A program made the position numbers and the translations under genes. 59,814 bases of DNA, taken from positions 1 to 59,814 of the forward strand of contig JACQXE010000077.1 in the NCBI GenBank assembly GCA_016208915.1, written 5' to 3'. Below the pieces are notes generated by a model, which was not told where the DNA came from, ran no database searches, and saw only the letters and a program-made list of their open reading frames with translations. Positions within the stretch are counted from its first letter, which is position 1. Every line of letters begins with the position of its first letter. Shown here one piece after another: positions 1 through 59,814 of this stretch. The DNA comes from Nitrospirota bacterium. GTDB taxonomy: Bacteria > Nitrospirota > Thermodesulfovibrionia > Thermodesulfovibrionales > UBA1546.

Positions 1-155
1 TGGAATATGGGTTGCCTAAAAATAAGCGATTATAGGCTATTTGGAAAAGCTGATTTTATTAAAAGCGTGTCATCAAAACCTAAAATGAGAGGTAATCAGG
101 TAAAATACAAAAAGCGGACATTTCTAAATTGGCGGAACAAATAAAGGAAAAAATA

Positions 156-184
156 TTGACAAGACTCTTCTCTTGTGATATGTT
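156..184 (+). promoter_or_regulatory. sigma70-like promoter of the regulator gene
   Basis: The -35 hexamer TTGACA (156-161) is separated by exactly 17 nt from a -10 hexamer TATGTT (179-184). Transcription would begin near 190-192, which is where the ATG of the downstream gene lies (191), so the transcript is probably leaderless. Upstream bases 1-155 show no gene that can be recognised; two short open frames end at 144 and 194 without a convincing start or family signature. Confidence 0.7.
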
Positions 185-211
185 CAATATATGAACGTTC
201 ATAAATTGAAC
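182..211. promoter_or_regulatory. tandem palindromic operator (2 x GTTCA-N5-TGAAC)
   Basis: Two perfect 15-bp palindromes sit head to tail with no gap: GTTCA ATATA TGAAC at 182-196 and GTTCA TAAAT TGAAC at 197-211. The first overlaps the -10 box and the start codon, and the second lies in the first codons of the gene. A dimeric winged-helix protein bound here would block RNA polymerase. Autorepression by the product of the gene at 191 is the simplest reading; this is inferred from position and symmetry only. Confidence 0.6.
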
Positions 212-838
212 GAGAAAATACCGGAAACTCAGGACACATACAAGTCCCTTCTGCTTCTCGATGAGATTTCGAAGGGCGAGCCGCTTTCTCAGAGGGATTT
301 AAGCAGTAGACTCAATATAGCCCTCGGTCTTGTCAATTCCTACATTAAGAACCTTGTCTCAAAAGGCTACGTGACGGTTAAGGCTATTCCCGCCAAGCGA
401 TTTGCCTATTATCTCACACCAAAGGGTTTTGCGGAAAAAACAAGGTTAACCTACCATCATCTCCAGAACTTTACAGCCCTTTACAGAGAGGCAAGAAAGG
501 ATTTTGGAGAACTTTTCAGCGAGCTGTATAAAAATGGGGTGAGAAGCGTGGTGTTTGCAGGCGTTGATGAGTCTGCTGAGATAGCATATCTTTCCCTGCA
601 GGAGTTTGATATAAAATTTTTAGGCATTGTGGACAATGAACCAACAGGCAAGGCTTTCTTTAAATATGAGATAATGTCTTTTGAGAGAATAAAGGGGATA
701 AATGCTGATTTTGTAATCATAAGCTCGTTTTTAAAGAAGGATGAAATTTATAAAAGACTTATAGAAGAGGGTATCACATCTCAGAAGATTAAGAGTATAT
801 TCCCTGTATCAAACAGATTAGTGAAGGGGAAAAGATGA
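191..838 (+). CDS. winged-helix regulator with C-terminal Rossmann-like domain
   Basis: A 215-residue protein with an N-terminal MarR/Lrp-like winged helix (about residues 15-85). The helix-turn-helix spans about 32-61, followed by a wing ending in YYLTPKGFAEK. The C-terminal half (about 115-200) has an alternating beta/alpha pattern beginning VRSVVFAGVDESAEIAYL, like the sensor domains of regulators found at the head of exopolysaccharide clusters. No Shine-Dalgarno precedes the ATG at 191, and the promoter -10 ends at 184, so leaderless translation is likely. Its last four bases overlap the next gene (ATGA at 835), so the two are co-translated. It probably represses its own promoter through the tandem palindromes and may sense a sugar-pathway metabolite; the ligand is unknown. 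Confidence 0.8.
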   Translation: MNVHKLNEKIPETQDTYKSLLLLDEISKGEPLSQRDLSSRLNIALGLVNSYIKNLVSKGYVTVKAIPAKRFAYYLTPKGFAEKTRLTYHHLQNFTALYREARKDFGELFSELYKNGVRSVVFAGVDESAEIAYLSLQEFDIKFLGIVDNEPTGKAFFKYEIMSFERIKGINADFVIISSFLKKDEIYKRLIEEGITSQKIKSIFPVSNRLVKGKR

Positions 839-1329
839 TTCAATGGTATGCAATATACACAAAGCCGAAGAGCGAGGGCCTTGTAGCTGATTCTCTCAGC
901 AGGGCAGGGATTGAGGTATTTAATCCTCATCTGAAACAGAGACGATACCTGCAAGGTCATTACAGGGATATAATCAGGCCTCTCTTTCCTTCTTATATAT
1001 TTGCCAGGTTTGAGCACATAAACACATCATGGATGATTCGATATACGCGCGGCGTTAAAAAGATAGTGGGCGGAGATTCACCGTGGCCTGTTTCAGATGA
1101 TATTATTGATTTAATCAAATCTAATGAAAAAGACGGTGTTGTTACACTGAGGTCTCCGAAGCTGATATGCGGTGATAAGGTTGTGATAAAAGACGGCCCC
1201 TTGCAGGGTCTCATCGGAATATTCGAAAGAGAAACCAAAGGCGATGAGAGAGTGGTTCTGCTGTTGAATGCGGTTGAGTATCAGGCAAGGGTTATTGTGT
1301 ATAATTCATCTTTGGCAAAGGCCTCATAA
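835..1329 (+). CDS. NusG/RfaH-like specialised antitermination factor
   Basis: This 164-residue protein has an NGN domain (about 1-100, with WYAIYTKPKSE at the start and the diagnostic LFPSYIFARF at 50-59). A KOW motif follows near 113-131 (GDKVVIKDGPLQGLIGIFE). It is a NusG paralogue rather than housekeeping NusG: there are no secE or rpl genes nearby, and it sits at the head of a polysaccharide operon like RfaH, UpxY and LoaP. Such factors ride with RNA polymerase and suppress termination in long operons. An exact ops core lies 103 nt after its stop codon, which supports RfaH-like recruitment. It is translationally coupled to the upstream regulator. Function is confident at family level; the ops-dependent mechanism is inferred. 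Confidence 0.88.
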   Translation: MIQWYAIYTKPKSEGLVADSLSRAGIEVFNPHLKQRRYLQGHYRDIIRPLFPSYIFARFEHINTSWMIRYTRGVKKIVGGDSPWPVSDDIIDLIKSNEKDGVVTLRSPKLICGDKVVIKDGPLQGLIGIFERETKGDERVVLLLNAVEYQARVIVYNSSLAKAS

Positions 1330-1375
1330 CTGAGGTTTGGCGCCTCAGCCGAAATATTTCCGGCAGGGGCTTTTT
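1330..1375 (+). terminator. intrinsic terminator with competing antiterminator hairpin
   Basis: The terminator stem pairs 1342-1346 with 1366-1370 and 1348-1351 with 1361-1364 (one A/A mismatch, one G-U pair), followed by TTTTT at 1371-1375. A mutually exclusive hairpin pairs CTGAGG (1330-1335) with CCTCAG (1343-1348), which would destroy the terminator. A third option pairs CCTCA (1322-1326) with TGAGG (1331-1335) and overlaps the stop codon of the NusG-like gene. This is the layout of an attenuator; what switches it is not visible. Confidence 0.6.
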
Positions 1376-1431
1376 AAATATATGGGAATGATATCAGACA
1401 TTCCAAAATTAAGGTGGCTAATAAGCCGGAT

Positions 1432-1440
1432 GGCGGTAGC
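1432..1440 (+). promoter_or_regulatory. ops element (RfaH-type recruitment site)
   Basis: GGCGGTAGC matches the core of the enterobacterial ops element exactly, and the next bases CTG match GTG of the E. coli site at two of three positions. It lies in the leader between the NusG-like gene and the first biosynthetic gene, 35 nt before its ATG. A small hairpin (GGAATG 1385-1390 with CATTCC 1399-1404) precedes it. In E. coli the polymerase pauses here and RfaH is loaded onto the exposed non-template strand. Location next to an RfaH/NusG paralogue makes a chance match unlikely. Confidence 0.7.
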
Positions 1441-1475
1441 CTGTCTTAAAATTGTTGTAAGGAGGGAGCATAAAT

Positions 1476-3047
1476 ATGCTTAAAATTGCTGTAATAGGAG
1501 CTGGCTATTGGGGTAAGAATATTGTAAGAAATTTTTACGAGCTTGGTGTGTTGCATACTGTCTGTGACAGCAAGACTGAGCTTCTGGATGTTATCAGGAA
1601 AAACTATACGAATATAGAGATTACTTCTTCTTTTGAAGCCCTTTTTAAAAATCCTGAGATAAGGGCAATAGCTATTGCAACGCCTGCTGTTTCTCATTAC
1701 AACATTGCTAAAGAGGCCCTTAAGGCTGGCAAGGATGTTTTTGTGGAAAAACCATTATCCCTTACTGTTAAAGAGGGCGAGGAGCTTGTATATCTTGCAA
1801 AACAAAAAAACAGGATATTGATGGTAGGACATCTGCTCCACTACCATCAGGCAATTAAGAAACTCAAGGAACTTATATCAACAGGAGAGCTCGGCAAGGT
1901 TCAGTATATCTATTCTAATCGGCTCAATATTGGCAAATTAAGAACAGAGGAGAATATTTTATGGAGTTTTGCGCCTCATGATATATCTGTTATCCTAATG
2001 CTTCTTGAGGAAGAGCCTGTAAGTGTAGCAGCATTTGGAGGGGACTATCTTAACAAAGGCATTTATGACACTACAATGACTACGCTTGAGTTCAGAAATG
2101 GCGTAAAAGGCCATATTTTTGTCAGCTGGCTTCATCCATTTAAGGAACAAAAATTAGTTGTTGTGGGTTCAAAGGCAATGGCTGTTTTTGACGACGTAAG
2201 TAAAGAGAAGTTATTTCTTTATCCTCATAAAATAGAATGGAAAGAGGGCAAAATACCCGTTGCCAAAAAAGCCGATTACCAAATTATAAATATAGGGAGC
2301 GGAGAACCTTTAAAGGAGGAGTTAAGTCATTTCATTGAATGCGTTATGGATAGGAAAAGACCAAGGACTGATGGCGCAGAGGGACTAAGGGTATTAAAGA
2401 TACTTGAAGCTGCTGAGAAAGGGCTTCTAAAAAGTAAACATGATAACGGGAAAAAAAGCAGCCCTGAATATTCTGTCCATGAAAGCGCCTATGTAGATAA
2501 GGATGTTGAAATAGGGGAAGGAACAAGCATCTGGCATTTCAGCCATGTATTGAAAGGCTCAACGATTGGCAAGAACTGCAAAATAGGCCAGAATGTAGTC
2601 ATAGGACCGAATGCGGTTATAGGGAAGAACGTTAAAATTCAGAATAATATATCGGTGTATGAAGGCGTTACTCTCGAAGACAATGTCTTCTGCGGCCCTT
2701 CAATGGTTTTTACAAATGTTTTCAATCCGAGGAGCGAGATACCGAGGATGAAGGAACTGAAAGAGACACTTGTGAAACAGGGAGCAACAATCGGAGCAAA
2801 TGCAACTATTGTTTGCGGTAATACCATAGGCAGATATGCATTTATCGGTGCTGGAGCTGTTGTTACAAAAGATGTTCCGGATTACGGTCTTGTGATGGGA
2901 AATCCCGCAAAGCTGAGCGGATGGATTTGCAGATGCGGCGTAAAACTAAAATCAGCAGGCAAGAAAAACAAGATTGGTTGCGAAACCTGCGGAAACACCT
3001 ATAGATTAAATAGAGGAAAACTTGAGGTTGTCGAGGAGGGACAATGA
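1476..3047 (+). CDS. fused Gfo/Idh dehydrogenase and hexapeptide N-acetyltransferase (WbpB-WbpD type)
   Basis: A 523-residue fusion. Residues about 1-315 are a Gfo/Idh/MocA oxidoreductase with the nucleotide motif GAGYWG at 8-13 and the family VEKPLSL motif, as in WbpB, which oxidises C3 of UDP-GlcNAcA. Residues about 330-480 are a left-handed beta-helix acyltransferase with repeated IG-x4-I hexapeptides, like WbpD, which acetylates the 3-amino group. A short cysteine pair set (CRCG and CETC, about 484-505) suggests a zinc ribbon at the C terminus. The start has a strong Shine-Dalgarno (AGGAGGG). The next gene, a WbpE-like aminotransferase, overlaps it by four bases and supplies the middle step. 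Product: UDP-GlcNAc(3NAc)A. The fusion order puts steps one and three in one chain. Confidence 0.85.
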   Translation: MLKIAVIGAGYWGKNIVRNFYELGVLHTVCDSKTELLDVIRKNYTNIEITSSFEALFKNPEIRAIAIATPAVSHYNIAKEALKAGKDVFVEKPLSLTVKEGEELVYLAKQKNRILMVGHLLHYHQAIKKLKELISTGELGKVQYIYSNRLNIGKLRTEENILWSFAPHDISVILMLLEEEPVSVAAFGGDYLNKGIYDTTMTTLEFRNGVKGHIFVSWLHPFKEQKLVVVGSKAMAVFDDVSKEKLFLYPHKIEWKEGKIPVAKKADYQIINIGSGEPLKEELSHFIECVMDRKRPRTDGAEGLRVLKILEAAEKGLLKSKHDNGKKSSPEYSVHESAYVDKDVEIGEGTSIWHFSHVLKGSTIGKNCKIGQNVVIGPNAVIGKNVKIQNNISVYEGVTLEDNVFCGPSMVFTNVFNPRSEIPRMKELKETLVKQGATIGANATIVCGNTIGRYAFIGAGAVVTKDVPDYGLVMGNPAKLSGWICRCGVKLKSAGKKNKIGCETCGNTYRLNRGKLEVVEEGQ

Positions 3048-4219
3048 AACAGATACCAATGCTCGATCTTAGGGCCGAATACGAATATATGAGGGATGAT
3101 ATTGATGCGGCAATAACTAAATGTCTTGAACATCAGAAGTGGATACTTGGTCCTGAAGTGAAAGAACTTGAGGAGAAGATAGCCGGGTATCTTGGGGTAA
3201 AACATTGTATCTGTATCTCATCAGGAACCGATGCGCTTGTGCTTTCCCTGAGGGCGCTGGCAATTAAGACAAAAGGTCAGGAATATTTTGATAAGACTGA
3301 TGAGATAATAACAACCCCTTTTACTTTCACAGCAACAGGCGATGCTATTTTGAGGTCAGGCGCAACGCCGGTGTTCGTTGATATAGATCCCGCAACTTAT
3401 AATATAGACCCGATTAAGATCAAAAAGTATTTAACTCAGAACTCGAAACTCGAAACTCCGGACTCTAAAGTCGTCGGAATCATTCCTGTCCATTTGTATG
3501 GGCAGTCCTGCCAGATGGATGAGCTTAAGGCCATTGCAAAAGAATACAATCTCTTTGTTGTTGAGGATGTTGCACAGGCATTTGGTGGAATTTGGAAAGG
3601 TAAAAAACTCGGCTCGATTGGCAATACAGGGGCCTTTAGTTTTTTTCCCTCAAAAAATCTCGGAGGTTTCGGAGACGGCGGCATGGTGTCCACAGATGAC
3701 GACGAACTTGCCCCCCTTGTGAGGATGCTCCTGAAACATGGTGGAAAAGACAAATACAACGTTGATCATATCGGCTATAATGCCAGGCTTGACACCTTGC
3801 AGGCAGCGGTTCTCCTTGCAAAGTTTAAATATTTAGACGAGTTCAACGAGAAAAGGAGAAGGATAGCTGAGTTGTATAACCAAGGGTTGCATGGGATTAG
3901 CGACCTGATTTTACCATCCGAAGCTGAAAGCTTAAAGCTGAAAGCTCAAAGTTACCACGTCTATCACCAATATACTGTTCGCACAGAGAGACGAGATGAA
4001 CTCCAGAATTATCTGAAAGAACAAGGAATATCCACGATGATTTACTATCCGTTCCCGCTTCACAAGATGAAGGTATTTGAAGGAAGAAGCAGGATTTCAG
4101 ACAATCTTTCAAATGCAGAGAGTGCCTGTCAGGGAGTGCTGAGCCTTCCGATAGAGCCTCTGATGAATGAAAAAGATATAGTTCATATATGTGAAATCGT
4201 TAATAAATTTAAAATTTAA
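3044..4219 (+). CDS. DegT/DnrJ/EryC1 aminotransferase, WbpE-like
   Basis: This 391-residue PLP enzyme has the sugar aminotransferase signature SFFPSKNLGGFGDGG, with the Schiff-base lysine at K204, and the early PMLDLRAEYEYM segment. With the upstream fusion it should transaminate UDP-3-keto-GlcNAcA using glutamate, as WbpE does. It overlaps the fusion gene by four bases. Two short segments look inserted: residues about 130-141, encoded by repeats of ACTCGAA-like units, and residues about 292-304, encoded by repeats of AAAGCTGA-like units. Both stay in frame and fall in surface-type linkers. Fragments of a near-identical 3' end occur at 8336 and 8773. Confidence 0.87.
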   Translation: MKQIPMLDLRAEYEYMRDDIDAAITKCLEHQKWILGPEVKELEEKIAGYLGVKHCICISSGTDALVLSLRALAIKTKGQEYFDKTDEIITTPFTFTATGDAILRSGATPVFVDIDPATYNIDPIKIKKYLTQNSKLETPDSKVVGIIPVHLYGQSCQMDELKAIAKEYNLFVVEDVAQAFGGIWKGKKLGSIGNTGAFSFFPSKNLGGFGDGGMVSTDDDELAPLVRMLLKHGGKDKYNVDHIGYNARLDTLQAAVLLAKFKYLDEFNEKRRRIAELYNQGLHGISDLILPSEAESLKLKAQSYHVYHQYTVRTERRDELQNYLKEQGISTMIYYPFPLHKMKVFEGRSRISDNLSNAESACQGVLSLPIEPLMNEKDIVHICEIVNKFKI

Positions 4220-4229
4220 AACGTTATAT

Positions 4230-5060
4230 ATGCTTAATAATTACGAGATAACTATCAAAAAACAGAAAGGGCTGGCTTCTGTAGATTTTAGGGAACTCTG
4301 GAAGTTCAGGGAACTGTTATATACTCTTGCTTTCAGGGATATAAAAGTAAAATATAAGCAGACCGCGCTCGGAGCTTTATGGGCGATACTCCAGCCGTTT
4401 TTGACTATGATAGTATTTTCCGTGCTCTTTGGCACTCTCGCAAAAGTGCCATCTGATGGTATCCCTTACCCGATATTCGTCTACGCAGGGCTTCTGCCGT
4501 GGAATTATTTTTCTGCTGCGCTGAGCAGTTCGGGCAACAGCCTTGTAGCGAGTTCAAACCTTATCACAAAGGTATATTTCCCGAGGATAATCATACCCGC
4601 AAGCGCTTCCCTTTCCGGCCTTCTCGATTTCTTCATCGCCTTTATTATCCTAATAGGTATGATGTTCTTCTATCATTTTACTCCGAGCGCCTCAGGCGTT
4701 CTCATGATCCCGATATTGATATTTCTGACCTTTCTCATTGCTGTAGGCTGCGGTCTATGGCTTTCGGCGCTAAATGTGGAATACAGGGATTTTCAGTATG
4801 TAACGCCTTTTCTTGTACAGATATGGATGTTTGTTACACCTGTGATTTATCCGATTACTTTATTTCCTGAAAAGTATCGCTGGTTCCTGTCTTTGAATCC
4901 GATGGCAGGGATCATAGAGGCTTTTCGTTCTGCAACCTTGGGGCATCAGTCTGTTAATTGGAATTTGCTGCTTATTTCTGCTGGGATTGGGGTTTTAATC
5001 TTTGTCACAGGTCTGCTTTATTTCCGAAAAGTCGAGCGGTTATTTGCGGATGTGATTTAA
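4230..5060 (+). CDS. wzm: ABC-2 type polysaccharide export permease (Wzm)
   Basis: A 276-residue membrane protein with six likely transmembrane segments and the ABC-2 features RDIKVKYKQTALGALWAILQ near the N terminus and LNVEYRDFQYVTPFLVQIWM before the last helices, as in O-antigen exporters. The ATG at 4230 is preferred to one at 4191 because the latter overlaps the upstream gene, and homologues start near the cytoplasmic RELL helix. Wzm needs the ATPase Wzt; only three 5' fragments of a wzt gene follow, so the transporter is probably non-functional unless wzt lies elsewhere. Confidence 0.88.
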   Translation: MLNNYEITIKKQKGLASVDFRELWKFRELLYTLAFRDIKVKYKQTALGALWAILQPFLTMIVFSVLFGTLAKVPSDGIPYPIFVYAGLLPWNYFSAALSSSGNSLVASSNLITKVYFPRIIIPASASLSGLLDFFIAFIILIGMMFFYHFTPSASGVLMIPILIFLTFLIAVGCGLWLSALNVEYRDFQYVTPFLVQIWMFVTPVIYPITLFPEKYRWFLSLNPMAGIIEAFRSATLGHQSVNWNLLLISAGIGVLIFVTGLLYFRKVERLFADVI

Positions 5061-5075
5061 AGACTGTATATCATA

Positions 5076-5104
5076 TTTACATATTTTCAGAAAATAGGTA
5101 TAAT
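5076..5104 (+). promoter_or_regulatory. sigma70-like promoter of the AbrB/PIN module
   Basis: TTTACA (5076-5081), a 17-nt spacer and a consensus TATAAT (5099-5104) precede the antitoxin start at 5126, with Shine-Dalgarno AAGGAGGT between them. The module therefore carries its own promoter, as expected for an inserted toxin-antitoxin cassette. Confidence 0.7.
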
Positions 5105-5125
5105 GAAAACAAAAGGAGGTCAGTG

Positions 5126-5368
5126 ATGGCAACAGGAGTTGTTGGAGAACGCGGACAGATTACCATTCCTAAAGATATACGGAAACGTCTCGGCATTAAG
5201 CCGAAAACCTCGGTAGTCATGGAAGTTACGCCTGAGGGTTTGCTTATCCATCCAACTATAACTGTTAAGATTCGCAGTTTTTCCGCTGAGTTTATTGACG
5301 AAACAGCAGGCAAAGATATTATCCGTCCTGGTGAAAGGGAAAAAATACTGGGAAAATGGAGAAAGTGA
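5126..5368 (+). CDS. AbrB/MazE-family antitoxin
   Basis: This 80-residue protein has the swapped-hairpin AbrB signature in residues about 6-40 (VGERGQITIPKDIRKRLGIK) followed by a short C-terminal tail that would neutralise the toxin. The ATG at 5126 follows AAAAGGAGGTCAGTG, a strong ribosome site, and a consensus promoter. The 3' end overlaps the PIN-domain gene by 13 bp, typical of a coupled antitoxin-toxin pair. It likely autoregulates its promoter. Confidence 0.82.
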   Translation: MATGVVGERGQITIPKDIRKRLGIKPKTSVVMEVTPEGLLIHPTITVKIRSFSAEFIDETAGKDIIRPGEREKILGKWRK

Positions 5369-5784
5369 AGGTCTTTCTCGACAGCAATGTGGTCTTTTCC
5401 ATATGCTGGTCAGGGAAGGAAAAGTCACGCTCATATTTACTGTATGAGCTTCAAAAAATGGGCTTTTTCGATATTTTTATTTCTCGGCTTGTTCATGATG
5501 AGACAAAGTTTAACCTGGAGATCAAGAGGGTGGAAGCAATCCCGTTTTTTGAGGAACTCATTAGGCATTCAACCATAATTCCGGACATCGCTTCATCAGC
5601 CGGTGAAGATGAAGCTGCATTACTGCCTGATAACGACAGGATTATATTTTCCTCTGCTGTCTTCCATAGAATGGACTTTTTCCTGACAGGCAACAGAAGG
5701 GATTATAGCCGTCTTTATCATAAAAAAATATCTCGCACTATAGTGCTTACACCGGCCGATTTCCTTAATAAAAGGTATTTATGA
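5356..5784 (+). CDS. PIN-domain toxin (VapC-like)
   Basis: 142 residues with the PIN layout: an N-terminal acidic strand VFLDSNVVFS, a central conserved acidic region (GEDEAALL) and a C-terminal DFFLTGNRRDY that resembles the last PIN strand and its acidic residue. PIN toxins are Mg-dependent ribonucleases that cut tRNA or rRNA. It is translationally coupled to the AbrB-type antitoxin upstream. It sits between wzm and the broken wzt copies, so it may be cargo of the rearrangement rather than part of polysaccharide synthesis. Confidence 0.75.
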   Translation: MEKVKVFLDSNVVFSICWSGKEKSRSYLLYELQKMGFFDIFISRLVHDETKFNLEIKRVEAIPFFEELIRHSTIIPDIASSAGEDEAALLPDNDRIIFSSAVFHRMDFFLTGNRRDYSRLYHKKISRTIVLTPADFLNKRYL

Positions 5785-5797
5785 TAATTTTCCCTAA

Positions 5798-6019
5798 TAT
5801 CTGAGTCTTGGACGCCAAAAGACTACCCAAAAGATTTTAAGAGCGGCAGAAGAAAATCCGGCTATAACGAGGGAAGGTCTTGCGAGGCTTTTAGGCATTA
5901 GTCCTGAAGGAGTAAAATATCATCTTGATAATCTTAAGAAAAAAGGGTTGATTAAAAGAGTCGGAGGAAGAAAAGAGGGGATGTGGATTGTCAAAAAAAA
6001 TGGAGATCACAAAACATAA
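5798..6019 (+). pseudogene. remnant winged-helix domain
   Basis: An open frame of 73 codons with no usable start codon encodes a clean winged helix: KILRAAEENPAITREGLARL followed by GISPEGVKYHLDNLKKKGLI. This resembles the C-terminal winged helix of AlbA_2/AAA_4-type or Fic-associated regulators. The upstream part of the parent gene is missing, so it is read as a 3' fragment left by recombination. It stops 18 bases before the first wzt fragment. Confidence 0.55.
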
Positions 6020-6037
6020 CATGACTCTGGTACGGGC

Positions 6038-6184
6038 ATGAGTAATCCCATTATCGAAGTTACAAATCTGTCAAAGCAATATTGCATCGGCGCAAGAGCG
6101 CCGTACAAGACTTTACGTGAGACCCTGATGAACGCGGCAAAGACAAAAGTAAAATCTTTTAATAGCCTCTGGTTTCCGGTATAA
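6038..6184 (+). pseudogene. 5' fragment 1 of wzt (ABC ATPase)
   Basis: Forty-eight codons begin MSNPIIEVTNLSKQYCIGAR and continue with APYKTLRETLMNA, the N terminus of an O-antigen ABC exporter ATPase. Homology ends after about 37-44 residues and the frame runs into unrelated codons (NSLWFPV, stop). The Walker A motif is absent, so it cannot be an ATPase. It is one of three fragments of the same gene start in 2.3 kb. Confidence 0.8.
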
Positions 6185-6220
6185 TTAAAACGTGAAAAAG
6201 TTTATAGTCATGGAGAATTA

Positions 6221-6494
6221 GTGCCGAGAATCTCGATTTTTATAGGAATCGTCATTTATAGGAATCGTCATTTATATGTATTATGATGATCATAATCCGC
6301 CGCATTTCCACGCATTATATGAAGGTGTTGAGGCTGTATTCGATATGGAAGGTAATTTATTAAGAGGCGATATGATCCCGAGAGCACAAAAACTTATTAA
6401 AGAATGGAGTCGTATTCATAATAGTGAATTAATTGATAACTGGCATAGGGCACAGGAAGATAAACCGCTTAACTGGATAGAGCCTTTAAGGTAG
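6221..6494 (+). pseudogene. DUF4160 protein, frameshifted by a 16-bp tandem duplication
   Basis: From GTG 6221 the frame reads the family N terminus (MPRISIFIGIVI) but hits a stop because a 16-bp unit is duplicated (6239-6260 repeats as 6255-6276). Removing one unit joins it in frame with MYYDDHNPPHFHALYEG and the rest of a DUF4160 domain. Translation might still begin at ATG 6276, giving 72 residues that lack the first strand. DUF4160 genes commonly pair with DUF2442 genes, as here, in modules that resemble toxin-antitoxin systems. The first half is therefore damaged, and the activity of the truncated product is doubtful. Confidence 0.72.
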
Positions 6495-6504
6495 GAGGTG
6501 TTTT

Positions 6505-6783
6505 ATGAATAAAATAATTCATGTCATTGAGGCAGAGTATCTGGAGAATTATATAATTAAAGTCTGGTTTGATGACGGAAGTGTAAAAATAGTAGATTTG
6601 GAACCTTATGCCAAAAGGGGCGGGATTTTCAGCAGACTCGCTGATAAAGAGTTTTTCAAAAAATATTTTATAGACCTGAATACATTATGCTGGCCTAACG
6701 GTGCAGATATCGCTCCTGAGCGATTATATGAAATTGGCAAAGTTACAGATAACCCCCAACATTTTGTGCCTGTAAACAGATAG
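6505..6783 (+). CDS. DUF2442 protein
   Basis: 92 residues of the DUF2442 family: VIEAEYLENYIIKVWFDDGS, then KIVDLEPYAKRGGIFSRLAD and a closing LCWPNGADIAPERLYE. It follows DUF4160 by 10 bp with a strong Shine-Dalgarno (TAGGAGGTG). The pair is widespread on mobile and accessory DNA and behaves in distribution like a toxin-antitoxin module, although the biochemical role is not established. It is intact here while its partner carries a frameshift. Confidence 0.8.
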   Translation: MNKIIHVIEAEYLENYIIKVWFDDGSVKIVDLEPYAKRGGIFSRLADKEFFKKYFIDLNTLCWPNGADIAPERLYEIGKVTDNPQHFVPVNR

Positions 6784-6825
6784 AATCAGTCATATTCTCT
6801 TGAAGTTATAAAACCTGAAACAAAC

Positions 6826-7338
6826 ATGTTTTCTATTATCGAAATTACAAATCTGTCAAAGCAATACCGCATCGGCACAAGAGCGCCGTACAAGACTTTG
6901 CGTGAGACGCTGATGAATGCGATTGCCTTACCTGCGAGAATGTTCAGACGGAATAGTTCGGAAGAAAACAATACTATTTGGGCATTAAAGGATGTTTCTT
7001 TTGACGTGAAAGAGGGCGAGGTCGTAGGGATCATCGGCAGAAACGGCGCAGGAAAGTCCACGCTTCTTAAAATACTTTCGAGAGTGACAGAGCCTACCGA
7101 AGGAGAGATAAAATTGCGCGGGAGGGTAGCGAGTCTGCTTGAAGTCGGGACAGGTTTTCATCCTGAATTGACAGGAAGGGAAAATATATATTTGAACGGC
7201 GCGATATTTGGAATGAGCAAGGCGAAGATAAACAGGAAGTTTGATGAGATAGTGGCGTTTGCAGAAATAAGGAGAGCAGGAGAAATTAAATGCTATAATA
7301 AAATCAATAACCAAGGAGGTGTTAGATGCCTAAAATAG
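6826..7338 (+). pseudogene. 5' fragment 2 of wzt (ABC ATPase), C-terminally replaced
   Basis: This is the longest wzt fragment. It has MFSIIEITNLSKQYRIGTRA, then a Walker A motif (GIIGRNGAGKSTLLKIL, about residues 68-84), and runs to VAFAEI (about residue 148). Homology then stops near 7268, before the signature motif and Walker B, and the frame continues through the promoter and first codons of the next toxin-antitoxin pair. The 170-residue product cannot hydrolyse ATP normally. Bases about 6864-7028 are almost identical to fragment 3 (two mismatches). Confidence 0.85.
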
Positions 7339-7538
7339 TAACAGAGGTTCCAGAAAAAATCTATAGAAATATCAATGAAGATGTGAAGTGTGGTATCTTT
7401 GCTGACACATCATCGGCGGTTATTTCTGCACTTAAAAAAGCTTATGCCCAAAAAAGCAGGACATATCTCAGGTGGTTGATGAAAAAAGAAGGCTTAACAG
7501 AAGCTGAGATGCTCAAGGAACTTGAGAAGCTTCGCTGA
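7326..7538 (+). CDS. putative antitoxin of PIN module
   Basis: A 70-residue acidic-basic protein (MPKIVTEVPEKIYRNINEDV start). It could be a ribbon-helix-helix type DNA binder, with a helical C terminus (EAEMLKELEKL). It has an excellent ribosome site (AAGGAGGTG) and a TATAAT box at 7294-7299. The stop codon overlaps the start of the PIN gene by one base (TGATG), so the pair is coupled. The antitoxin role is inferred from position and size. Confidence 0.65.
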   Translation: MPKIVTEVPEKIYRNINEDVKCGIFADTSSAVISALKKAYAQKSRTYLRWLMKKEGLTEAEMLKELEKLR

Positions 7539-7963
7539 TGAGATTCAAGGTTTTTCTCGATACCAATATCCTTTTATCCGGAATCTTCTTTGACGGCAAT
7601 GAAGCAAAGATCCTGGATTTGGTAGAGATCGAGTTTGTAACAAGCGAGGATGTAGTTGAAGAGTTGCGGAAAGTGGTGAAGAAGAAACTTAAATATCTCA
7701 AAGAGAGAACCTTTGAGATAGCCCTATCCGAGACAGAGCGTGCACTCAGCGATATAACGGTTATTTCACGGTCAAAATATAATCACAAGATTAAGGAAGC
7801 CGAAAGCTTGATAACACACAAGAAAGATGTTTCTATCCTTGCCGCTGTGCTTTATTTAAAGCCTGATTATTTTTTAACAGGCGATGCTCATTTCTTTACT
7901 GACAAAATTAAAAATATTGTAAATGTTTTTGCCGCCAAGGATTTTCTTGTAAAAATTAAATGA
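7538..7963 (+). CDS. PIN-domain toxin
   Basis: 141 residues with a PIN start (FKVFLDTNILLSGIFFDGNE) and a C-terminal conserved part (HKKDVSILAAVLYLKPDYFLTGD) that carries the catalytic acidic residues D, D and D. It belongs to the same broad PIN group as the toxin at 5356, but sequence identity by eye is low, so the two modules are separate acquisitions and not a duplication. It lies immediately after a wzt fragment and before another. Confidence 0.75.
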   Translation: MRFKVFLDTNILLSGIFFDGNEAKILDLVEIEFVTSEDVVEELRKVVKKKLKYLKERTFEIALSETERALSDITVISRSKYNHKIKEAESLITHKKDVSILAAVLYLKPDYFLTGDAHFFTDKIKNIVNVFAAKDFLVKIK

Positions 7964-7966
7964 TAA

Positions 7967-8125
7967 ATCTATTTAAAGATATTTAAAATTTTGCAAGAGC
8001 TAACAGCAGAAACTCAAGGTTTGAAAAATGGGATAGTTGAAGAATTAATTATAATATCTAAACAGCTACAGTCTCTCATAAAGCACCTAAAATCTAAGAC
8101 TTTGCACTTAACACCTAAAACCTAA
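7967..8125 (+). pseudogene. possible remnant of a four-helix-bundle (S23-like) protein
   Basis: A 52-codon open frame without a start reads QELTAETQGLKNG then VEELIIISKQLQSLIKHLKS, similar to the last helices of S23/four-helix-bundle proteins, which often occur as singletons in polysaccharide loci. Its last codons lie in a low-complexity tract of CCTAAAA-like units. The assignment is tentative. Confidence 0.35.
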
Positions 8126-8134
8126 AACTAAATT

Positions 8135-8335
8135 ATGTCCATCATCTCTGTCTCAAACTTAAGCAAACAATACCGCATCGGCGCAAGAGCGCCGTACAAG
8201 ACTTTGCGTGAGACGCTGATGAATGCGATTGCCTTACCTGCGAGAATGTTCAGACGGAATAGTTCGGAAGAAAACAATACTATTTGGGCATTAAAGAATG
8301 TTTCTTTTGACGTGAAAGAGGGCGAGGTCGTAGGG
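8135..8335 (+). pseudogene. 5' fragment 3 of wzt (ABC ATPase)
   Basis: Sixty-seven codons from ATG 8135 (MSIISVSNLSKQYRIGARAP) match fragment 2 up to GGCGAGGTCGTAGGG and then stop at an abrupt junction at 8335/8336. DNA of an aminotransferase 3' end follows in another frame. The hybrid frame closes at 8356. The first 30 bases differ from fragment 2, but the following about 168 bp carry only two differences, so the fragments derive from recent copies or were homogenised. Confidence 0.85.
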
Positions 8336-8442
8336 GTTCGGAGAAAGCCGACTTGATGAGAGTGCTGAGCCTGCCGATCGAGCCTCTTTTTGAAGAAGAA
8401 CAGTCAGAATACGTCATTGAAATAATCAGAAAAATTTTTTGA
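8336..8442 (+). pseudogene. 3' fragment of a DegT-type aminotransferase gene (remnant A)
   Basis: In the frame ending at TGA 8440 the DNA encodes SEKADLMRVLSLPIEPLFEE and then QSEYVIEIIRKIF. This corresponds to the C terminus of WbpE-like enzymes; the gene at 3044 ends CQGVLSLPIEPLMNEKDIV. The rest of the gene is gone and the fragment is fused directly to wzt fragment 3. Confidence 0.75.
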
Positions 8443-8526
8443 GCAATTTTAAGATAGCAGAGATCATCACAAATGTTGAAATAACTGACTCAATTAGTGA
8501 AAGATGCAAAAGTAATGTCCCATTTT

Positions 8527-8610
8527 TGTCATTCCGGCTTGCCCGGAATCTTTCTTCAGAAGGACTCCCGTGATCCCCGACAAGCGAGGACAGGCTCTGC
8601 GGGAGTGACA
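8527..8610. repeat. REP-like palindromic element
   Basis: The element is bounded by TGTCATTCC and its near complement ending GAGTGACA. Inside are a perfect hairpin ATTCCGG/CCGGAAT and a second arm ACTCCCG/CGGGAGT. A related element with the same TGTCATTCC...GAATGACA ends lies at 51304-51370, so it is a dispersed genomic repeat. Confidence 0.7.
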
Positions 8611-8772
8611 GATTAAGGAAAAGGTTACATAGGTCATTAGTTACACATGACCCAATTAGTCATAATTTAGTCAGTTAAATAACCGTATTTATTAAAATGT
8701 ACTTTATGCGTCTGAAAGGGTCGAAAGTGTTTTTCATGGATGAGATGGAGTCAATTGATATAAACAAATACA

Positions 8773-8902
8773 AAGATTTCAGACAATCTTTCAAATACAG
8801 AGGGCGCCTGTCAGAGAGTGCTGAGCCTGCCGATCGAACCTCTGCAGAGCAGAGAAAGATGCCGAGCATATAATAAAAAGTATGAAGGAATATTTTGTTT
8901 AA
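8773..8902 (+). pseudogene. 3' fragment of a WbpE-like aminotransferase gene (remnant B)
   Basis: Bases 8773-8856 encode KISDNLSNTEGACQRVLSLP and IEPLQSRE, closely matching residues RISDNLSNAESACQGVLSLP of the gene at 3044 at DNA level as well. An extra A near 8855-8857 shifts the frame; the new frame reads DAEHIIKSMKEYFV and a stop at 8900-8902, the expected family ending. So this is a frameshifted second relic of an aminotransferase gene. Confidence 0.78.
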
Positions 8903-8974
8903 GGCTGGCGTGGAAAAAATAAAATAACATCAGGACAGATATATGACCTGTCTTGAGCGGGGAGAGAATCACTT

Positions 8975-9991
8975 ATGTTAAACGGGAAATCAATACTTGT
9001 CACAGGCGGAACAGGTTCCTTTGGGAAAGCATTTGTAAAAACAGTTTTAATGAAATATCCAGAGGTCGAACGGCTGGTGGTTTACTCGCGTGATGAACTC
9101 AAACAGTTTGAAATGTCTCAGGAGTTCTCTGAAACTAAATATCCTCAGATCAGATATTTCATAGGCGATGTTCGTGACCGGGATCGCCTGTTCCGCGCCC
9201 TTGAAGAGATTGATATCGTCGTCCATGCAGCAGCGCTGAAACAGGTACCCGCATGTGAATACAATCCTTTTGAGGCAGTAAAGACAAATATTCTCGGAGC
9301 TCAGAATGTGATCGAGACAGCTATCGCCTGCAATATTAAGAAGGTCGTTGCTCTCAGCACAGACAAGGCTGCAGCACCTGTGAACCTGTATGGAGCGACG
9401 AAGCTATGCTCTGACAAACTCTTTATCGCTGCGAATAACTTCAGAGGCAAGCGGGATCTCAAGTTCTCGGTTGTCCGTTATGGAAATGTCATGGGAAGCA
9501 GGGGGAGCGTTATTCCCTATTTCCTTAAGAAGAAACAGGAAGGTATTATACCGATTACGGATGAGCGTATGACCCGTTTTAATATAACCATTGAAGACGG
9601 AGTCAATCTCGTCATCTTTGCCCTTCAGAACATGTGGGGCGGTGAGTTGTTCGTGCCGAAGATCCCCAGTTACAGGATAACCGATGTTGCTGAAGCTATT
9701 GCTCCTTTGTGCCGGACAGAGATTGTGGGCATCCGGCCTGGAGAAAAGCTCCATGAGGAGATGATTACGGAAATGGACGCACTGAATACCATAGAGTTCG
9801 AAAAGTATTTTACAATCCTGCCCACAATGAGAGATTGGTTATGGGGACCTAAAGAGTTCATGCGGGTATTCAACGGTACGCCCTGTTCTTTCGGGTTTAA
9901 ATACAGCAGCAATGCAAACAGTGAGTGGCTTACGGTTGAACAGATCAGGGAACTGATAAAGCTCCATGTTGACCCATCTTTTTCTGTTTGA
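8975..9991 (+). CDS. pseB: UDP-GlcNAc 4,6-dehydratase (inverting), PseB
   Basis: A 338-residue short-chain dehydrogenase/reductase with GGTGSFG at 11-17 for NADP binding, STDKA with D130-K131, and YGATK with Y139/K143. This spacing is two residues short of the H. pylori FlaA1 catalytic set (D132, K133, Y141). It makes the 4-keto-6-deoxy sugar that begins CMP-pseudaminic acid synthesis. It opens a tightly packed cluster with pseC next. The tag DELKQFEMSQEF after the first beta-alpha units is typical of PseB rather than of retaining dehydratases. Confidence 0.93.
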   Translation: MLNGKSILVTGGTGSFGKAFVKTVLMKYPEVERLVVYSRDELKQFEMSQEFSETKYPQIRYFIGDVRDRDRLFRALEEIDIVVHAAALKQVPACEYNPFEAVKTNILGAQNVIETAIACNIKKVVALSTDKAAAPVNLYGATKLCSDKLFIAANNFRGKRDLKFSVVRYGNVMGSRGSVIPYFLKKKQEGIIPITDERMTRFNITIEDGVNLVIFALQNMWGGELFVPKIPSYRITDVAEAIAPLCRTEIVGIRPGEKLHEEMITEMDALNTIEFEKYFTILPTMRDWLWGPKEFMRVFNGTPCSFGFKYSSNANSEWLTVEQIRELIKLHVDPSFSV

Positions 9992-10002
9992 TAGGTGATC
10001 TT

Positions 10003-11172
10003 TTGAAAAAACCATACATTCCATACGGCCGTCAGTCAATATCCGAAGCGGATATCAATGCAGTAGTTGAGGTGCTCAGATCTGACTGGCTTACCCAAGG
10101 ACCTGCAATAGAGCGCTTTGAGCAGGCAGTGAGTAGGTATTGCGGGGTGAAGTATGCTGTAGCAGTATCAAGCGGTACTGCTGCTCTTCATATCGCCTGT
10201 ATGGTAGCAGGTCTTTCTCAGGATGACGTACTCCTAACATCTCCCAATACCTTTGTAGCCTCTGCAAACTGTGCTTTCTATTGCGGTGCAAGACCCGACT
10301 TTGTGGACATCGACCCTGTTTATTACAACATAGATGCAGATAAGCTGGCTGTTAAATTGTCGGCAATGGCCGAGCAGGGCAGATTGCCCAAAATTGTTCT
10401 CCCAGTTCACTTTGCCGGGCAGTCGTGCCAGATGGAAAAAATACATGCCTTAAGTAGGGAATATAATTTTACGGTCATTGAAGACGCATGTCATGCACTC
10501 GGAGCGACCTATAAGGGTTTCAGAGTGGGTTCCTGCAGATTTTCCGATATGACGGTCTTCAGCTTTCATCCGGTAAAGATCATCACGACCGGTGAAGGCG
10601 GTATTATTTTGACAAACAATGAAGAATACTATGAACGGCTACTCCGTCTGAGAACACATGGTATTACGCGTGATGAAAGATTCATGGAAGGGACTTCTGA
10701 AGGCCCGTGGTATTACCAGCAGACCGAACTCGGGTTCAACTACAGGATGACTGACCTGCAGGCTGCATTAGGGTTAAGCCAGCTCGATCAGATGGACGCC
10801 TTTATAACAAGACGCCGTCAGTTGGCCAAACAGTATAATGAGGCATTACAGAACCTGCCGTTGATATTACCGCAGGAGCATTCTGATGCGAAGTCAGCCT
10901 TTCATCTCTATGTTATCCGTCTTAAGAGTGATAAGGTAAAGAAGACAAGGGCAGAGGGTTTCCGTATGTTGAAGGAAAAGGGCATTGGTGTAAATGTGCA
11001 CTATATACCTGTTCATACACAGCCATATTACAGGAAACTAGGATTTTCACAGGGAGATTTTAAAGAGGCGGAAAGATACTATTCTGAGGCGCTTACCCTG
11101 CCTTTGTATCCGGCTATGACAGATGAAAACCAGGATTATGTTGTATCTTCATTGCGTGAGGTTCTGAAGTGA
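10003..11172 (+). CDS. pseC: UDP-4-keto-6-deoxy sugar aminotransferase, PseC
   Basis: A DegT-family PLP enzyme of 389 residues that aminates C4 of the PseB product using glutamate. The PLP lysine is K192 in FSFHPVKIITTGEGG; PYGRQSISEADINAV at the start is characteristic. The TTG at 10003 is chosen as start because AGGTGA lies 4 nt upstream and a longer frame from 9988 only adds five residues overlapping pseB. The last four bases overlap the next gene. Confidence 0.92.
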   Translation: MKKPYIPYGRQSISEADINAVVEVLRSDWLTQGPAIERFEQAVSRYCGVKYAVAVSSGTAALHIACMVAGLSQDDVLLTSPNTFVASANCAFYCGARPDFVDIDPVYYNIDADKLAVKLSAMAEQGRLPKIVLPVHFAGQSCQMEKIHALSREYNFTVIEDACHALGATYKGFRVGSCRFSDMTVFSFHPVKIITTGEGGIILTNNEEYYERLLRLRTHGITRDERFMEGTSEGPWYYQQTELGFNYRMTDLQAALGLSQLDQMDAFITRRRQLAKQYNEALQNLPLILPQEHSDAKSAFHLYVIRLKSDKVKKTRAEGFRMLKEKGIGVNVHYIPVHTQPYYRKLGFSQGDFKEAERYYSEALTLPLYPAMTDENQDYVVSSLREVLK

Positions 11173-12059
11173 AGCTCGGCTTGGGCACTGTGCAGTTCGG
11201 GATGGATTACGGAATTTCCAATATACATGGCAGGACATCCGTTGAGGAGGCACGGGAGATTTTGCACTTTGCAGATGAGCATGGGATTGAGCTGTTCGAT
11301 ACTGCATACTCATACGGCGATAGTGAAACTGTGCTTGGTAATGTCCTTCCTGAGGGGCATTCCTTCCGGATAGTGACAAAAACCCCTGTCTTCAAAAAGG
11401 ATACTATCTTAAAAAGTGACCGCTCTGTTTTGATGGACGCGTTCAACCTTTCTCTTGAGCGGCTGAGGCAGGACAATGTTTATGGCCTGCTGATTCATCA
11501 TGCCGACGATCTGATAACCAGAAGCGGAGAGATTCTTTTTTCAGCAATGGCAGAACTTAAAGAGAAGGGATTGGTTAGTAAGATAGGCGCTTCGGTTTAT
11601 ACTTCTGAACATCTCGATTTTATAACTGATAAGTTCGATATTGACATAATCCAGCTCCCGATCAATGTCTTGGACAGGCGACTGATTCAAGGCGGCCACC
11701 TGACATTTCTGAAAGAGAAGGGCGTTGAGATACATGCGCGCTCGGTTTTTCTACAAGGTCTCCTCTTGATGTCTCCTGACAGTCTACATCCATACTTTGA
11801 TGCTATCAAACCGATGTTAAAACAGTATCATGCATTTTTACAAGATCAGGGTGTTTCTCCAATAGAGGGCGCTTTATGTTTCATAAGGAATACTGAGGAA
11901 ATTGATTATGTCATTCTTGGCGTGGCCTCAGTTGGACAGTTGGAGTTAGACGTGAATGCATTTCGCCGTCACTTTGCTGATGAATTAATACAGGGTCTTG
12001 ATTCATTTTCCCTTGATGATCCCCGATATCTGAATCCGGCATTATGGAGGCTCCAGTAA
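11169..12059 (+). CDS. aldo/keto reductase-family protein of the Pse cluster
   Basis: 296 residues of the AKR fold. GLGTVQFGMDYGISN is at the N terminus, the catalytic tetrad region shows DTAYSYGDSE (Asp, Tyr), and LLIHHADD carries the conserved His. It starts with GTG overlapping the pseC stop (GTGA). AKR genes of this type recur in pseudaminic and legionaminic acid clusters, but no step in the canonical pathway needs one. It may tailor a sugar variant. Confidence 0.8.
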   Translation: MKLGLGTVQFGMDYGISNIHGRTSVEEAREILHFADEHGIELFDTAYSYGDSETVLGNVLPEGHSFRIVTKTPVFKKDTILKSDRSVLMDAFNLSLERLRQDNVYGLLIHHADDLITRSGEILFSAMAELKEKGLVSKIGASVYTSEHLDFITDKFDIDIIQLPINVLDRRLIQGGHLTFLKEKGVEIHARSVFLQGLLLMSPDSLHPYFDAIKPMLKQYHAFLQDQGVSPIEGALCFIRNTEEIDYVILGVASVGQLELDVNAFRRHFADELIQGLDSFSLDDPRYLNPALWRLQ

Positions 12060-12061
12060 CC

Positions 12062-12103
12062 ATGAACATATCAAGAGACATTGCTTTTTGGAAACAGCCA
12101 TGA
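12062..12103 (+). CDS. 13-codon upstream peptide, possible coupling ORF
   Basis: ATG at 12062 opens MNISRDIAFWKQP and its TGA (12101-12103) overlaps the ATG (12100) of the cytidylyltransferase in the ATGA style used by many genes of this operon. A purine-rich GGAGG lies upstream near 12046. It may merely help ribosomes reach the next start, or be the relic of a deleted gene. No family is recognisable. Confidence 0.25.
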   Translation: MNISRDIAFWKQP

Positions 12104-12876
12104 CCTTAGCAATACTTCAGGCACGCACTTCATCAACCCGCCTGCCGGAAAAGGTGCTGAAGCCTATTTTGGGAAGACCTATGCTTTCCTTAGAAATCGA
12201 AAGGATTTTAAAGAGCAGAAGAATAGATAAACTTATTGTAGCTACAAGTTCTGACTTGCCTGACGAAAGAATCGAAGGACTTTGCAACAGTATGGGTATC
12301 AACTGTTTCAGGGGAAGTCTTGACGACGTGCTTGACAGATTTTACAATGCTGCATTGCTTTATAAGCCCGATCATATAGTTAGAATAACCGGTGACTGTC
12401 CGTTGATCGATCCTTATATTATTGACACTGTCATAGAATTTTATATAAATGGTGGATTTGATTATGTGTCAAATGCTCTTCAACCGACATTTCCCGATGG
12501 TATGGATGTTGAAGTATTCGCGTTTACCGCGCTCGCCACAGCATGGAGAGAGGCTTCACTACCTTCGCACAGAGAGCATGTTACACCCTTTATTAACCAG
12601 CAATGCGATAGATTTAAAGTAGGCAATTTTGAAAATGCCGTAGACCTGTCATTCCTGAGATGGACTGTTGACGAACCCGAGGATTTTCAGCTCGTAACTC
12701 AGATTTTTGAGGCTTTGTACTCTAATGGTAAGATATTTACTATGAAAGATATTTTAGAGTATATTGAAAAACGGCCTGAATTGAAAACCATGAACGCCAT
12801 GCATGTCCGCAACGAAGGATTTCAAAAGTCTCTGCGAGAAGACAGGATGTTTACGCAAGATACTAATAGGGGATAA
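12100..12876 (+). CDS. SpsF-type cytidylyltransferase (probable PseF role)
   Basis: 258 residues beginning MTLAILQARTSSTRLPEKVL, the nucleotide-binding motif of SpsF/cytidylyltransferase-like enzymes, with RITGDCPLIDP as the metal-binding centre and WTVDEPEDFQLV near the C terminus. Since no NeuA-like PseF is present in the window, this enzyme is the candidate that activates the nonulosonic acid with CTP. The family also includes proteins with other sugar substrates, so the reaction is inferred. The ATG at 12100 is preferred over a TTG at 12088 because it couples to the upstream stop. Confidence 0.78.
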   Translation: MTLAILQARTSSTRLPEKVLKPILGRPMLSLEIERILKSRRIDKLIVATSSDLPDERIEGLCNSMGINCFRGSLDDVLDRFYNAALLYKPDHIVRITGDCPLIDPYIIDTVIEFYINGGFDYVSNALQPTFPDGMDVEVFAFTALATAWREASLPSHREHVTPFINQQCDRFKVGNFENAVDLSFLRWTVDEPEDFQLVTQIFEALYSNGKIFTMKDILEYIEKRPELKTMNAMHVRNEGFQKSLREDRMFTQDTNRG

Positions 12877-12880
12877 TCTA

Positions 12881-14170
12881 ATGTCAGAACGATATCAGCA
12901 CTCAGAGGAATTTCTTGAAAGAGCTTTAAAAATTATACCGCTCGGCACCCAGACCTTCAGCAAGAGTAAGACACAGTATCCCTTTGGTGTTTCCCCTTAT
13001 TATTTAAGCAGGGGGTTTGGCAGCCATGTTTGGGATGTGGACGGGAACGAGTACGTAGATTTCATAAATGCCCTTGCCGCAGTTACTCTCGGATATAACG
13101 ACCCAGAAGTTGATGGCGCTGTCAGAGAACAGCTTGAAGCAGGTGTAATTTTTTCGCTCCCCCATCCTGTTGAGATAGAGGTGGCTGAGAAAATTATTGA
13201 GATGGTACCCTGCGCCGAAATGGTACGGTTTGGGAAAAACGGTTCTGATGCGACTGCTGGAGCAATCAGAATTGCAAGGGCATATACAGGAAAGGATCAC
13301 GTTGCTGTCTGCGGTTATCACGGATGGCAGGACTGGTATATAGGCTCTACTACCAAAAACAAAGGCGTGCCAAAAGCCACCCAAGAGCTTACTCACGTGT
13401 TCAACTATAATGACATTGAATCACTGCATTCAATTTTTAGAAAGTTGCCTGAGCAAATCGCTGCGGTTATTATGGAGCCCATGAATGTGGTTGAACCAAC
13501 CCCCGGTTTTTTGGAAGAAGTTAAGAAAATTGCGCATAAGCACGGCGCGGTCTTCATATTTGACGAGACAGTTACCGGTTTTCGCTTTTCAGAGGGAGGA
13601 GCCCAGAAATATTTTCAGGTGATACCGGACATTGCTACATTCGGTAAAGGAGTGGCAAATGGTTATCCTTTATCTGTAGTGGCTGGAAAATTTGAAATTA
13701 TGAGATATATGGAAGAGGTATTTTTTTCGTTTACCTTCGGTGGTGAAGCTCTTTCTCTTGCTGCTGCACGTGCAACTATGAAAAAGTTGCAGCGCAATCA
13801 AGTTGTGGAAATATTAAAAAAGCAGGGAGAAAAAATAATAAAAGGGTTGAAGGAATTAATTAATAAAAATGATATAGGGCATATAGTTTCAATTTCAGGA
13901 CACCCTTCCTGGTCTTTTTTGTTATTTAAAGATGTTACTCCCTACAGTCAGTGGGAAATTAAGACTCTTTTTCTGCAGGAGATGTTTTCAAGAGGAATTC
14001 TTACCCTTGGAACTCATAATATGAGTTATGCACACAGCGACGAAGATATTTCATTTCTTTTGAGAGTTTATTCTGATGTTTTGCCTGTTCTAAAAGATGC
14101 GGTCAATAACCGTGTTATGGATAAATTATTACGCTGTAAACCCCTCGAACCTCTCTTTAAAATACGATGA
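12881..14170 (+). CDS. class III aminotransferase, glutamate-1-semialdehyde aminomutase-like
   Basis: A 429-residue PLP protein with FDETVTGFRFSEGG and the Schiff-base lysine K256 in IATFGKGVANGYPLS. It resembles HemL, but the cluster context and the N terminus (EEFLERALKIIPLGTQTFSK) place it with the HemL-like enzymes of nonulosonic acid and spore-coat sugar loci. It probably transfers or isomerises an amino group on a sugar or acyl side chain. The start at 12881 follows AGGGGATAA; an in-frame upstream extension overlaps the cytidylyltransferase gene and is rejected. Confidence 0.82.
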   Translation: MSERYQHSEEFLERALKIIPLGTQTFSKSKTQYPFGVSPYYLSRGFGSHVWDVDGNEYVDFINALAAVTLGYNDPEVDGAVREQLEAGVIFSLPHPVEIEVAEKIIEMVPCAEMVRFGKNGSDATAGAIRIARAYTGKDHVAVCGYHGWQDWYIGSTTKNKGVPKATQELTHVFNYNDIESLHSIFRKLPEQIAAVIMEPMNVVEPTPGFLEEVKKIAHKHGAVFIFDETVTGFRFSEGGAQKYFQVIPDIATFGKGVANGYPLSVVAGKFEIMRYMEEVFFSFTFGGEALSLAAARATMKKLQRNQVVEILKKQGEKIIKGLKELINKNDIGHIVSISGHPSWSFLLFKDVTPYSQWEIKTLFLQEMFSRGILTLGTHNMSYAHSDEDISFLLRVYSDVLPVLKDAVNNRVMDKLLRCKPLEPLFKIR

Positions 14171-15321
14171 CAATGATTAAAGCGGAAAAACTAAAAATCG
14201 GATTTCGCGTTGATTCTTCTTATGAAATCGGGACTGGACATATAATGCGTTGTCTCAGCCTCGCAGAGGGGCTTCAAGAAAAAAACGCTGAGGTGATCTT
14301 TATTTCAAGAAAACTCTCCGGTAATATTATTGATGTCATAAAAAAACAAGGATATAAGGTTTTTACGCTGAAATATGATGCGGATATTTTAAAGCCGAAC
14401 GCATTAAAATGCAGATATAAAGAATGGCTCGGCGTTCCTTATGAAAGAGATATTCAAGAAACTAAGGAGATACTTGTTAAAAGGCATTTATCTCTTGATT
14501 GGCTTGTTGTTGACCATTACGCCATCGACAAAAAATGGGAAGAGCAAATAAGACCTTTTACCAATAAGATCATGGTGATTGACGATCTTGCTGACAGGTC
14601 TCATGACTGCGATCTGCTTCTGAATCAGAATATTTTCCCGGACATGGAAGGAAGATATAAAAATTTGATACCTGTTTATAGCAAGAAACTTTTTGGTCCA
14701 AAGCATGCTCTTTTGCGCAGGGAGTTTGCAGAGGCGCGTAAACGACTGAAGGAACGCAACGGAATTGTTAAGCGCATTTTGATATTTTTTGGAGGCATAG
14801 ATAAAACCAACGAGACTGAGAAGGCTCTAAAAGCATTGCGAATATTGAATGAACCATCAATTGAAATTGATGTTGTTGTAGGGAAAATGAACGAGCGTAA
14901 AGATACGATTAGGCGATACTGCGAATCAATGCCAAAAACAAGGTTTTATTGTCAAATTGACAATATGGCCGAGATGATGGCTTCTGCAGACATGGCAATA
15001 TGCGCGGGGGGAATAGCAACATGGGAACGATGCTGTGTAGGTCTTCCTTCTCTGGTAGTTACAACTGCAGATAATCAGATCGAAGCCATACGCATACTCG
15101 ATAAGCGGAGTATTCTCAGGTATCTCGGGGAAAATACTAAAGTCAGCGCTGACTATATCGCAGAAGATGTTAGGCTGCTTCTGAAGAGCCGTCAACTGCT
15201 AACGCAATACTCAAGGAACTCTCTGATGCTGGTCGACGGGCTCGGCGTTCGGAGGTGTGCAAGCGAAGTGGTCCTTTATGGTAGCATGGAAAAAAGAGAG
15301 TTGAAACTGGAGGTATCCTGA
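14167..15321 (+). CDS. pseG: UDP-2,4-diacetamido-2,4,6-trideoxy-altropyranose hydrolase, PseG
   Basis: 384 residues with the PseG signature near the N terminus (GFRVDSSYEIGTGHIMRCLS), containing the catalytic-type His, and a GT-B-like C-terminal half (FFGGIDKTNETEKALKAL, then ADMAICAGGIATWERCC). PseG removes UDP to give the free sugar that PseI condenses. Length is slightly above the usual 280-360, due to a longer C-terminal tail. ATGA overlap with the upstream gene; TGATG with the next. Confidence 0.9.
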   Translation: MTMIKAEKLKIGFRVDSSYEIGTGHIMRCLSLAEGLQEKNAEVIFISRKLSGNIIDVIKKQGYKVFTLKYDADILKPNALKCRYKEWLGVPYERDIQETKEILVKRHLSLDWLVVDHYAIDKKWEEQIRPFTNKIMVIDDLADRSHDCDLLLNQNIFPDMEGRYKNLIPVYSKKLFGPKHALLRREFAEARKRLKERNGIVKRILIFFGGIDKTNETEKALKALRILNEPSIEIDVVVGKMNERKDTIRRYCESMPKTRFYCQIDNMAEMMASADMAICAGGIATWERCCVGLPSLVVTTADNQIEAIRILDKRSILRYLGENTKVSADYIAEDVRLLLKSRQLLTQYSRNSLMLVDGLGVRRCASEVVLYGSMEKRELKLEVS

Positions 15322-16202
15322 TGAAAAAGCATTTTTCTGTTATCAAGGATCCTACGTATGGCTATTATCGAGTTGACCCTATACCGACTCAGGAAGAAAT
15401 CGAAAGATATTATCTTGAAGAATTTTATTCATCAAAATATAAGCAGTTTAATGATTCCTCGTTAGAGGTTCAGCGTGAAGAAAAGGATTTTTTTGACAGC
15501 CGATGGGAGGCAATTTGTTGCATGGCAGAGCACCATTTCGGGAAACTGGATGGACTTTCGGTATTTGATATTGGATTTGGTTTTGGTCAGGCATTGATTT
15601 ATTTTCGAAATAGGGGGATGACCGTTAGTGGCCTCGAACCAGCGCCTGAAGGAATTGAATATGCCAAAACGCAAGGACTTGAAGTATTTCAGACGGGGAT
15701 CGAAGATTTTTCATGTGTTAAAGAAAGGCGCTTTGATATTGTAACGCTTCTCAACGTGCTTGAACATCTACCTGAACCAGCTAAAACAATTAATAAAATT
15801 CAAACACAACTTCTAAAACCAGGTGGACTTCTCGTAATAGACGTCCCGAATGAGTTTAATGATTTTCAGACTATAGCAAATGAGGAATACAATCTTAGTG
15901 ATTGGTGGGTATGCCCTCCCATACATATCAACTACTTTTCTGCTACGAGTTTGAGCAACATGCTTCAAACATGTGGATTTCGTATCGTGCATAAAGAAGC
16001 CTCTTTTCCTATGGAAATTTTCTTGCTTATGGGAGATATTTATGTCGGCAACGGTGATATTGGAAATGCCTGTCATAACAAGCGTGTAATGTTTGAACAT
16101 TTGATGAAAAAACACGGGAAATCAGATAAATTATCCCGCTTTTATCATGCGCTTGCAGAACTGGATTTGGGACGTCAGATAACTATATATGCAACTTATT
16201 AA
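15321..16202 (+). CDS. SAM-dependent class I methyltransferase
   Basis: 293 residues with methyltransferase motif I (VFDIGFGFGQALIYF), an acidic motif after the second strand (VSGLEPAPEG) and the family LLNVLEHLPEP motif. It begins one base inside the PseG stop codon. It probably methylates a sugar or a nonulosonic acid substituent; the acceptor is not evident from sequence. Confidence 0.82.
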   Translation: MKKHFSVIKDPTYGYYRVDPIPTQEEIERYYLEEFYSSKYKQFNDSSLEVQREEKDFFDSRWEAICCMAEHHFGKLDGLSVFDIGFGFGQALIYFRNRGMTVSGLEPAPEGIEYAKTQGLEVFQTGIEDFSCVKERRFDIVTLLNVLEHLPEPAKTINKIQTQLLKPGGLLVIDVPNEFNDFQTIANEEYNLSDWWVCPPIHINYFSATSLSNMLQTCGFRIVHKEASFPMEIFLLMGDIYVGNGDIGNACHNKRVMFEHLMKKHGKSDKLSRFYHALAELDLGRQITIYATY

Positions 16203-16229
16203 ATTTAAATACAGCTATTGAGGAATATT

Positions 16230-17294
16230 ATGGAATTTTTACCTATGAGACGATTTCGAAATATGATAAATGGGAGGTTTCCTGCCTTCTCAGAGTTGAG
16301 GATTTTAAAGCCTGTACTAATGAGTATGGATCTTGAAATTGTGGAAGATCCTGAAAATATCAAATATCTTGATTCCCTTGTTAAACAGGGATTAGAGTTA
16401 TTCCCGATACGGCGTGTTTTGCTCAACAATAGATTTGATGGGAGGTCTGACTTCCCGCTACGGGTTCTCTTCGAAATGACGAGCATGTGCAATGCCCGAT
16501 GCCGTATGTGCCCCCAGATGGATTTAAAAAGGAAGGCGGTACATATGGAGAAGGAGAAATTCAAAGACATCATTGACGAACTCGAAGCATATGGGCTGAA
16601 TGGGCTCTGGCTTTATCATTTTGGAGAATCCTTAGTACATCCTCACTTCAGAGAAATAATCGAATATGTGAATACAAAGAAAAACTTGGGCTATATATGG
16701 TTAAGCACTAATGGTATTCGTGCCGATGAACCAACGCTTGATTTTCTTCTTAAGTCAAGTCTGAGTTTTCTTAATTTTTCTCTGCAAAGCATCAGTGTGG
16801 AAAACTATAAAGTGATTGCACCAACATCCCCAGCAGAAACAATATTCTCTAATCTCAACTCTTTGATATCAAAGAAAAAATCCCGCCTGGGACAAAAACC
16901 CTATTTCCGTTTGCAGATAATAGAGCAAGAACACACTCTGGGAGAGATAGACACATACCTTAGCAAATACTACGATACATGTGATCTTATCAGCGTTAAT
17001 ATGCTTGAACATACTGATTTAGCTTTCAATAGGGACAGCAAAAAATTAAGAGATAGGGACGAACGCGCTCAGTGTTCCCGTTTGAGCCGATCGGACTGCT
17101 TTATCAATTCTGACGGTAGTGTTGCTATCTGCGATAATGCCTATAACAACCAGCTCGATGTCGGAAATGTATGGGACAATTCGGTATATGAGATTTGGAA
17201 TGGTTCTGAACGTCGGAAAATACTTGAAATGAATAAGGGTGGGTCTCTTTGGCATGTCCCTGTATGCGCAGAATGCACGGATTATGACCTGTAA
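16230..17294 (+). CDS. radical SAM/SPASM protein
   Basis: 354 residues. The radical SAM cluster motif is CNARCRMC (C-x3-C-x2-C), about residues 85-92. A SPASM-type C terminus with cysteines in CSRLSRSDC, AICDNAYN and VCAECTD would bind auxiliary iron-sulfur clusters. The start at 16230 has TGAGGA seven bases upstream. Radical SAM proteins of this kind in sugar clusters perform dehydrogenation or epimerisation; the substrate here is unknown. Its stop overlaps the next start by 11 bp. Confidence 0.85.
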   Translation: MEFLPMRRFRNMINGRFPAFSELRILKPVLMSMDLEIVEDPENIKYLDSLVKQGLELFPIRRVLLNNRFDGRSDFPLRVLFEMTSMCNARCRMCPQMDLKRKAVHMEKEKFKDIIDELEAYGLNGLWLYHFGESLVHPHFREIIEYVNTKKNLGYIWLSTNGIRADEPTLDFLLKSSLSFLNFSLQSISVENYKVIAPTSPAETIFSNLNSLISKKKSRLGQKPYFRLQIIEQEHTLGEIDTYLSKYYDTCDLISVNMLEHTDLAFNRDSKKLRDRDERAQCSRLSRSDCFINSDGSVAICDNAYNNQLDVGNVWDNSVYEIWNGSERRKILEMNKGGSLWHVPVCAECTDYDL

Positions 17295-17778
17295 GATCAT
17301 TCCTTTTAATGTAGAGCATATTCAACAGACCTTTCTTTGGGTTCAGGACCTTGAATTGAGAAGGCTTTTCCTCATGCGGGGAGAAGTGACATGGGAAGGA
17401 CATCAGAACTATTTCAGAAAAGTGCTTTCAAATCCTTCTCAGAAGGTTTATGCAATTTTTGCTGATGGGCGTCATGTCGGAAATTGCGGTTTTAAGAATA
17501 TGTCAACTTCTAAGGTTGAAGCTGAGATATGGATTTACATTGGCGAGCCTTTAGAACGGCGCCACGGTGTAGGCAGATTTGCGACCCAGTTGCTGATTAA
17601 AGAAGGATTCGAAACCCTTGGTTTGAAATCTCTTTATCTCCATGTAGCTGATTTCAATTCAGCCGCACGAAAGATGTATAAAAATCTGGGATTTATCGAA
17701 GTGCCTTTGTCAGGAGAAGCAAAGGACTGGCAGAATAGAGGATGCAGAATTATCCGGATGGAGTTAAAAAAGACCTGA
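17284..17778 (+). CDS. pseH: GNAT acetyltransferase, PseH-like
   Basis: 164 residues with the GNAT layout and a PseH-like N terminus. The acetyl-CoA loop is in ERRHGVGRFATQLLI, followed by SLYLHVADFNSAARKMYKNLGF. In the pathway PseH acetylates N4 of the UDP-4-amino sugar, and this is the only GNAT in the cluster, so it fills that step. The ATG at 17284 is used; an in-frame longer form from 17239 would lie entirely over the upstream SPASM gene. Confidence 0.82.
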   Translation: MTCKIIPFNVEHIQQTFLWVQDLELRRLFLMRGEVTWEGHQNYFRKVLSNPSQKVYAIFADGRHVGNCGFKNMSTSKVEAEIWIYIGEPLERRHGVGRFATQLLIKEGFETLGLKSLYLHVADFNSAARKMYKNLGFIEVPLSGEAKDWQNRGCRIIRMELKKT

Positions 17779-17779
17779 A

Positions 17780-18562
17780 ATGAATGTAGCGATGATGCAG
17801 CCGTCTTTTATGCCGTGGCAGGGGTTTTTCGAGTTGATTCTTAAATCAGACATCTTTATTTTTCTTGATGATTTTCAGTTTTCAGTTCAGAGTTATCATC
17901 AGAGGAACCGGCTTTTTATAGACAAAGGTAAAGTCGGTTGGTATACAATCCCTGTGCAAAAATCCATTTCTTTTAGAACCGCACTCAATAAAACAAAGAT
18001 TAATGAATCAACCCCATGGCGGATGAAAATGTGGAAGCGAATTGAACACAATTATTCAAAGGCTGCTTATTACCGGACACTTGCTCAACAAATAAAAGAG
18101 TGGCTTTTTATTCCTGCTGAAACACTCGCAGGGCAAAATATTGCCTTTATTAAGCTTGTGTGCAATCTTCTTAACATTAATAGAGAAATGAGAGCAAGTT
18201 CGGATCTTCTCTCTAAAGAAAGAGGTTCCAAAAGAGTTCTTGAGCTGTTACGTTGGTGCAAAGCCGAAAAATACTATTGTGCAAATGGGTCATTTTCTTA
18301 TATGAGAGAAGAAGGAATATTTCCAGTGGATGATATAGAAGTGCTTTTTCAGGATTTTAAGCCTGTTCCTTATTATCAAATAGGTTCGCCTAATGCATAC
18401 ATGCCTTTTTTGTCAATTATTGATGCTCTTATGAATATAGGCCCTGAAAGCACTTTAGAGTTTATTAAGGCTGGAACCCCCAAATGGCTTTTATGGGATG
18501 ATATGATGAAAATCGCCGATTCGGATGGGCTTGCAGATAAAGAGGAACATTTTGGCAATTAA
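17780..18562 (+). CDS. WbqC-like family protein
   Basis: 260 residues of the WbqC family: MNVAMMQPSFMPWQGFFELI with the conserved QP-F-PW-G start, followed by IFLDDFQFSVQSYHQRNRL. These proteins occur in O-antigen and nonulosonic acid clusters and are thought to handle an acyl or amino substituent, but the reaction is not established. It sits one base after the PseH-like gene and overlaps pseI by 11 bp. Confidence 0.82.
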   Translation: MNVAMMQPSFMPWQGFFELILKSDIFIFLDDFQFSVQSYHQRNRLFIDKGKVGWYTIPVQKSISFRTALNKTKINESTPWRMKMWKRIEHNYSKAAYYRTLAQQIKEWLFIPAETLAGQNIAFIKLVCNLLNINREMRASSDLLSKERGSKRVLELLRWCKAEKYYCANGSFSYMREEGIFPVDDIEVLFQDFKPVPYYQIGSPNAYMPFLSIIDALMNIGPESTLEFIKAGTPKWLLWDDMMKIADSDGLADKEEHFGN

Positions 18563-19607
18563 GTTATTAAACAAAATAATCGGAGAAGGACATCCTCCAT
18601 TCATAGTTGCTGAAATGTCAGGTAACCACAATCAGTCACTTGACCGGGCGCTGGAGATTGTGGAGGCTGCTGCAAGGGCAGGTGTTGATGCTCTCAAGAT
18701 CCAGACATATACTGCTGATACCATGACTTTGGATATTTCTGAGGGTGAATTTTTAGTCGGTGATCCTGACAGTTTATGGAAGGGCTCTTCTCTTTACGAA
18801 CTTTATAAAAAGGCATATACGCCATGGGAATGGCATAAGACGATTTTTGAGCGGTGCAGGCAGTTGGGGATAATAGGTTTCAGCACACCTTTTGATGAAA
18901 CTGCCGTAGATTTTCTGGAGTCTCTTGATGTCCCGTGTTATAAGATAGCTTCGCAGGAAAATACCGATATCCCGCTGATTCGAAAGGTTGCGTCAACAGG
19001 AAAACCGTTACTTATTTCTACAGGCATGGCTACATTGGCTGAACTTGAGGAAACTGTGAAGACTGCGAGTGAAGGTGGATGCAAAGATATAATACTTCTG
19101 AAGTGCACAAGCACCTATCCTGCATCGCCTGAAGATACAAACCTGCTTACTATTCCTGACATTAAAAAGATATTCAATACAGAGGTCGGGATATCAGACC
19201 ATACCATGGGAATTGGAGTCAGCATAGCGTCCGTGGCCTTCGGAGCATCTGTTATTGAACGGCATTTTACCCTCCGGCGGGAAGATGGTGGAGTTGATTC
19301 GGCGTTCTCACTGGAGACTGCTGAGATGCGTACGCTTGTTGATGAGAGCAGAAAAGCATGGCAGGCACTCGGTACTATCAGTTATGGGCCTACAGAGCAT
19401 GAAATACCATCACTGAAATATCGTCGTTCTCTTTATGTGGTTCAAAATATGAAGGAAGGGGAGGTCTTTACAAAGGACAATGTCAGGGCGATACGACCGG
19501 GACTAGGGTTGCCGCCTAAATATTACAGTCATATTTTAGGGAAAAGAGCGAGAAACACTATTAAGAAGGGTACTCCTCTCAGCTGGAACAAAGTGCTCAT
19601 GGAGTAA
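18552..19607 (+). CDS. pseI: pseudaminic acid synthase, PseI
   Basis: 351 residues. The NeuB barrel covers about 1-275 (FIVAEMSGNHNQSLDRALEI, DALKIQTYTADTMTL, ISTGMATLAELEETV, GISDHTMGI), and a C-terminal SAF/antifreeze-like domain begins at RRSLYVVQNMKEGE. MSGNHN rather than an Ala-Asn-x-His form is the PseI type. It condenses the PseG product with phosphoenolpyruvate. The TTG start at 18552, with GAGG upstream, is preferred because the longer frame overlaps the WbqC gene further. Confidence 0.93.
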   Translation: MAIKLLNKIIGEGHPPFIVAEMSGNHNQSLDRALEIVEAAARAGVDALKIQTYTADTMTLDISEGEFLVGDPDSLWKGSSLYELYKKAYTPWEWHKTIFERCRQLGIIGFSTPFDETAVDFLESLDVPCYKIASQENTDIPLIRKVASTGKPLLISTGMATLAELEETVKTASEGGCKDIILLKCTSTYPASPEDTNLLTIPDIKKIFNTEVGISDHTMGIGVSIASVAFGASVIERHFTLRREDGGVDSAFSLETAEMRTLVDESRKAWQALGTISYGPTEHEIPSLKYRRSLYVVQNMKEGEVFTKDNVRAIRPGLGLPPKYYSHILGKRARNTIKKGTPLSWNKVLME

Positions 19608-19624
19608 AATTATCAGGATAATAT

Positions 19625-21014
19625 ATGAATATACTCATTATTAATGTTTCATTGCGTCCTAAGTCGGCGATTAAACTCTTTCCGGTTGGTTTGGGCTATA
19701 TTGCTACGGCAATAAAAGGCGCAGGTTTTTCGTTTGATCTTATAGATATTGATGCATATAGGTATACGGAGGAACAAGTTGAAGCGTTTATCCGCAGAAA
19801 AAAATATGATGTTGTTTGCATGGGATGTATTGTCACTGGCTACAAGATTATAAAAGGTCTTGCTTCTCTTATCAGGGAAAACCATCCCCATACAAAGATA
19901 ATTGTAGGTAATTCTGTTGCGACATCGATTGCCGAAACACTTCTGACCAAAACAAAAGTGGATATTGCCGTCCTAGGTGAAGGGGATATTACTGTAGTCG
20001 AATTGCTCATGGCGCTCGAATCCGGCAACCCGTTGGAAGACATTCCTGGCATTTCCTTTTTGAATGACGGACAGCTCATTTGTACACAGCCAAGGTCGGT
20101 TATCAAGAACATATCGAATATCCCTCTACTTGATTTCTCAATTTTCGACATTGAAGTCTATATTGAAAATTCCAAACATTCTGTCAGTGACCCTCTGCCG
20201 ATGCCGAGAGAAGAAATAAGGGCACTGCCGGTAAATACTGCCAGAGGGTGCATTGCGAACTGCGGCTTCTGCTATCATAATTTCAGGGGAACACCCTACC
20301 GCTACAGGACCAGCGAGTCAATTGTCAGCGAAATAAAACATTCTATCGAGGCATACAATCTTAATTACATCCACTTTTGGGACGAATTGACTTTTTTTTT
20401 CAAAAAAGCAGGTGTCGGGATTTCTTGACGCGGTAATCAAGGCTGACCTCCACTTTTATTGGACAGCCACATGCAGAGGAAATCTTTTTCTGAACGACGA
20501 AAATGTAGAGATCATGAGACGTATGAAGGAAGCCGGATGCCTTGGCATGAACTATTCTCTGGAGTCGGCCGATACGGATATACTCAAGGCGATGAAGAAG
20601 AACGTATCAGTAGATCAATTTTCCAGACAGACCAAACTTTTTCATAAGGCAGGAATACCGGTCGGCACTAGCTTGGTTCTTGGATATCCTCAGGAGACGC
20701 CGGAATCGATAAGGAAAACGTTCGATTGTTGTATAAAAAACAGGATATATCCATCGGCAGGTTATCTTTTGCCTCAGCCTGGGTCTGATATGTACGACTA
20801 CGCAAGGGAGCACGGATTCATCAGAGATGAAGAGGAATATCTGCTCAAGATGGGGGACCGGCAAGACCTTAGGCTCAATATGACATCTATGAATGACGAG
20901 GACTTTGAATTTCATGTCTGTGACGGACTGAAGCGGTGCAATGATGAATTGAAGATTGGACTGGATGAAGAGAACCTGATCAAGACTCAGTATTACAGGG
21001 CTGCAAAGAGGTAA
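19625..21014 (+). pseudogene. B12-binding radical SAM protein, frameshifted
   Basis: The first frame (19625-20428) encodes a cobalamin-binding domain and the radical SAM motif CIANCGFC, then ends early. The second frame (20412-21014) continues the barrel without a break in homology (SGFLDAVIKADLHFYW, LESADTDILKAMKK, LGYPQETPESIRKTF). The switch lies at a run of nine T followed by C and six A (20392-20407): dropping one base restores ELTFFSKKQVSGFLDA. Either this is a pseudogene, a sequencing slip, or a rare slippage site. Such enzymes often methylate or rearrange sugars using B12. Confidence 0.78.
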
Positions 21015-21084
21015 TTCTATTATAGAAGTTTCCGTTTAGCCGTTTTGATTTTTTCCGACAAAACCAATCTGCAAGTTTACTTGT

Positions 21085-22590
21085 ATGAAAGCGCAAGACT
21101 CTTTAGATATAATCAATGAGATAGAAGCCAAATTGCCTGTTGACCAGTGGGTGATTGACGATATCCACATATGGCCTGTTGTAAGGATCCATATCTTTTC
21201 TCTACTCAGGGACTTGTCATTGCAGAGCACGGGGCAGAAGTCGGAAAGAAAAATTTCTATGCCAAAGTATCCGCGTCTTGCGTTTGGGTATATGAAAGGA
21301 TTCCTGAGATATGCCAGGGCTTTTTTTGCCGATTTGCGACATAATGCCGTTCCATCGTCTGCAGACGTGATTTTTCTTGGCGACCAGGTTTCACGCATCC
21401 TGATCCATGGCAAATGGTATGACAAGCTGTGCGAGCCGATTATAGATTATTTAGAGAAAAGAAGGGGTATGCGATGTTTTCACATGGACCCGGGACATAA
21501 ATACAGGATTCCGCGGCATAATAGATCAATGTTTATACAGGCTAATCTTGATAAAGAACTTATCAGGAGTGCGTTTATATATCGGGAGAACGAATTTGTT
21601 AAGGGATTAAGCCAAGAATACGGTATTGTTTTGGAAATGTTACGGTCGCGATGTAAAGATATTAATCCGCCTTCTCTTATCAGCATAAGTAAGAATGTGT
21701 CTTATATACGCTCTGCAGCAGAATTCTTCGGAAGAGTGCTGAGAAGAGTAAATCCTTCGCTCGCATTTCTTGTCGAATATTATGGCCAGACAGGCCTTGC
21801 CTTCAACCTTGCATGCAGGAGATATGGGATAAGGACAGTAGAAATACCGCATGGCAATCACGGGAATGTGCACGTTGCATATAGTCGCTGGAACAAACTT
21901 CCTGAAAGGGGTTATGAACTCTTGCCGTCAATCTTTTGGTGTTGGAGTGATGCTGAGGCTAACATGATTACAAAGTGGAGCAATAACTATTCTGAATGGC
22001 ACAAACCGATTGTGGGTGGAAATCCATGGCTGAATATCTGGAAATGTGAAAACAACGAGATGATTAGATCATACGACGAGAAGATCGTAGAAATTAAAAA
22101 TTCGAGCAGTAGTCAGGTTCATGTGCTTTGTACATATGAATTCGATTATGAGGATTTGTTAAAAATTATTAAGGAATCTCCGAATTCTTGGTTTTGGTGG
22201 ATTCGAGTGCATCCTTGCAGACTTGGACAGAGAGAACAAATAAGGAGGTTGCTCAAGAGAAAAAAGATTGTCAATTGCGATCTGGATAACGCAACTGATA
22301 TGCCGCTGTATGCATTATTGAAACGTGTTGACGTGCATCTTACCGAATATTCCTCAACTGTTATAGAGTCTGAGTCATTCTGTGTGCCTTCTGTTATAAC
22401 CCGCAAGGCCGGGGCAGATGCTTTTTCTCGCCAGGTCGAATCAGGATGGGCGGTGGCAGTTTATACAATTGAAGAGATTGTCAAAGGTCTAGAATATCAG
22501 ATAAAAAGAAAACCAGCTTTGCCGGTCACTTATGGAGCTATGGAGAAATGCGATTTGAGTATTATTGATTCGCTTTTGGCACTTTTCTAG
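21085..22590 (+). CDS. unrecognised protein, possibly a GT-B type glycosyltransferase
   Basis: A 501-residue soluble protein that I cannot assign to a named family. Its N-terminal half begins with PVDQWVIDDIHIWPVVRIHI, and the middle has TVEIPHGNHGNVHVAYSRW. The C-terminal half shows features seen in capsule-type GT-B enzymes: WFWWIRVHPCRLGQ (His-Pro) and LTEYSSTVIESESFCVPSVI. The position between the Pse genes and the flippase suggests a transferase for the nonulosonic acid or a capsule-type addition. The gene starts at ATG 21085 after a 70-nt spacer. Confidence 0.55.
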   Translation: MKAQDSLDIINEIEAKLPVDQWVIDDIHIWPVVRIHIFSLLRDLSLQSTGQKSERKISMPKYPRLAFGYMKGFLRYARAFFADLRHNAVPSSADVIFLGDQVSRILIHGKWYDKLCEPIIDYLEKRRGMRCFHMDPGHKYRIPRHNRSMFIQANLDKELIRSAFIYRENEFVKGLSQEYGIVLEMLRSRCKDINPPSLISISKNVSYIRSAAEFFGRVLRRVNPSLAFLVEYYGQTGLAFNLACRRYGIRTVEIPHGNHGNVHVAYSRWNKLPERGYELLPSIFWCWSDAEANMITKWSNNYSEWHKPIVGGNPWLNIWKCENNEMIRSYDEKIVEIKNSSSSQVHVLCTYEFDYEDLLKIIKESPNSWFWWIRVHPCRLGQREQIRRLLKRKKIVNCDLDNATDMPLYALLKRVDVHLTEYSSTVIESESFCVPSVITRKAGADAFSRQVESGWAVAVYTIEEIVKGLEYQIKRKPALPVTYGAMEKCDLSIIDSLLALF

Positions 22591-22608
22591 AATTTGGGTG
22601 TTATTCTT

Positions 22609-23895
22609 ATGTTCAGCAATCTGATTAGAACTGTTACTAACTCTACATTGTTCCGCTCTGCAGGGATATATACCCTCTCAAAGATAATTAATTCGGCAAT
22701 ACCTTTTCTGATGCTGCCTGTCCTGACACGTTACCTTACACCTACGGATTACGGGATTGTGGCAATGTTTTATGTGCTGGTCGGAATTGTTAGTCCATTT
22801 ATCGGATTAAGTATCCACGGGTCCATTGGCGTAAAATATTTTTATAAAAACGAAACAGACCTATCGAATTACATAGGGAATAGTTTATTTTTGCTTTTAC
22901 TAAGTTCGGTCTGTGTATCGGCAGTGATCTGGATATTTGCCGCTCCTATAAGCAGGTTGCTGTCATTTCCCAAAGAATGGCTATGGGCTGCCATCGTAAT
23001 TGCTGTTGGTCAATTTGTCATGTCGGTACAGATGACGCTTTGGCAAGTGGAGCATCGGGCTGTCCAATACGGGGTCTTCCAGAATCTCCAGACACTCTTG
23101 AATCTGGGCTTATCTATACTTCTCATTGTTGGGATGGGTATGAACTGGAAGGGGAGAATAGATGCACAGATCGCAAGTGTTTTTGTTTTTGCTTGCGCAT
23201 CATTATTTATTCTTTACCGGGACAGGTTGCTCAAATTCAGGTTTGACTGGGTGCATATTAAATACGCCCTTGGTTTTGGGATACCTCTTATCCCTCATGA
23301 TCTTGGTGCGATGGTGATCACCCAAACAGATCGGATATTTATAACCAATATGGTGAGTATAGCTGATGCTGGAATTTATACCGTTGGATTTCAAATCGCA
23401 TATCTTATTGAGTTGGTCGCTTCAGCTTTTAACCAGGCGTATTCGCCATGGCTTTTCAGACACCTAAAGGAGGATACCCCGGGAATGAAAGACAAAATAG
23501 TAAAATTTACATATGTCTATTTTGTGCTTATTCTGTCGGCTGCTGTCTTATTCTCTTTTTTTGTGCCATTATTTTTGAGATATATGGTCGGCAAGGATTT
23601 TATTATGGCTGGAAAGTATACATTCTGGATTGCCTTGGGTTTTGCGTTCAGCGGTATGTATTATATGGTAGCGAATTATATTTTTTTTGTAGGGCGCACG
23701 GCTCCTCTTGCCTGGGTGACTTTTTTTACAGCTCTGCTCAATGTTCTGTTTAACTATGTTTTAATAACTATGAATGGAGCTGTGGGAGCGGCGCAGGCGT
23801 CAGCACTCGCATATTTTCTCAGTTTTATCTTTACATGGATTCTCAGCGCAAAGGTTTATGCGATGCCATGGAATTTGAAAAAATTACTGGCATAG
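22609..23895 (+). CDS. Wzx-like lipid-linked polysaccharide flippase
   Basis: 428 residues, strongly hydrophobic, with about 12 predicted membrane spans. The N-terminal ATPase-free pattern SAGIYTLSKIINSAIPFLML and LTPTDYGIVAMFYV is typical of MVF/PST flippases (Wzx/RfbX). Together with Wzm it means the locus encoded two different export routes. The ATG at 22609 is used since the upstream TTG at 22594 only adds five residues. No Wzy polymerase is evident in the window. Confidence 0.86.
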   Translation: MFSNLIRTVTNSTLFRSAGIYTLSKIINSAIPFLMLPVLTRYLTPTDYGIVAMFYVLVGIVSPFIGLSIHGSIGVKYFYKNETDLSNYIGNSLFLLLLSSVCVSAVIWIFAAPISRLLSFPKEWLWAAIVIAVGQFVMSVQMTLWQVEHRAVQYGVFQNLQTLLNLGLSILLIVGMGMNWKGRIDAQIASVFVFACASLFILYRDRLLKFRFDWVHIKYALGFGIPLIPHDLGAMVITQTDRIFITNMVSIADAGIYTVGFQIAYLIELVASAFNQAYSPWLFRHLKEDTPGMKDKIVKFTYVYFVLILSAAVLFSFFVPLFLRYMVGKDFIMAGKYTFWIALGFAFSGMYYMVANYIFFVGRTAPLAWVTFFTALLNVLFNYVLITMNGAVGAAQASALAYFLSFIFTWILSAKVYAMPWNLKKLLA

Positions 23896-23912
23896 AAGAA
23901 AGGGGCGAAACA

Positions 23913-25073
23913 GTGATCAAAGTCAAAAGCGAATATAAAATCTGTACGCGCTGTATCATGGATACTACGGATCCAGAGATTGTTTTTGACGAAAATGGCT
24001 ACTGCAATCACTGCAGGTGGTATTATGCCAATGTAAATAAAATAGTTTTTAAAGGAGATGACGCTGAAAAAAGGCTGAATCAGATTGTTGAGGAGATTAA
24101 AGCGAATAGAAGAGGAGAATATGATGGGATTATAGGCCTGAGCGGGGGTGTGGACAGTTCTCATGCGATTGTTAAGACAGTAGAATTGGGGCTTAAGCCT
24201 CTTGCTGTTCACTTTGACAGCGGATGGAACTCAGAACTTGCCGTGAAGAATATTGAAAATCTTGTAAGAAAACTGAATGTCGACCTCTATACCTTTGTTA
24301 TTGACTGGGAAGAGATGAGGGATCTTCAAAAGTCTTTTTTTTACGCCTCAGTGGCAAATGCCGATGTCCCGCAGGACCATGCTATTTTTGCTGCGCTCTG
24401 GAAGATAGCAGAGGAGAAAAAAATATCTTATATAATCAGCGGCAGCAATTATGCTACTGAATGTATTTTGCCTACTGAATGGGGGTATGATTCTAAGGAC
24501 TCAAAGCATTTAAAGGCAATACATAAGAAATTCGGCAGCCTGAAACTAAAAAAATATCCAACAATGAGTTTTTTCAAACTATATATCTATTGTCCTTACA
24601 TAAAAAGGATTAAGAGTATCCCGATTTTGAATTATATGCCTTATGTCAAAAAAGAGGCTATGAAGATTCTCGAAAATGAGTTTGGATGGAGATATTACGG
24701 TGGAAAACATTACGAATCAGTTTTTACGAGGTTTTTTCAAGGATATTATCTGCCTGCAAAGTTTGGATATGACAAGAGGAAGGCGCATCTATCAAGTCTG
24801 ATCGTTTCAGGACAAATGACAAGAGATGAAGCACTTGAGGAAATGAAGCAAAATTATTATACGGAAGAAAAAATCAGGGAAGACAAAACGTTTATTTTAA
24901 AAAAATTGGGACTCACGGAAGAGGAATTCGCAAAAATCATGTCCCTGCCGAAGAAGACATTCAGGGATTACCCATCTAATTATATGCTTCAGACATTTTT
25001 CAATAGGTACACACATCTGTTCGGTAGATTTCTGAGAAGTATAAAAACCAATTTAATCAGCAAATCATCTTGA
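23913..25073 (+). CDS. N-acetyl sugar amidotransferase (WbuX/WbpG type), copy 1
   Basis: A PP-loop ATPase of 386 residues with a zinc-ribbon start (CTRCIMDTTDPEIVFD, then CNHCRWY) and the ATP motif LSGGVDSSHAIV. It is 50-60 percent identical by eye to the copy at 30760. In P. aeruginosa WbpG uses ammonia from HisH/HisF2 to turn a sugar N-acetyl group into acetamidino. GTG 23913, preceded by GAAAGGGG, is the best start; an earlier start lies over the flippase gene. Confidence 0.85.
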   Translation: MIKVKSEYKICTRCIMDTTDPEIVFDENGYCNHCRWYYANVNKIVFKGDDAEKRLNQIVEEIKANRRGEYDGIIGLSGGVDSSHAIVKTVELGLKPLAVHFDSGWNSELAVKNIENLVRKLNVDLYTFVIDWEEMRDLQKSFFYASVANADVPQDHAIFAALWKIAEEKKISYIISGSNYATECILPTEWGYDSKDSKHLKAIHKKFGSLKLKKYPTMSFFKLYIYCPYIKRIKSIPILNYMPYVKKEAMKILENEFGWRYYGGKHYESVFTRFFQGYYLPAKFGYDKRKAHLSSLIVSGQMTRDEALEEMKQNYYTEEKIREDKTFILKKLGLTEEEFAKIMSLPKKTFRDYPSNYMLQTFFNRYTHLFGRFLRSIKTNLISKSS

Positions 25074-25089
25074 TAAACAGTTCATCATT

Positions 25090-26217
25090 ATGAAATCTGT
25101 TCTCGTCTTATGCTATTGCGATCCATCAGGCAATCCCCGTCCGAACCGGCTGATTCAGTGCCTGAAAGGCACATACAAAATAAGGGTCGGTGGAACGGCA
25201 ACAGCAGGCGGAAATATGATTGATTTTGCTGTTCCGGAGTTCGGGGCAAAGACACTTCCCGGCAAGATTAGTCATGCTATTTTTTTTCTGATAGGCTACT
25301 ACAAGCCGATGATCTGGACTGCCGCATTCAGAAAGTTCCGGCAGATTCTTATAGCCGAAAGATTTGACCTTGTCATAGTGCACGATTTGATGCTTCTGCC
25401 TTTGGCATTGAGCGTAAGTAAAAAAGCCAGGATTCTTTTCGATGCTCGGGAGTACTATCCCAGTCAAGCTGAAGACCAGGTTAAATGGAGAGTTTTTTTT
25501 CGGAATTTTAATAAGCACTTATGTGAGAAATATCTCAATAGGTGTGACAAGATAATCACAGTAAGCGAGGGCATAGCCCGTGAATATAAGACTCAACATG
25601 CAATAACTTCCGAGGTGCTGGTGAGCCTGCCCTATTACTGTGACGTTCAGCCGGCGTCTGTAAAACCTGACAAGATCATGATGATGCATCACGGCAGTGC
25701 AGGCAGTTCCAGAAAAATAGAACTTATGATAGAGATGATGGATTACACTGATAAAAGGTTTGAACTCGATCTGATGCTTGTGCCTGATAATGAGTCTTAC
25801 TTTAATAAACTCTCAAACATGGTGAAGGGCAGGGAGAATGTGAGAATAATACCCCCTGTCAGATATGAGGAAATCATCCCTTTCATAAACAGGTATGATA
25901 TAGGTCTTTTTCTTGTGCCTCATTCGACGCTTAACCTTAGATATGTTCTTCCGAACAAGCTCTTTGAATTTATTCAGGCGAGGCTGGCTGTGGCAATAGG
26001 GCCTTCTATTGAGATGAAGAAGATCGTTGAGAAGTATGATTGCGGCATTGTGGCAAAGGATTTCAATCCGAAATCTCTTGCCGAAAAACTGAACAGTCTC
26101 AATGCCGAAGAGATTATGCGCTTTAAAAAACAGTCAGGATTGGCTGCGCGTGAATTAAACGCTGAAGCTAATTGCGAGCGTCTAAAATGTATTGTTCATG
26201 ATCTTATTGGAGAGTAA
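25090..26217 (+). CDS. GT4-like glycosyltransferase A
   Basis: 375 residues with a GT-B fold. The N-terminal domain contains the acceptor segment FDAREYYPSQAEDQ; the C-terminal domain has IIPPVRYEEIIPFINRYDIG and FEFIQARLAVAIGPS, the nucleotide-sugar binding part of GT4. Its closest relative in the window is the next gene, so the two arose by duplication and presumably add successive sugars. Confidence 0.8.
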   Translation: MKSVLVLCYCDPSGNPRPNRLIQCLKGTYKIRVGGTATAGGNMIDFAVPEFGAKTLPGKISHAIFFLIGYYKPMIWTAAFRKFRQILIAERFDLVIVHDLMLLPLALSVSKKARILFDAREYYPSQAEDQVKWRVFFRNFNKHLCEKYLNRCDKIITVSEGIAREYKTQHAITSEVLVSLPYYCDVQPASVKPDKIMMMHHGSAGSSRKIELMIEMMDYTDKRFELDLMLVPDNESYFNKLSNMVKGRENVRIIPPVRYEEIIPFINRYDIGLFLVPHSTLNLRYVLPNKLFEFIQARLAVAIGPSIEMKKIVEKYDCGIVAKDFNPKSLAEKLNSLNAEEIMRFKKQSGLAARELNAEANCERLKCIVHDLIGE

Positions 26218-26228
26218 ATAGTTAAAAA

Positions 26229-27362
26229 ATGAAGACAATTCTTATAATCTCATTTACCAATCTCCCTTCTGAACCCCGGGTACAGCGCCAGATAAATTTT
26301 TTGGAAGGGCGTTATAAGATAATAACAGCCGGATTCAGTCATCCGGGCATTTCCGTATCTCAGCATATCCCGATTGCTCAAGCACCGAAAAATATAGGTC
26401 GTATGGGAAAAGGTGCGGCTATGCTTCTTTCCGGCAAATTCGAAAAATATTACTGGGGTCAGTCCCAGATAATAGACTGCATGAATAAAATTATAGACAT
26501 TGATACTGATTTAATTGTTGCCCATGACATAGATACATTGCCGCTTGCCCTAAGAGCCGGAAAAAGGTCAAAGGTTATTTTTGATGCGCATGAATATGCG
26601 CCATTGGAATTCGAGGACAGTTTGCTTTTCAGAGTATTTTTCCAGCGGTATAAGAAATATCTCTGCAATGAATATATTCCTCAAGCTAACACAATGATGG
26701 CTGTGTCTGAAGGTATAGTCAGGAGATACGAGGCTGAATATGGTGTCAAACCAGTACTGATTACAAACGCATCAGAATATGCCGATGTCAGGCCCTCTGA
26801 CAACAGAAAGAATGATAAAATCAGGATTGTCCATCATGGCGGAGCTATTCCATCAAGAAAGATAGAATTTATGATTGATATGATGAAGTTTGTTGATGAC
26901 AGATTTGAACTGAATCTGATGCTTGTCAATACATCACCAAAGTACTTCAAATGGCTTAAGAAACGTGCCAACAGCTTATCTAATGTAAATTTTCTTCCAC
27001 CTGTATCCATGCGTGAAATAATTCCTTTTACGAACAGATTTGATATCGGCCTGTTTTTATTGCCTCCGGTTAATTTTAATTACCGGTTTGCCCTTCCGAA
27101 TAAGTTCTTCGAGTTTGTTCAGGCAAGGCTGGCAGTTGCAATAGGGCCGTCTGAAGAGATGGCGGATATTTTAAAACAGTATGATATCGGCGTTGTTTCA
27201 GAAGATTTTACTCCCCAATCAATGGCAAGGGTATTAAATCAGCTTGATAATGAAAAGATTTATTTTTACAAGCAACAGGCAGATAGGGCTGCCGGTTTTT
27301 TGTCTGCGGAAAAAAATAAAGATATATTTCTATCACTCGTATTGAATACTTTAAAAGACTGA
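26229..27362 (+). CDS. GT4-like glycosyltransferase B
   Basis: 377 residues, paralogous to the preceding gene over its whole length (FDAHEYAPLEFED, REIIPFTNRFDIGLFLLP, FFEFVQARLAVAIGPS). The two are clearly diverged, so the duplication is old. Twelve bases separate them. It lies directly before asnB. Substrate is not deducible; a role in assembling the repeat unit is likely. Confidence 0.8.
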   Translation: MKTILIISFTNLPSEPRVQRQINFLEGRYKIITAGFSHPGISVSQHIPIAQAPKNIGRMGKGAAMLLSGKFEKYYWGQSQIIDCMNKIIDIDTDLIVAHDIDTLPLALRAGKRSKVIFDAHEYAPLEFEDSLLFRVFFQRYKKYLCNEYIPQANTMMAVSEGIVRRYEAEYGVKPVLITNASEYADVRPSDNRKNDKIRIVHHGGAIPSRKIEFMIDMMKFVDDRFELNLMLVNTSPKYFKWLKKRANSLSNVNFLPPVSMREIIPFTNRFDIGLFLLPPVNFNYRFALPNKFFEFVQARLAVAIGPSEEMADILKQYDIGVVSEDFTPQSMARVLNQLDNEKIYFYKQQADRAAGFLSAEKNKDIFLSLVLNTLKD

Positions 27363-27364
27363 TT

Positions 27365-29365
27365 ATGTGCGGAATCTCAGCTATATTTTCTTTTAACGAG
27401 AAGTTTGATTTTTCAGTTATAAAAAAGATGACTGATACAGTGCGTCATCGCGGGCCTGATGACGAAGGTTTTGCGCTCTTTTACCGCAATTCAAAACCGC
27501 GATTTTTCGCAGGTGCGGAAACTCTGCCTGTCTGTATTGGATCGGGCTACAGGTACTCTCCTAATAATGCCTTCCCCGGCAAAATCGAAAGTGACTGTTT
27601 TGCTGCCTTCGGTCATAGAAGACTCTCGATAATCGATCTGTCGCCTGCCGGACATCAGCCAATGTGCACTGAAGACGAAAGATATACGATAATATATAAC
27701 GGTGAGATTTACAATTACCTTGAACTAAGGAAGGAACTCGAGCTGCTGGGGCAGAGTTTTGTTTCAAACAGCGATACTGAGGTCATTCTGAATGCCTACA
27801 GATACTGGGGCAGAGACTGTCTTAACAGGTTCAATGGGATGTTTGCATTCATTATTTTCGATAAACATCATTCCAAAATATTTGCGGCTCGCGACCGGTT
27901 TGGCGTGAAACCATTATATTACTGGTATTCTCCAAACGGCTTTCTCGCCTTTGCATCTGAAATAAAGCAGTTTACTGCTCTTCCCGGGTGGCGTGCAGTA
28001 TTGAATGGTCAGCGGGCATATGATTTCCTGAACTGGGGAATTTCAGATCATACCTCAGAGACACTTTTCAACAATGTTTTTCAGTTCCGGGGCGGAGAGT
28101 GTATCGAAAACTTTATTAGTGATCTTAAAAACGGGCTGGACATCGGGCGCTGGTATGATTTAAAACATCTTGAGTTTGGCGAGAGCATTGACGAGGCCGC
28201 TAATATATTCAGGGAAGTTTTTACTGATTCCGTCAGACTGCGCCTGAGGGCTGATGTGCCGGTCGGTACAGGCCTTTCCGGGGGAATTGATTCGTCTTCC
28301 ATTGTATGTGTTGTAAATGATCTGTTAAGGGAGAAGAACGCACTTGCGCTTCAGAAGACCTTTTCCGCCTGTTCAGATATCAAAAGGTTTGATGAGCGGG
28401 GGTTTATTGAAGAGGTTGTAAGGCAGACAGGTGTTGCAGCCCATTATACTTACCCTCAGCTTGACAACCTCTTTGATGAGATCGAAGAGATTACATGGCA
28501 TCATGACGAGCCGTTTTTGTCTACAAGCGTCTTTGCTGAATGGCGGGTTTTTAAGCTTGTTAAAGAAAACAGTGTCAAGGTTACTCTGGACGGCCACGGC
28601 GCTGACGAACTTCTTGCTGGGTATCACAGTTTTTTCGGCCCATATTTTCTGAGATTATTCAGAAATATACGGTTGTTGACATTGTTCAGCCAGATTGCAA
28701 AGATGAAACAACTATACGGGTATACTAAAATCTATGCCTTTCAGCATATTTTGAATATGCTTTTGCCTGAGATAATAAGGCAGCCTGTAAGAAGATTTTT
28801 GAAACAGCCGTCCACCAACCCTTCATGGCTAAACATGGACATGCTGAGAACAGACGATGCAGACCCGGTGTTTGCATACGGTGAAAAAACTGAGTCAATA
28901 GGGAGATTGTCATTTTCTCAGTTTTTTCATACAAGCCTGCCTGTGCAGCTGCACTGGTCAGACCGTGATTCTATGGCGCATTCGATAGAGTCAAGGGCGC
29001 CGTTTCTTGATTATAGAATAGTGGAATTTTTAATGGGATTGCCTGATGAATTCAAGCTTTCGGATATGATTACAAAACAGGTATTGCGCCGCGCAATGAA
29101 AAATATTCTGCCTGAAAATATCCGCATGAGGACTGACAAAATGGGTTTTGTTACCCCTGAAGAGATATGGATGCGGAAAACAGCTCCTGACAGATTTATC
29201 GCTGCTGTCAGGCAGGCAATAGACAGTTCGCAGGGAATATTGAAGCCTGCTGCAATGGTAAAGGCAGAAAGAATTATCAACGGTACAGAAAAGTTCAGTT
29301 TTTTTGTATGGCGATTAGTCAGTTTCGGAAAATGGATGGAAAGGTTTAAGGTCAAAACGGCATGA
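27365..29365 (+). CDS. asnB: glutamine-hydrolysing asparagine synthetase family (AsnB)
   Basis: 666 residues. The N-terminal glutaminase begins MCGISAIFSF with catalytic Cys2, and RHRGPDDEGF is characteristic. The synthetase domain has the PP-loop LSGGIDSSS near residue 304. Inside polysaccharide clusters, paralogues of AsnB often amidate uronic acids (WbpS type) rather than making asparagine. Two bases separate it from the upstream GT4 gene, and its last four overlap hisH, consistent with a shared role in sugar amidation. The length fits the long form of the family. Confidence 0.87.
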   Translation: MCGISAIFSFNEKFDFSVIKKMTDTVRHRGPDDEGFALFYRNSKPRFFAGAETLPVCIGSGYRYSPNNAFPGKIESDCFAAFGHRRLSIIDLSPAGHQPMCTEDERYTIIYNGEIYNYLELRKELELLGQSFVSNSDTEVILNAYRYWGRDCLNRFNGMFAFIIFDKHHSKIFAARDRFGVKPLYYWYSPNGFLAFASEIKQFTALPGWRAVLNGQRAYDFLNWGISDHTSETLFNNVFQFRGGECIENFISDLKNGLDIGRWYDLKHLEFGESIDEAANIFREVFTDSVRLRLRADVPVGTGLSGGIDSSSIVCVVNDLLREKNALALQKTFSACSDIKRFDERGFIEEVVRQTGVAAHYTYPQLDNLFDEIEEITWHHDEPFLSTSVFAEWRVFKLVKENSVKVTLDGHGADELLAGYHSFFGPYFLRLFRNIRLLTLFSQIAKMKQLYGYTKIYAFQHILNMLLPEIIRQPVRRFLKQPSTNPSWLNMDMLRTDDADPVFAYGEKTESIGRLSFSQFFHTSLPVQLHWSDRDSMAHSIESRAPFLDYRIVEFLMGLPDEFKLSDMITKQVLRRAMKNILPENIRMRTDKMGFVTPEEIWMRKTAPDRFIAAVRQAIDSSQGILKPAAMVKAERIINGTEKFSFFVWRLVSFGKWMERFKVKTA

Positions 29366-29985
29366 TTGTTGTTATTGATTACGGAATGGGCAATTTAGGC
29401 TCGATTTTGAACATGCTCAGGAAGATCGGGGCGGATGCAATTATTTCCTCAAAACCGGAAGACTTGAACAATGCAGATAAACTTATCTTGCCTGGAGTCG
29501 GCGCCTTTGATAATGGGATGCGAAATCTCGAAGAAAGAGGTTTGATCCCTATCCTCAGGGAGCAGGTTCTGGATAAAGGCAAGCCAGTCCTCGGCATCTG
29601 CCTTGGTATGCAGCTTTTTACAAAAAATAGTGAGGAAGGAAATTTAAAGGGGTTAGGATGGATTAATGCAGATACAGTGAGATTTAAATTTGATGCAACG
29701 CAAGCTGACTTAAAAATCCCGCATATGGGGTGGAATATGATTGCGGTAAAGAAAGAGAGCCTCCTCTTTCAGGAGATGTATTCAGAGCCGAGCTTTTATT
29801 TTGTCCATTCGTATCATTTAGTATGTAATCAAAAAGAGGACATACTGGCGACAACTGAATACGGATATGAATTTGTTTCGATAGTAAACAAAAATAATAT
29901 ATTTGGCATGCAATTTCATCCCGAGAAAAGCCACAGATTCGGGATGAGGCTTTTAGACAACTGGGTAAAGACCCATAACCTATAA
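29362..29985 (+). CDS. hisH: HisH-type glutamine amidotransferase for sugar amidation
   Basis: 207 residues of class I glutaminase: nucleophile C80 in LGICLGMQLF, His186 and Glu188 in QFHPEKSH, and an N-terminal VIDYGMGNLGSI typical of HisH. It would feed ammonia to WbuZ and the WbuX-type enzyme downstream, as HisH2 does in P. aeruginosa O5. No other his genes are present, so it is not part of a histidine operon. Confidence 0.9.
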   Translation: MIVVIDYGMGNLGSILNMLRKIGADAIISSKPEDLNNADKLILPGVGAFDNGMRNLEERGLIPILREQVLDKGKPVLGICLGMQLFTKNSEEGNLKGLGWINADTVRFKFDATQADLKIPHMGWNMIAVKKESLLFQEMYSEPSFYFVHSYHLVCNQKEDILATTEYGYEFVSIVNKNNIFGMQFHPEKSHRFGMRLLDNWVKTHNL

Positions 29986-29995
29986 TCTATAACTT

Positions 29996-30760
29996 ATGTT
30001 CAAGCCGAGAGTCATTCCCTGCCTTCTGCTTCAGAACAAAGGCTTGGTTAAGACAATAAAATTCAAGGACCCAACATATGTTGGAGATCCGATAAATGCA
30101 ATAAAAATATTTAATGAAAAAGGAGTTGATGAACTTATATTTATTGATATAGAAGCCGCAGTAAGAAATTCTATGCCAAAGATGGATGTTATTGAAAAAA
30201 TTGCAACAGAATGTTTTATGCCGGTTTGTTACGGAGGAGGGATCAGAAATATCTCAATTATAAAGGATATTTTCAGCATCGGCATAGAGAAGGTTTCTGT
30301 CAGCAGTTATGCTGTTGAAAATCCCAAGTTTATTCAGGAGACATCAGAGAGATTTGGGAGTCAGAGCATTGTTGTGTGTATTGATGTTAAGAAGAATATT
30401 TTTGGAAAATACGAGGTTGTTACGCATAACGCAGGAAAAAAAACAGGCGTTGATCCTGTTCAGCATGCAAAAAACATGGAAAAGATGGGAGCAGGAGAAA
30501 TATTGTTAAATTCTGTGGACAGAGACGGCACAATGCAGGGTTATGATCTGAATTTGTTACAAAGGGTAGCTGATGCTGTAAATGTCCCTGTTATAGCATC
30601 CGGTGGAGCAGGCAAATTAGAAGATTTCACTGATGCTGTAAAAAAAGGACATGCTTCAGCAGTTGCGGCCGGCAGCATGTTTGTTTTTTACGGCAAGCAT
30701 AGGGCTGTGCTTATCAATTACCCCGAGGAACAGGAGATAGATAAAATATCTCAAAATTAA
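29996..30760 (+). CDS. WbuZ/HisF2-like glycosyl amidation-associated protein
   Basis: 254 residues, a (beta/alpha)8 barrel of the HisF family. The first catalytic Asp of HisF (position 11 in T. maritima) is replaced by Leu (IPCLLLQNKG), while D130 remains (VVCIDVKKN). Loss of that Asp argues against a cyclase role in histidine synthesis and fits the ammonia-channel partner used in sugar amidation (WbuZ). It is followed without a gap by a WbuX-type gene. Confidence 0.88.
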   Translation: MFKPRVIPCLLLQNKGLVKTIKFKDPTYVGDPINAIKIFNEKGVDELIFIDIEAAVRNSMPKMDVIEKIATECFMPVCYGGGIRNISIIKDIFSIGIEKVSVSSYAVENPKFIQETSERFGSQSIVVCIDVKKNIFGKYEVVTHNAGKKTGVDPVQHAKNMEKMGAGEILLNSVDRDGTMQGYDLNLLQRVADAVNVPVIASGGAGKLEDFTDAVKKGHASAVAAGSMFVFYGKHRAVLINYPEEQEIDKISQN

Positions 30761-31905
30761 TGAAACAAGAGAACACATTGCATAAGGAAATTCACAGGAA
30801 ATATAAGGTGTGTACACAGTGTGTGATGGACACATCAGACCCGGATATTCAATTTGATGAGAATGGTATCTGTAATCATTGCAGGAGTTATGATGAATTC
30901 ATACAAAATTTTCCTGATGCAAAGGCAAGAGAAGAAAAGCTGGCAAATATTGTCGCAGAAATAAAAGAATGGGGACGAGATAAGGAATATGACTGCATTC
31001 TGGGGTTGAGCGGAGGTGTTGACAGTTCATATGTTGCATATAAATCCAAGGAATTAGGACTCAGGCCGCTTATTGTACATTTTGACAGCGGATGGAATTC
31101 TGAAATAGCAGTTAAAAACATAGAAAATATTATAAGCAAGCTTGGATTTGATCTGTACACATTTGTAATGGATTGGGAAGAGATGCGGGATTTGCAGCTC
31201 TCATATCTGAAGGCATCGGTTGTCAATGCAGACATCCCTCAGGATTATGCATTTTTTACGGTTTTATATAAAACTGCGGCTAAAAAAAATATTAAATATT
31301 ATATCAGTGGTTATAATTATCAGACCGAGTTTATTCTGCCGAGAAAATGGGTTTATCTGTCGAGAGACGTCAGGAACCTCTCAGCCATACATAAAACCTA
31401 TGGGCAAATACCTTTAAGGAAATATCCCACTATCAGCTTTATTAAGGACTTATATTATGTTTACCATAAAATAAAAAGGATAGATTTGCTGTATTATCTT
31501 GATTACAACAAGCAAGAGGCAATGAAGGTTTTGGAAGAAAATGTCGGATGGAGATATTATGGCGGAAAACATTATGAATCTATTTGGACACGGTTTTTCC
31601 AGGGATATTACCTGCCTGTTAAATTCAATATTGATAAGAGAAGGGCGCATCTTTCCACCCTTGTAGTAACCGGACAGATTACAAGGATAGAGGCGCTTGA
31701 AGAGTTAAAGAAGGATCCATATCCCACAGACCTTTTGAATACAGACATGGAATTTGTCCTAAAAAAACTCGGGATAAGCAAGCAGGAGTTTGAGGATATA
31801 ATGAAATCACCTATAAGAAATCACAGGGAATTTGCTTCGCACTGGTATATTATGGAGACTGCAAGGCGAACAAAGAATATTTTTTCACGATTGTTAGGCA
31901 AATAA
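30760..31905 (+). CDS. N-acetyl sugar amidotransferase (WbuX/WbpG type), copy 2
   Basis: 381 residues: zinc ribbon CTQCVMDTSDPDIQFD with CNHCRSY, and PP-loop LSGGVDSSYVAYK. It shares one base with the wbuZ stop, so HisH, WbuZ and this enzyme form a complete amidation unit converting an N-acetyl to an acetamidino group. It is paralogous to the gene at 23913, which lacks its own HisH/HisF and may share these. Confidence 0.88.
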   Translation: MKQENTLHKEIHRKYKVCTQCVMDTSDPDIQFDENGICNHCRSYDEFIQNFPDAKAREEKLANIVAEIKEWGRDKEYDCILGLSGGVDSSYVAYKSKELGLRPLIVHFDSGWNSEIAVKNIENIISKLGFDLYTFVMDWEEMRDLQLSYLKASVVNADIPQDYAFFTVLYKTAAKKNIKYYISGYNYQTEFILPRKWVYLSRDVRNLSAIHKTYGQIPLRKYPTISFIKDLYYVYHKIKRIDLLYYLDYNKQEAMKVLEENVGWRYYGGKHYESIWTRFFQGYYLPVKFNIDKRRAHLSTLVVTGQITRIEALEELKKDPYPTDLLNTDMEFVLKKLGISKQEFEDIMKSPIRNHREFASHWYIMETARRTKNIFSRLLGK

Positions 31906-31917
31906 TACGCAGAAAAT

Positions 31918-33060
31918 ATGATGAAAATAATATCTGTCATAGGCGCAAGGCCGCAGTTTATAAAGGCTGCTTCTGTATCACGTATGATGAAAAAGGCAGG
32001 GATAAAAGAGGTCTTGATTCATACAGGACAGCATTATGACTATAACATGTCACAGGTGTTTTTCAAGCAGCTTAAGATAAAGGAACCGGAATATAATCTT
32101 GGTATTGGTTCCATGTCTCATGGCAGCCAGACAGGGAGAATGATCGAAAAGATAGAAGGTGTGCTATTAGCTGAAAAGCCAGGGCTCATGTTAGTCTACG
32201 GGGATACAAATTCGACCCTCGCCGGCTCACTGGCTGCTGCAAAACTCCATATACCTGTTGCCCATGTTGAGGCAGGGCTGAGAAGCTACAACAGGAACAT
32301 GCCGGAGGAGATTAACCGTGTTTTGACTGACCATGTCTCTGACGTGCTTTTCTGTCCGACCGAGACTGCAGTGGAAAATCTCAGAAAAGAAGGTTTCAAG
32401 AATATAGTAAACAAGGGAAAGCTAATTAAGAATTCCTCTGCATTGCATGATTTGCAAAGCTTCCCCTTTGTTATTAATGTCGGTGATGTTATGTATGACT
32501 CTGTTTTGTATAATCTCGCGATTGCAAAGAAGATATCAAAGATAATAAAAAAGTATAAGCTGCTGCCTCAGAGATATTATCTTGCTACTATTCATCGTGC
32601 TGAGAATACAGATAATACATCAAGATTAAAGAGTATATGCAAGGCCTTTAATAAAATAGCAGAAAGATATCCCTTGATCTTTCCTGCGCATCCCAGGACA
32701 GAAAAACTTCTGTCCCGAATCGGATATATAAATAGTAATCTTAAGATAATTCCACCAGTATCTTATTGGGATATGCTGATGCTTTCCAGCTTTGCAAGGG
32801 TTATACTCACGGATTCAGGGGGACTTCAGAAAGAGGCATTTTTTCTGAATGTGCCGTGCGTGACACTACGAGATGAGACAGAGTGGGTCGAGACGCTGCA
32901 AAGCGGCATGAATGTCATAGCCGGAGCTTCCGAAGGGAAAATACTCAGGGCTGTCAAAACGCAGGAAATGCAGAAGAGGGACAGAAAAGATACAAGATTC
33001 TTCGGGGATGGAAAGGCAGCGGAGAAGATGCTCTCTATTATAAAAAAGACGTTAGCATAA
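31918..33060 (+). CDS. UDP-GlcNAc 2-epimerase family (WecB/WbpI-like)
   Basis: 380 residues with the epimerase landmarks GARPQFIKAASVS, HTGQHYDYNMSQVFF, GDTNSTLAG, HVEAGLRSYNR and ILTDSGGLQKEAF. In the context of WbpB, WbpD, WbpE and WbuX it is most simply WbpI, converting UDP-GlcNAc(3NAc)A to the manno form. Plain WecB (UDP-ManNAc) cannot be excluded from sequence alone. Confidence 0.87.
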   Translation: MMKIISVIGARPQFIKAASVSRMMKKAGIKEVLIHTGQHYDYNMSQVFFKQLKIKEPEYNLGIGSMSHGSQTGRMIEKIEGVLLAEKPGLMLVYGDTNSTLAGSLAAAKLHIPVAHVEAGLRSYNRNMPEEINRVLTDHVSDVLFCPTETAVENLRKEGFKNIVNKGKLIKNSSALHDLQSFPFVINVGDVMYDSVLYNLAIAKKISKIIKKYKLLPQRYYLATIHRAENTDNTSRLKSICKAFNKIAERYPLIFPAHPRTEKLLSRIGYINSNLKIIPPVSYWDMLMLSSFARVILTDSGGLQKEAFFLNVPCVTLRDETEWVETLQSGMNVIAGASEGKILRAVKTQEMQKRDRKDTRFFGDGKAAEKMLSIIKKTLA

Positions 33061-33104
33061 GCGCTTCAGAATATCAGAATATAGAAAACCGCTGAGAAGA
33101 AAAC

Positions 33105-34355
33105 TTGTCAGACACACGTAAACCAAAGATACTTCACGTCCTTCCGATACCATTATTCCCGATTATAGGGCCTTGCCTACGCACATTCAGGCAGAGCCGG
33201 GGAGCGCTCAGGCACGGGTGCGAGGTGGCGATCCTTTGCAGGAAGCCCTTTGCAGGCCGCGGGGCAGAAAGCGAAAGGGGCAAAGAACAGCTTCCAGAAG
33301 GGGTACATGTATTCGATCCAATCCCTTCATACGGAAACTTTGTGCTAAGGGAGTTGGGCCATCTCTTCCTATCATGGCGGGCAGTTCTCTATGTGCTCAA
33401 AACATTTCAGCCGGATGTTGTCCATGTTCACAACTATCCTGTAACGCTCGGTTTTGTGACAGTCCTCATCTGTTCTCTGAAGCGCATACCGGTCATCTAT
33501 GATATTCATGATGGATGGTACGAGAGCATAAGTGCGATGGAGATGAACCCGGTGCTCAAGAGTCTCTACCTTTATACCGGGCTCGTCCTTGAGATTATGT
33601 CGCTGCGCCACTGTTCGGGTATTCTTACGGTGTCGAATGCTCTAAGAACTTCTATCGCAGGGCGCGCCGCAGTCCACATAAAGAAGAAACCTTTTCTGGT
33701 GATGAGGAACATTGATGATACTGTTTTCCCTGACCCTGCCTGCACACCTGCAGAGGAAAAGGACACCCTTCTTTTTTCAGGTACGCTATTTGATTCCTAT
33801 ATCGGCCTTGAGGACGTCATGGATATCCTGAAAAATCTACGGGATATCCCCGGACTCAGACTCATTATCGCAGGAGACGGGCCTTACAGGCAGGGCCTTG
33901 AACGCGCAGCGATGAAGAAGGGCGTTGCAGATAAAGTGCAATTCCTCGGCCACATCCCTCGGGCACAGCTGATTGAGCTTATACGAAGATCAAAGCTCTG
34001 CTTAATACCGTTTCGGAAAAACCTTATCACGGCTTTTGCGGTTCCGAACAAGCTCTTCGAGTATATGGCGTTAGGAAAGGCGTTCGTATACCCGGACCTT
34101 GGAGGATTCCGTGAAGTGCTCGGTGAAGGAAACGCCGGTGAATATCCGGCAGGCTCGGTGTCTTCAATGAAGGATGCTATCCGCAGGCTCATCACCGATG
34201 ACAGGATGAGAAGCTTGCAGGGAAGCCGTAACCGGGAGCTTTTTAGCCGGCTGACCTTTGAGGGTGAGTTTAGCCAGTTGTGGAATCTTTACGCTGGAGC
34301 TTGTCCATGGATGTTCGGCTCTGGAGGAAAAGATTATGCCGGTGCCCCTGCATGA
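33105..34355 (+). CDS. GT4 glycosyltransferase with atypical base composition
   Basis: 416 residues with a standard GT4 pattern: HVHNYPVTLGFVTVL, IYDIHDGWYES, RLIIAGDGPYRQGLERA, and PNKLFEYMALGKAFVYPDLG. It starts at TTG 33105. It is visibly richer in G and C, and in GC-ending codons, than the genes on either side (compare 33181-33300 with 32400-32700), which suggests later acquisition. It overlaps the following methyltransferase gene by four bases. Confidence 0.82.
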   Translation: MSDTRKPKILHVLPIPLFPIIGPCLRTFRQSRGALRHGCEVAILCRKPFAGRGAESERGKEQLPEGVHVFDPIPSYGNFVLRELGHLFLSWRAVLYVLKTFQPDVVHVHNYPVTLGFVTVLICSLKRIPVIYDIHDGWYESISAMEMNPVLKSLYLYTGLVLEIMSLRHCSGILTVSNALRTSIAGRAAVHIKKKPFLVMRNIDDTVFPDPACTPAEEKDTLLFSGTLFDSYIGLEDVMDILKNLRDIPGLRLIIAGDGPYRQGLERAAMKKGVADKVQFLGHIPRAQLIELIRRSKLCLIPFRKNLITAFAVPNKLFEYMALGKAFVYPDLGGFREVLGEGNAGEYPAGSVSSMKDAIRRLITDDRMRSLQGSRNRELFSRLTFEGEFSQLWNLYAGACPWMFGSGGKDYAGAPA

Positions 34356-34948
34356 AACCGGATTACTTTGAATATCTGAAAAACCGAAGCTCTGCAAGGC
34401 TTTTCCTGCGCAAATTGTTTTTACAACCTATAGCAAAGTATTTTTCCGGTAAGGTTCTTGATATCGGGGCGGGCATTGGGGAATTTTTAGAACTATATCC
34501 TGATGCAACAGGAGTGGACATTGACAAGCATTGCGTTTCATACTGTAATTCCAGAGGATTAAATTGTGTGCAAGGAGATATTTATAATCTTCCATTCGAA
34601 GATAACTCTTTTGACGGCATATTGCTGAATAATATTCTGGAGCATTTAGACAGCCCTGCTGAAGCATTTTTCGAAATAAAACGGGTTCTGAAAAATAAAG
34701 GCAAACTCATGATTGAATTGCCCGGCAGAAAAGGTTTTTATTTTGATAAGACTCATGTAAAATTCTGGGAGAAAGATGAAGTGGTTCAATTTCTTGGAAA
34801 AAGGGGTTTTCAGGAGATACGGGCAATATATTTCCCTGTGCCGTTCAAGGCAGCAGGCGCTTTTCTTACCCATAACAAATTGAGGGTATTTGCTGTTAAT
34901 GCAAAAAAGGATATAGTAGACAGAAGCAGAGATAATAAAGGGAACTGA
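34352..34948 (+). CDS. SAM-dependent methyltransferase
   Basis: 198 residues: motif I VLDIGAGIGEFLELYP, the acidic D in TGVDIDKHCV, and LLNNILEHLDSP. The start at 34352 overlaps the stop of the GT4 gene (ATGA); an in-frame longer version begins inside that gene and is unlikely. It returns to AT-rich composition. A role in O-methylation of a glycan is possible. Confidence 0.82.
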   Translation: MKPDYFEYLKNRSSARLFLRKLFLQPIAKYFSGKVLDIGAGIGEFLELYPDATGVDIDKHCVSYCNSRGLNCVQGDIYNLPFEDNSFDGILLNNILEHLDSPAEAFFEIKRVLKNKGKLMIELPGRKGFYFDKTHVKFWEKDEVVQFLGKRGFQEIRAIYFPVPFKAAGAFLTHNKLRVFAVNAKKDIVDRSRDNKGN

Positions 34949-35680
34949 ATGTCAGAGAAGAAATGCGAACAACAGTTGAATAATTTTGCCGTAATAATGC
35001 CGGCCTACAATGAGGCAGGGCGGATTTCATCTACTATTGCCGGCATAAGAAGGATTACTGATAAGGATATTATTGTCATCAGCGACGGATCAACCGACGA
35101 TACTGCGGAGGAAGCTGCTGCTGCCGGCGCAAAGGTGCTGAGGCTGCCCTTTAATCTCGGCTATGGCGCAGCTCTCCAGACAGGGTTTAAGTATGCATTG
35201 GAAAAGGGATATGAATTTGCAGTCCAGATGGATGCCGACGGCCAGCATGAGCCTTCAGGAATAAAAGAACTCATAGAACCTGTCTTCCGGAACGAGGTTG
35301 ACGTTGTAATAGGTTCGAGATTTCTGGATAAGGGAAATTATAAGGCTCCGTTTGTGAGAAGGATGGGGATGTATTTTTTTGGATTTATTTCATCAGTTAT
35401 TACCGGCAGAAAGATAACTGATCCCACATCAGGATTTCAGGCATTAAACAGAAAGATTATGGAATTCTATGCAAGCGATGCATATCCGGTTGATTATCCC
35501 GATGCTGATGTTATCATTATGCTTCACAGGAGAGGCTACAGGTTCAAGGAGGTTCAGGTAACTATGCATAATGCTGCAAAGAGGTCAATGCACGGCGGAA
35601 TAATTAAACCGATGTATTATATTTTTAAGATGCTGCTTTCAATATTTGTTACTTTACTGAGAAAGGAGGATAAATTATGA
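34949..35680 (+). CDS. GT2 family glycosyltransferase (DPM1-like)
   Basis: 243 residues with the GT2 start VIMPAYNEAGRISS, the strand VISDGSTDDTAE, and the metal-binding QMDADGQHEP. It resembles polyprenyl-phosphate sugar transferases that make lipid-linked donors. Two membrane-prone helices at the C terminus are not long enough to be certain spans. The next gene, a DUF2304 membrane protein, overlaps it by four bases. Confidence 0.84.
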   Translation: MSEKKCEQQLNNFAVIMPAYNEAGRISSTIAGIRRITDKDIIVISDGSTDDTAEEAAAAGAKVLRLPFNLGYGAALQTGFKYALEKGYEFAVQMDADGQHEPSGIKELIEPVFRNEVDVVIGSRFLDKGNYKAPFVRRMGMYFFGFISSVITGRKITDPTSGFQALNRKIMEFYASDAYPVDYPDADVIIMLHRRGYRFKEVQVTMHNAAKRSMHGGIIKPMYYIFKMLLSIFVTLLRKEDKL

Positions 35681-36006
35681 CAGCTCAGCAAAAGATCGCT
35701 GCACTGATCATGGGTGCAGGTCTGTTTCTGGTTATTATCGAGATGGTAAGAAGGAGAAAGCTCGCTGAAGAATATTCATTCCTCTGGCTGCTTACAGGAC
35801 TATGTGTTATTGTGCTTGTCTTGTGGTATGACCTCTTGGAATGGCTGACTCATTTTATCGGAGCCATGACCCCGACAACGACTCTTTTTATATTTGGATT
35901 TTTATTTTTGATGTTGATTAATCTGCACTATTCCATGAAGATTAGCCGGCTTGGGTTGCAGGTGAAAGAGCTTGCACAGAAGATAGCCATATATGAAAGA
36001 AAGTGA
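35677..36006 (+). CDS. DUF2304 membrane protein
   Basis: 109 residues with three hydrophobic segments and the family motif RRRKLAEEYSFLWLLTGL. DUF2304 proteins nearly always follow DPM1-like GT2 genes and are thought to help them in the membrane. This is the last gene of the forward block before a convergent gene; only five bases separate the stop codons, with no clear terminator. Confidence 0.85.
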   Translation: MTAQQKIAALIMGAGLFLVIIEMVRRRKLAEEYSFLWLLTGLCVIVLVLWYDLLEWLTHFIGAMTPTTTLFIFGFLFLMLINLHYSMKISRLGLQVKELAQKIAIYERK

Positions 36007-36011
36007 GATAA

Positions 36012-37121
36012 TTAGGATACGGCTGAAATTATTTCTATAAATTCATCGGCTGCTTTTTCTATGGAATAGTTTTCTGCTCTCAGCCTTGCCTTGTATCCCA
36101 TTGTCTTATAATCTCTGAGAGCGCGTGTTATTTTCTCCGCCAGCGCAGCAAAGTCAAGAGGATCCTCAAGTATAAACCCTTCCTTCCCATCCGTAATAAG
36201 TTCGGATGCCCCGTTGTTTCTTGTTGTGATTACAGGAATACCTGACGCCATTGCCTCAAGGGTTGCATTGCTGAAGGGGTCATAGATGGTTGGTAATATA
36301 AAAATATCCGCTGCTGCATAATATTTCTCTATATCTTTCTGAGGCCCAAGAAACGAAACTGCATTAGTAGTGTTATATTTTCCGGCAATACCCATGAATT
36401 TTTTAATGTTCCCTTTGCCTATAACCAGCAGCCTCAGATTTTCTTCTGAGTTTACTATGGAAAGGGAGCGAAGCAGAGTCTTAAGCCCTTTTCTCTCAAA
36501 CCCGGACCCCACAAAAAGAATAAGTATAGTCTTGTCATCAATCCCCAATTCCTTCCTTACGTGATCTCTGTATAATCCTGCATTACGCGGAGAAAATCTC
36601 TTGAGATCAACTCCGTTATAAACCACTTTTATTTTGGACTCAGGGATATTGTAATGATGGATTATCTGTGATTTGACCATTTGTGAGTTCGCGACAATAA
36701 TCTTTGTGCCGGAGAATATTTTTTTCTCGATGCGCAGAAGCATTTTATGAAGGGGATTTACCGGAAAACTGTATCTTTTCCATTTTGGTTCGATCATCTC
36801 TCTGAGTCTGAGCCATTCCCTGTGGCAGCCTTCGCCTGCCCTGTATATATCCTGACAGTTTGTCCGTTCAAGACTGATGATGCAGTCAGCCTTTAGACTT
36901 TTTAATTCACGGCAGACGTTTGAGTTGAATGTGATAAGCGACAGGAGAGATCCAAGCGATATTAAATTGATTTTATGGAAGGTTATCCCGGATGTTTCTA
37001 ACCATTTATTTGCCATTATGTGGATATCTGCCTTGTCACGCAGATGATCCATGAGCGTCTTCATGTAATTTTCCGCGCCGCCATGGACTGAAAATGTCTT
37101 TTTTATAAAGGCGAGTTTCAT
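36012..37121 (-). CDS. GT4 glycosyltransferase, WaaG-like
   Basis: 369 residues on the minus strand: GGAENYMKTLMDHL at the start, then VYNGVDLKRFSPRN, LILFVGSGFERKGLKTLL, and DPFSNATLEAMASGIPVITT. This matches LPS core glucosyltransferase-type GT4. It is the only gene on the minus strand among the polysaccharide genes and shares a divergent promoter region with the GH57 gene. Confidence 0.84.
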   Translation of the reverse strand: MKLAFIKKTFSVHGGAENYMKTLMDHLRDKADIHIMANKWLETSGITFHKINLISLGSLLSLITFNSNVCRELKSLKADCIISLERTNCQDIYRAGEGCHREWLRLREMIEPKWKRYSFPVNPLHKMLLRIEKKIFSGTKIIVANSQMVKSQIIHHYNIPESKIKVVYNGVDLKRFSPRNAGLYRDHVRKELGIDDKTILILFVGSGFERKGLKTLLRSLSIVNSEENLRLLVIGKGNIKKFMGIAGKYNTTNAVSFLGPQKDIEKYYAAADIFILPTIYDPFSNATLEAMASGIPVITTRNNGASELITDGKEGFILEDPLDFAALAEKITRALRDYKTMGYKARLRAENYSIEKAADEFIEIISAVS

Positions 37122-37149
37122 ATTTGGGTTATATTACCATAAGATTCAC

Positions 37150-37178
37150 GCTATTAATAAAGGTACATGTGCTATAAT
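37150..37178 (+). promoter_or_regulatory. possible promoter of the GH57 gene
   Basis: TATAAT lies at 37173-37178 in the 104-bp divergent gap, 48 bp before the ATG of the GH57 gene. The -35 region (near 37150-37156) is weak. No clear -10 for the minus-strand gene could be chosen. Confidence 0.35.
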
Positions 37179-37225
37179 TACCTAATTTAAAAAAGGGAAA
37201 AGCAATTATGGGAAGGTAATAATTA

Positions 37226-39379
37226 ATGTCAAAGCTTTATCTTATACTCTCGATTCATAATCATCAGCCTGTTGGAAATTTTGACCATGTAGTGGAAGAG
37301 GCGTATAAAAATGCATATCTTCCCTTTCTTGAAAAATTTTTTGCATATCCGAAATTAAAGGCAGTTCTGCATTATTCAGGAAATCTTCTTTTATGGCTTG
37401 AAAAAAACCATCCCGAGGCGATTGATATGATAAAGACCCTTCTAAAGAGTGGAAGGGCAGAACTTCTTTCAGGGGGTTTTTATGAGCCTATTCTTTCTTC
37501 GCTTCCTGAAAATGACAAAGTAATGCAGATAAGGAAAATGAATGCATACATAGAGGACAGGTTCGGTTATACGCCTAAGGGGATGTGGCTTGCAGAGAGG
37601 GTTTGGGAGCCGCATATGCCAAAGCCTATATCTAAGGCAGGGATAGAATATCTGTCTGTAGATGACTATCATTTTAAACTTGCAGGATGCAGGGATGAAG
37701 AACTTTTGGGATATTACAAGACAGAGGAAGAGGGGTATACTGTTAATATCTTTCCGGGCAGCGAGACACTCAGATATATGATACCGTTCAAGGGTATAGA
37801 TAGAATAATCTCATATTTAAAAGAGAACTACAGACCTGGATGGTCGCCACTTTTAACAATGGCAGATGACGGAGAAAAATTTGGCGTATGGCCTGAGACA
37901 CGCCGTCACTGCTATGAAGATGGCTGGCTTGAAAGTTTTTTTTCTGCGCTGGAAGATAATTCTGACTGGCTCGAGACTACAACCTTTAAAGAATATCAGG
38001 AAAGATTCTATCCTGCCGGGACTGTATATCTTCCGACCGCAGCTTACAGGGAGATGGGAGAGTGGGCATTGCCTCCTGAAGAAATGCTCGATTATGAGTA
38101 TGTATTATCTAAGATGCAGAAATTATTTGGTGAAAGGGCAAAGGGTTTTTTGAGAGGCGGGACCTGGCGTTCCTTTTTTGCCAAATATCCCGAGTCGAAC
38201 CATATACATAAAAGGATGCTGCATATAAGCAAAAAAGTCTATAAGGCAGTAAAAAAGATTGAGGGTCAAGGGTCAAGGGTCAAGGGTCAAGGAAAAAATA
38301 CACAACACGCAACACGCAACTTGTTGCTGAATGAACTCTGGCAAGGGCAGTGTAATGATGCATACTGGCATGGAATATTTGGAGGGCTTTATCTCCCGCA
38401 TCTGAGGTCTTCATTGTACAGGCATCTCATAACCGCAGAATCAATGGCAGATGAGATATTGTTAAGGGGTCAGGGGACTGGAGGGTCGGGGGCGCAAGGG
38501 TTCAGAGGATTTATTGAAGATGGAGATATTGATTGCGACGGGTTCAGGGATATCTGTATATCCAACAAAGATCTGACAGCGTTCTTTACAGAAGAGAGCG
38601 GAGCGCTTATAGAACTCTCTGTAAAAAAGGACCGGATCAATATACTCGATGTTCTCACCCGAAGACCTGAGGCATATCATTCCAAGATATTGAAGACAGC
38701 GCAGAACGGCTCAGGAGAGGCAAAAACAATTCATGACAGGCTTTTGGTTAAAGAGGAAGGGCTTGCTGATTATATTATCTATGATAGCTACAAGAGGGCC
38801 TCAATGCTTGACCATTTCCTCGATTATAATATCAGGCTTGATGACCTGAGAAGATCGAAATATGAAGAAAAAGGTGATTTTATAGGATTCCCCTATTATA
38901 TGGAACAGGTCGAAGAAAAAGGTGACTTGGGAATCCGCCTCTCAAGGGAAGGTATGGTATCAGGCAATAAGTTAAAGATAGAAAAGTCTGCGCTGTTTGA
39001 TAAAACAGGAATGATATTTGACTATCTGCTTGAAGGAAGATGCAGCGGCATATTTGCAGTGGAATTCAATCTCTCTTTTCTCGGATCTCCTTATACAATA
39101 ATCAATGCAGGGGATAGAGAACTTTTCATGAAGGACACAGGCGAACACAATGATATTAAAAGATTTTTCATAAGGGACAAATTTCTTGGATTTAAGGTTT
39201 CGTTCAGATTTGACGGGGATGTAGATTTGTGGCACTATCCGATAGAGACAGTTTCTCTCTCAGAACAGGGGATTGAAAGGATATATCAGGGGACATCATT
39301 TCTGTTTATGAAGAAGCTTGATTTTAGTGATAAAAAAAGATTAAGGTTTTCTATAAATTTCAAAGGAAGTAAAAAGTAA
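37226..39379 (+). CDS. GH57 4-alpha-glucanotransferase/alpha-amylase
   Basis: 717 residues. The GH57 barrel begins at LILSIHNHQPVG; the nucleophile is E124 in WLAERVWEP and the acid/base is D214 in TMADDGEKFG, the same positions as in the T. litoralis enzyme (E123 and D214). Alpha-amylase/glucanotransferase C-terminal domains (DUF1925/DUF1926) follow. Two low-complexity segments interrupt it: residues about 346-366 (GQGSRVKGQG then QHATRN), coded by heptamer arrays, and about 413-427. Both are in frame, and a change of copy number in the first would disrupt the gene. It would act on glycogen or maltodextrin in the cytoplasm and has no evident link to the surface genes. Confidence 0.9.
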   Translation: MSKLYLILSIHNHQPVGNFDHVVEEAYKNAYLPFLEKFFAYPKLKAVLHYSGNLLLWLEKNHPEAIDMIKTLLKSGRAELLSGGFYEPILSSLPENDKVMQIRKMNAYIEDRFGYTPKGMWLAERVWEPHMPKPISKAGIEYLSVDDYHFKLAGCRDEELLGYYKTEEEGYTVNIFPGSETLRYMIPFKGIDRIISYLKENYRPGWSPLLTMADDGEKFGVWPETRRHCYEDGWLESFFSALEDNSDWLETTTFKEYQERFYPAGTVYLPTAAYREMGEWALPPEEMLDYEYVLSKMQKLFGERAKGFLRGGTWRSFFAKYPESNHIHKRMLHISKKVYKAVKKIEGQGSRVKGQGKNTQHATRNLLLNELWQGQCNDAYWHGIFGGLYLPHLRSSLYRHLITAESMADEILLRGQGTGGSGAQGFRGFIEDGDIDCDGFRDICISNKDLTAFFTEESGALIELSVKKDRINILDVLTRRPEAYHSKILKTAQNGSGEAKTIHDRLLVKEEGLADYIIYDSYKRASMLDHFLDYNIRLDDLRRSKYEEKGDFIGFPYYMEQVEEKGDLGIRLSREGMVSGNKLKIEKSALFDKTGMIFDYLLEGRCSGIFAVEFNLSFLGSPYTIINAGDRELFMKDTGEHNDIKRFFIRDKFLGFKVSFRFDGDVDLWHYPIETVSLSEQGIERIYQGTSFLFMKKLDFSDKKRLRFSINFKGSKK
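38263..38320 (+). repeat. two heptamer arrays within the GH57 gene
   Basis: GGGTCAA is repeated four times in a perfect array (38263-38290) followed by GG, and AACACGC is repeated 2.4 times (38304-38320). A third GC-rich low-complexity tract occurs at about 38466-38504. The units are seven bases long, so loss or gain of one would shift the frame, as in phase-variable genes. Confidence 0.85.
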
Positions 39380-41058
39380 TGAAAGATATAGCGGTCGGAA
39401 TTAGGTTTTACTTTGTTCTGTGTTCTGTATTCTGTGTTTTGTTTTCTTCGGATCTTTATGCGGCGGAGGAGAATCCCCTTCATGCTATGCGTGATGACGT
39501 CGTCTCTTTCTTCAGACCCTTGAACGGTAAGATTATATCAATAAGCGAGGGAACCGCTTTAGCAGAGGTCAATGATAAATCACAGATTAAAAAGGGGATG
39601 AGGCTTGATGTTTTACGGGAGGGGTTGCCATTTGTTCATCCTGTTACAAAAGAGCCTTTAGGCGTAATAGAGACCCCGGTTGGAAAGGTTGAGATAAGGG
39701 AGATACCGCCCGATACATTGCAAGTGGCTGTTGTTAACGGCAATGTCAGGGAAGGAGACAAGCTAAGGCTCTCAGAGACAAAGGTCAGAATGCTTTTTTA
39801 TCAGCGTAGGGATATTGACTGGAGTCTTGCAGAGTCATATTACAGGATGTTGAAGGATACAGGAAGATTTGAAATTATTGATACTGCGATCGAGCCTGAC
39901 AATGACGAAGCAATAGTTGCAGAGGCAAAGAGGCTGAATGTGGAAGTCGTGCTTATCTTGTCTGTAAGAGAAGAGGCAGGGACTACAATGCTCAAACAGA
40001 GGCTTTTCTGGGCTGATGATTCAGTAAAGTTTTTTGAGGATGAGAAGAAGATATTTGTCAAACTGATGAAGGAGCTCAGATTCGGCGAAGAATTTTTCGG
40101 TCCCCAAAAAGAGGAAACAAGATTGTATGTGGACCTTCCATTTGGCGTCAGGCTGATATCAGTGGGTGACATTGACGGTGACGGAAAGGCAGAGCTTTTG
40201 ATGAGCACAGGCAAGGATGTGCGCCTGTACGCAGGCGGCGAGCTAAGCAGCCGTTATGAGATTAAGGGGACTGCTGCAGATGAACATCTTTGGCTGGATA
40301 CAATAGATATGAACAGAAACGGAAGGTCTGAGATTGTAATTACCATGATGCGAAATGATACGGTAAGTTCGCGCATATACGAGCTTATGGATTCAAAGTT
40401 TTCTGTACTATGGGAGGGTAATCTGTTTTTAAGGCGCATGGGGAATGACCTCATTGCTCAGGCATATGAACAGGGAGAGGGATATAAGGGTCCTGTTTTT
40501 GCTATTACTCTGAATGAAGGATACAAGAAGACAGGAGATGTAAATCTTCCCCAAGGTGTGAATATATATGACTTTACCTATATGGACACCCCTGGGGGCA
40601 GATTGATTCTTGCATACGATGATGAGGGACATCTAAACCTTTACGACGACACAGGGAATAAAGTATGGCGCAGCAAGGAGGATTACGGAGGCTTTCTTAC
40701 GACATTCAAGAGAATGTCTCTTAGCGGATTTTTTGAGAAAGGCGAATGGGCTATAAAGGACAGGCTATCTGTTCAGGATAAAGAGGTATTAGTAATAAAA
40801 AGGGTTCCTGTTGTCGGGGTTGCAAAAGGGCTGGGATACAGCAAATCTCAGCTAAAAGGCCTTTGGTGGACAGGTGTTTCAATGGAAGAGAGAGATGTGG
40901 CAGCTGATATATCCGGGAATGCCCTCGATTATGCAATTGTTGATGACCGGCTTGTTGTGCTCAGCAAGCCTTTATTCGGGATAAAGCTTAAGAATATACT
41001 TAAAGGTGAAAGTCTTTTGGGCAGCGTGCTTTTTATATACTCACTTAAAGGGAGGTAG
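39379..41058 (+). CDS. secreted FG-GAP/VCBS-like repeat protein
   Basis: 559 residues. A signal peptide (hydrophobic core about residues 10-23, probable cleavage after LYAA near residue 29) precedes an all-beta protein. Two short calcium-type repeats are visible: VGDIDGDGKAELLMSTGKD and TIDMNRNGRSEIVI, as in FG-GAP/VCBS beta-propellers. The signal core is encoded by TTCTGTG-type heptamers. Function is unknown; an outer-membrane or periplasmic scaffold is possible. It overlaps the GH57 stop codon by one base. Confidence 0.72.
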   Translation: MKDIAVGIRFYFVLCSVFCVLFSSDLYAAEENPLHAMRDDVVSFFRPLNGKIISISEGTALAEVNDKSQIKKGMRLDVLREGLPFVHPVTKEPLGVIETPVGKVEIREIPPDTLQVAVVNGNVREGDKLRLSETKVRMLFYQRRDIDWSLAESYYRMLKDTGRFEIIDTAIEPDNDEAIVAEAKRLNVEVVLILSVREEAGTTMLKQRLFWADDSVKFFEDEKKIFVKLMKELRFGEEFFGPQKEETRLYVDLPFGVRLISVGDIDGDGKAELLMSTGKDVRLYAGGELSSRYEIKGTAADEHLWLDTIDMNRNGRSEIVITMMRNDTVSSRIYELMDSKFSVLWEGNLFLRRMGNDLIAQAYEQGEGYKGPVFAITLNEGYKKTGDVNLPQGVNIYDFTYMDTPGGRLILAYDDEGHLNLYDDTGNKVWRSKEDYGGFLTTFKRMSLSGFFEKGEWAIKDRLSVQDKEVLVIKRVPVVGVAKGLGYSKSQLKGLWWTGVSMEERDVAADISGNALDYAIVDDRLVVLSKPLFGIKLKNILKGESLLGSVLFIYSLKGR

Positions 41059-41060
41059 GA

Positions 41061-41777
41061 GTGTTTCTTTCTGATAAAATTCCGGCACATGTAGGGATAA
41101 TAATGGATGGAAATGGAAGATGGGCTGAACTGCGGGGTCTTCCAAGGATAGAAGGGCATAGGAGGGGCGCAGAAAGGTCAAGGGAGATTATTTCTGCTGC
41201 AAGGGAAATCGGTATCAAGACGTTAACACTGTATGCCTTTTCCATCGAAAACTGGCAGAGGCCCCAAAGCGAAGTTACCACACTTATGAAGATACTTGAA
41301 CTATATCTGAAGAATGAATTAAAGGACCTTGTAGAGCAGGGGATCGTTTTCAGGACAATAGGGGAGACTTGGAGGCTTCCTAAAAATATACAGTCTCTGC
41401 TTGCAGAAACAGAGCGTATTACAGCCGAAAATACCGGAATGACATTGGTTGCTGCATTGAGTTACGGCGGCAGGAATGAGATAATCAGGGCCACCCAGAA
41501 AATAATAGCTTCAGGCGTTAGTCCTGAAAAAATTTCTGAGGACATGTTCGATTCTTTTTTGGATACAGCAGGCATTCAATCGCCTGACCTTATCATAAGG
41601 ACGAGCGGAGAAAGGCGTATAAGCAATTTTCTGCTCTGGCAGAGCGCATATTCAGAACTTTATTTCACAGATACGCTCTGGCCTGACTTTACAAGAGAGG
41701 AGTTCCTGATTGCGATTCATGATTATCAGATGCGTGAGAGGAGGTTTGGCGCTGTCCCTTTGAGGGCAAGTCTATGA
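41061..41777 (+). CDS. uppS: isoprenyl (undecaprenyl) diphosphate synthase
   Basis: 238 residues with the UppS core: VGIIMDGNGRWAELRGL and the catalytic Asp in MDGNGRW, then IRTSGERRISNFLLWQSAY and DTLWPDFTREEF near the end. It supplies the C55 carrier lipid used by all surface polysaccharides. GTG start after GGGAGGTAGGA. It is followed by cdsA after one base. Confidence 0.95.
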   Translation: MFLSDKIPAHVGIIMDGNGRWAELRGLPRIEGHRRGAERSREIISAAREIGIKTLTLYAFSIENWQRPQSEVTTLMKILELYLKNELKDLVEQGIVFRTIGETWRLPKNIQSLLAETERITAENTGMTLVAALSYGGRNEIIRATQKIIASGVSPEKISEDMFDSFLDTAGIQSPDLIIRTSGERRISNFLLWQSAYSELYFTDTLWPDFTREEFLIAIHDYQMRERRFGAVPLRASL

Positions 41778-41778
41778 T

Positions 41779-42576
41779 ATGCATCTAAAAAGACTGATTG
41801 TAGCTGCGATTATATTGCCGCTGCTTTATTTCTATATAACAGAATTATCAGCGGCATATTTTCTTTTTCTTCTTATAACAGTATCTGCTATTGCGCAGTA
41901 TGAATTCTATTCGATGTGCAATGTTAGGCCTCTCCTTAAGTATTCAGGCATAATTCTTGGGATGCTGACTATATCAGGCATATATTTTTCAAAGGCCGGC
42001 CTGACCGACTCTTTTATTATTTCATTTATTATAATTGCGTGCATAAGGCTTTTTTTGATACATGAGCCTGCGTCTTCTCTCAAAGATACGGCAACAACAC
42101 TGATTGCAGTTGTATATATCTCAGGGCTTCTAAGTTATCAGGTGTTTCTCAGGGCAAACGGAGCTAGCTGGATAATATTCCTCTATGGCTGTGTGTGGGC
42201 TTCAGACAGCTTTGCGTATTACATCGGCAAGGGAATCGGAAAGAGAAAATTGTATGAAAAAATGAGTCCCAATAAAACAATTGCAGGCGCCTTCGGCTCT
42301 GTAGCAGGCGGAGCAGCAGGCGCAGTTATACTCAAGACTATGCTCTTAAATGAGATGCCTTTAGATTTCACAAAGACTATTCTGTTCGGGATAATCATTG
42401 GTGCGGTCGCCATCATAGGAGACCTTGTGGAGTCTATGTTCAAACGCGATGTAGGGGTGAAGGATTCAAGCGGTATACTGCCGGGGCATGGCGGTATGCT
42501 CGATAAGATTGACAGCATGTTGTTTGCAGGTCCTGCGCTTTACTGGTGTTGCACAATTCTGGGCCTGGTTCATTAG
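41779..42576 (+). CDS. cdsA: phosphatidate cytidylyltransferase
   Basis: 265 residues, about eight membrane spans, and the family signature near the C terminus (SMFKRDVGVKDSSGILPGHG then GMLDKIDSM). It makes CDP-diacylglycerol for phospholipid synthesis. The usual order uppS-cdsA-dxr-rseP is interrupted here: dxr lies 7.5 kb further on, after an inserted group of glycosylation genes. Confidence 0.95.
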   Translation: MHLKRLIVAAIILPLLYFYITELSAAYFLFLLITVSAIAQYEFYSMCNVRPLLKYSGIILGMLTISGIYFSKAGLTDSFIISFIIIACIRLFLIHEPASSLKDTATTLIAVVYISGLLSYQVFLRANGASWIIFLYGCVWASDSFAYYIGKGIGKRKLYEKMSPNKTIAGAFGSVAGGAAGAVILKTMLLNEMPLDFTKTILFGIIIGAVAIIGDLVESMFKRDVGVKDSSGILPGHGGMLDKIDSMLFAGPALYWCCTILGLVH

Positions 42577-42582
42577 ATTTCT

Positions 42583-43542
42583 ATGAAAGCTTCTTGTCCT
42601 ATATGCAATGGCCTGTTGGATTTTAGATTAATAGAAGACATCAAACATGAGAAGATGTCATACAATGTTTATTTTTGTAAGTCATGTAAGGTAGGCACTA
42701 CGGTCCCAATCCCATCCCAAGAAGAATTGTCAAAATTGTATTCAGCCAATTATAGATCACCCGAGGGCAGGAAGTTTAATCCGTTTATAGAATTTTTTAT
42801 TTACTTCTGGAGACTACTCAGAAAAAGGAGAATAAAAAAATATATAAAGAAGGGGAGCATACTCGATGTAGGATGTGGACGTGGACTTTTCCTTGATATT
42901 ATGAGAAAGGACGGATGGGACGTGGCAGGCGTTGAATTTGATGAAGCTACAGCTTCATATGCTAAAAAGGTTTATGATATTAATGTAGTGAGCGGAGATC
43001 CGGAAGAATGGGGTTTTTCGTCGGAGAATTTTGATGTTATTATTATAAGCCATGTACTTGAACATCTTCATAATCCTGCACAGATGATTAAAGAGTGCAG
43101 AAGGCTGCTTAAAAAAAATGGGTTGTTTGTCTGTGCTATACCGAATTTAGCGAGCCTTCAGGCATCCGCAGGCAAGGGGGCATGGTTTCATCTGGACATC
43201 CCATATCATATTTATCATTTCTCAAGAGATGGGTTAATCAGACTATTAAACATAAATTCCTTTAAGATTGTAGGAGAAAGGCAGTTTGATATTGAATATA
43301 ATCCCTTTGGGTGGTTGCAGACACTGCTGAATATATCTGGTATCAAGAAAAATTTTTTTTATAATATGCTTAAAAGCCCTGAACTGAGAAAAAGAGAGAT
43401 TTCAAATGTCAAAGGCCAAGATATATTGCTTACAATTGCTTTGCTGCCTTTCTATCTGCTTTTGTCTTTTATGCTCTCTGCAATAGAGTCTTTTGCATTA
43501 AAGAGGGGTGGCACTATTGAGATATTTGCAATTAAAGAGTAG
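42583..43542 (+). CDS. methyltransferase with N-terminal zinc ribbon
   Basis: 319 residues. The first 40 carry four cysteines (CPICNG and CKSCKVG) that look like a zinc ribbon, and a class I methyltransferase follows (ILDVGCGRGLFLDIMRKD, ISHVLEHLHNPA). A hydrophobic C-terminal segment (about residues 285-305) may anchor it. The lipid-associated placement suggests methylation of a lipid-linked sugar, but this is inference. Confidence 0.8.
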   Translation: MKASCPICNGLLDFRLIEDIKHEKMSYNVYFCKSCKVGTTVPIPSQEELSKLYSANYRSPEGRKFNPFIEFFIYFWRLLRKRRIKKYIKKGSILDVGCGRGLFLDIMRKDGWDVAGVEFDEATASYAKKVYDINVVSGDPEEWGFSSENFDVIIISHVLEHLHNPAQMIKECRRLLKKNGLFVCAIPNLASLQASAGKGAWFHLDIPYHIYHFSRDGLIRLLNINSFKIVGERQFDIEYNPFGWLQTLLNISGIKKNFFYNMLKSPELRKREISNVKGQDILLTIALLPFYLLLSFMLSAIESFALKRGGTIEIFAIKE

Positions 43543-43572
43543 AGATAAAGACTTATTTTATGGAGAGATAAA

Positions 43573-44352
43573 ATGATTCTTGGTAAAAAACTTATTGTTG
43601 TAATGCCGGCTTATAATGCTGAAAAGACGCTGCGTCAGACCTATGAAGAACTGCCACATGAGTATGTGGATGATGTAATACTTGTTGATGATGCATCAAG
43701 GGACACTACTGCGAAGATAGCAGGAAAATTGGGGGTCAGAACAATTATTCACACAGAGAACATGGGATATGGCGCGAACCAGAAGACATGCTACCGTGAG
43801 GCGCTTAAGCTTGGTGCAGACATTGTGGTTATGGTTCATCCTGACTACCAGTATTCCCCGCGGCTTGTTACTGCAATGGCCTCTATGATTGCATCAGGGC
43901 ATTATGATATTGTGCTTGGCTCAAGGGTACTGGGAGGCGATGCACTAAAGGGAGGGATGCCCCTATATAAATATATTTCAAATAGATTCCTTACCCTTGT
44001 AGAGAATCTAATGCTCGGTATAAAATTGTCAGAATACCACACAGGTTATAGGGCTTTCACTAGGGAAGTATTAGAAACATTGCCACTCGAAGAAAACTCT
44101 GACGATTTTGTATTTGATAATGAGATGCTCGCGCAGGCAATCTATTTTGGATTCAAGATAGGAGAGTTAAGTTGTCCAACGAGATATTTTGAAGATGCAT
44201 CCTCGATAAATTTTAGCAGAAGTCTGAAGTACGGGTTCGGAGTTCTTGCAACCTCATTGAAATATGGATTACAGAGGCTAAAAATTAAAAAATTCTCCAT
44301 ATTTGACAGTAAAGGAAAAAGACTTATAACAAATGCAAAATTCCAGGCATAA
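43573..44352 (+). CDS. GT2 glycosyltransferase
   Basis: 259 residues with a GT2 start ([20 protein letters not shown]) and [19 protein letters not shown]. The usual DXD is HPD ([11 protein letters not shown]), as in one subfamily of polyprenyl-phosphate GT2. It overlaps the following GT-C gene by 20 bases. The set methyltransferase-GT2-GT-C points to a lipid-donor-based glycosylation unit. Confidence 0.83.
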
Positions 44353-46300
44353 AACTGGCTTGAGTGCTAGATTAACAATTCTTTTTATAATTACTATTTC
44401 CTTCCTGAGCATAGCAAAATTTGTAAGTTTATCTTCAGATCCTGATGTGCCATTTCTTTTTTCTCAGGACAAGGCAAGCTGGATACGGTTTGAGCGGCCT
44501 GTAAATCTCAAAGCACAGATTGGCAATGAAGTAACGACCTATAGAAAGCGTTTCAGATTGGAAACGATTCCCTTAAATTCAATACTTACTATTCATGCTA
44601 TGAGCACAGCAGAAGTATATTTTGATGGTCATCTCATTTTACCTTTTACTGTTAGCCTTCAGGATTGGAAAAAGCCCCAAACAATCAATCTTAATAATTT
44701 TCTTACAACCGGAGAACATGAAATCTACATCACTGTTTTTAATAAAAATGGGCCTGCACTCTTGCTTGCTTATTGTGAAGCACTAAAACTGTTTACAGGA
44801 GAAGATTGGGAGGCAAGTCTTGATAGAACAGATTGGGCACAGGCAGTGCCTGTTGATAGGATAAGTACGCCGGAGTTGTCAAAAAATTTTACCAGTCCCA
44901 CCGAATCTTTTTTATCACTTATTCCTTTCTATCTGCCCTTATTTGTCGTTATTTTTTTCTTGACCATATTTTTGCACTTCAAGCCAGATCGAATTGGTTG
45001 GATAAGGAAGTTGATGTCAAATCCATCTAAAATTAGGTGGCTACTCTTAGGAGCCTGGACAGTACTTGCAATGAACAATATAGCAAAGATTCCCCTCTAC
45101 ATTGGGTTTGATGTAAAGGAACATTATGATTACATAATGTATGTTGCTGAGAAATGGCGAGTACCTTTACCTAATGAAGGCTGGCAGATGTTTCAGTCGC
45201 CGCTTTATTATTTAATTTCAGCTGCTCTGTATTCAATTTTATCTCAATTCTTTAGCATAAAAACTGTGGCAATAATGCTAAGAATTATCCCTCTGATTTC
45301 AGGAGCCATGCAGGTTGAGATATCCTATCGGGCAGTGAGGTATATTTTCCCAACAAGATGGGATCTCCAGGTGATGGGAACAATTATTGGAGGTCTCCTG
45401 CCGATGAACCTTTATATTTCTCAGGTTGTTGGAAACGAACCATTGTCAGGAATCCTTTCTGCAACAGTGGTAATTATGGGATTGAGGTTACTGCAGTCTG
45501 GCAGAGATATTTTTCAAAAGAAGCATTTGGTATTTTTAGGGGCTGTTTTAGGTTTTGCACTCCTGACGAAAGTAACAGCAGTATTACTTATTCCTCCAGT
45601 CATGTTTTTGCTAATCTATGTGATGTTAAAAAATGGGCAGTCAATAAAAAACATTATTGCAGGGCTTTTGTTAGTCTTAAGTGTTACATTTATTATCTCG
45701 GGCTGGTATTATCTGCGAAACTGGATAGAGCTCGGTAAACCTTTTATCGGAGGCTGGGAGAGTTCTCGCCAGATTGTCTGGTGGCAGGATCCAGGCTATA
45801 GGACAATGCAGGATTCCATTTCTTTTGGAAAATCTTTAACTTATCCTATATATTCCGCAGTCAATGGTTTCTGGGATTCGATTTATTCTACACTCTGGCT
45901 GGATGGATTTATTGGTTCTATAACCTCCTATGAATTCCGACCTCCGTGGAATTATAATTTTATGCTTTCAGGAGCCTTGCTTGCATTATTACCAACTGCA
46001 GGAATTATTATTGGTATCTTGGCAACTGTGTTGAGACCTTCGACTGCCTCACAGAATGGCCAACTTTTTTCTGTATATTGTATTGGAATTTATTTTATCG
46101 CATTATTTTATCTCTATAGTAATGTTCCAATCTATAGCACTGCAAAGGCAACATATACCCTTGGTCTTATACCATGCTATGCAATTATGTGTGTAACCGG
46201 TCTTAATTTTATTATGAGTAATATATATATGCGTGCAGGTATTTATGCGTTGTTTTCGTGCTGGGCTATTGCTGCATATCTTTCATATCTTGTGCTGTAG
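44333..46300 (+). CDS. GT-C membrane glycosyltransferase (PMT/ArnT-like)
   Basis: 655 residues with 11-13 hydrophobic spans. A beta-rich extracellular segment (about residues 35-160) follows the first span, and the typical GT-C acidic loop [16 protein letters not shown] appears after the second to third spans. Such enzymes transfer a sugar from a polyprenyl phosphate donor to protein or lipid on the outer face of the inner membrane. The start codon lies inside the upstream GT2 gene. Confidence 0.75.
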
Positions 46301-46312
46301 GCTGATTATGAG

Positions 46313-48217
46313 ATGAAGACTAAAATTGATATGAGTAAGATACAAAAAGTTAAGCCATTTGCCATTTCAGTTGCACTACTCACATTTTTAATATATCTGC
46401 CGTCGCTTAAAAATGGATTTGTCAATTGGGATGATGATTCCTATATCTATGAGAACTTTTTTATTCGGGATATAGGGATAAAGCTTTTCGAATGGGCATT
46501 TTTGAGGTTTAATGTAGCCAACTGGCATCCATTGACATGGGTATCTCACAGTATTGATTATGCAATCTGGGGGCTGAGTCCATTAGGGCATCATCTGACG
46601 AATAACATATTACATGCGATAAATACTTTTATAGTTGTATTGCTGGTTGTAAGACTTCTTGGTATTGTCAGAAGCAGGGGAATGGACAAAGGTCATTCAG
46701 AGTCATTTTTAACCGAGAGGGGGATGTTTATAACAGGTGTGACAACAGGGTTATTATTTGGAGTTCATCCCATACATGTAGAGTCAGTGGCATGGGTTTC
46801 TTAGAGGAAGGATGTTCTTTGCGCATTATTTTTTTTACTTAGTATTTTGTCATATCTGAGATATGTAGATATTACAGATAAGCAGAAAGAGTTAACACCG
46901 AGACGTTTTAATAAAAACTACTTATTAACATTAGGGTTATTTATTCTTGCCCTTTTAAGCAAGCCGATGGCAGTAACATTACCAGTTGTACTTTTGATAT
47001 TAGACTGGTATCCATGTCAGAGGCTAAAGGGGTTAAAGGTATATAGGGGCGTACTTATTGAGAAGCTTCCATTTTTTGTATTGAGTCTTGGTTCATCAAT
47101 AATAACAGTTCTTGCACAGAGGTCGGGGAAGGCTGTCATGTCATTGGAATTTGCCCCATTAGCATTAAGGATAATTGTAGGTGTTAAAACCTTCATTGCT
47201 TATCTCTGGAAGATACTTTTACCTTTGAATTTAACACCATTTTATCCTTATCCAAGAAGCGGTTCTTTTTTGTCATTGAAATATCTGGGGCCGATCCTGT
47301 TGGTGATTGGAATTACAGCATTTTGTATAGTTGTATTAAAGAGGCAGAGATTATGGTTGGCAGTATGGAGTTATTATGTCATAACACTGCTTCCTGTATC
47401 GGGTATTATTCAGGTAGGATTTCAATCAATGGCAGATAGATATACTTATTTGCCAAGTCTTGGACCATTTTTTGTTATAGGCTTAGTAGTAACACTGGTT
47501 TATGAAAGAGTGAGCACTTCAGAAAAGTGGGGTCTGGTTTTTAAGGTGTTTAGTGCTGCTATAGTTGTTGTACTTATGTGGCTGAGTATACAGCAGATTG
47601 GAGTATGGAAGGATAGCCTTACTTTATGGAATTATGTTATTAAGGAAAAGTCTGTGAAAAATCCCGTTGCTTATTATCATAGAGGAATTGCCTATTATGA
47701 GGATGGCAAATATGATAGGGCAATTGAAGATTATACCACTGCAATTGCTCTCAATCCCGATTATTTTGAGGCGTATAACAATCGTGGGGTCACACATGGA
47801 AGGAAGGGGGAATATAACAGGGCAATTGAAGACTATGATATGGCAATTGCTCTAAGTCAGGATTTCAGGGTCTATAATAATCGCGGTAATACCTATATTA
47901 CAAAGGGTCTATTAGAGAGAGCAATAGAGGATTTTAATAAGGCAATAGCTATAAATCCTGATTCTGATGAGGCATATAGCAGCCGTGGGATTGCTTGCTA
48001 TTTAAAGGGTCAATATGACAAGGCATTTGAAGATTTCAAAAAGGCGATTGAGTTGAATCAAAATAATGCAGAGGCATATATTAATCTGGGATATGTATAC
48101 CTTCAGATGGGTAATAGAGAGCTTGCCATTTCAGATTTACAGAAAGGATGTAATTTAGGAAATAAAAACGGATGTAAGACATTGCAGAATTTATTAAATA
48201 ATAATCTTAGGCAGTAG
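46313..48217 (+). pseudogene. TMTC-like mannosyltransferase with TPR repeats, interrupted by an amber codon
   Basis: A 635-codon reading frame (634 amino acids if the amber is read through) is broken once, by TAG at 46802-46804 (residue 164). The intact paralogue at 48272 has GAG there. Before and after, the protein matches that paralogue: GFVNWDDDSYIYEN, the HPIHVESVAWVS motif of the TMTC family, about ten membrane spans, and four TPR units at the C terminus. Only one base separates it from an intact gene. The product is a 163-residue membrane fragment unless the stop is suppressed or the base is a sequencing error. Confidence 0.85.
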
Positions 48218-48271
48218 CTGTTATGCTTGAGTAATATAAGAATCAACATTGCAGGGAAAAGGTCAAAGTAA

Positions 48272-50044
48272 ATGGTTAGACTTCAGAAAACTAAAACTCT
48301 CATTGTTGTTTTACTTGCGCTTATTACATTTTTAGTATATTTGCCATCTCTCCAGAACGAATTTGTAAACTGGGATGACGATCATTATGTTTATGAGAAT
48401 CCGCATATTCAAACATTTAATCTGCAGTTTTTCAGATGGGCATTCTTTAAATTTAATATTGCCAACTGGCACCCCCTGACGTGGATATCCCATGCAATTG
48501 ATTATGCAGTCTGGGGGTTGAATCCATTAGGGCATCATCTGACCAATAATATTCTACATGCGATAAACACCCTTATAGTTGTATTGTTGGTTGTAAGGCT
48601 TCTTGGGGTTGTCAGAATCAAGGGAATGGGTAATAGTCATTCGGAGTTTTTAACTGAAAGGGGAGCGCTTATAACAGGAGTGACAACTGGGTTGTTATTT
48701 GGCCTTCATCCCATACATGTAGAGTCAGTGGCATGGGTTTCTGAGAGGAAGGATGTTCTTTGCGCATTATTTTTTTTACTTAGTGTCATGTCGTATCTGA
48801 AATATGTAGCTATTGCAGATAATCAGAAGAAGTTTTTTAATAAGCGCTATCTATTTACATTTGGTTTTTTTATTTTAGCATTGCTAAGCAAACCTATGGC
48901 AGTAACGCTTCCGGCTATCCTGCTGATATTGGACTGGTATCCATTTCAAAGGATCAGGTCTGAAAAGATACTAAAGACTATATTTATTGAAAAACTTCCA
49001 TTTTTTGCAATGAGTCTTGCTTCAGCGGCGATAACAATCCTTGCACAGAGGTCAGCAAAGGCTATAGCTTCAATGGAAACTATAACGTTTTCAACGAGGG
49101 TGATTGTAAGTACAAAGGCATTGGTTTCTTATCTTTGGAAGATGCTTTTGCCTGTAAATTTAAATCCTTTTTATCCTTATCCGAAAGATGTGTCTTTATT
49201 ATCATTTAAATATCTGTTGCCAATCTTATTAGTGATTGGAATAACAATAACCTGTATTGTTGTATTAAAGAAGCAAAGATTATGGTTGGCAGTATGGAGT
49301 TATTATGTCATAACACTGCTTCCTGTGATTGGCATTATTCAGGTAGGGAATCAATCAATGGCAGATAGATATACTTATTTGCCAAGTCTTGGACCATTCC
49401 TAATTGTGGGTCTTGGAACTATGTGGTCTCTTGGAAAAATTGTTTTTAAAAAACAGAGTCAAATAGTCAGTGCAGTAAGTATTGTTGTAACTATTCTTTT
49501 GGTTATCCTCGTCTCATATAGAACTGGTGAACATATCGGTATATGGAAGGATAGCTTTACTCTGTGGAATTACATTATTGTAAAGGAACCCCAAAGAGTT
49601 CCTTTTGCATATCTAAACCGTGGAACTGCTTTTGAAAAAACAGGTCAGTATGATAAGGCAATTGAAGACTATAATATGGCAATAATTCTGAAACCAGACT
49701 ACTTTGAGGCTTATAATAATCGCGGACTTGGGAACGGTAAAACCGGTTTGTTTGGCAAGGCAATAGAAGATTTTAGTAAAGCAATTGCTATAAATTCGAA
49801 ATTTGATGAAGCCTATAATAATCGGGGAGTTGCTTATTACCTAATTAATGAGCATAACAAGGCATTTGAAGATTTCAAAAAGGCAATTGAGTTGAATCAA
49901 AATAATGCAGAGGCATATGTTAACAGGGGTTATGTTTATCTTCAAAAGGGCATTAAAGAGTTTGCTGTTTTAGATTTTGAGAAGGGTTGTGCTTTGGGAA
50001 ATCAGAACGGTTGTAAGGCATTTCAGGATCTATTAAGGAAATAG
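48272..50044 (+). CDS. TMTC-like O-mannosyltransferase with TPR repeats
   Basis: 590 residues. The N-terminal membrane part contains EFVNWDDDHYVYENPH, WHPLTWISHAIDYAVWG and HPIHVESVAWVSERKDVL, a layout shared with eukaryotic TMTC1-4 (GT-C type O-mannosyltransferases). About ten membrane spans are followed by four TPR units (TGQYDKAIEDYNMAI and similar), facing the periplasm. A role in glycosylating exported proteins is likely by family, but substrates are unknown. Patches of identical DNA shared with the preceding paralogue suggest gene conversion. Confidence 0.78.
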   Translation: MVRLQKTKTLIVVLLALITFLVYLPSLQNEFVNWDDDHYVYENPHIQTFNLQFFRWAFFKFNIANWHPLTWISHAIDYAVWGLNPLGHHLTNNILHAINTLIVVLLVVRLLGVVRIKGMGNSHSEFLTERGALITGVTTGLLFGLHPIHVESVAWVSERKDVLCALFFLLSVMSYLKYVAIADNQKKFFNKRYLFTFGFFILALLSKPMAVTLPAILLILDWYPFQRIRSEKILKTIFIEKLPFFAMSLASAAITILAQRSAKAIASMETITFSTRVIVSTKALVSYLWKMLLPVNLNPFYPYPKDVSLLSFKYLLPILLVIGITITCIVVLKKQRLWLAVWSYYVITLLPVIGIIQVGNQSMADRYTYLPSLGPFLIVGLGTMWSLGKIVFKKQSQIVSAVSIVVTILLVILVSYRTGEHIGIWKDSFTLWNYIIVKEPQRVPFAYLNRGTAFEKTGQYDKAIEDYNMAIILKPDYFEAYNNRGLGNGKTGLFGKAIEDFSKAIAINSKFDEAYNNRGVAYYLINEHNKAFEDFKKAIELNQNNAEAYVNRGYVYLQKGIKEFAVLDFEKGCALGNQNGCKAFQDLLRK

Positions 50045-50110
50045 TTATCTTTTACCTGACTCCCAAATTCCCAAGATAAAATCTTATCATTTTTTATATA
50101 ATTAAAAAAC

Positions 50111-51271
50111 ATGAAGAAAATTACGATTCTCGGCTCGACAGGCTCGATAGGACAGAGCACTCTTGATGTTGTATCACGGAATAGAGAAAACTTCAGGATA
50201 GTTGCGTTATCTGCCGGTAGAAACCTTGACCTTTTTGAACAGCAAATAAAATCATTTGCACCAGATGTTGTTGCTGTTGCTGACAGAAATACTGCGGATT
50301 CTCTTAGTAAAAGAATAAATGGGGTTGAAATACTCTATGGCACTGAGGGGATTAGCCAGGTCGCTGCATATGAGAAATCAGATTTTGTGGTTTCGGCAAT
50401 CGTAGGTTTTGCAGGCCTTATGCCAACCCTTTCTGCTGTAAAGGCAGGAAAGACAATAGGACTTGCCAATAAAGAATCTCTTGTTGTGGCTGGAGAGATA
50501 GTCATGGCAGAAGCAGCAAGAACAGGCTCGAAGATAATCCCGGTTGACAGCGAGCATAGTGCAATATTCCAGTGCATCGAGGGCAGAAAAAAGGATTCCA
50601 TAAGAAGGATCGTCCTTACAGCATCAGGTGGGCCGTTCTTCGGCAAGAGTAAGAGTGAATTGATGAAGGTCACGGTAGAAGATGCCCTGAGGCATCCTAA
50701 CTGGGATATGGGCAGAAAGATAAGCATTGACTCGGCAACACTCATGAATAAGGGACTTGAGGTGATAGAGGCACATCATCTCTTCGGTCTCTCTCCTGAT
50801 GATATTGATGTTCTTATCCATCCCCAGAGCATTGTTCATTCAATGGTTGAGTTCAAGGACAGAAGCTATATGGCACAGCTTTCTGTCCCTAATATGAAGG
50901 GGCCTATAGCTTATGCGCTTTCTTACCCTGAGAGACTTGAAGATTCTATCCCGTCTCTTGACCTCAGCAAGATTGGAAAACTTACATTCCATAAGCCTGA
51001 CACAGAAAGCTTCCCATGCCTTTCGTATGCCTATGAGGCATGCAGGGAAGGAGGCACAATGCTTGCTGTTTTGAATGCTGCAAATGAGGTCGCTGTGGAT
51101 GCTTTTCTCAGAAGGGCAATCGGCTTTAATGACATTCCTGTTATAATTAAAAGCGCTATACAGTTGCATAAGAGGAAATCCATTTCAGGCATAGAAGATG
51201 TTATCAGTGCTGACACATGGGCAAGACAGATTTCAAAAGAGATAGTCAGGGACTTTAGAATTAAAGCCTAA
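50111..51271 (+). CDS. dxr: 1-deoxy-D-xylulose 5-phosphate reductoisomerase
   Basis: 386 residues with GSTGSIGQSTLDV for NADPH, VDSEHSAIFQCIEG for metal and substrate, and ASGGPFFGKSKSEL. It makes MEP for isoprenoid synthesis, which ends in the UppS product. A TATAAT at 50097-50102 lies so close to the ATG (50111) that the transcript would be nearly leaderless, so it is doubtful as a promoter. Confidence 0.95.
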   Translation: MKKITILGSTGSIGQSTLDVVSRNRENFRIVALSAGRNLDLFEQQIKSFAPDVVAVADRNTADSLSKRINGVEILYGTEGISQVAAYEKSDFVVSAIVGFAGLMPTLSAVKAGKTIGLANKESLVVAGEIVMAEAARTGSKIIPVDSEHSAIFQCIEGRKKDSIRRIVLTASGGPFFGKSKSELMKVTVEDALRHPNWDMGRKISIDSATLMNKGLEVIEAHHLFGLSPDDIDVLIHPQSIVHSMVEFKDRSYMAQLSVPNMKGPIAYALSYPERLEDSIPSLDLSKIGKLTFHKPDTESFPCLSYAYEACREGGTMLAVLNAANEVAVDAFLRRAIGFNDIPVIIKSAIQLHKRKSISGIEDVISADTWARQISKEIVRDFRIKA

Positions 51272-51303
51272 TGTCCTGTCTCATAAATAAGTTTACACAA
51301 TTC

Positions 51304-51370
51304 TGTCATTCCCGCTTGTCGGGAATCCTTCTTTTAAAAGGGGAAAGATTCTGGACAAGCCAGAATGACA
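51304..51370. repeat. REP-like palindromic element
   Basis: The outer arms TGTCATTC and GAATGACA enclose two perfect hairpins: ATTCCCG/CGGGAAT with loop CTTGT and ATTCTGG/CCAGAAT with loop ACAAG. The two loops are complementary, so the whole element can form one long cruciform or a kissing pair. It is related to the element at 8527. Confidence 0.75.
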
Positions 51371-51426
51371 CTTCAAAAAGTGTAAAGAACTGTTACAGAC
51401 ACCACACTAGAAAAAGGAGATAAACG

Positions 51427-52497
51427 ATGTTTTTTCTTTCAGCGATTGTATTACTCGGCATACTGATATTTGTTCATGAACTTGGTCATTTTATATTTGC
51501 CAAGTCGCTTGGGGTAAGGGTACTGAAGTTTTCACTGGGTTTTGGCCCCCGGCTTATAGGCAGGAAATATGGTGAGACCGAATATCTTATATCAGCTGTA
51601 CCTCTTGGCGGCTATGTAAAGATGCTTGGAGAGGAGCCTGGTGAAGAATTAAGGGATGAAGACAGGGCCTTCGCATATAATTATCAGCCTGTATGGAAGA
51701 GATTTGTCATAGTCTTTTCAGGCCCGCTTTTTAATATCATCTTTGCTGCTATAGTTTTTGTCCTGATATTTTCATACGGAGTGCCTGTTCTCCTCCCTGA
51801 GATTGGCGAGGTTATGAAGTCTTCACCTGCAAACAATGCAGGGCTTTTAAATGGCGACAGGATTGTCGGAATTGATGGATCACCTGTCAATCAATGGGAT
51901 GAGATGACATCTGTTATTCATAAAAGCCCTGGAAAACCGCTTGCCTTTAAAATAAAAAGAGGCAATGAGACTATTGAGATTTTGATAACCCCTGAGAAGA
52001 AAGAAATACAAAACATATTCGGAGAGAAAAAAGAGGTCGGGCTGATAGGCATAAAACCAGCAGGAAGCACCCGCATAAGAAAAGAAGGGATTATGAATGC
52101 TGTGGCAATAGGAATCTTAAAAACATGGGAGATATCAGCCCTGACAGTCATCGGCATTGTAAAACTTATTCAGAGGATTGTGCCGGCTGACACTATCGGA
52201 GGTCCGATCCTTATTTTCCAGATGGCAGGCGAGCAGGCATCAATGGGAGCTATGAACTTTTTTACATTTATGGCAGTAATAAGCATAAACCTTGGAGTGC
52301 TGAACCTTCTTCCAATCCCGATTCTTGACGGCGGGCATATTCTTTTTCTGGCGGTTGAAACAATTAGGCGAAAACCACTCAGCGAAAAGATGACGGCAAT
52401 AGCTCAGAAAATCGGCCTTGCTTTTATTATCACATTGATGGTCTTTGCGCTGTATAATGACATAATGAGACTTATAACTGGGAAGACAATACCTTAA
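51427..52497 (+). CDS. rseP: site-2 protease RseP
   Basis: 356 residues with HELGH at residues 17-21, a PDZ domain about 110-190, and the second metal motif NLLPIPILDGGH near 295-306. It cleaves membrane-bound anti-sigma factors in stress signalling and clears signal peptides. It is 155 nt downstream of dxr, with the REP-like element in the gap, which probably affects mRNA stability. Confidence 0.95.
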   Translation: MFFLSAIVLLGILIFVHELGHFIFAKSLGVRVLKFSLGFGPRLIGRKYGETEYLISAVPLGGYVKMLGEEPGEELRDEDRAFAYNYQPVWKRFVIVFSGPLFNIIFAAIVFVLIFSYGVPVLLPEIGEVMKSSPANNAGLLNGDRIVGIDGSPVNQWDEMTSVIHKSPGKPLAFKIKRGNETIEILITPEKKEIQNIFGEKKEVGLIGIKPAGSTRIRKEGIMNAVAIGILKTWEISALTVIGIVKLIQRIVPADTIGGPILIFQMAGEQASMGAMNFFTFMAVISINLGVLNLLPIPILDGGHILFLAVETIRRKPLSEKMTAIAQKIGLAFIITLMVFALYNDIMRLITGKTIP

Positions 52498-52551
52498 AAT
52501 GCAAATATCAAAAGTAAAAATTATGGAATCTTTAATTTTTGAATTTCATTT

Positions 52552-52992
52552 ATGAGACCGGCAGCAATAAAAAATCAGGTGTCAGCCGGCGGCGTTATAT
52601 TCAGGGAGAATAATGCTGCAATAGAGATTGCGCTTGTTTCAGTGAAAGGCGGTAATGTCTGGTGTCTGCCAAAAGGCATTGTTGACAGGGACGAAAAACC
52701 AGAAGAGACTGCGGTCAGGGAGGTCAAAGAGGAAACAGGGCTTGAAGGCAGGATAATAGAGCAGATAGGCAAGATCTCTTACTGGTACTACATCAGGGAA
52801 GAAAATTCAAGATGCAGGAAGACTGTGCATTTTTATCTCATGAATTATCTCAGCGGCAATACTGCTGATCACGATACAGAGGTTGATGAGGCAGCATGGT
52901 TTTCGATTGACGAGGCTCTGAAGAAGGTAAGTTATAAGGGTGACAGAGAGATAATAGGAAAGGCAAAGGAGATGATTGAAAAAGCTGAGTAA
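52552..52992 (+). CDS. Nudix hydrolase
   Basis: 146 residues with the Nudix box spanning the G of GIVDRDE to the G of REVKEETGL, and a start SAGGVIFRENNA typical of Ap4A/diadenosine-type Nudix proteins. Substrate is unknown. Confidence 0.87.
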   Translation: MRPAAIKNQVSAGGVIFRENNAAIEIALVSVKGGNVWCLPKGIVDRDEKPEETAVREVKEETGLEGRIIEQIGKISYWYYIREENSRCRKTVHFYLMNYLSGNTADHDTEVDEAAWFSIDEALKKVSYKGDREIIGKAKEMIEKAE

Positions 52993-52996
52993 ACAA

Positions 52997-53118
52997 AACA
53001 GCATAGTGTTTTCGCTCATTCTCGGTCGTTCCGACCTCCGAGGATTTTGCCTCTCGATAATTAAGAATTCTTACTGTTGGTATATCAGCAAAATAAGCCG
53101 CTCAAACACTATGCTGTT
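52997..53118. repeat. 122-bp element with 15-bp perfect terminal inverted repeats
   Basis: AACAGCATAGTGTTT at 52997-53011 is the exact reverse complement of 53104-53118. Inside are GGTCG-TTC-CGACC (53024-53036), CTCGG/CCGAG and the palindrome TAAGAATTCTTA (about 53062-53073). It carries no coding frame of note. It fits a MITE-like non-autonomous element or a structured RNA between two genes. Confidence 0.65.
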
Positions 53119-53135
53119 CTGTTGGTTAGTATAAG

Positions 53136-53591
53136 ATGGAAAAAGTTTTAAATTGGGATAAACTAAAGATCGCTGTTGATAGTCTAAAGGCAAGGGGAAA
53201 AAAGATTGTCTTTACCAACGGCTGTTTTGATATCCTGCATATTGGGCATATACGCTATCTCAAAGAGGCAAAAAAACTCGGAGATATGCTCATTATAGGG
53301 CTGAATTCAGATAAATCTGTAGCTGTGATAAAACCAGACAGGCCAGTCAACCGGCAGGATCACAGGGCAGAAGTGCTGGCATCCCTTGAACTGGTTGATT
53401 ATGTAACGCTGTTTGATGAAGACACGCCATACGAATTAATAAAACTGCTTAAGCCTGATGTTCTTGTTAAAGGCGGTGATTGGAAGACAGAAGATATTGT
53501 CGGCTCTGATATTGCAAAGGAGACTTACAGCCTTCCCTATGTAAAAGGCATATCCACAACAGGATTGATCGAAAAGATAAAGAGGCTTTAG
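53136..53591 (+). CDS. rfaE2: D-glycero-beta-D-manno-heptose 1-phosphate adenylyltransferase (RfaE2)
   Basis: 151 residues with FTNGCFDILHIGHIRYLKEA; the HxGH motif is H35-I-G-H38. This is the free-standing nucleotidyltransferase that makes ADP-heptose for LPS core. The kinase half (HldE/RfaE1) is not present in the window. The gene lies immediately downstream of the palindromic element. Confidence 0.9.
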   Translation: MEKVLNWDKLKIAVDSLKARGKKIVFTNGCFDILHIGHIRYLKEAKKLGDMLIIGLNSDKSVAVIKPDRPVNRQDHRAEVLASLELVDYVTLFDEDTPYELIKLLKPDVLVKGGDWKTEDIVGSDIAKETYSLPYVKGISTTGLIEKIKRL

Positions 53592-53599
53592 TTCTATTC

Positions 53600-56500
53600 A
53601 TGGATCTCACCGTATTCTCAGACTGGTTCAAAGCCATACCTTTGTCGTCACGAATCTATAATCTCTCAGGTTCATCCGTTGCATTGTTTCTTGCATTTCA
53701 GGAAAGACCATTTATCATGGTTGAGTCAACAGAGGAAGAGGCAGTTAAGTTATATAAAGATATATTATTTTATAAGTCAGTTCTGGATACTAAGCGCCAG
53801 TCAGGCATCATTCATCACAATATCCTGTTCTTGCCGGAGCATGACAGTCCTGAATTATCAGGCAGACGTGCAGAGACTGTCTATAATCTCAAGGAGGGTG
53901 ATTCGCTTGTGGCATCAAAGGATGCGCTTAAGAGCGGCATATGGATGCCTGATGAGTTAAGGCGCAGTAGTCTGCTGTTAAAGAAACAGTCTGAGATGAG
54001 CAGAGACATTTTAGAGCAAAAACTTATCAGTATCGGATATAAGCGCGTATCAATAGTCGTTGAACACGGCGAATTCAGCAGAAGGGGATGGCTCTTTGAT
54101 ATATTCAGTTCAACAGCAGATGATCCCATAAGAATCGAGTTTTTCGGGGATTCAGCAGAGTCGATAAAAATTTTTGATGTAAATACCCAGAAATCAAAGA
54201 AAGAGATTGATGGATTTACTCTGCTGCCTGCTTCTGAGCCGAAAGACGGGGCTGATATTTTTTCTGTAATGAAAAATGCCGCTTGTTTTTATTCAGACTC
54301 TCTGCATCCTGATTTCAGCTTTCATGAAGGGGCTGTGGCGCTCTCGAGATTCTCATTTGAGGGAGAAGGATTTGATGCAGGGCTGATGCCGATGACAGGC
54401 TGTGGGATAGATCATAAGGAAAGAAAATCCATTGATGAGTTTCCGTATGCCGTTAAAAAACTGGTTAGGAAAAACAAGGTTGTTATAGTCTCGTCATCCC
54501 GGGGACAGGCTGAGAGGATAAAGACTGTTCTTATGAACGGAGATGTTATTGCACCTCTTATCGAAAAAGAAGATATTATCGGGTATGAGGGCAATGTCTT
54601 AATAACTGTGGGAGACCTGTCTTCAGGGTTGTTTATCCATGGGCTTTTAATGCTTAGTGAAAAAGAGATATTCGGTGGAAGACCTTCATTCAGGCCGCTG
54701 AAAAAGTCTAAGGTATCAGAACTCCTCATCTCTCTGGATGATCTGAATTTTGGAGATTATGTTGTTCATGAGGACCACGGAATCGGAAGGTTTGTCGGCA
54801 TTGCGAAACAGATGATCGAAGGATACGAAGACGATCTGATGGTTCTTGAGTATTCCGGAGGCGATAGGCTTTATCTTCCGTTGTATGGAATTAACAGGAT
54901 AAAAAAATATCATGCAGAAGAAGGCATCATCCCTAAGGCAGACAGGTTAGGAGGAAAGACATGGCAGAGGACAAAGGAGAGGGTAAGGAAGAAGATAAAG
55001 GAAATGGCAGGAAGACTACTGAATCTGTATGCTGAAAGACAAGTCTCAAGGGGTTTTTCGTTCAGCCCTGATACTGAACTCCACAGGGAATTCGATGATT
55101 TTTTTCCTTATGAGGAGACCGCTGACCAGATTAAAGCGACAGAAGAGATTAAGGCAGATATGGAGGCAGAAACACCAATGGACAGGTTGCTCTGCGGTGA
55201 TGTAGGTTACGGCAAGACAGAGGTTGCAATGAAGGCAGCATTCAAGTCGGTATATGACGGCAGGCAGGTTGTGATACTTGTCCCTACAACCCTGTTATGC
55301 GAACAGCATTACAGGACATTCAGACAGAGATTCTCTGCCTTTCCTGTAACAGTGGATTATCTCAGCAGGTTTAAATCAATAAAGGAGCAGGCAGATACTA
55401 TAAAAAGGGCAGTGCAGGGGAACATAGACATACTCATAGGTACACATTCATTGCTCAGAAAAGATGTTGCTCTTTTTAACCTCGGACTTCTTATCATAGA
55501 CGAGGAACATCGTTTTGGAGTTGCACAGAAGGAAAGGCTCAAAGAGCTTAAAAAGGGTGTTGATGTTCTTACGCTCACTGCAACCCCGATACCGAGAACA
55601 CTCAATATGTCGCTTTCCGGCATTAGAAATATGAGTCTTATCGAGACATCCCCTGAAGAAAGGCTTGCTGTCAGGACAATAGTCTCTGCATGGAATGATC
55701 AACTGATAAAAGAAGTGATAGAGAGGGAACTCGGAAGAGGGGGACAGACATATTTTGTTCATAACAGGATTCATGATATAGAGAAGATTTACAACCATGT
55801 GAGTAGGCTTGTGCCGCAGGCAAATATTTCTGTTGCACATGGCAGGATTAGAGAGAGAGAGCTTGAGAAAATAATGCAGAGATTCATTGAAGGAAAGATT
55901 GATTTGCTGATTTCTACAGCTATAATCGGTTCAGGTCTTGATATCCCGAATGCGAATACAATAATCATAGACAGGGCAGACAGGATGGGACTTGCAGGCC
56001 TGTATCAGCTGAAAGGACGTGTCGGAAGAAGCAATATACGTGCATATGCATATCTTCTTATCCCGGGGGATGACATTATAACTGATGAGGCAAAGAAGAG
56101 GCTTCAGGCTGTTCAGGATATGAGTTATCTTGGCGCAGGTTTCAGGCTTGCAATGAGGGATCTCGAGATAAGAGGCACAGGGAATCTCCTCGGTCCCCAG
56201 CAGTCAGGCCATATCCATGCAGTAGGGTTTGATATGTATATGGAGATGCTTGAAAAGTCAGTAGCAGAGTTAAGAGGCATAAAAGCAGAAAAAGAGATAG
56301 AACCGCATATAAGCCTCAGGGTGTCTGCCTTTATATCTGAAGAACTTATCGAAGATGTTACCCTGAGACTAAGTATTTACAGGCGTATAGCAATGGCAAG
56401 AGAGCAGAAAACGCTTGACTCTCTGTTGTATGAGATTAAGGACAGATTTGGGAGTCTGCCGGCAGAGGTTTATAACGTGTTCGATATAATGAGGCTTAAG

Positions 56501-56728
56501 ATACTGGCGAAAGGACTTATGATTACTGATATAACAGATGTGGGAGGCAATATACGGGTGATTTTTTCGAAAGATACAAAGGTTGATCCAGACAAGGTGT
56601 TTAAACTAAGAGATTTCACTGGCGGGAAGATACGGTTTCTTCAGGACGGTTTTGAACTCAAGTTGAGGGGACTTGCATGGAATGAATTGTACAGGTTTAT
56701 AAAAGATGTTCTGGAAAAATTATATTGA
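53600..56728 (+). CDS. mfd: transcription-repair coupling factor Mfd
   Basis: 1042 residues against about 1150 in E. coli; the shortening is mostly in the N-terminal UvrB-like region. The RNA polymerase-interacting CarD-like domain begins GDYVVHEDHGIGRF, Walker A is GDVGYGKTEVAM near 533, the DEEH box is IIDEEHRFG, and the C-terminal TRCF domain ends the protein. It displaces stalled RNA polymerase and recruits UvrA. Confidence 0.95.
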   Translation: MDLTVFSDWFKAIPLSSRIYNLSGSSVALFLAFQERPFIMVESTEEEAVKLYKDILFYKSVLDTKRQSGIIHHNILFLPEHDSPELSGRRAETVYNLKEGDSLVASKDALKSGIWMPDELRRSSLLLKKQSEMSRDILEQKLISIGYKRVSIVVEHGEFSRRGWLFDIFSSTADDPIRIEFFGDSAESIKIFDVNTQKSKKEIDGFTLLPASEPKDGADIFSVMKNAACFYSDSLHPDFSFHEGAVALSRFSFEGEGFDAGLMPMTGCGIDHKERKSIDEFPYAVKKLVRKNKVVIVSSSRGQAERIKTVLMNGDVIAPLIEKEDIIGYEGNVLITVGDLSSGLFIHGLLMLSEKEIFGGRPSFRPLKKSKVSELLISLDDLNFGDYVVHEDHGIGRFVGIAKQMIEGYEDDLMVLEYSGGDRLYLPLYGINRIKKYHAEEGIIPKADRLGGKTWQRTKERVRKKIKEMAGRLLNLYAERQVSRGFSFSPDTELHREFDDFFPYEETADQIKATEEIKADMEAETPMDRLLCGDVGYGKTEVAMKAAFKSVYDGRQVVILVPTTLLCEQHYRTFRQRFSAFPVTVDYLSRFKSIKEQADTIKRAVQGNIDILIGTHSLLRKDVALFNLGLLIIDEEHRFGVAQKERLKELKKGVDVLTLTATPIPRTLNMSLSGIRNMSLIETSPEERLAVRTIVSAWNDQLIKEVIERELGRGGQTYFVHNRIHDIEKIYNHVSRLVPQANISVAHGRIRERELEKIMQRFIEGKIDLLISTAIIGSGLDIPNANTIIIDRADRMGLAGLYQLKGRVGRSNIRAYAYLLIPGDDIITDEAKKRLQAVQDMSYLGAGFRLAMRDLEIRGTGNLLGPQQSGHIHAVGFDMYMEMLEKSVAELRGIKAEKEIEPHISLRVSAFISEELIEDVTLRLSIYRRIAMAREQKTLDSLLYEIKDRFGSLPAEVYNVFDIMRLKILAKGLMITDITDVGGNIRVIFSKDTKVDPDKVFKLRDFTGGKIRFLQDGFELKLRGLAWNELYRFIKDVLEKLY

Positions 56729-56777
56729 AAATTTATGTTAAAATAGCATCGCTATATTTTAGAAGGAGATCTGATTT

Positions 56778-57479
56778 ATGAAAAAAAATGTATATCTTTT
56801 GGTTCTTATCCTAATCTGCGCCTGTGCAACAAGCTCAGAGAACGTGCAGAAGGCGACTGCCCATTATAAGATTGGTTTGTCTTATTACAATGAAAACAAT
56901 GTACAGCCGGCATTTATAGAATATCAGAAGGCATATGAACTTAATCCTGAGGATAAGCAGGTGCTGAATGCTATTGGCTTTATTTATCTCTTTAACTTCG
57001 ATGATTATCCGAAGGCAGTGGATTTTTTTCAGAAGGCAATCGCAATTGACAATGATTTTTCTGATGCACAAAATAATCTGGGTGTTGCATATGAGAGGAT
57101 GCGGAGATTTGATGATGCGATCCGTTCGTATAAAAAGGCAGCATCAAATCTTCTGTATATGACGCCTGAGCTTGCATATGACAATCTCGGCAGGGTGTAT
57201 TATAGGCTTGGCAGATATGATGAGGCTATAGATGTATATAAGGACGCTATAAAGAGGAAAGCTGATTTCTATAATTCATATTATGGTCTTGCCCTTTGTT
57301 ATAATGCGAAAGGTAGATATGGAGATGCTGCGACAGCAATAACAAGAGCTATTGAGATAAACCCTGCGTATAAAGGCGCCAGAGACAAGGCTGTTAATGA
57401 TCTCAAGCAGAAAAAGCTTAAGGCAAAGGGTGATGAGGAAAAAGATATCTCCGATTACTTAGAGATATTGAACTATTAA
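56778..57479 (+). CDS. TPR lipoprotein (PilF/NlpI-like)
   Basis: 233 residues. An N-terminal signal ending LILICACATS offers a possible lipobox cysteine, and five or six TPR repeats follow (AFIEYQKAYELNPED, AVDFFQKAIAIDNDF, AIDVYKDAIKRKADF). It may be a pilus assembly or outer-membrane adaptor lipoprotein; the specific role is unknown. A strong Shine-Dalgarno (AGAAGGAGAT) precedes it. Confidence 0.75.
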   Translation: MKKNVYLLVLILICACATSSENVQKATAHYKIGLSYYNENNVQPAFIEYQKAYELNPEDKQVLNAIGFIYLFNFDDYPKAVDFFQKAIAIDNDFSDAQNNLGVAYERMRRFDDAIRSYKKAASNLLYMTPELAYDNLGRVYYRLGRYDEAIDVYKDAIKRKADFYNSYYGLALCYNAKGRYGDAATAITRAIEINPAYKGARDKAVNDLKQKKLKAKGDEEKDISDYLEILNY

Positions 57480-57538
57480 ATTCAAAGTTAAGAGTTAAGA
57501 GTCTTTGTTTTTGGTTTTCAATTTTCAATTTTATTTTA

Positions 57539-57617
57539 CGGGGCGTAGCGCAGTCTGGTTTAGCGCACCTGCCTTGGGAGCAGGGGGTCGGTGGTTCGAA
57601 TCCACTCGCCCCGACCA
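57539..57617 (+). tRNA. tRNA-Pro (TGG)
   Basis: Acceptor CGGGGCG pairs with CGCCCCG, anticodon loop CTTGGGA gives TGG, T-loop GGTTCGAATCC is standard, and CCA is encoded (57615-57617). Confidence 0.93.
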
Positions 57618-57618
57618 A

Positions 57619-57643
57619 GCAAATTTTGTGAAACAAAATTTGC
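57619..57643 (+). repeat. tRNA-trailing hairpin 1
   Basis: GCAAATTTTG pairs perfectly with CAAAATTTGC across a TGAAA loop, beginning one base after the encoded CCA of tRNA-Pro, followed by AGTGAA. Confidence 0.75.
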
Positions 57644-57720
57644 AGTGAACAGTTGTTAGTTATTAGTGTTTAGTTTTTTAACTGACAACTATAAGCTATA
57701 CACTAATAACTGCTGTTAGT

Positions 57721-57797
<77 letters not shown>

Positions 57798-57798
57798 A

Positions 57799-57823
57799 GC
57801 AAAATTTGCCGGGCAAATTTTGC
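57799..57823 (+). repeat. tRNA-trailing hairpin 2
   Basis: GCAAAATTTGC pairs perfectly with GCAAATTTTGC across a CGG loop, one base after the CCA of tRNA-Arg(TCT), followed by AGTGAA. It shares position and flanks with the hairpin at 57619 but differs in length and loop. Confidence 0.75.
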
Positions 57824-57922
57824 AGTGAATGGTTGGTAGTGATTAGTTGTTGGTAAAATTGATTTTTGTTTGTTTTTCTTTTACTATTGACTATTCACTT
57901 TTCACTAATAAGTGTTGTAAAT

Positions 57923-57999
57923 GGTGAGCGTAGCTCAATGGTCAGAGCATTGGACTGTGGCTCCAAGGGTTGGGGGTTCGAGTCCCCTCGCTCACCCCA
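57923..57999 (+). tRNA. tRNA-His (GTG)
   Basis: Anticodon stem TTGGA/TCCAA with GTG, acceptor GTGAGCG/CGCTCAC, an extra 5' G (57923) that pairs with the discriminator C as required for tRNA-His, and encoded CCA. Confidence 0.93.
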
Positions 58000-58000
58000 T

Positions 58001-58077
58001 GCGCCTGTAGCTCAGTGGATTAGAGCATCGGCCTCCGGAGCCGAGGGTCGGAGGTTCGAATCCTCTCAGGCGCGCCA
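58001..58077 (+). tRNA. tRNA-Arg (CCG)
   Basis: Acceptor GCGCCTG/CAGGCGC, anticodon stem TCGGC/GCCGA with CCG, encoded CCA. It begins two bases after the CCA of tRNA-His, so the two must be separated by processing. Confidence 0.93.
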
Positions 58078-58079
58078 AT

Positions 58080-58102
58080 CAAAATTCGCTGTGCGAATTT
58101 TG
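58080..58102 (+). repeat. tRNA-trailing hairpin 3
   Basis: CAAAATTCGC pairs perfectly with GCGAATTTTG across a TGT loop, three bases after the CCA of tRNA-Arg(CCG), followed by CAGTGA. A compensatory C/G change is visible relative to the other two hairpins. Confidence 0.72.
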
Positions 58103-58176
58103 CAGTGATATTAGTCGTCAGTTTCAAGTTAGTAGTTAACTAAAAACTGGGAACTGATAACTAAAAACTATTTTGA

Positions 58177-58252
<76 letters not shown>

Positions 58253-58320
58253 TTTAAAATCAAGGGGTTACGGGGTTTTTCCAGCAAGTCCTTTTTGTTT
58301 GGCTAAAATTTTGGCTAAAG
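58253..58320 (+). other. possible integration-site scar downstream of tRNA-Lys
   Basis: The tRNA-Lys 3' end is followed by a short sequence with the direct repeat TTTGGCTAAA (58298-58307 and 58310-58319). Sequences of this kind beside tRNA 3' ends are common at tyrosine-integrase sites. No integrase is seen in this window, so this is a weak inference. Confidence 0.3.
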
Positions 58321-58366
58321 TTTTTTAGGGATAATTATGCCTTTACTCTTGATGAAAAGCGGTGGA

Positions 58367-58843
58367 TCATTCTTCTGCAGCTTCTTGAAGCACTCTATGA
58401 TATAAAGCATTGCCTATCCAAAAGCCGGCATTTACCTTTAAATCGTCAATAATCGGTTTTACAGAAGTAATGATGCCTTTATGTTTTGCTTCAATAAGCA
58501 TTCCCATAATGCCATTAAACTTCTGTCCAAAACGAGAAGCGATATTACGTCCTCTGCGTTCATCAATAAGGAGAAGGTCTGCCTTTAATTCAATTGCCAC
58601 GGCTATGGCTTCTGCCTCGCCTGCATCCAGCTCAAGCTTGAGTGAGTCAGCAAACCCCTTGTTTTTTACCTGATGTTTCTCAATCCATAAACTTTGTTCT
58701 ATTTGCTTTCCTATGCCCGCATTTGATAGTTCATTAGAAACTTCTTCTGGAATTATAACCTTACCGTAAAGCTGTTCGATTATTTTCAACTGATTAATAA
58801 CAGCGAGGTTCATTAAGGGAGACGTATTACTGACAACTATCAC
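58367..58843 (-). CDS. PIN-domain/DUF3368 toxin
   Basis: 158 residues starting MIVVSNTSPLMNLAVINQL, with PEEVSNELSNAG and LLLIDERRGRNIA typical of DUF3368, a PIN-fold group paired with UPF0175 antitoxins. Its start overlaps the antitoxin stop (ATGA). Confidence 0.8.
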   Translation of the reverse strand: MIVVSNTSPLMNLAVINQLKIIEQLYGKVIIPEEVSNELSNAGIGKQIEQSLWIEKHQVKNKGFADSLKLELDAGEAEAIAVAIELKADLLLIDERRGRNIASRFGQKFNGIMGMLIEAKHKGIITSVKPIIDDLKVNAGFWIGNALYHRVLQEAAEE

Positions 58844-59085
58844 AACCGGCCAGATTCCTTTAATGTTTTTAAATCTTCTTCAAATTCGGCGATGTCATAA
58901 TGTACAGGAATCTTTCTGCTTGCAAGCAGATGCTGAAATTGCAGCCGGGGCATTCCTGCAAAACGGCTTGCCTGCGCAAGTGTGAGTTTTTCCTTTTGAA
59001 AAAGTAAGACAGCAATTTCCTGTTTTAATTCCTCTTCCGTTAATCTGGCTGATTGAAGAATGTCGTCGGATATAAGTATACTCAT
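58840..59085 (-). CDS. UPF0175 antitoxin
   Basis: 81 residues of the UPF0175 family: KQEIAVLLFQKEKLTLAQAS then RFAGMPRLQFQHLLASRKIP. These helix-turn-helix proteins pair with DUF3368 toxins. GGAGG lies 10 nt upstream of the ATG. The module sits right after the tRNA cluster, a common landing place for mobile cassettes. Confidence 0.82.
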   Translation of the reverse strand: MSILISDDILQSARLTEEELKQEIAVLLFQKEKLTLAQASRFAGMPRLQFQHLLASRKIPVHYDIAEFEEDLKTLKESGRL

Positions 59086-59099
59086 TGTTTTAGCCCTCC

Positions 59100-59690
59100 G
59101 TTAAAAAATCATATAATATTTTAACTAATCCTGCAATGCCTTGTCATTCTTGTTGTGTTACACGGTAGTGTCAAACCTGAGGTAGGATGGGGCATTTCAC
59201 CAAATAAAAGCGTTATTTACCCCAGCTTTAATAGCTTTTTAGCTTGCAAGCTTTAAGCCTGTCTGCCTTACAATCTTTAAAAATCCTTATTTAACAACAA
59301 GTTAAGTCTTTTCTATTTGAAATAGCAAAAAAAATAAATCTACAAGAATAAGTTTTGCATAAATTTTATTACCTACAGGTGTTTTTTCTCTGAGGAAATA
59401 TAATTCGCTTTTGTCTTTTGGGGGATTTTTGAGAGGCAATAGGATTGAAAGAGGGGGATTCTTTTTCTGCTGTTCAGGTCTTTTCTATATCTCCACAGCA
59501 TTGCTACCATCCAAAGCAAAACATCTTTTTACTTCAATTGCATTATTTTTTTATCCTGAAACAAGTTGGTGTGAGAGCAGTTTTACTTGAAACATAAAAC
59601 ATGAAACTTAAAACTATATTTAAGAACGGGGGATTGAGATGAAAAGGGGAAATGGATTTTTGAGGAATTATTTTATAACTCACTGATAGG
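59100..59690. other. gene-poor stretch before the insertion element
   Basis: About 590 bp between the UPF0175 gene and the insertion element hold no coding frame that can be supported. Visible features are a 12-bp palindrome AGCTTGCAAGCT (59241-59252), homopolymer-rich AT DNA, and low-complexity AACATAAAACATGAAAC units near 59590. A possible short peptide MKRGNGFLRNYFITH (59640-59687, after GGGGGATTGAG) abuts the element and may be the start of an interrupted gene. Confidence 0.55.
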
Positions 59691-59734
59691 TAAGCCACTG
59701 GTTTGACCAGTGTGACTTGAAAAGGTTTGACCTT
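59691..59734 (+). mobile_element. left end of an IS200/IS605-like element (stem-loops)
   Basis: CACTGG-TTTGA-CCAGTG (59696-59712) and AAGG-TTTGA-CCTT (59722-59734) are adjacent hairpins that share the loop TTTGA. Subterminal hairpins of this kind are the recognition sites of single-strand Y1 transposases. Confidence 0.55.
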
Positions 59735-59750
59735 GCAGAATTAAGTAAGA

Positions 59751-59798
59751 TAAACCTCCAGAGAGGCTTGACGGAGTCAAAGGCTATCTGGAGGTTTA
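59751..59798 (+). promoter_or_regulatory. hairpin covering the ribosome site of the transposase
   Basis: TAAACCTCCAGA (59751-59762) is the exact complement of TCTGGAGGTTTA (59787-59798), with an inner stem TTGAC-GGA-GTCAA. The GGAGG of the right arm is the Shine-Dalgarno for the ATG at 59800, so the hairpin would block translation, as known for IS200 mRNA. Confidence 0.65.
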
Positions 59799-59799
59799 A

Positions 59800-59814
59800 A
59801 TGGACAGTTATAAA
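59800..59814 (+). CDS. tnpA: start of an IS200-like Y1 transposase, cut by the window edge
   Basis: Only five codons (MDSYK) are visible. MD-YKSLSH is a common N terminus of the IS200/IS605 TnpA family, and the upstream hairpins fit, but the call rests on context and needs the following sequence. Confidence 0.5.

Follow-up and report, generated by a model that had tools for sequence, protein, structure and literature searches.

RfaH of E. coli, a two-domain paralogue of NusG, acts at the ops element in the leaders of surface-polysaccharide operons. Within ops, T11 and G12 are the pause-inducing TG, and G4, G5, A7 and G8 are required by RfaH but not for pausing; H20, R23, Q24 and R73 of the protein line a pocket for T6 (PMC5995543). 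In the K-12 leaders of rfb, waa and wza, which Rfam calls JUMPstart (RF01707), a hairpin precedes ops, its stem 0–1 nt away. Other paralogues are encoded beside the operons that they serve. UpxY of Bacteroides heads polysaccharide operons, and no role of ops in its recruitment is known (PMC7593976). LoaP of Bacillus lies beside its own operon and binds a sequence-specific UNCG hairpin in the leader RNA (PMC12691694). A 2026 preprint describes cis-encoded, monomorphic beta-RfaH proteins that adjoin long LPS or polysaccharide operons and are ops-independent in E. coli (PMC13015549).

How, then, do many cis-encoded NusG paralogues find their operons? Wang et al. (2020) place about 95% of RfaH in Proteobacteria, regard ops contacts and autoinhibition as acquired late and together, and state that the recruitment of cis-encoded paralogues is unknown (PMC7593976). 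The locus described here bears on this open question. It lies in a 59,814-nt stretch of Nitrospirota DNA (the window). Here, in another phylum, hairpin and ops are arranged as in E. coli and the ops word itself is identical; it is fixed next to an RfaH-like gene whose product lacks some of the known contact surface. In common with the E. coli system it has an identical ops core with the TG pause bases, an RNA stem-loop immediately 5' of ops, a surface-polysaccharide operon as presumed target, and a two-domain factor that retains K10, R73 and F56 and lacks the Rho-contact loop. A literature search of partial coverage found no paper pairing RfaH with Nitrospir*, which is not proof of novelty.

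Location and sequence of the element

The features of the locus are as follows.

156–184, plus strand: sigma-70-like promoter TTGACA-17-TATGTT with extended TG (10/12 in a consensus scan, the best in 1–1500)
182–196 and 197–211, no strand assigned: two adjoining palindromes GTTCA-N5-TGAAC, which recur in related loci
191–838, plus strand: MarR_EPS-like regulator gene (TIGR04176, 57.7 bits, below the cut-off of 88)
835–1329, plus strand: RfaH-like NusG paralogue of 164 aa
1385–1404, plus strand: inverted repeat GGAATG...CATTCC, kept only in the nearest relatives when leaders are compared
1415–1428, plus strand: RNA hairpin UGGCU-AAUA-AGCCG, its 3' arm ending 3 nt 5' of ops
1432–1443, plus strand: ops element GGCGGTAGCCTG (C3 is 1434, T6 is 1437, G8 is 1439, T11 is 1442, G12 is 1443)
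1459–1466, plus strand: strong Shine-Dalgarno sequence AAGGAGGG before the first operon gene
1476–36006, plus strand: surface-polysaccharide cluster, 34.5 kb and co-directional, the presumed target

A sequence-only reading of the window had placed a perfect ops core at 1432–1440, in the 146-nt gap that follows a NusG-like gene. Both points hold. GGCGGTAGC is found there on the plus strand and nowhere else in the window on either strand (0.12 copies are expected from shuffles), and the gap spans 1330–1475, between the NusG/RfaH-like ORF and the next ORF, which starts at 1476. The match to E. coli ops extends over 1432–1443 with 11/12 bases identical; T11 and G12 are kept, and the C at position 10 is the sole departure from the E. 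coli 12-mer GGCGGTAGCGTG. The element lies 103 nt 3' of the RfaH-like gene and 32 nt 5' of the polysaccharide cluster, on the sense strand in the leader of a long operon whose transcription is inferred from gene order. A chance of about 1 in 1,900 had been given for the 9-mer in this gap, which is correct under uniform base composition (138 positions / 4^9). The figure is post hoc, however, and the real evidence for ops is comparative.

The host genome (2.5 Mb, 98.8% complete) contains the 9-mer nine times and the reversed word three times. Eight of the nine fall inside predicted coding frames, which leaves the copy in the window as the sole intergenic one. The proposal that factor and element are linked in cis is thus borne out, the gene being just upstream and the genome being without another intergenic copy.

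The gene order runs from the promoter and palindromes through the MarR_EPS-like gene, the RfaH-like gene and the ops leader into the co-directional cluster that ends at 36006. The promoter is inferred to drive marR, rfaH, ops and the operon together. GTTCA-N5-TGAAC palindromes occur in 19/80 loci, versus 1.55 in shuffled sequence. They sit at the start of marR (L095, L096, L097, L099, L100, L101) or 5' of ops (L123, L132, L134, L138, L156), about 60 nt away where the MarR_EPS-like gene is downstream; L169 also has them. Those at 182–211 are probably the operator of the MarR_EPS-like regulator, a putative assignment.

The cluster encodes a Wzm/KpsM-type ABC-2 transporter, a Wzx-like flippase, glycosyltransferases and a pseudaminic-acid pathway, with PseB, PseC, PseG and PseI above their curated cut-offs. 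Two PIN-domain ORFs (5356–5784 and 7538–7963) lie in it on either side of a truncated ABC ATPase (6826–7338, 170 aa); they are possibly insertions in the Wzt gene region.

Conservation among related loci

Is the element kept in relatives? The sequence-only reading would have been refuted by its absence from orthologous leaders. When leaders of related loci were compared, no such absence was seen: the exact 9-mer is present in the leader of every close orthologue retrieved, invariant in orthologues of the same family and recurrent across the phylum. In seven same-family loci (L003–L009) and one of the same order (L010) it lies 60–103 nt 3' of the gene; in L011 and L013 it lies 5' of the rfaH-like gene, by 21 and 15 nt. 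The 12-mer GGCGGTAGCNTG occurs in 8/16 genomes of the window's family; these are precisely the genomes whose rfaH-like orthologue has E below 1e-60, and the eight genomes without that orthologue also lack the 12-mer.

Eighty related loci were used for tests of word and strand. In a census of every 9-mer in the 300 nt 3' of the gene, GGCGGTAGC ranks first, in 34/78 loci, while no word exceeds 5 loci in shuffled sequence; the 9-mers ranked next are overlapping fragments of this word or of the hairpin arm beside it. Around the gene the word is in sense orientation in 40/80 loci and antisense in none, against at most 4 (mean 0.37) for scrambled words of the same composition. The best match per locus is exact in 35 and carries one mismatch in 4, three of these T6 to C; loci with two mismatches are not above chance (12 versus 19 expected). 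This sharp distribution, in which the element is exact, or T6 to C, or absent, indicates a precise recognition sequence.

An rfaH-like match was found in half of 101 relatives. Roughly half of the relatives have the paralogue but no ops that can be recognised, and their factors must load in some other way; T6 to C is the only recurrent near-variant in these ops-free relatives. The presence of ops tracks the protein tree, requiring 13 changes versus 25.5 with shuffled labels (minimum 19). Three loci with GGCGGCAGC at coding or hairpin-less positions (L125, L126, L160) were left out of the tree labels.

A hairpin at a fixed distance from ops

The 3' arm of a stem ends exactly 3 nt 5' of G1 in 34/49 non-redundant sites; in shuffled sequence this holds for 5.45 sites on average and for no more than 10. 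Stem scores average 13.2, versus 8.6 for shuffles. In a model-based alignment all five stem pairs vary on both sides, with a covariation score of 0.303 versus 0.138 (sd 0.022) for shuffles and at most 0.140 for slid controls. Since the structure was used in fitting this alignment, the test of fixed spacing gives the cleaner evidence. Stems and loops differ between relatives, and orthologous leaders share ops but not the hairpin sequence. Between the base of the stem (1428) and U11 (1442) lie 14 nt of RNA, and RNA polymerase encloses about that length. From this we infer that the hairpin would stand at the exit channel during a pause.

The Nitrospirota elements share the JUMPstart layout, not its sequence outside ops. 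Their spacer is 3 nt rather than 0–1, the stem sequence is different and base 10 of ops is C. Rfam JUMPstart gave no match in window positions 1–3000 up to E 5 (gathering score 35 bits), and the best relative (L023) reached 22.3 bits, also below that score. A known Rfam riboswitch or leader was rejected for want of a match, and a scan of the sense strand 5' of ops found no intrinsic terminator. E. coli RfaH targets often lack a Shine-Dalgarno sequence, whereas the gene downstream of this leader has a strong one.

The RfaH-like factor

Is the neighbouring paralogue an RfaH? TIGR01955 is its best family, at 116.1 bits below the RfaH cut-off of 144.5; the UpxY model NF033644 (77.9 versus 100) and the LoaP model NF033641 (55.9 versus 125) are not reached either. 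A PDB search by sequence places E. coli RfaH first, in a structure search the best-scoring full-length RfaH entries are the recruited forms 8phk and 6c6s, and all 59 aligned relatives of the factor match RfaH. The genome contains no second RfaH-like gene; one further match, a weak one, was taken as the housekeeping NusG. No viral relatives of the factor were found.

Sequence comparison gives only a partial answer on whether the factor has the ops-binding surface on which the sequence-only reading depended. Nearly all ops-bearing relatives retain K10 and R73, but other residues stand in for H20, and R23 is variable within the clade. The window's factor itself has K10, R23, R72 (equivalent to R73), F56, F130 and R139 (equivalent to R138), with S for H20 and R for E48. 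In ops-bearing relatives K10 is present in 47/47 and R73 in 43/47, T72, G74 and V75 are also kept, H20 is mostly R, S or K, and R23 is N or G in most. Since ops-free relatives keep K10 and R73 as well, these residues do not discriminate between the two groups, and the contact residues were rejected as a predictor of ops presence. F56 is found in 81/81, and the Rho-contact loop is missing, with AVE in place of the IFG of NusG.

In E. coli RfaH, the autoinhibited alpha-helical KOW is associated with E48, I93, F130 and R138, and E48 is required for autoinhibition. AlphaFold predicts a beta KOW for the window's protein (pLDDT 79.7, CTD blocks 60–79) and for one relative, L131 (pLDDT 91.9), both without an E. 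coli RfaH control; for proteins that switch fold, AF2 often gives only one of the states. The window's factor thus differs from E. coli RfaH in being encoded in cis with a single site in its genome, in the changes at H20 and E48, and in its predicted fold. It resembles the cis-encoded beta-RfaH proteins in adjoining a long polysaccharide operon, in the predicted beta KOW and in the loss of some ops-contact residues; those proteins were ops-independent in the E. coli assay, whereas the window's leader keeps an exact ops (PMC13015549). With UpxY, which it does not match at the family cut-off and which is not known to be recruited through ops, it shares its place at the head of a polysaccharide operon, and with LoaP the position of a specialised paralogue beside its own operon and a leader hairpin.

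Distribution in other genomes

At E up to 0.001, a hairpin-ops model matched 26/198 genomes of the phylum, other classes included. The module occurs in other Nitrospirota families and in MAGs titled Deltaproteobacteria. In two large, near-complete assemblies of another family outside the window's class (L249, L263), the rfaH-like gene is again followed by hairpin-ops and then by polysaccharide-export genes; ops lies 5' of the rfaH-like gene in L265 and L258. Records of same-family relatives are titled Nitrospirae, Thermodesulfovibrionales and, in one case, Nitrospinota, which agrees with the distant phylum that had been proposed. Most relatives are metagenome bins, the Deltaproteobacteria titles are unreliable as a phylum label, and Ignavibacterium, Actinomycetota and Verrucomicrobia records are possibly mislabelled bins or transfers. 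Whether ops was inherited, transferred or arose by convergence is not resolved by the sequences at hand.

Some genomes have further intergenic hairpin-ops sites before flippase, epimerase, nucleotidyltransferase or MarR_EPS genes, and there action in trans is likely. Across 101 genomes of the order the 12-mer is not in excess genome-wide (79 versus 78 in the control), and an order-wide trans regulon was rejected for that reason. Action on several unlinked operons is unsupported in the window's own genome, which has a single intergenic site. With one such site and no 12-mer excess, this genome looks strictly cis.

Repeats of about 100 nt that end in a hairpin and GGCGGTAGC[CT]TG were seen in G047 (L204, L205, L206), G074 (L213, L214), L207, L209 and L219. 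They adjoin unrelated accessory genes, and L207 and L209 lie near ORFs resembling REP-associated transposases. These repeats, which remain unexplained, may be mobile ops cassettes or a repeat family.

Discussion

We are fairly confident, in the absence of binding data, that 1432–1443 is a genuine ops in a JUMPstart-like leader that recruits the cis-encoded RfaH-like factor for the long polysaccharide cluster. The sequence, position, strand and conservation of the element, its hairpin with covariation, and its linkage to the gene are direct observations; pausing, recognition of the non-template strand, binding and antitermination are inferred by analogy with E. coli RfaH. On that analogy, RNA polymerase would start near 190 under MarR_EPS control and transcribe marR and rfaH. 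It would pause at ops, with the hairpin at 1415–1428 folding on its emergence from the enzyme, 14 nt 5' of U11. In the non-template strand C3 and G8 (1434 and 1439) would close a small loop, exposing G5 and T6, and the factor, freshly synthesised close by, could read this loop with K10 and R72 of its NGN domain. The factor would then grip the beta' clamp helices with its F56 patch, exclude NusG and Rho, and carry RNA polymerase through the cluster. In favour of this reading, G4, G5, A7 and G8, on which E. coli RfaH depends and pausing does not, are invariant here. Against this reading stand the lack of conservation, across the clade, of two of the four ops-touching side chains of E. coli RfaH (H20 and R23), the relatives without ops, about half of the total, a factor score under the RfaH cut-off, and the lack of an order-wide 12-mer excess.

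Could the signal be RNA instead? The factor, or NusA or NusG, might read the nascent hairpin and GGCGGUAGC RNA in the manner of LoaP, and not the non-template DNA. Sequence comparison cannot separate RNA from non-template DNA, the hairpin is conserved in structure and position, and LoaP, a related paralogue, does bind RNA (PMC12691694). We nevertheless think this improbable: unlike the sequence-specific UNCG hairpin of LoaP, the hairpin here varies freely in sequence and loop (AAUA in the window) beside an invariant ops; what stays constant in ops is the set of bases read by E. coli RfaH in non-template DNA (PMC5995543); and the LoaP HMM score is far under its cut-off. It is just as unlikely, in our judgement, that GGCGGTAGCNTG is retained only as a strong pause, with a factor devoid of sequence preference loading wherever polymerase is paused because it is made in cis. 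The most conserved part of ops is the central CGGTAG, which is dispensable for pausing (PMC5995543), while the pause positions 11–12 vary more (T 29/C 10; G 34/A 4), and other hairpin-bearing sites precede polysaccharide genes away from rfaH. These observations outweigh, for us, the match of ops to the consensus pause, the cis location and predicted lack of autoinhibition of the factor, and the reported ops independence of cis-encoded beta-RfaH proteins (PMC13015549).

That the ops word lies by accident in a transposase-linked or REP-like repeat deserves very little credence. Repeats do occur among the extra copies in G047, G059 and G074, two of them (L207, L209) with the transposase-like neighbours noted above, but the window's genome has a single hairpin-plus-ops copy with no dispersed copies found, and the site is fixed after rfaH in orthologous leaders whose hairpin sequences differ. 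Least credible of all is a chance match; although one 9-mer was picked after the fact, conservation, strand bias and the word census rule chance out.

What follows if ops recruitment is accepted? Neither PMC7593976 nor PMC13015549 would lead one to expect a fixed ops together with a cis-encoded gene and a predicted beta KOW. The favoured reading, whose binding step is an inference only, is at odds with a late, joint origin of ops recognition and autoinhibition. Conservation of ops beside an RfaH-like gene in a distant phylum suggests that this loading mechanism is probably far more widespread, and perhaps older, than thought. The broader claim, that a cis-encoded, non-autoinhibited (beta-KOW) RfaH lineage recognises ops sequence-specifically across Nitrospirota and Deltaproteobacteria-titled MAGs, is a serious possibility that we hold only tentatively, with doubt slightly the stronger. 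If it is true, the ability to read ops is older than autoinhibition and trans action or had a separate origin, rather than arising late with the fold switch, and the RNA hairpin at fixed spacing is a second, general part of the recruitment signal.

Nature supplies test cases in ops against T6-to-C ops, in ops-bearing against ops-free close relatives, and in cis against extra sites. That T6 is the sole varying base fits the altered T6-pocket residues, if the pocket of E. coli RfaH is a guide. The T6-to-C variant GGCGGCAGC was seen in L157, L136 (3543–3588), L173, L119, L267, L250 and L261, in most of them with the hairpin, and may mark factors with an altered T6 pocket.
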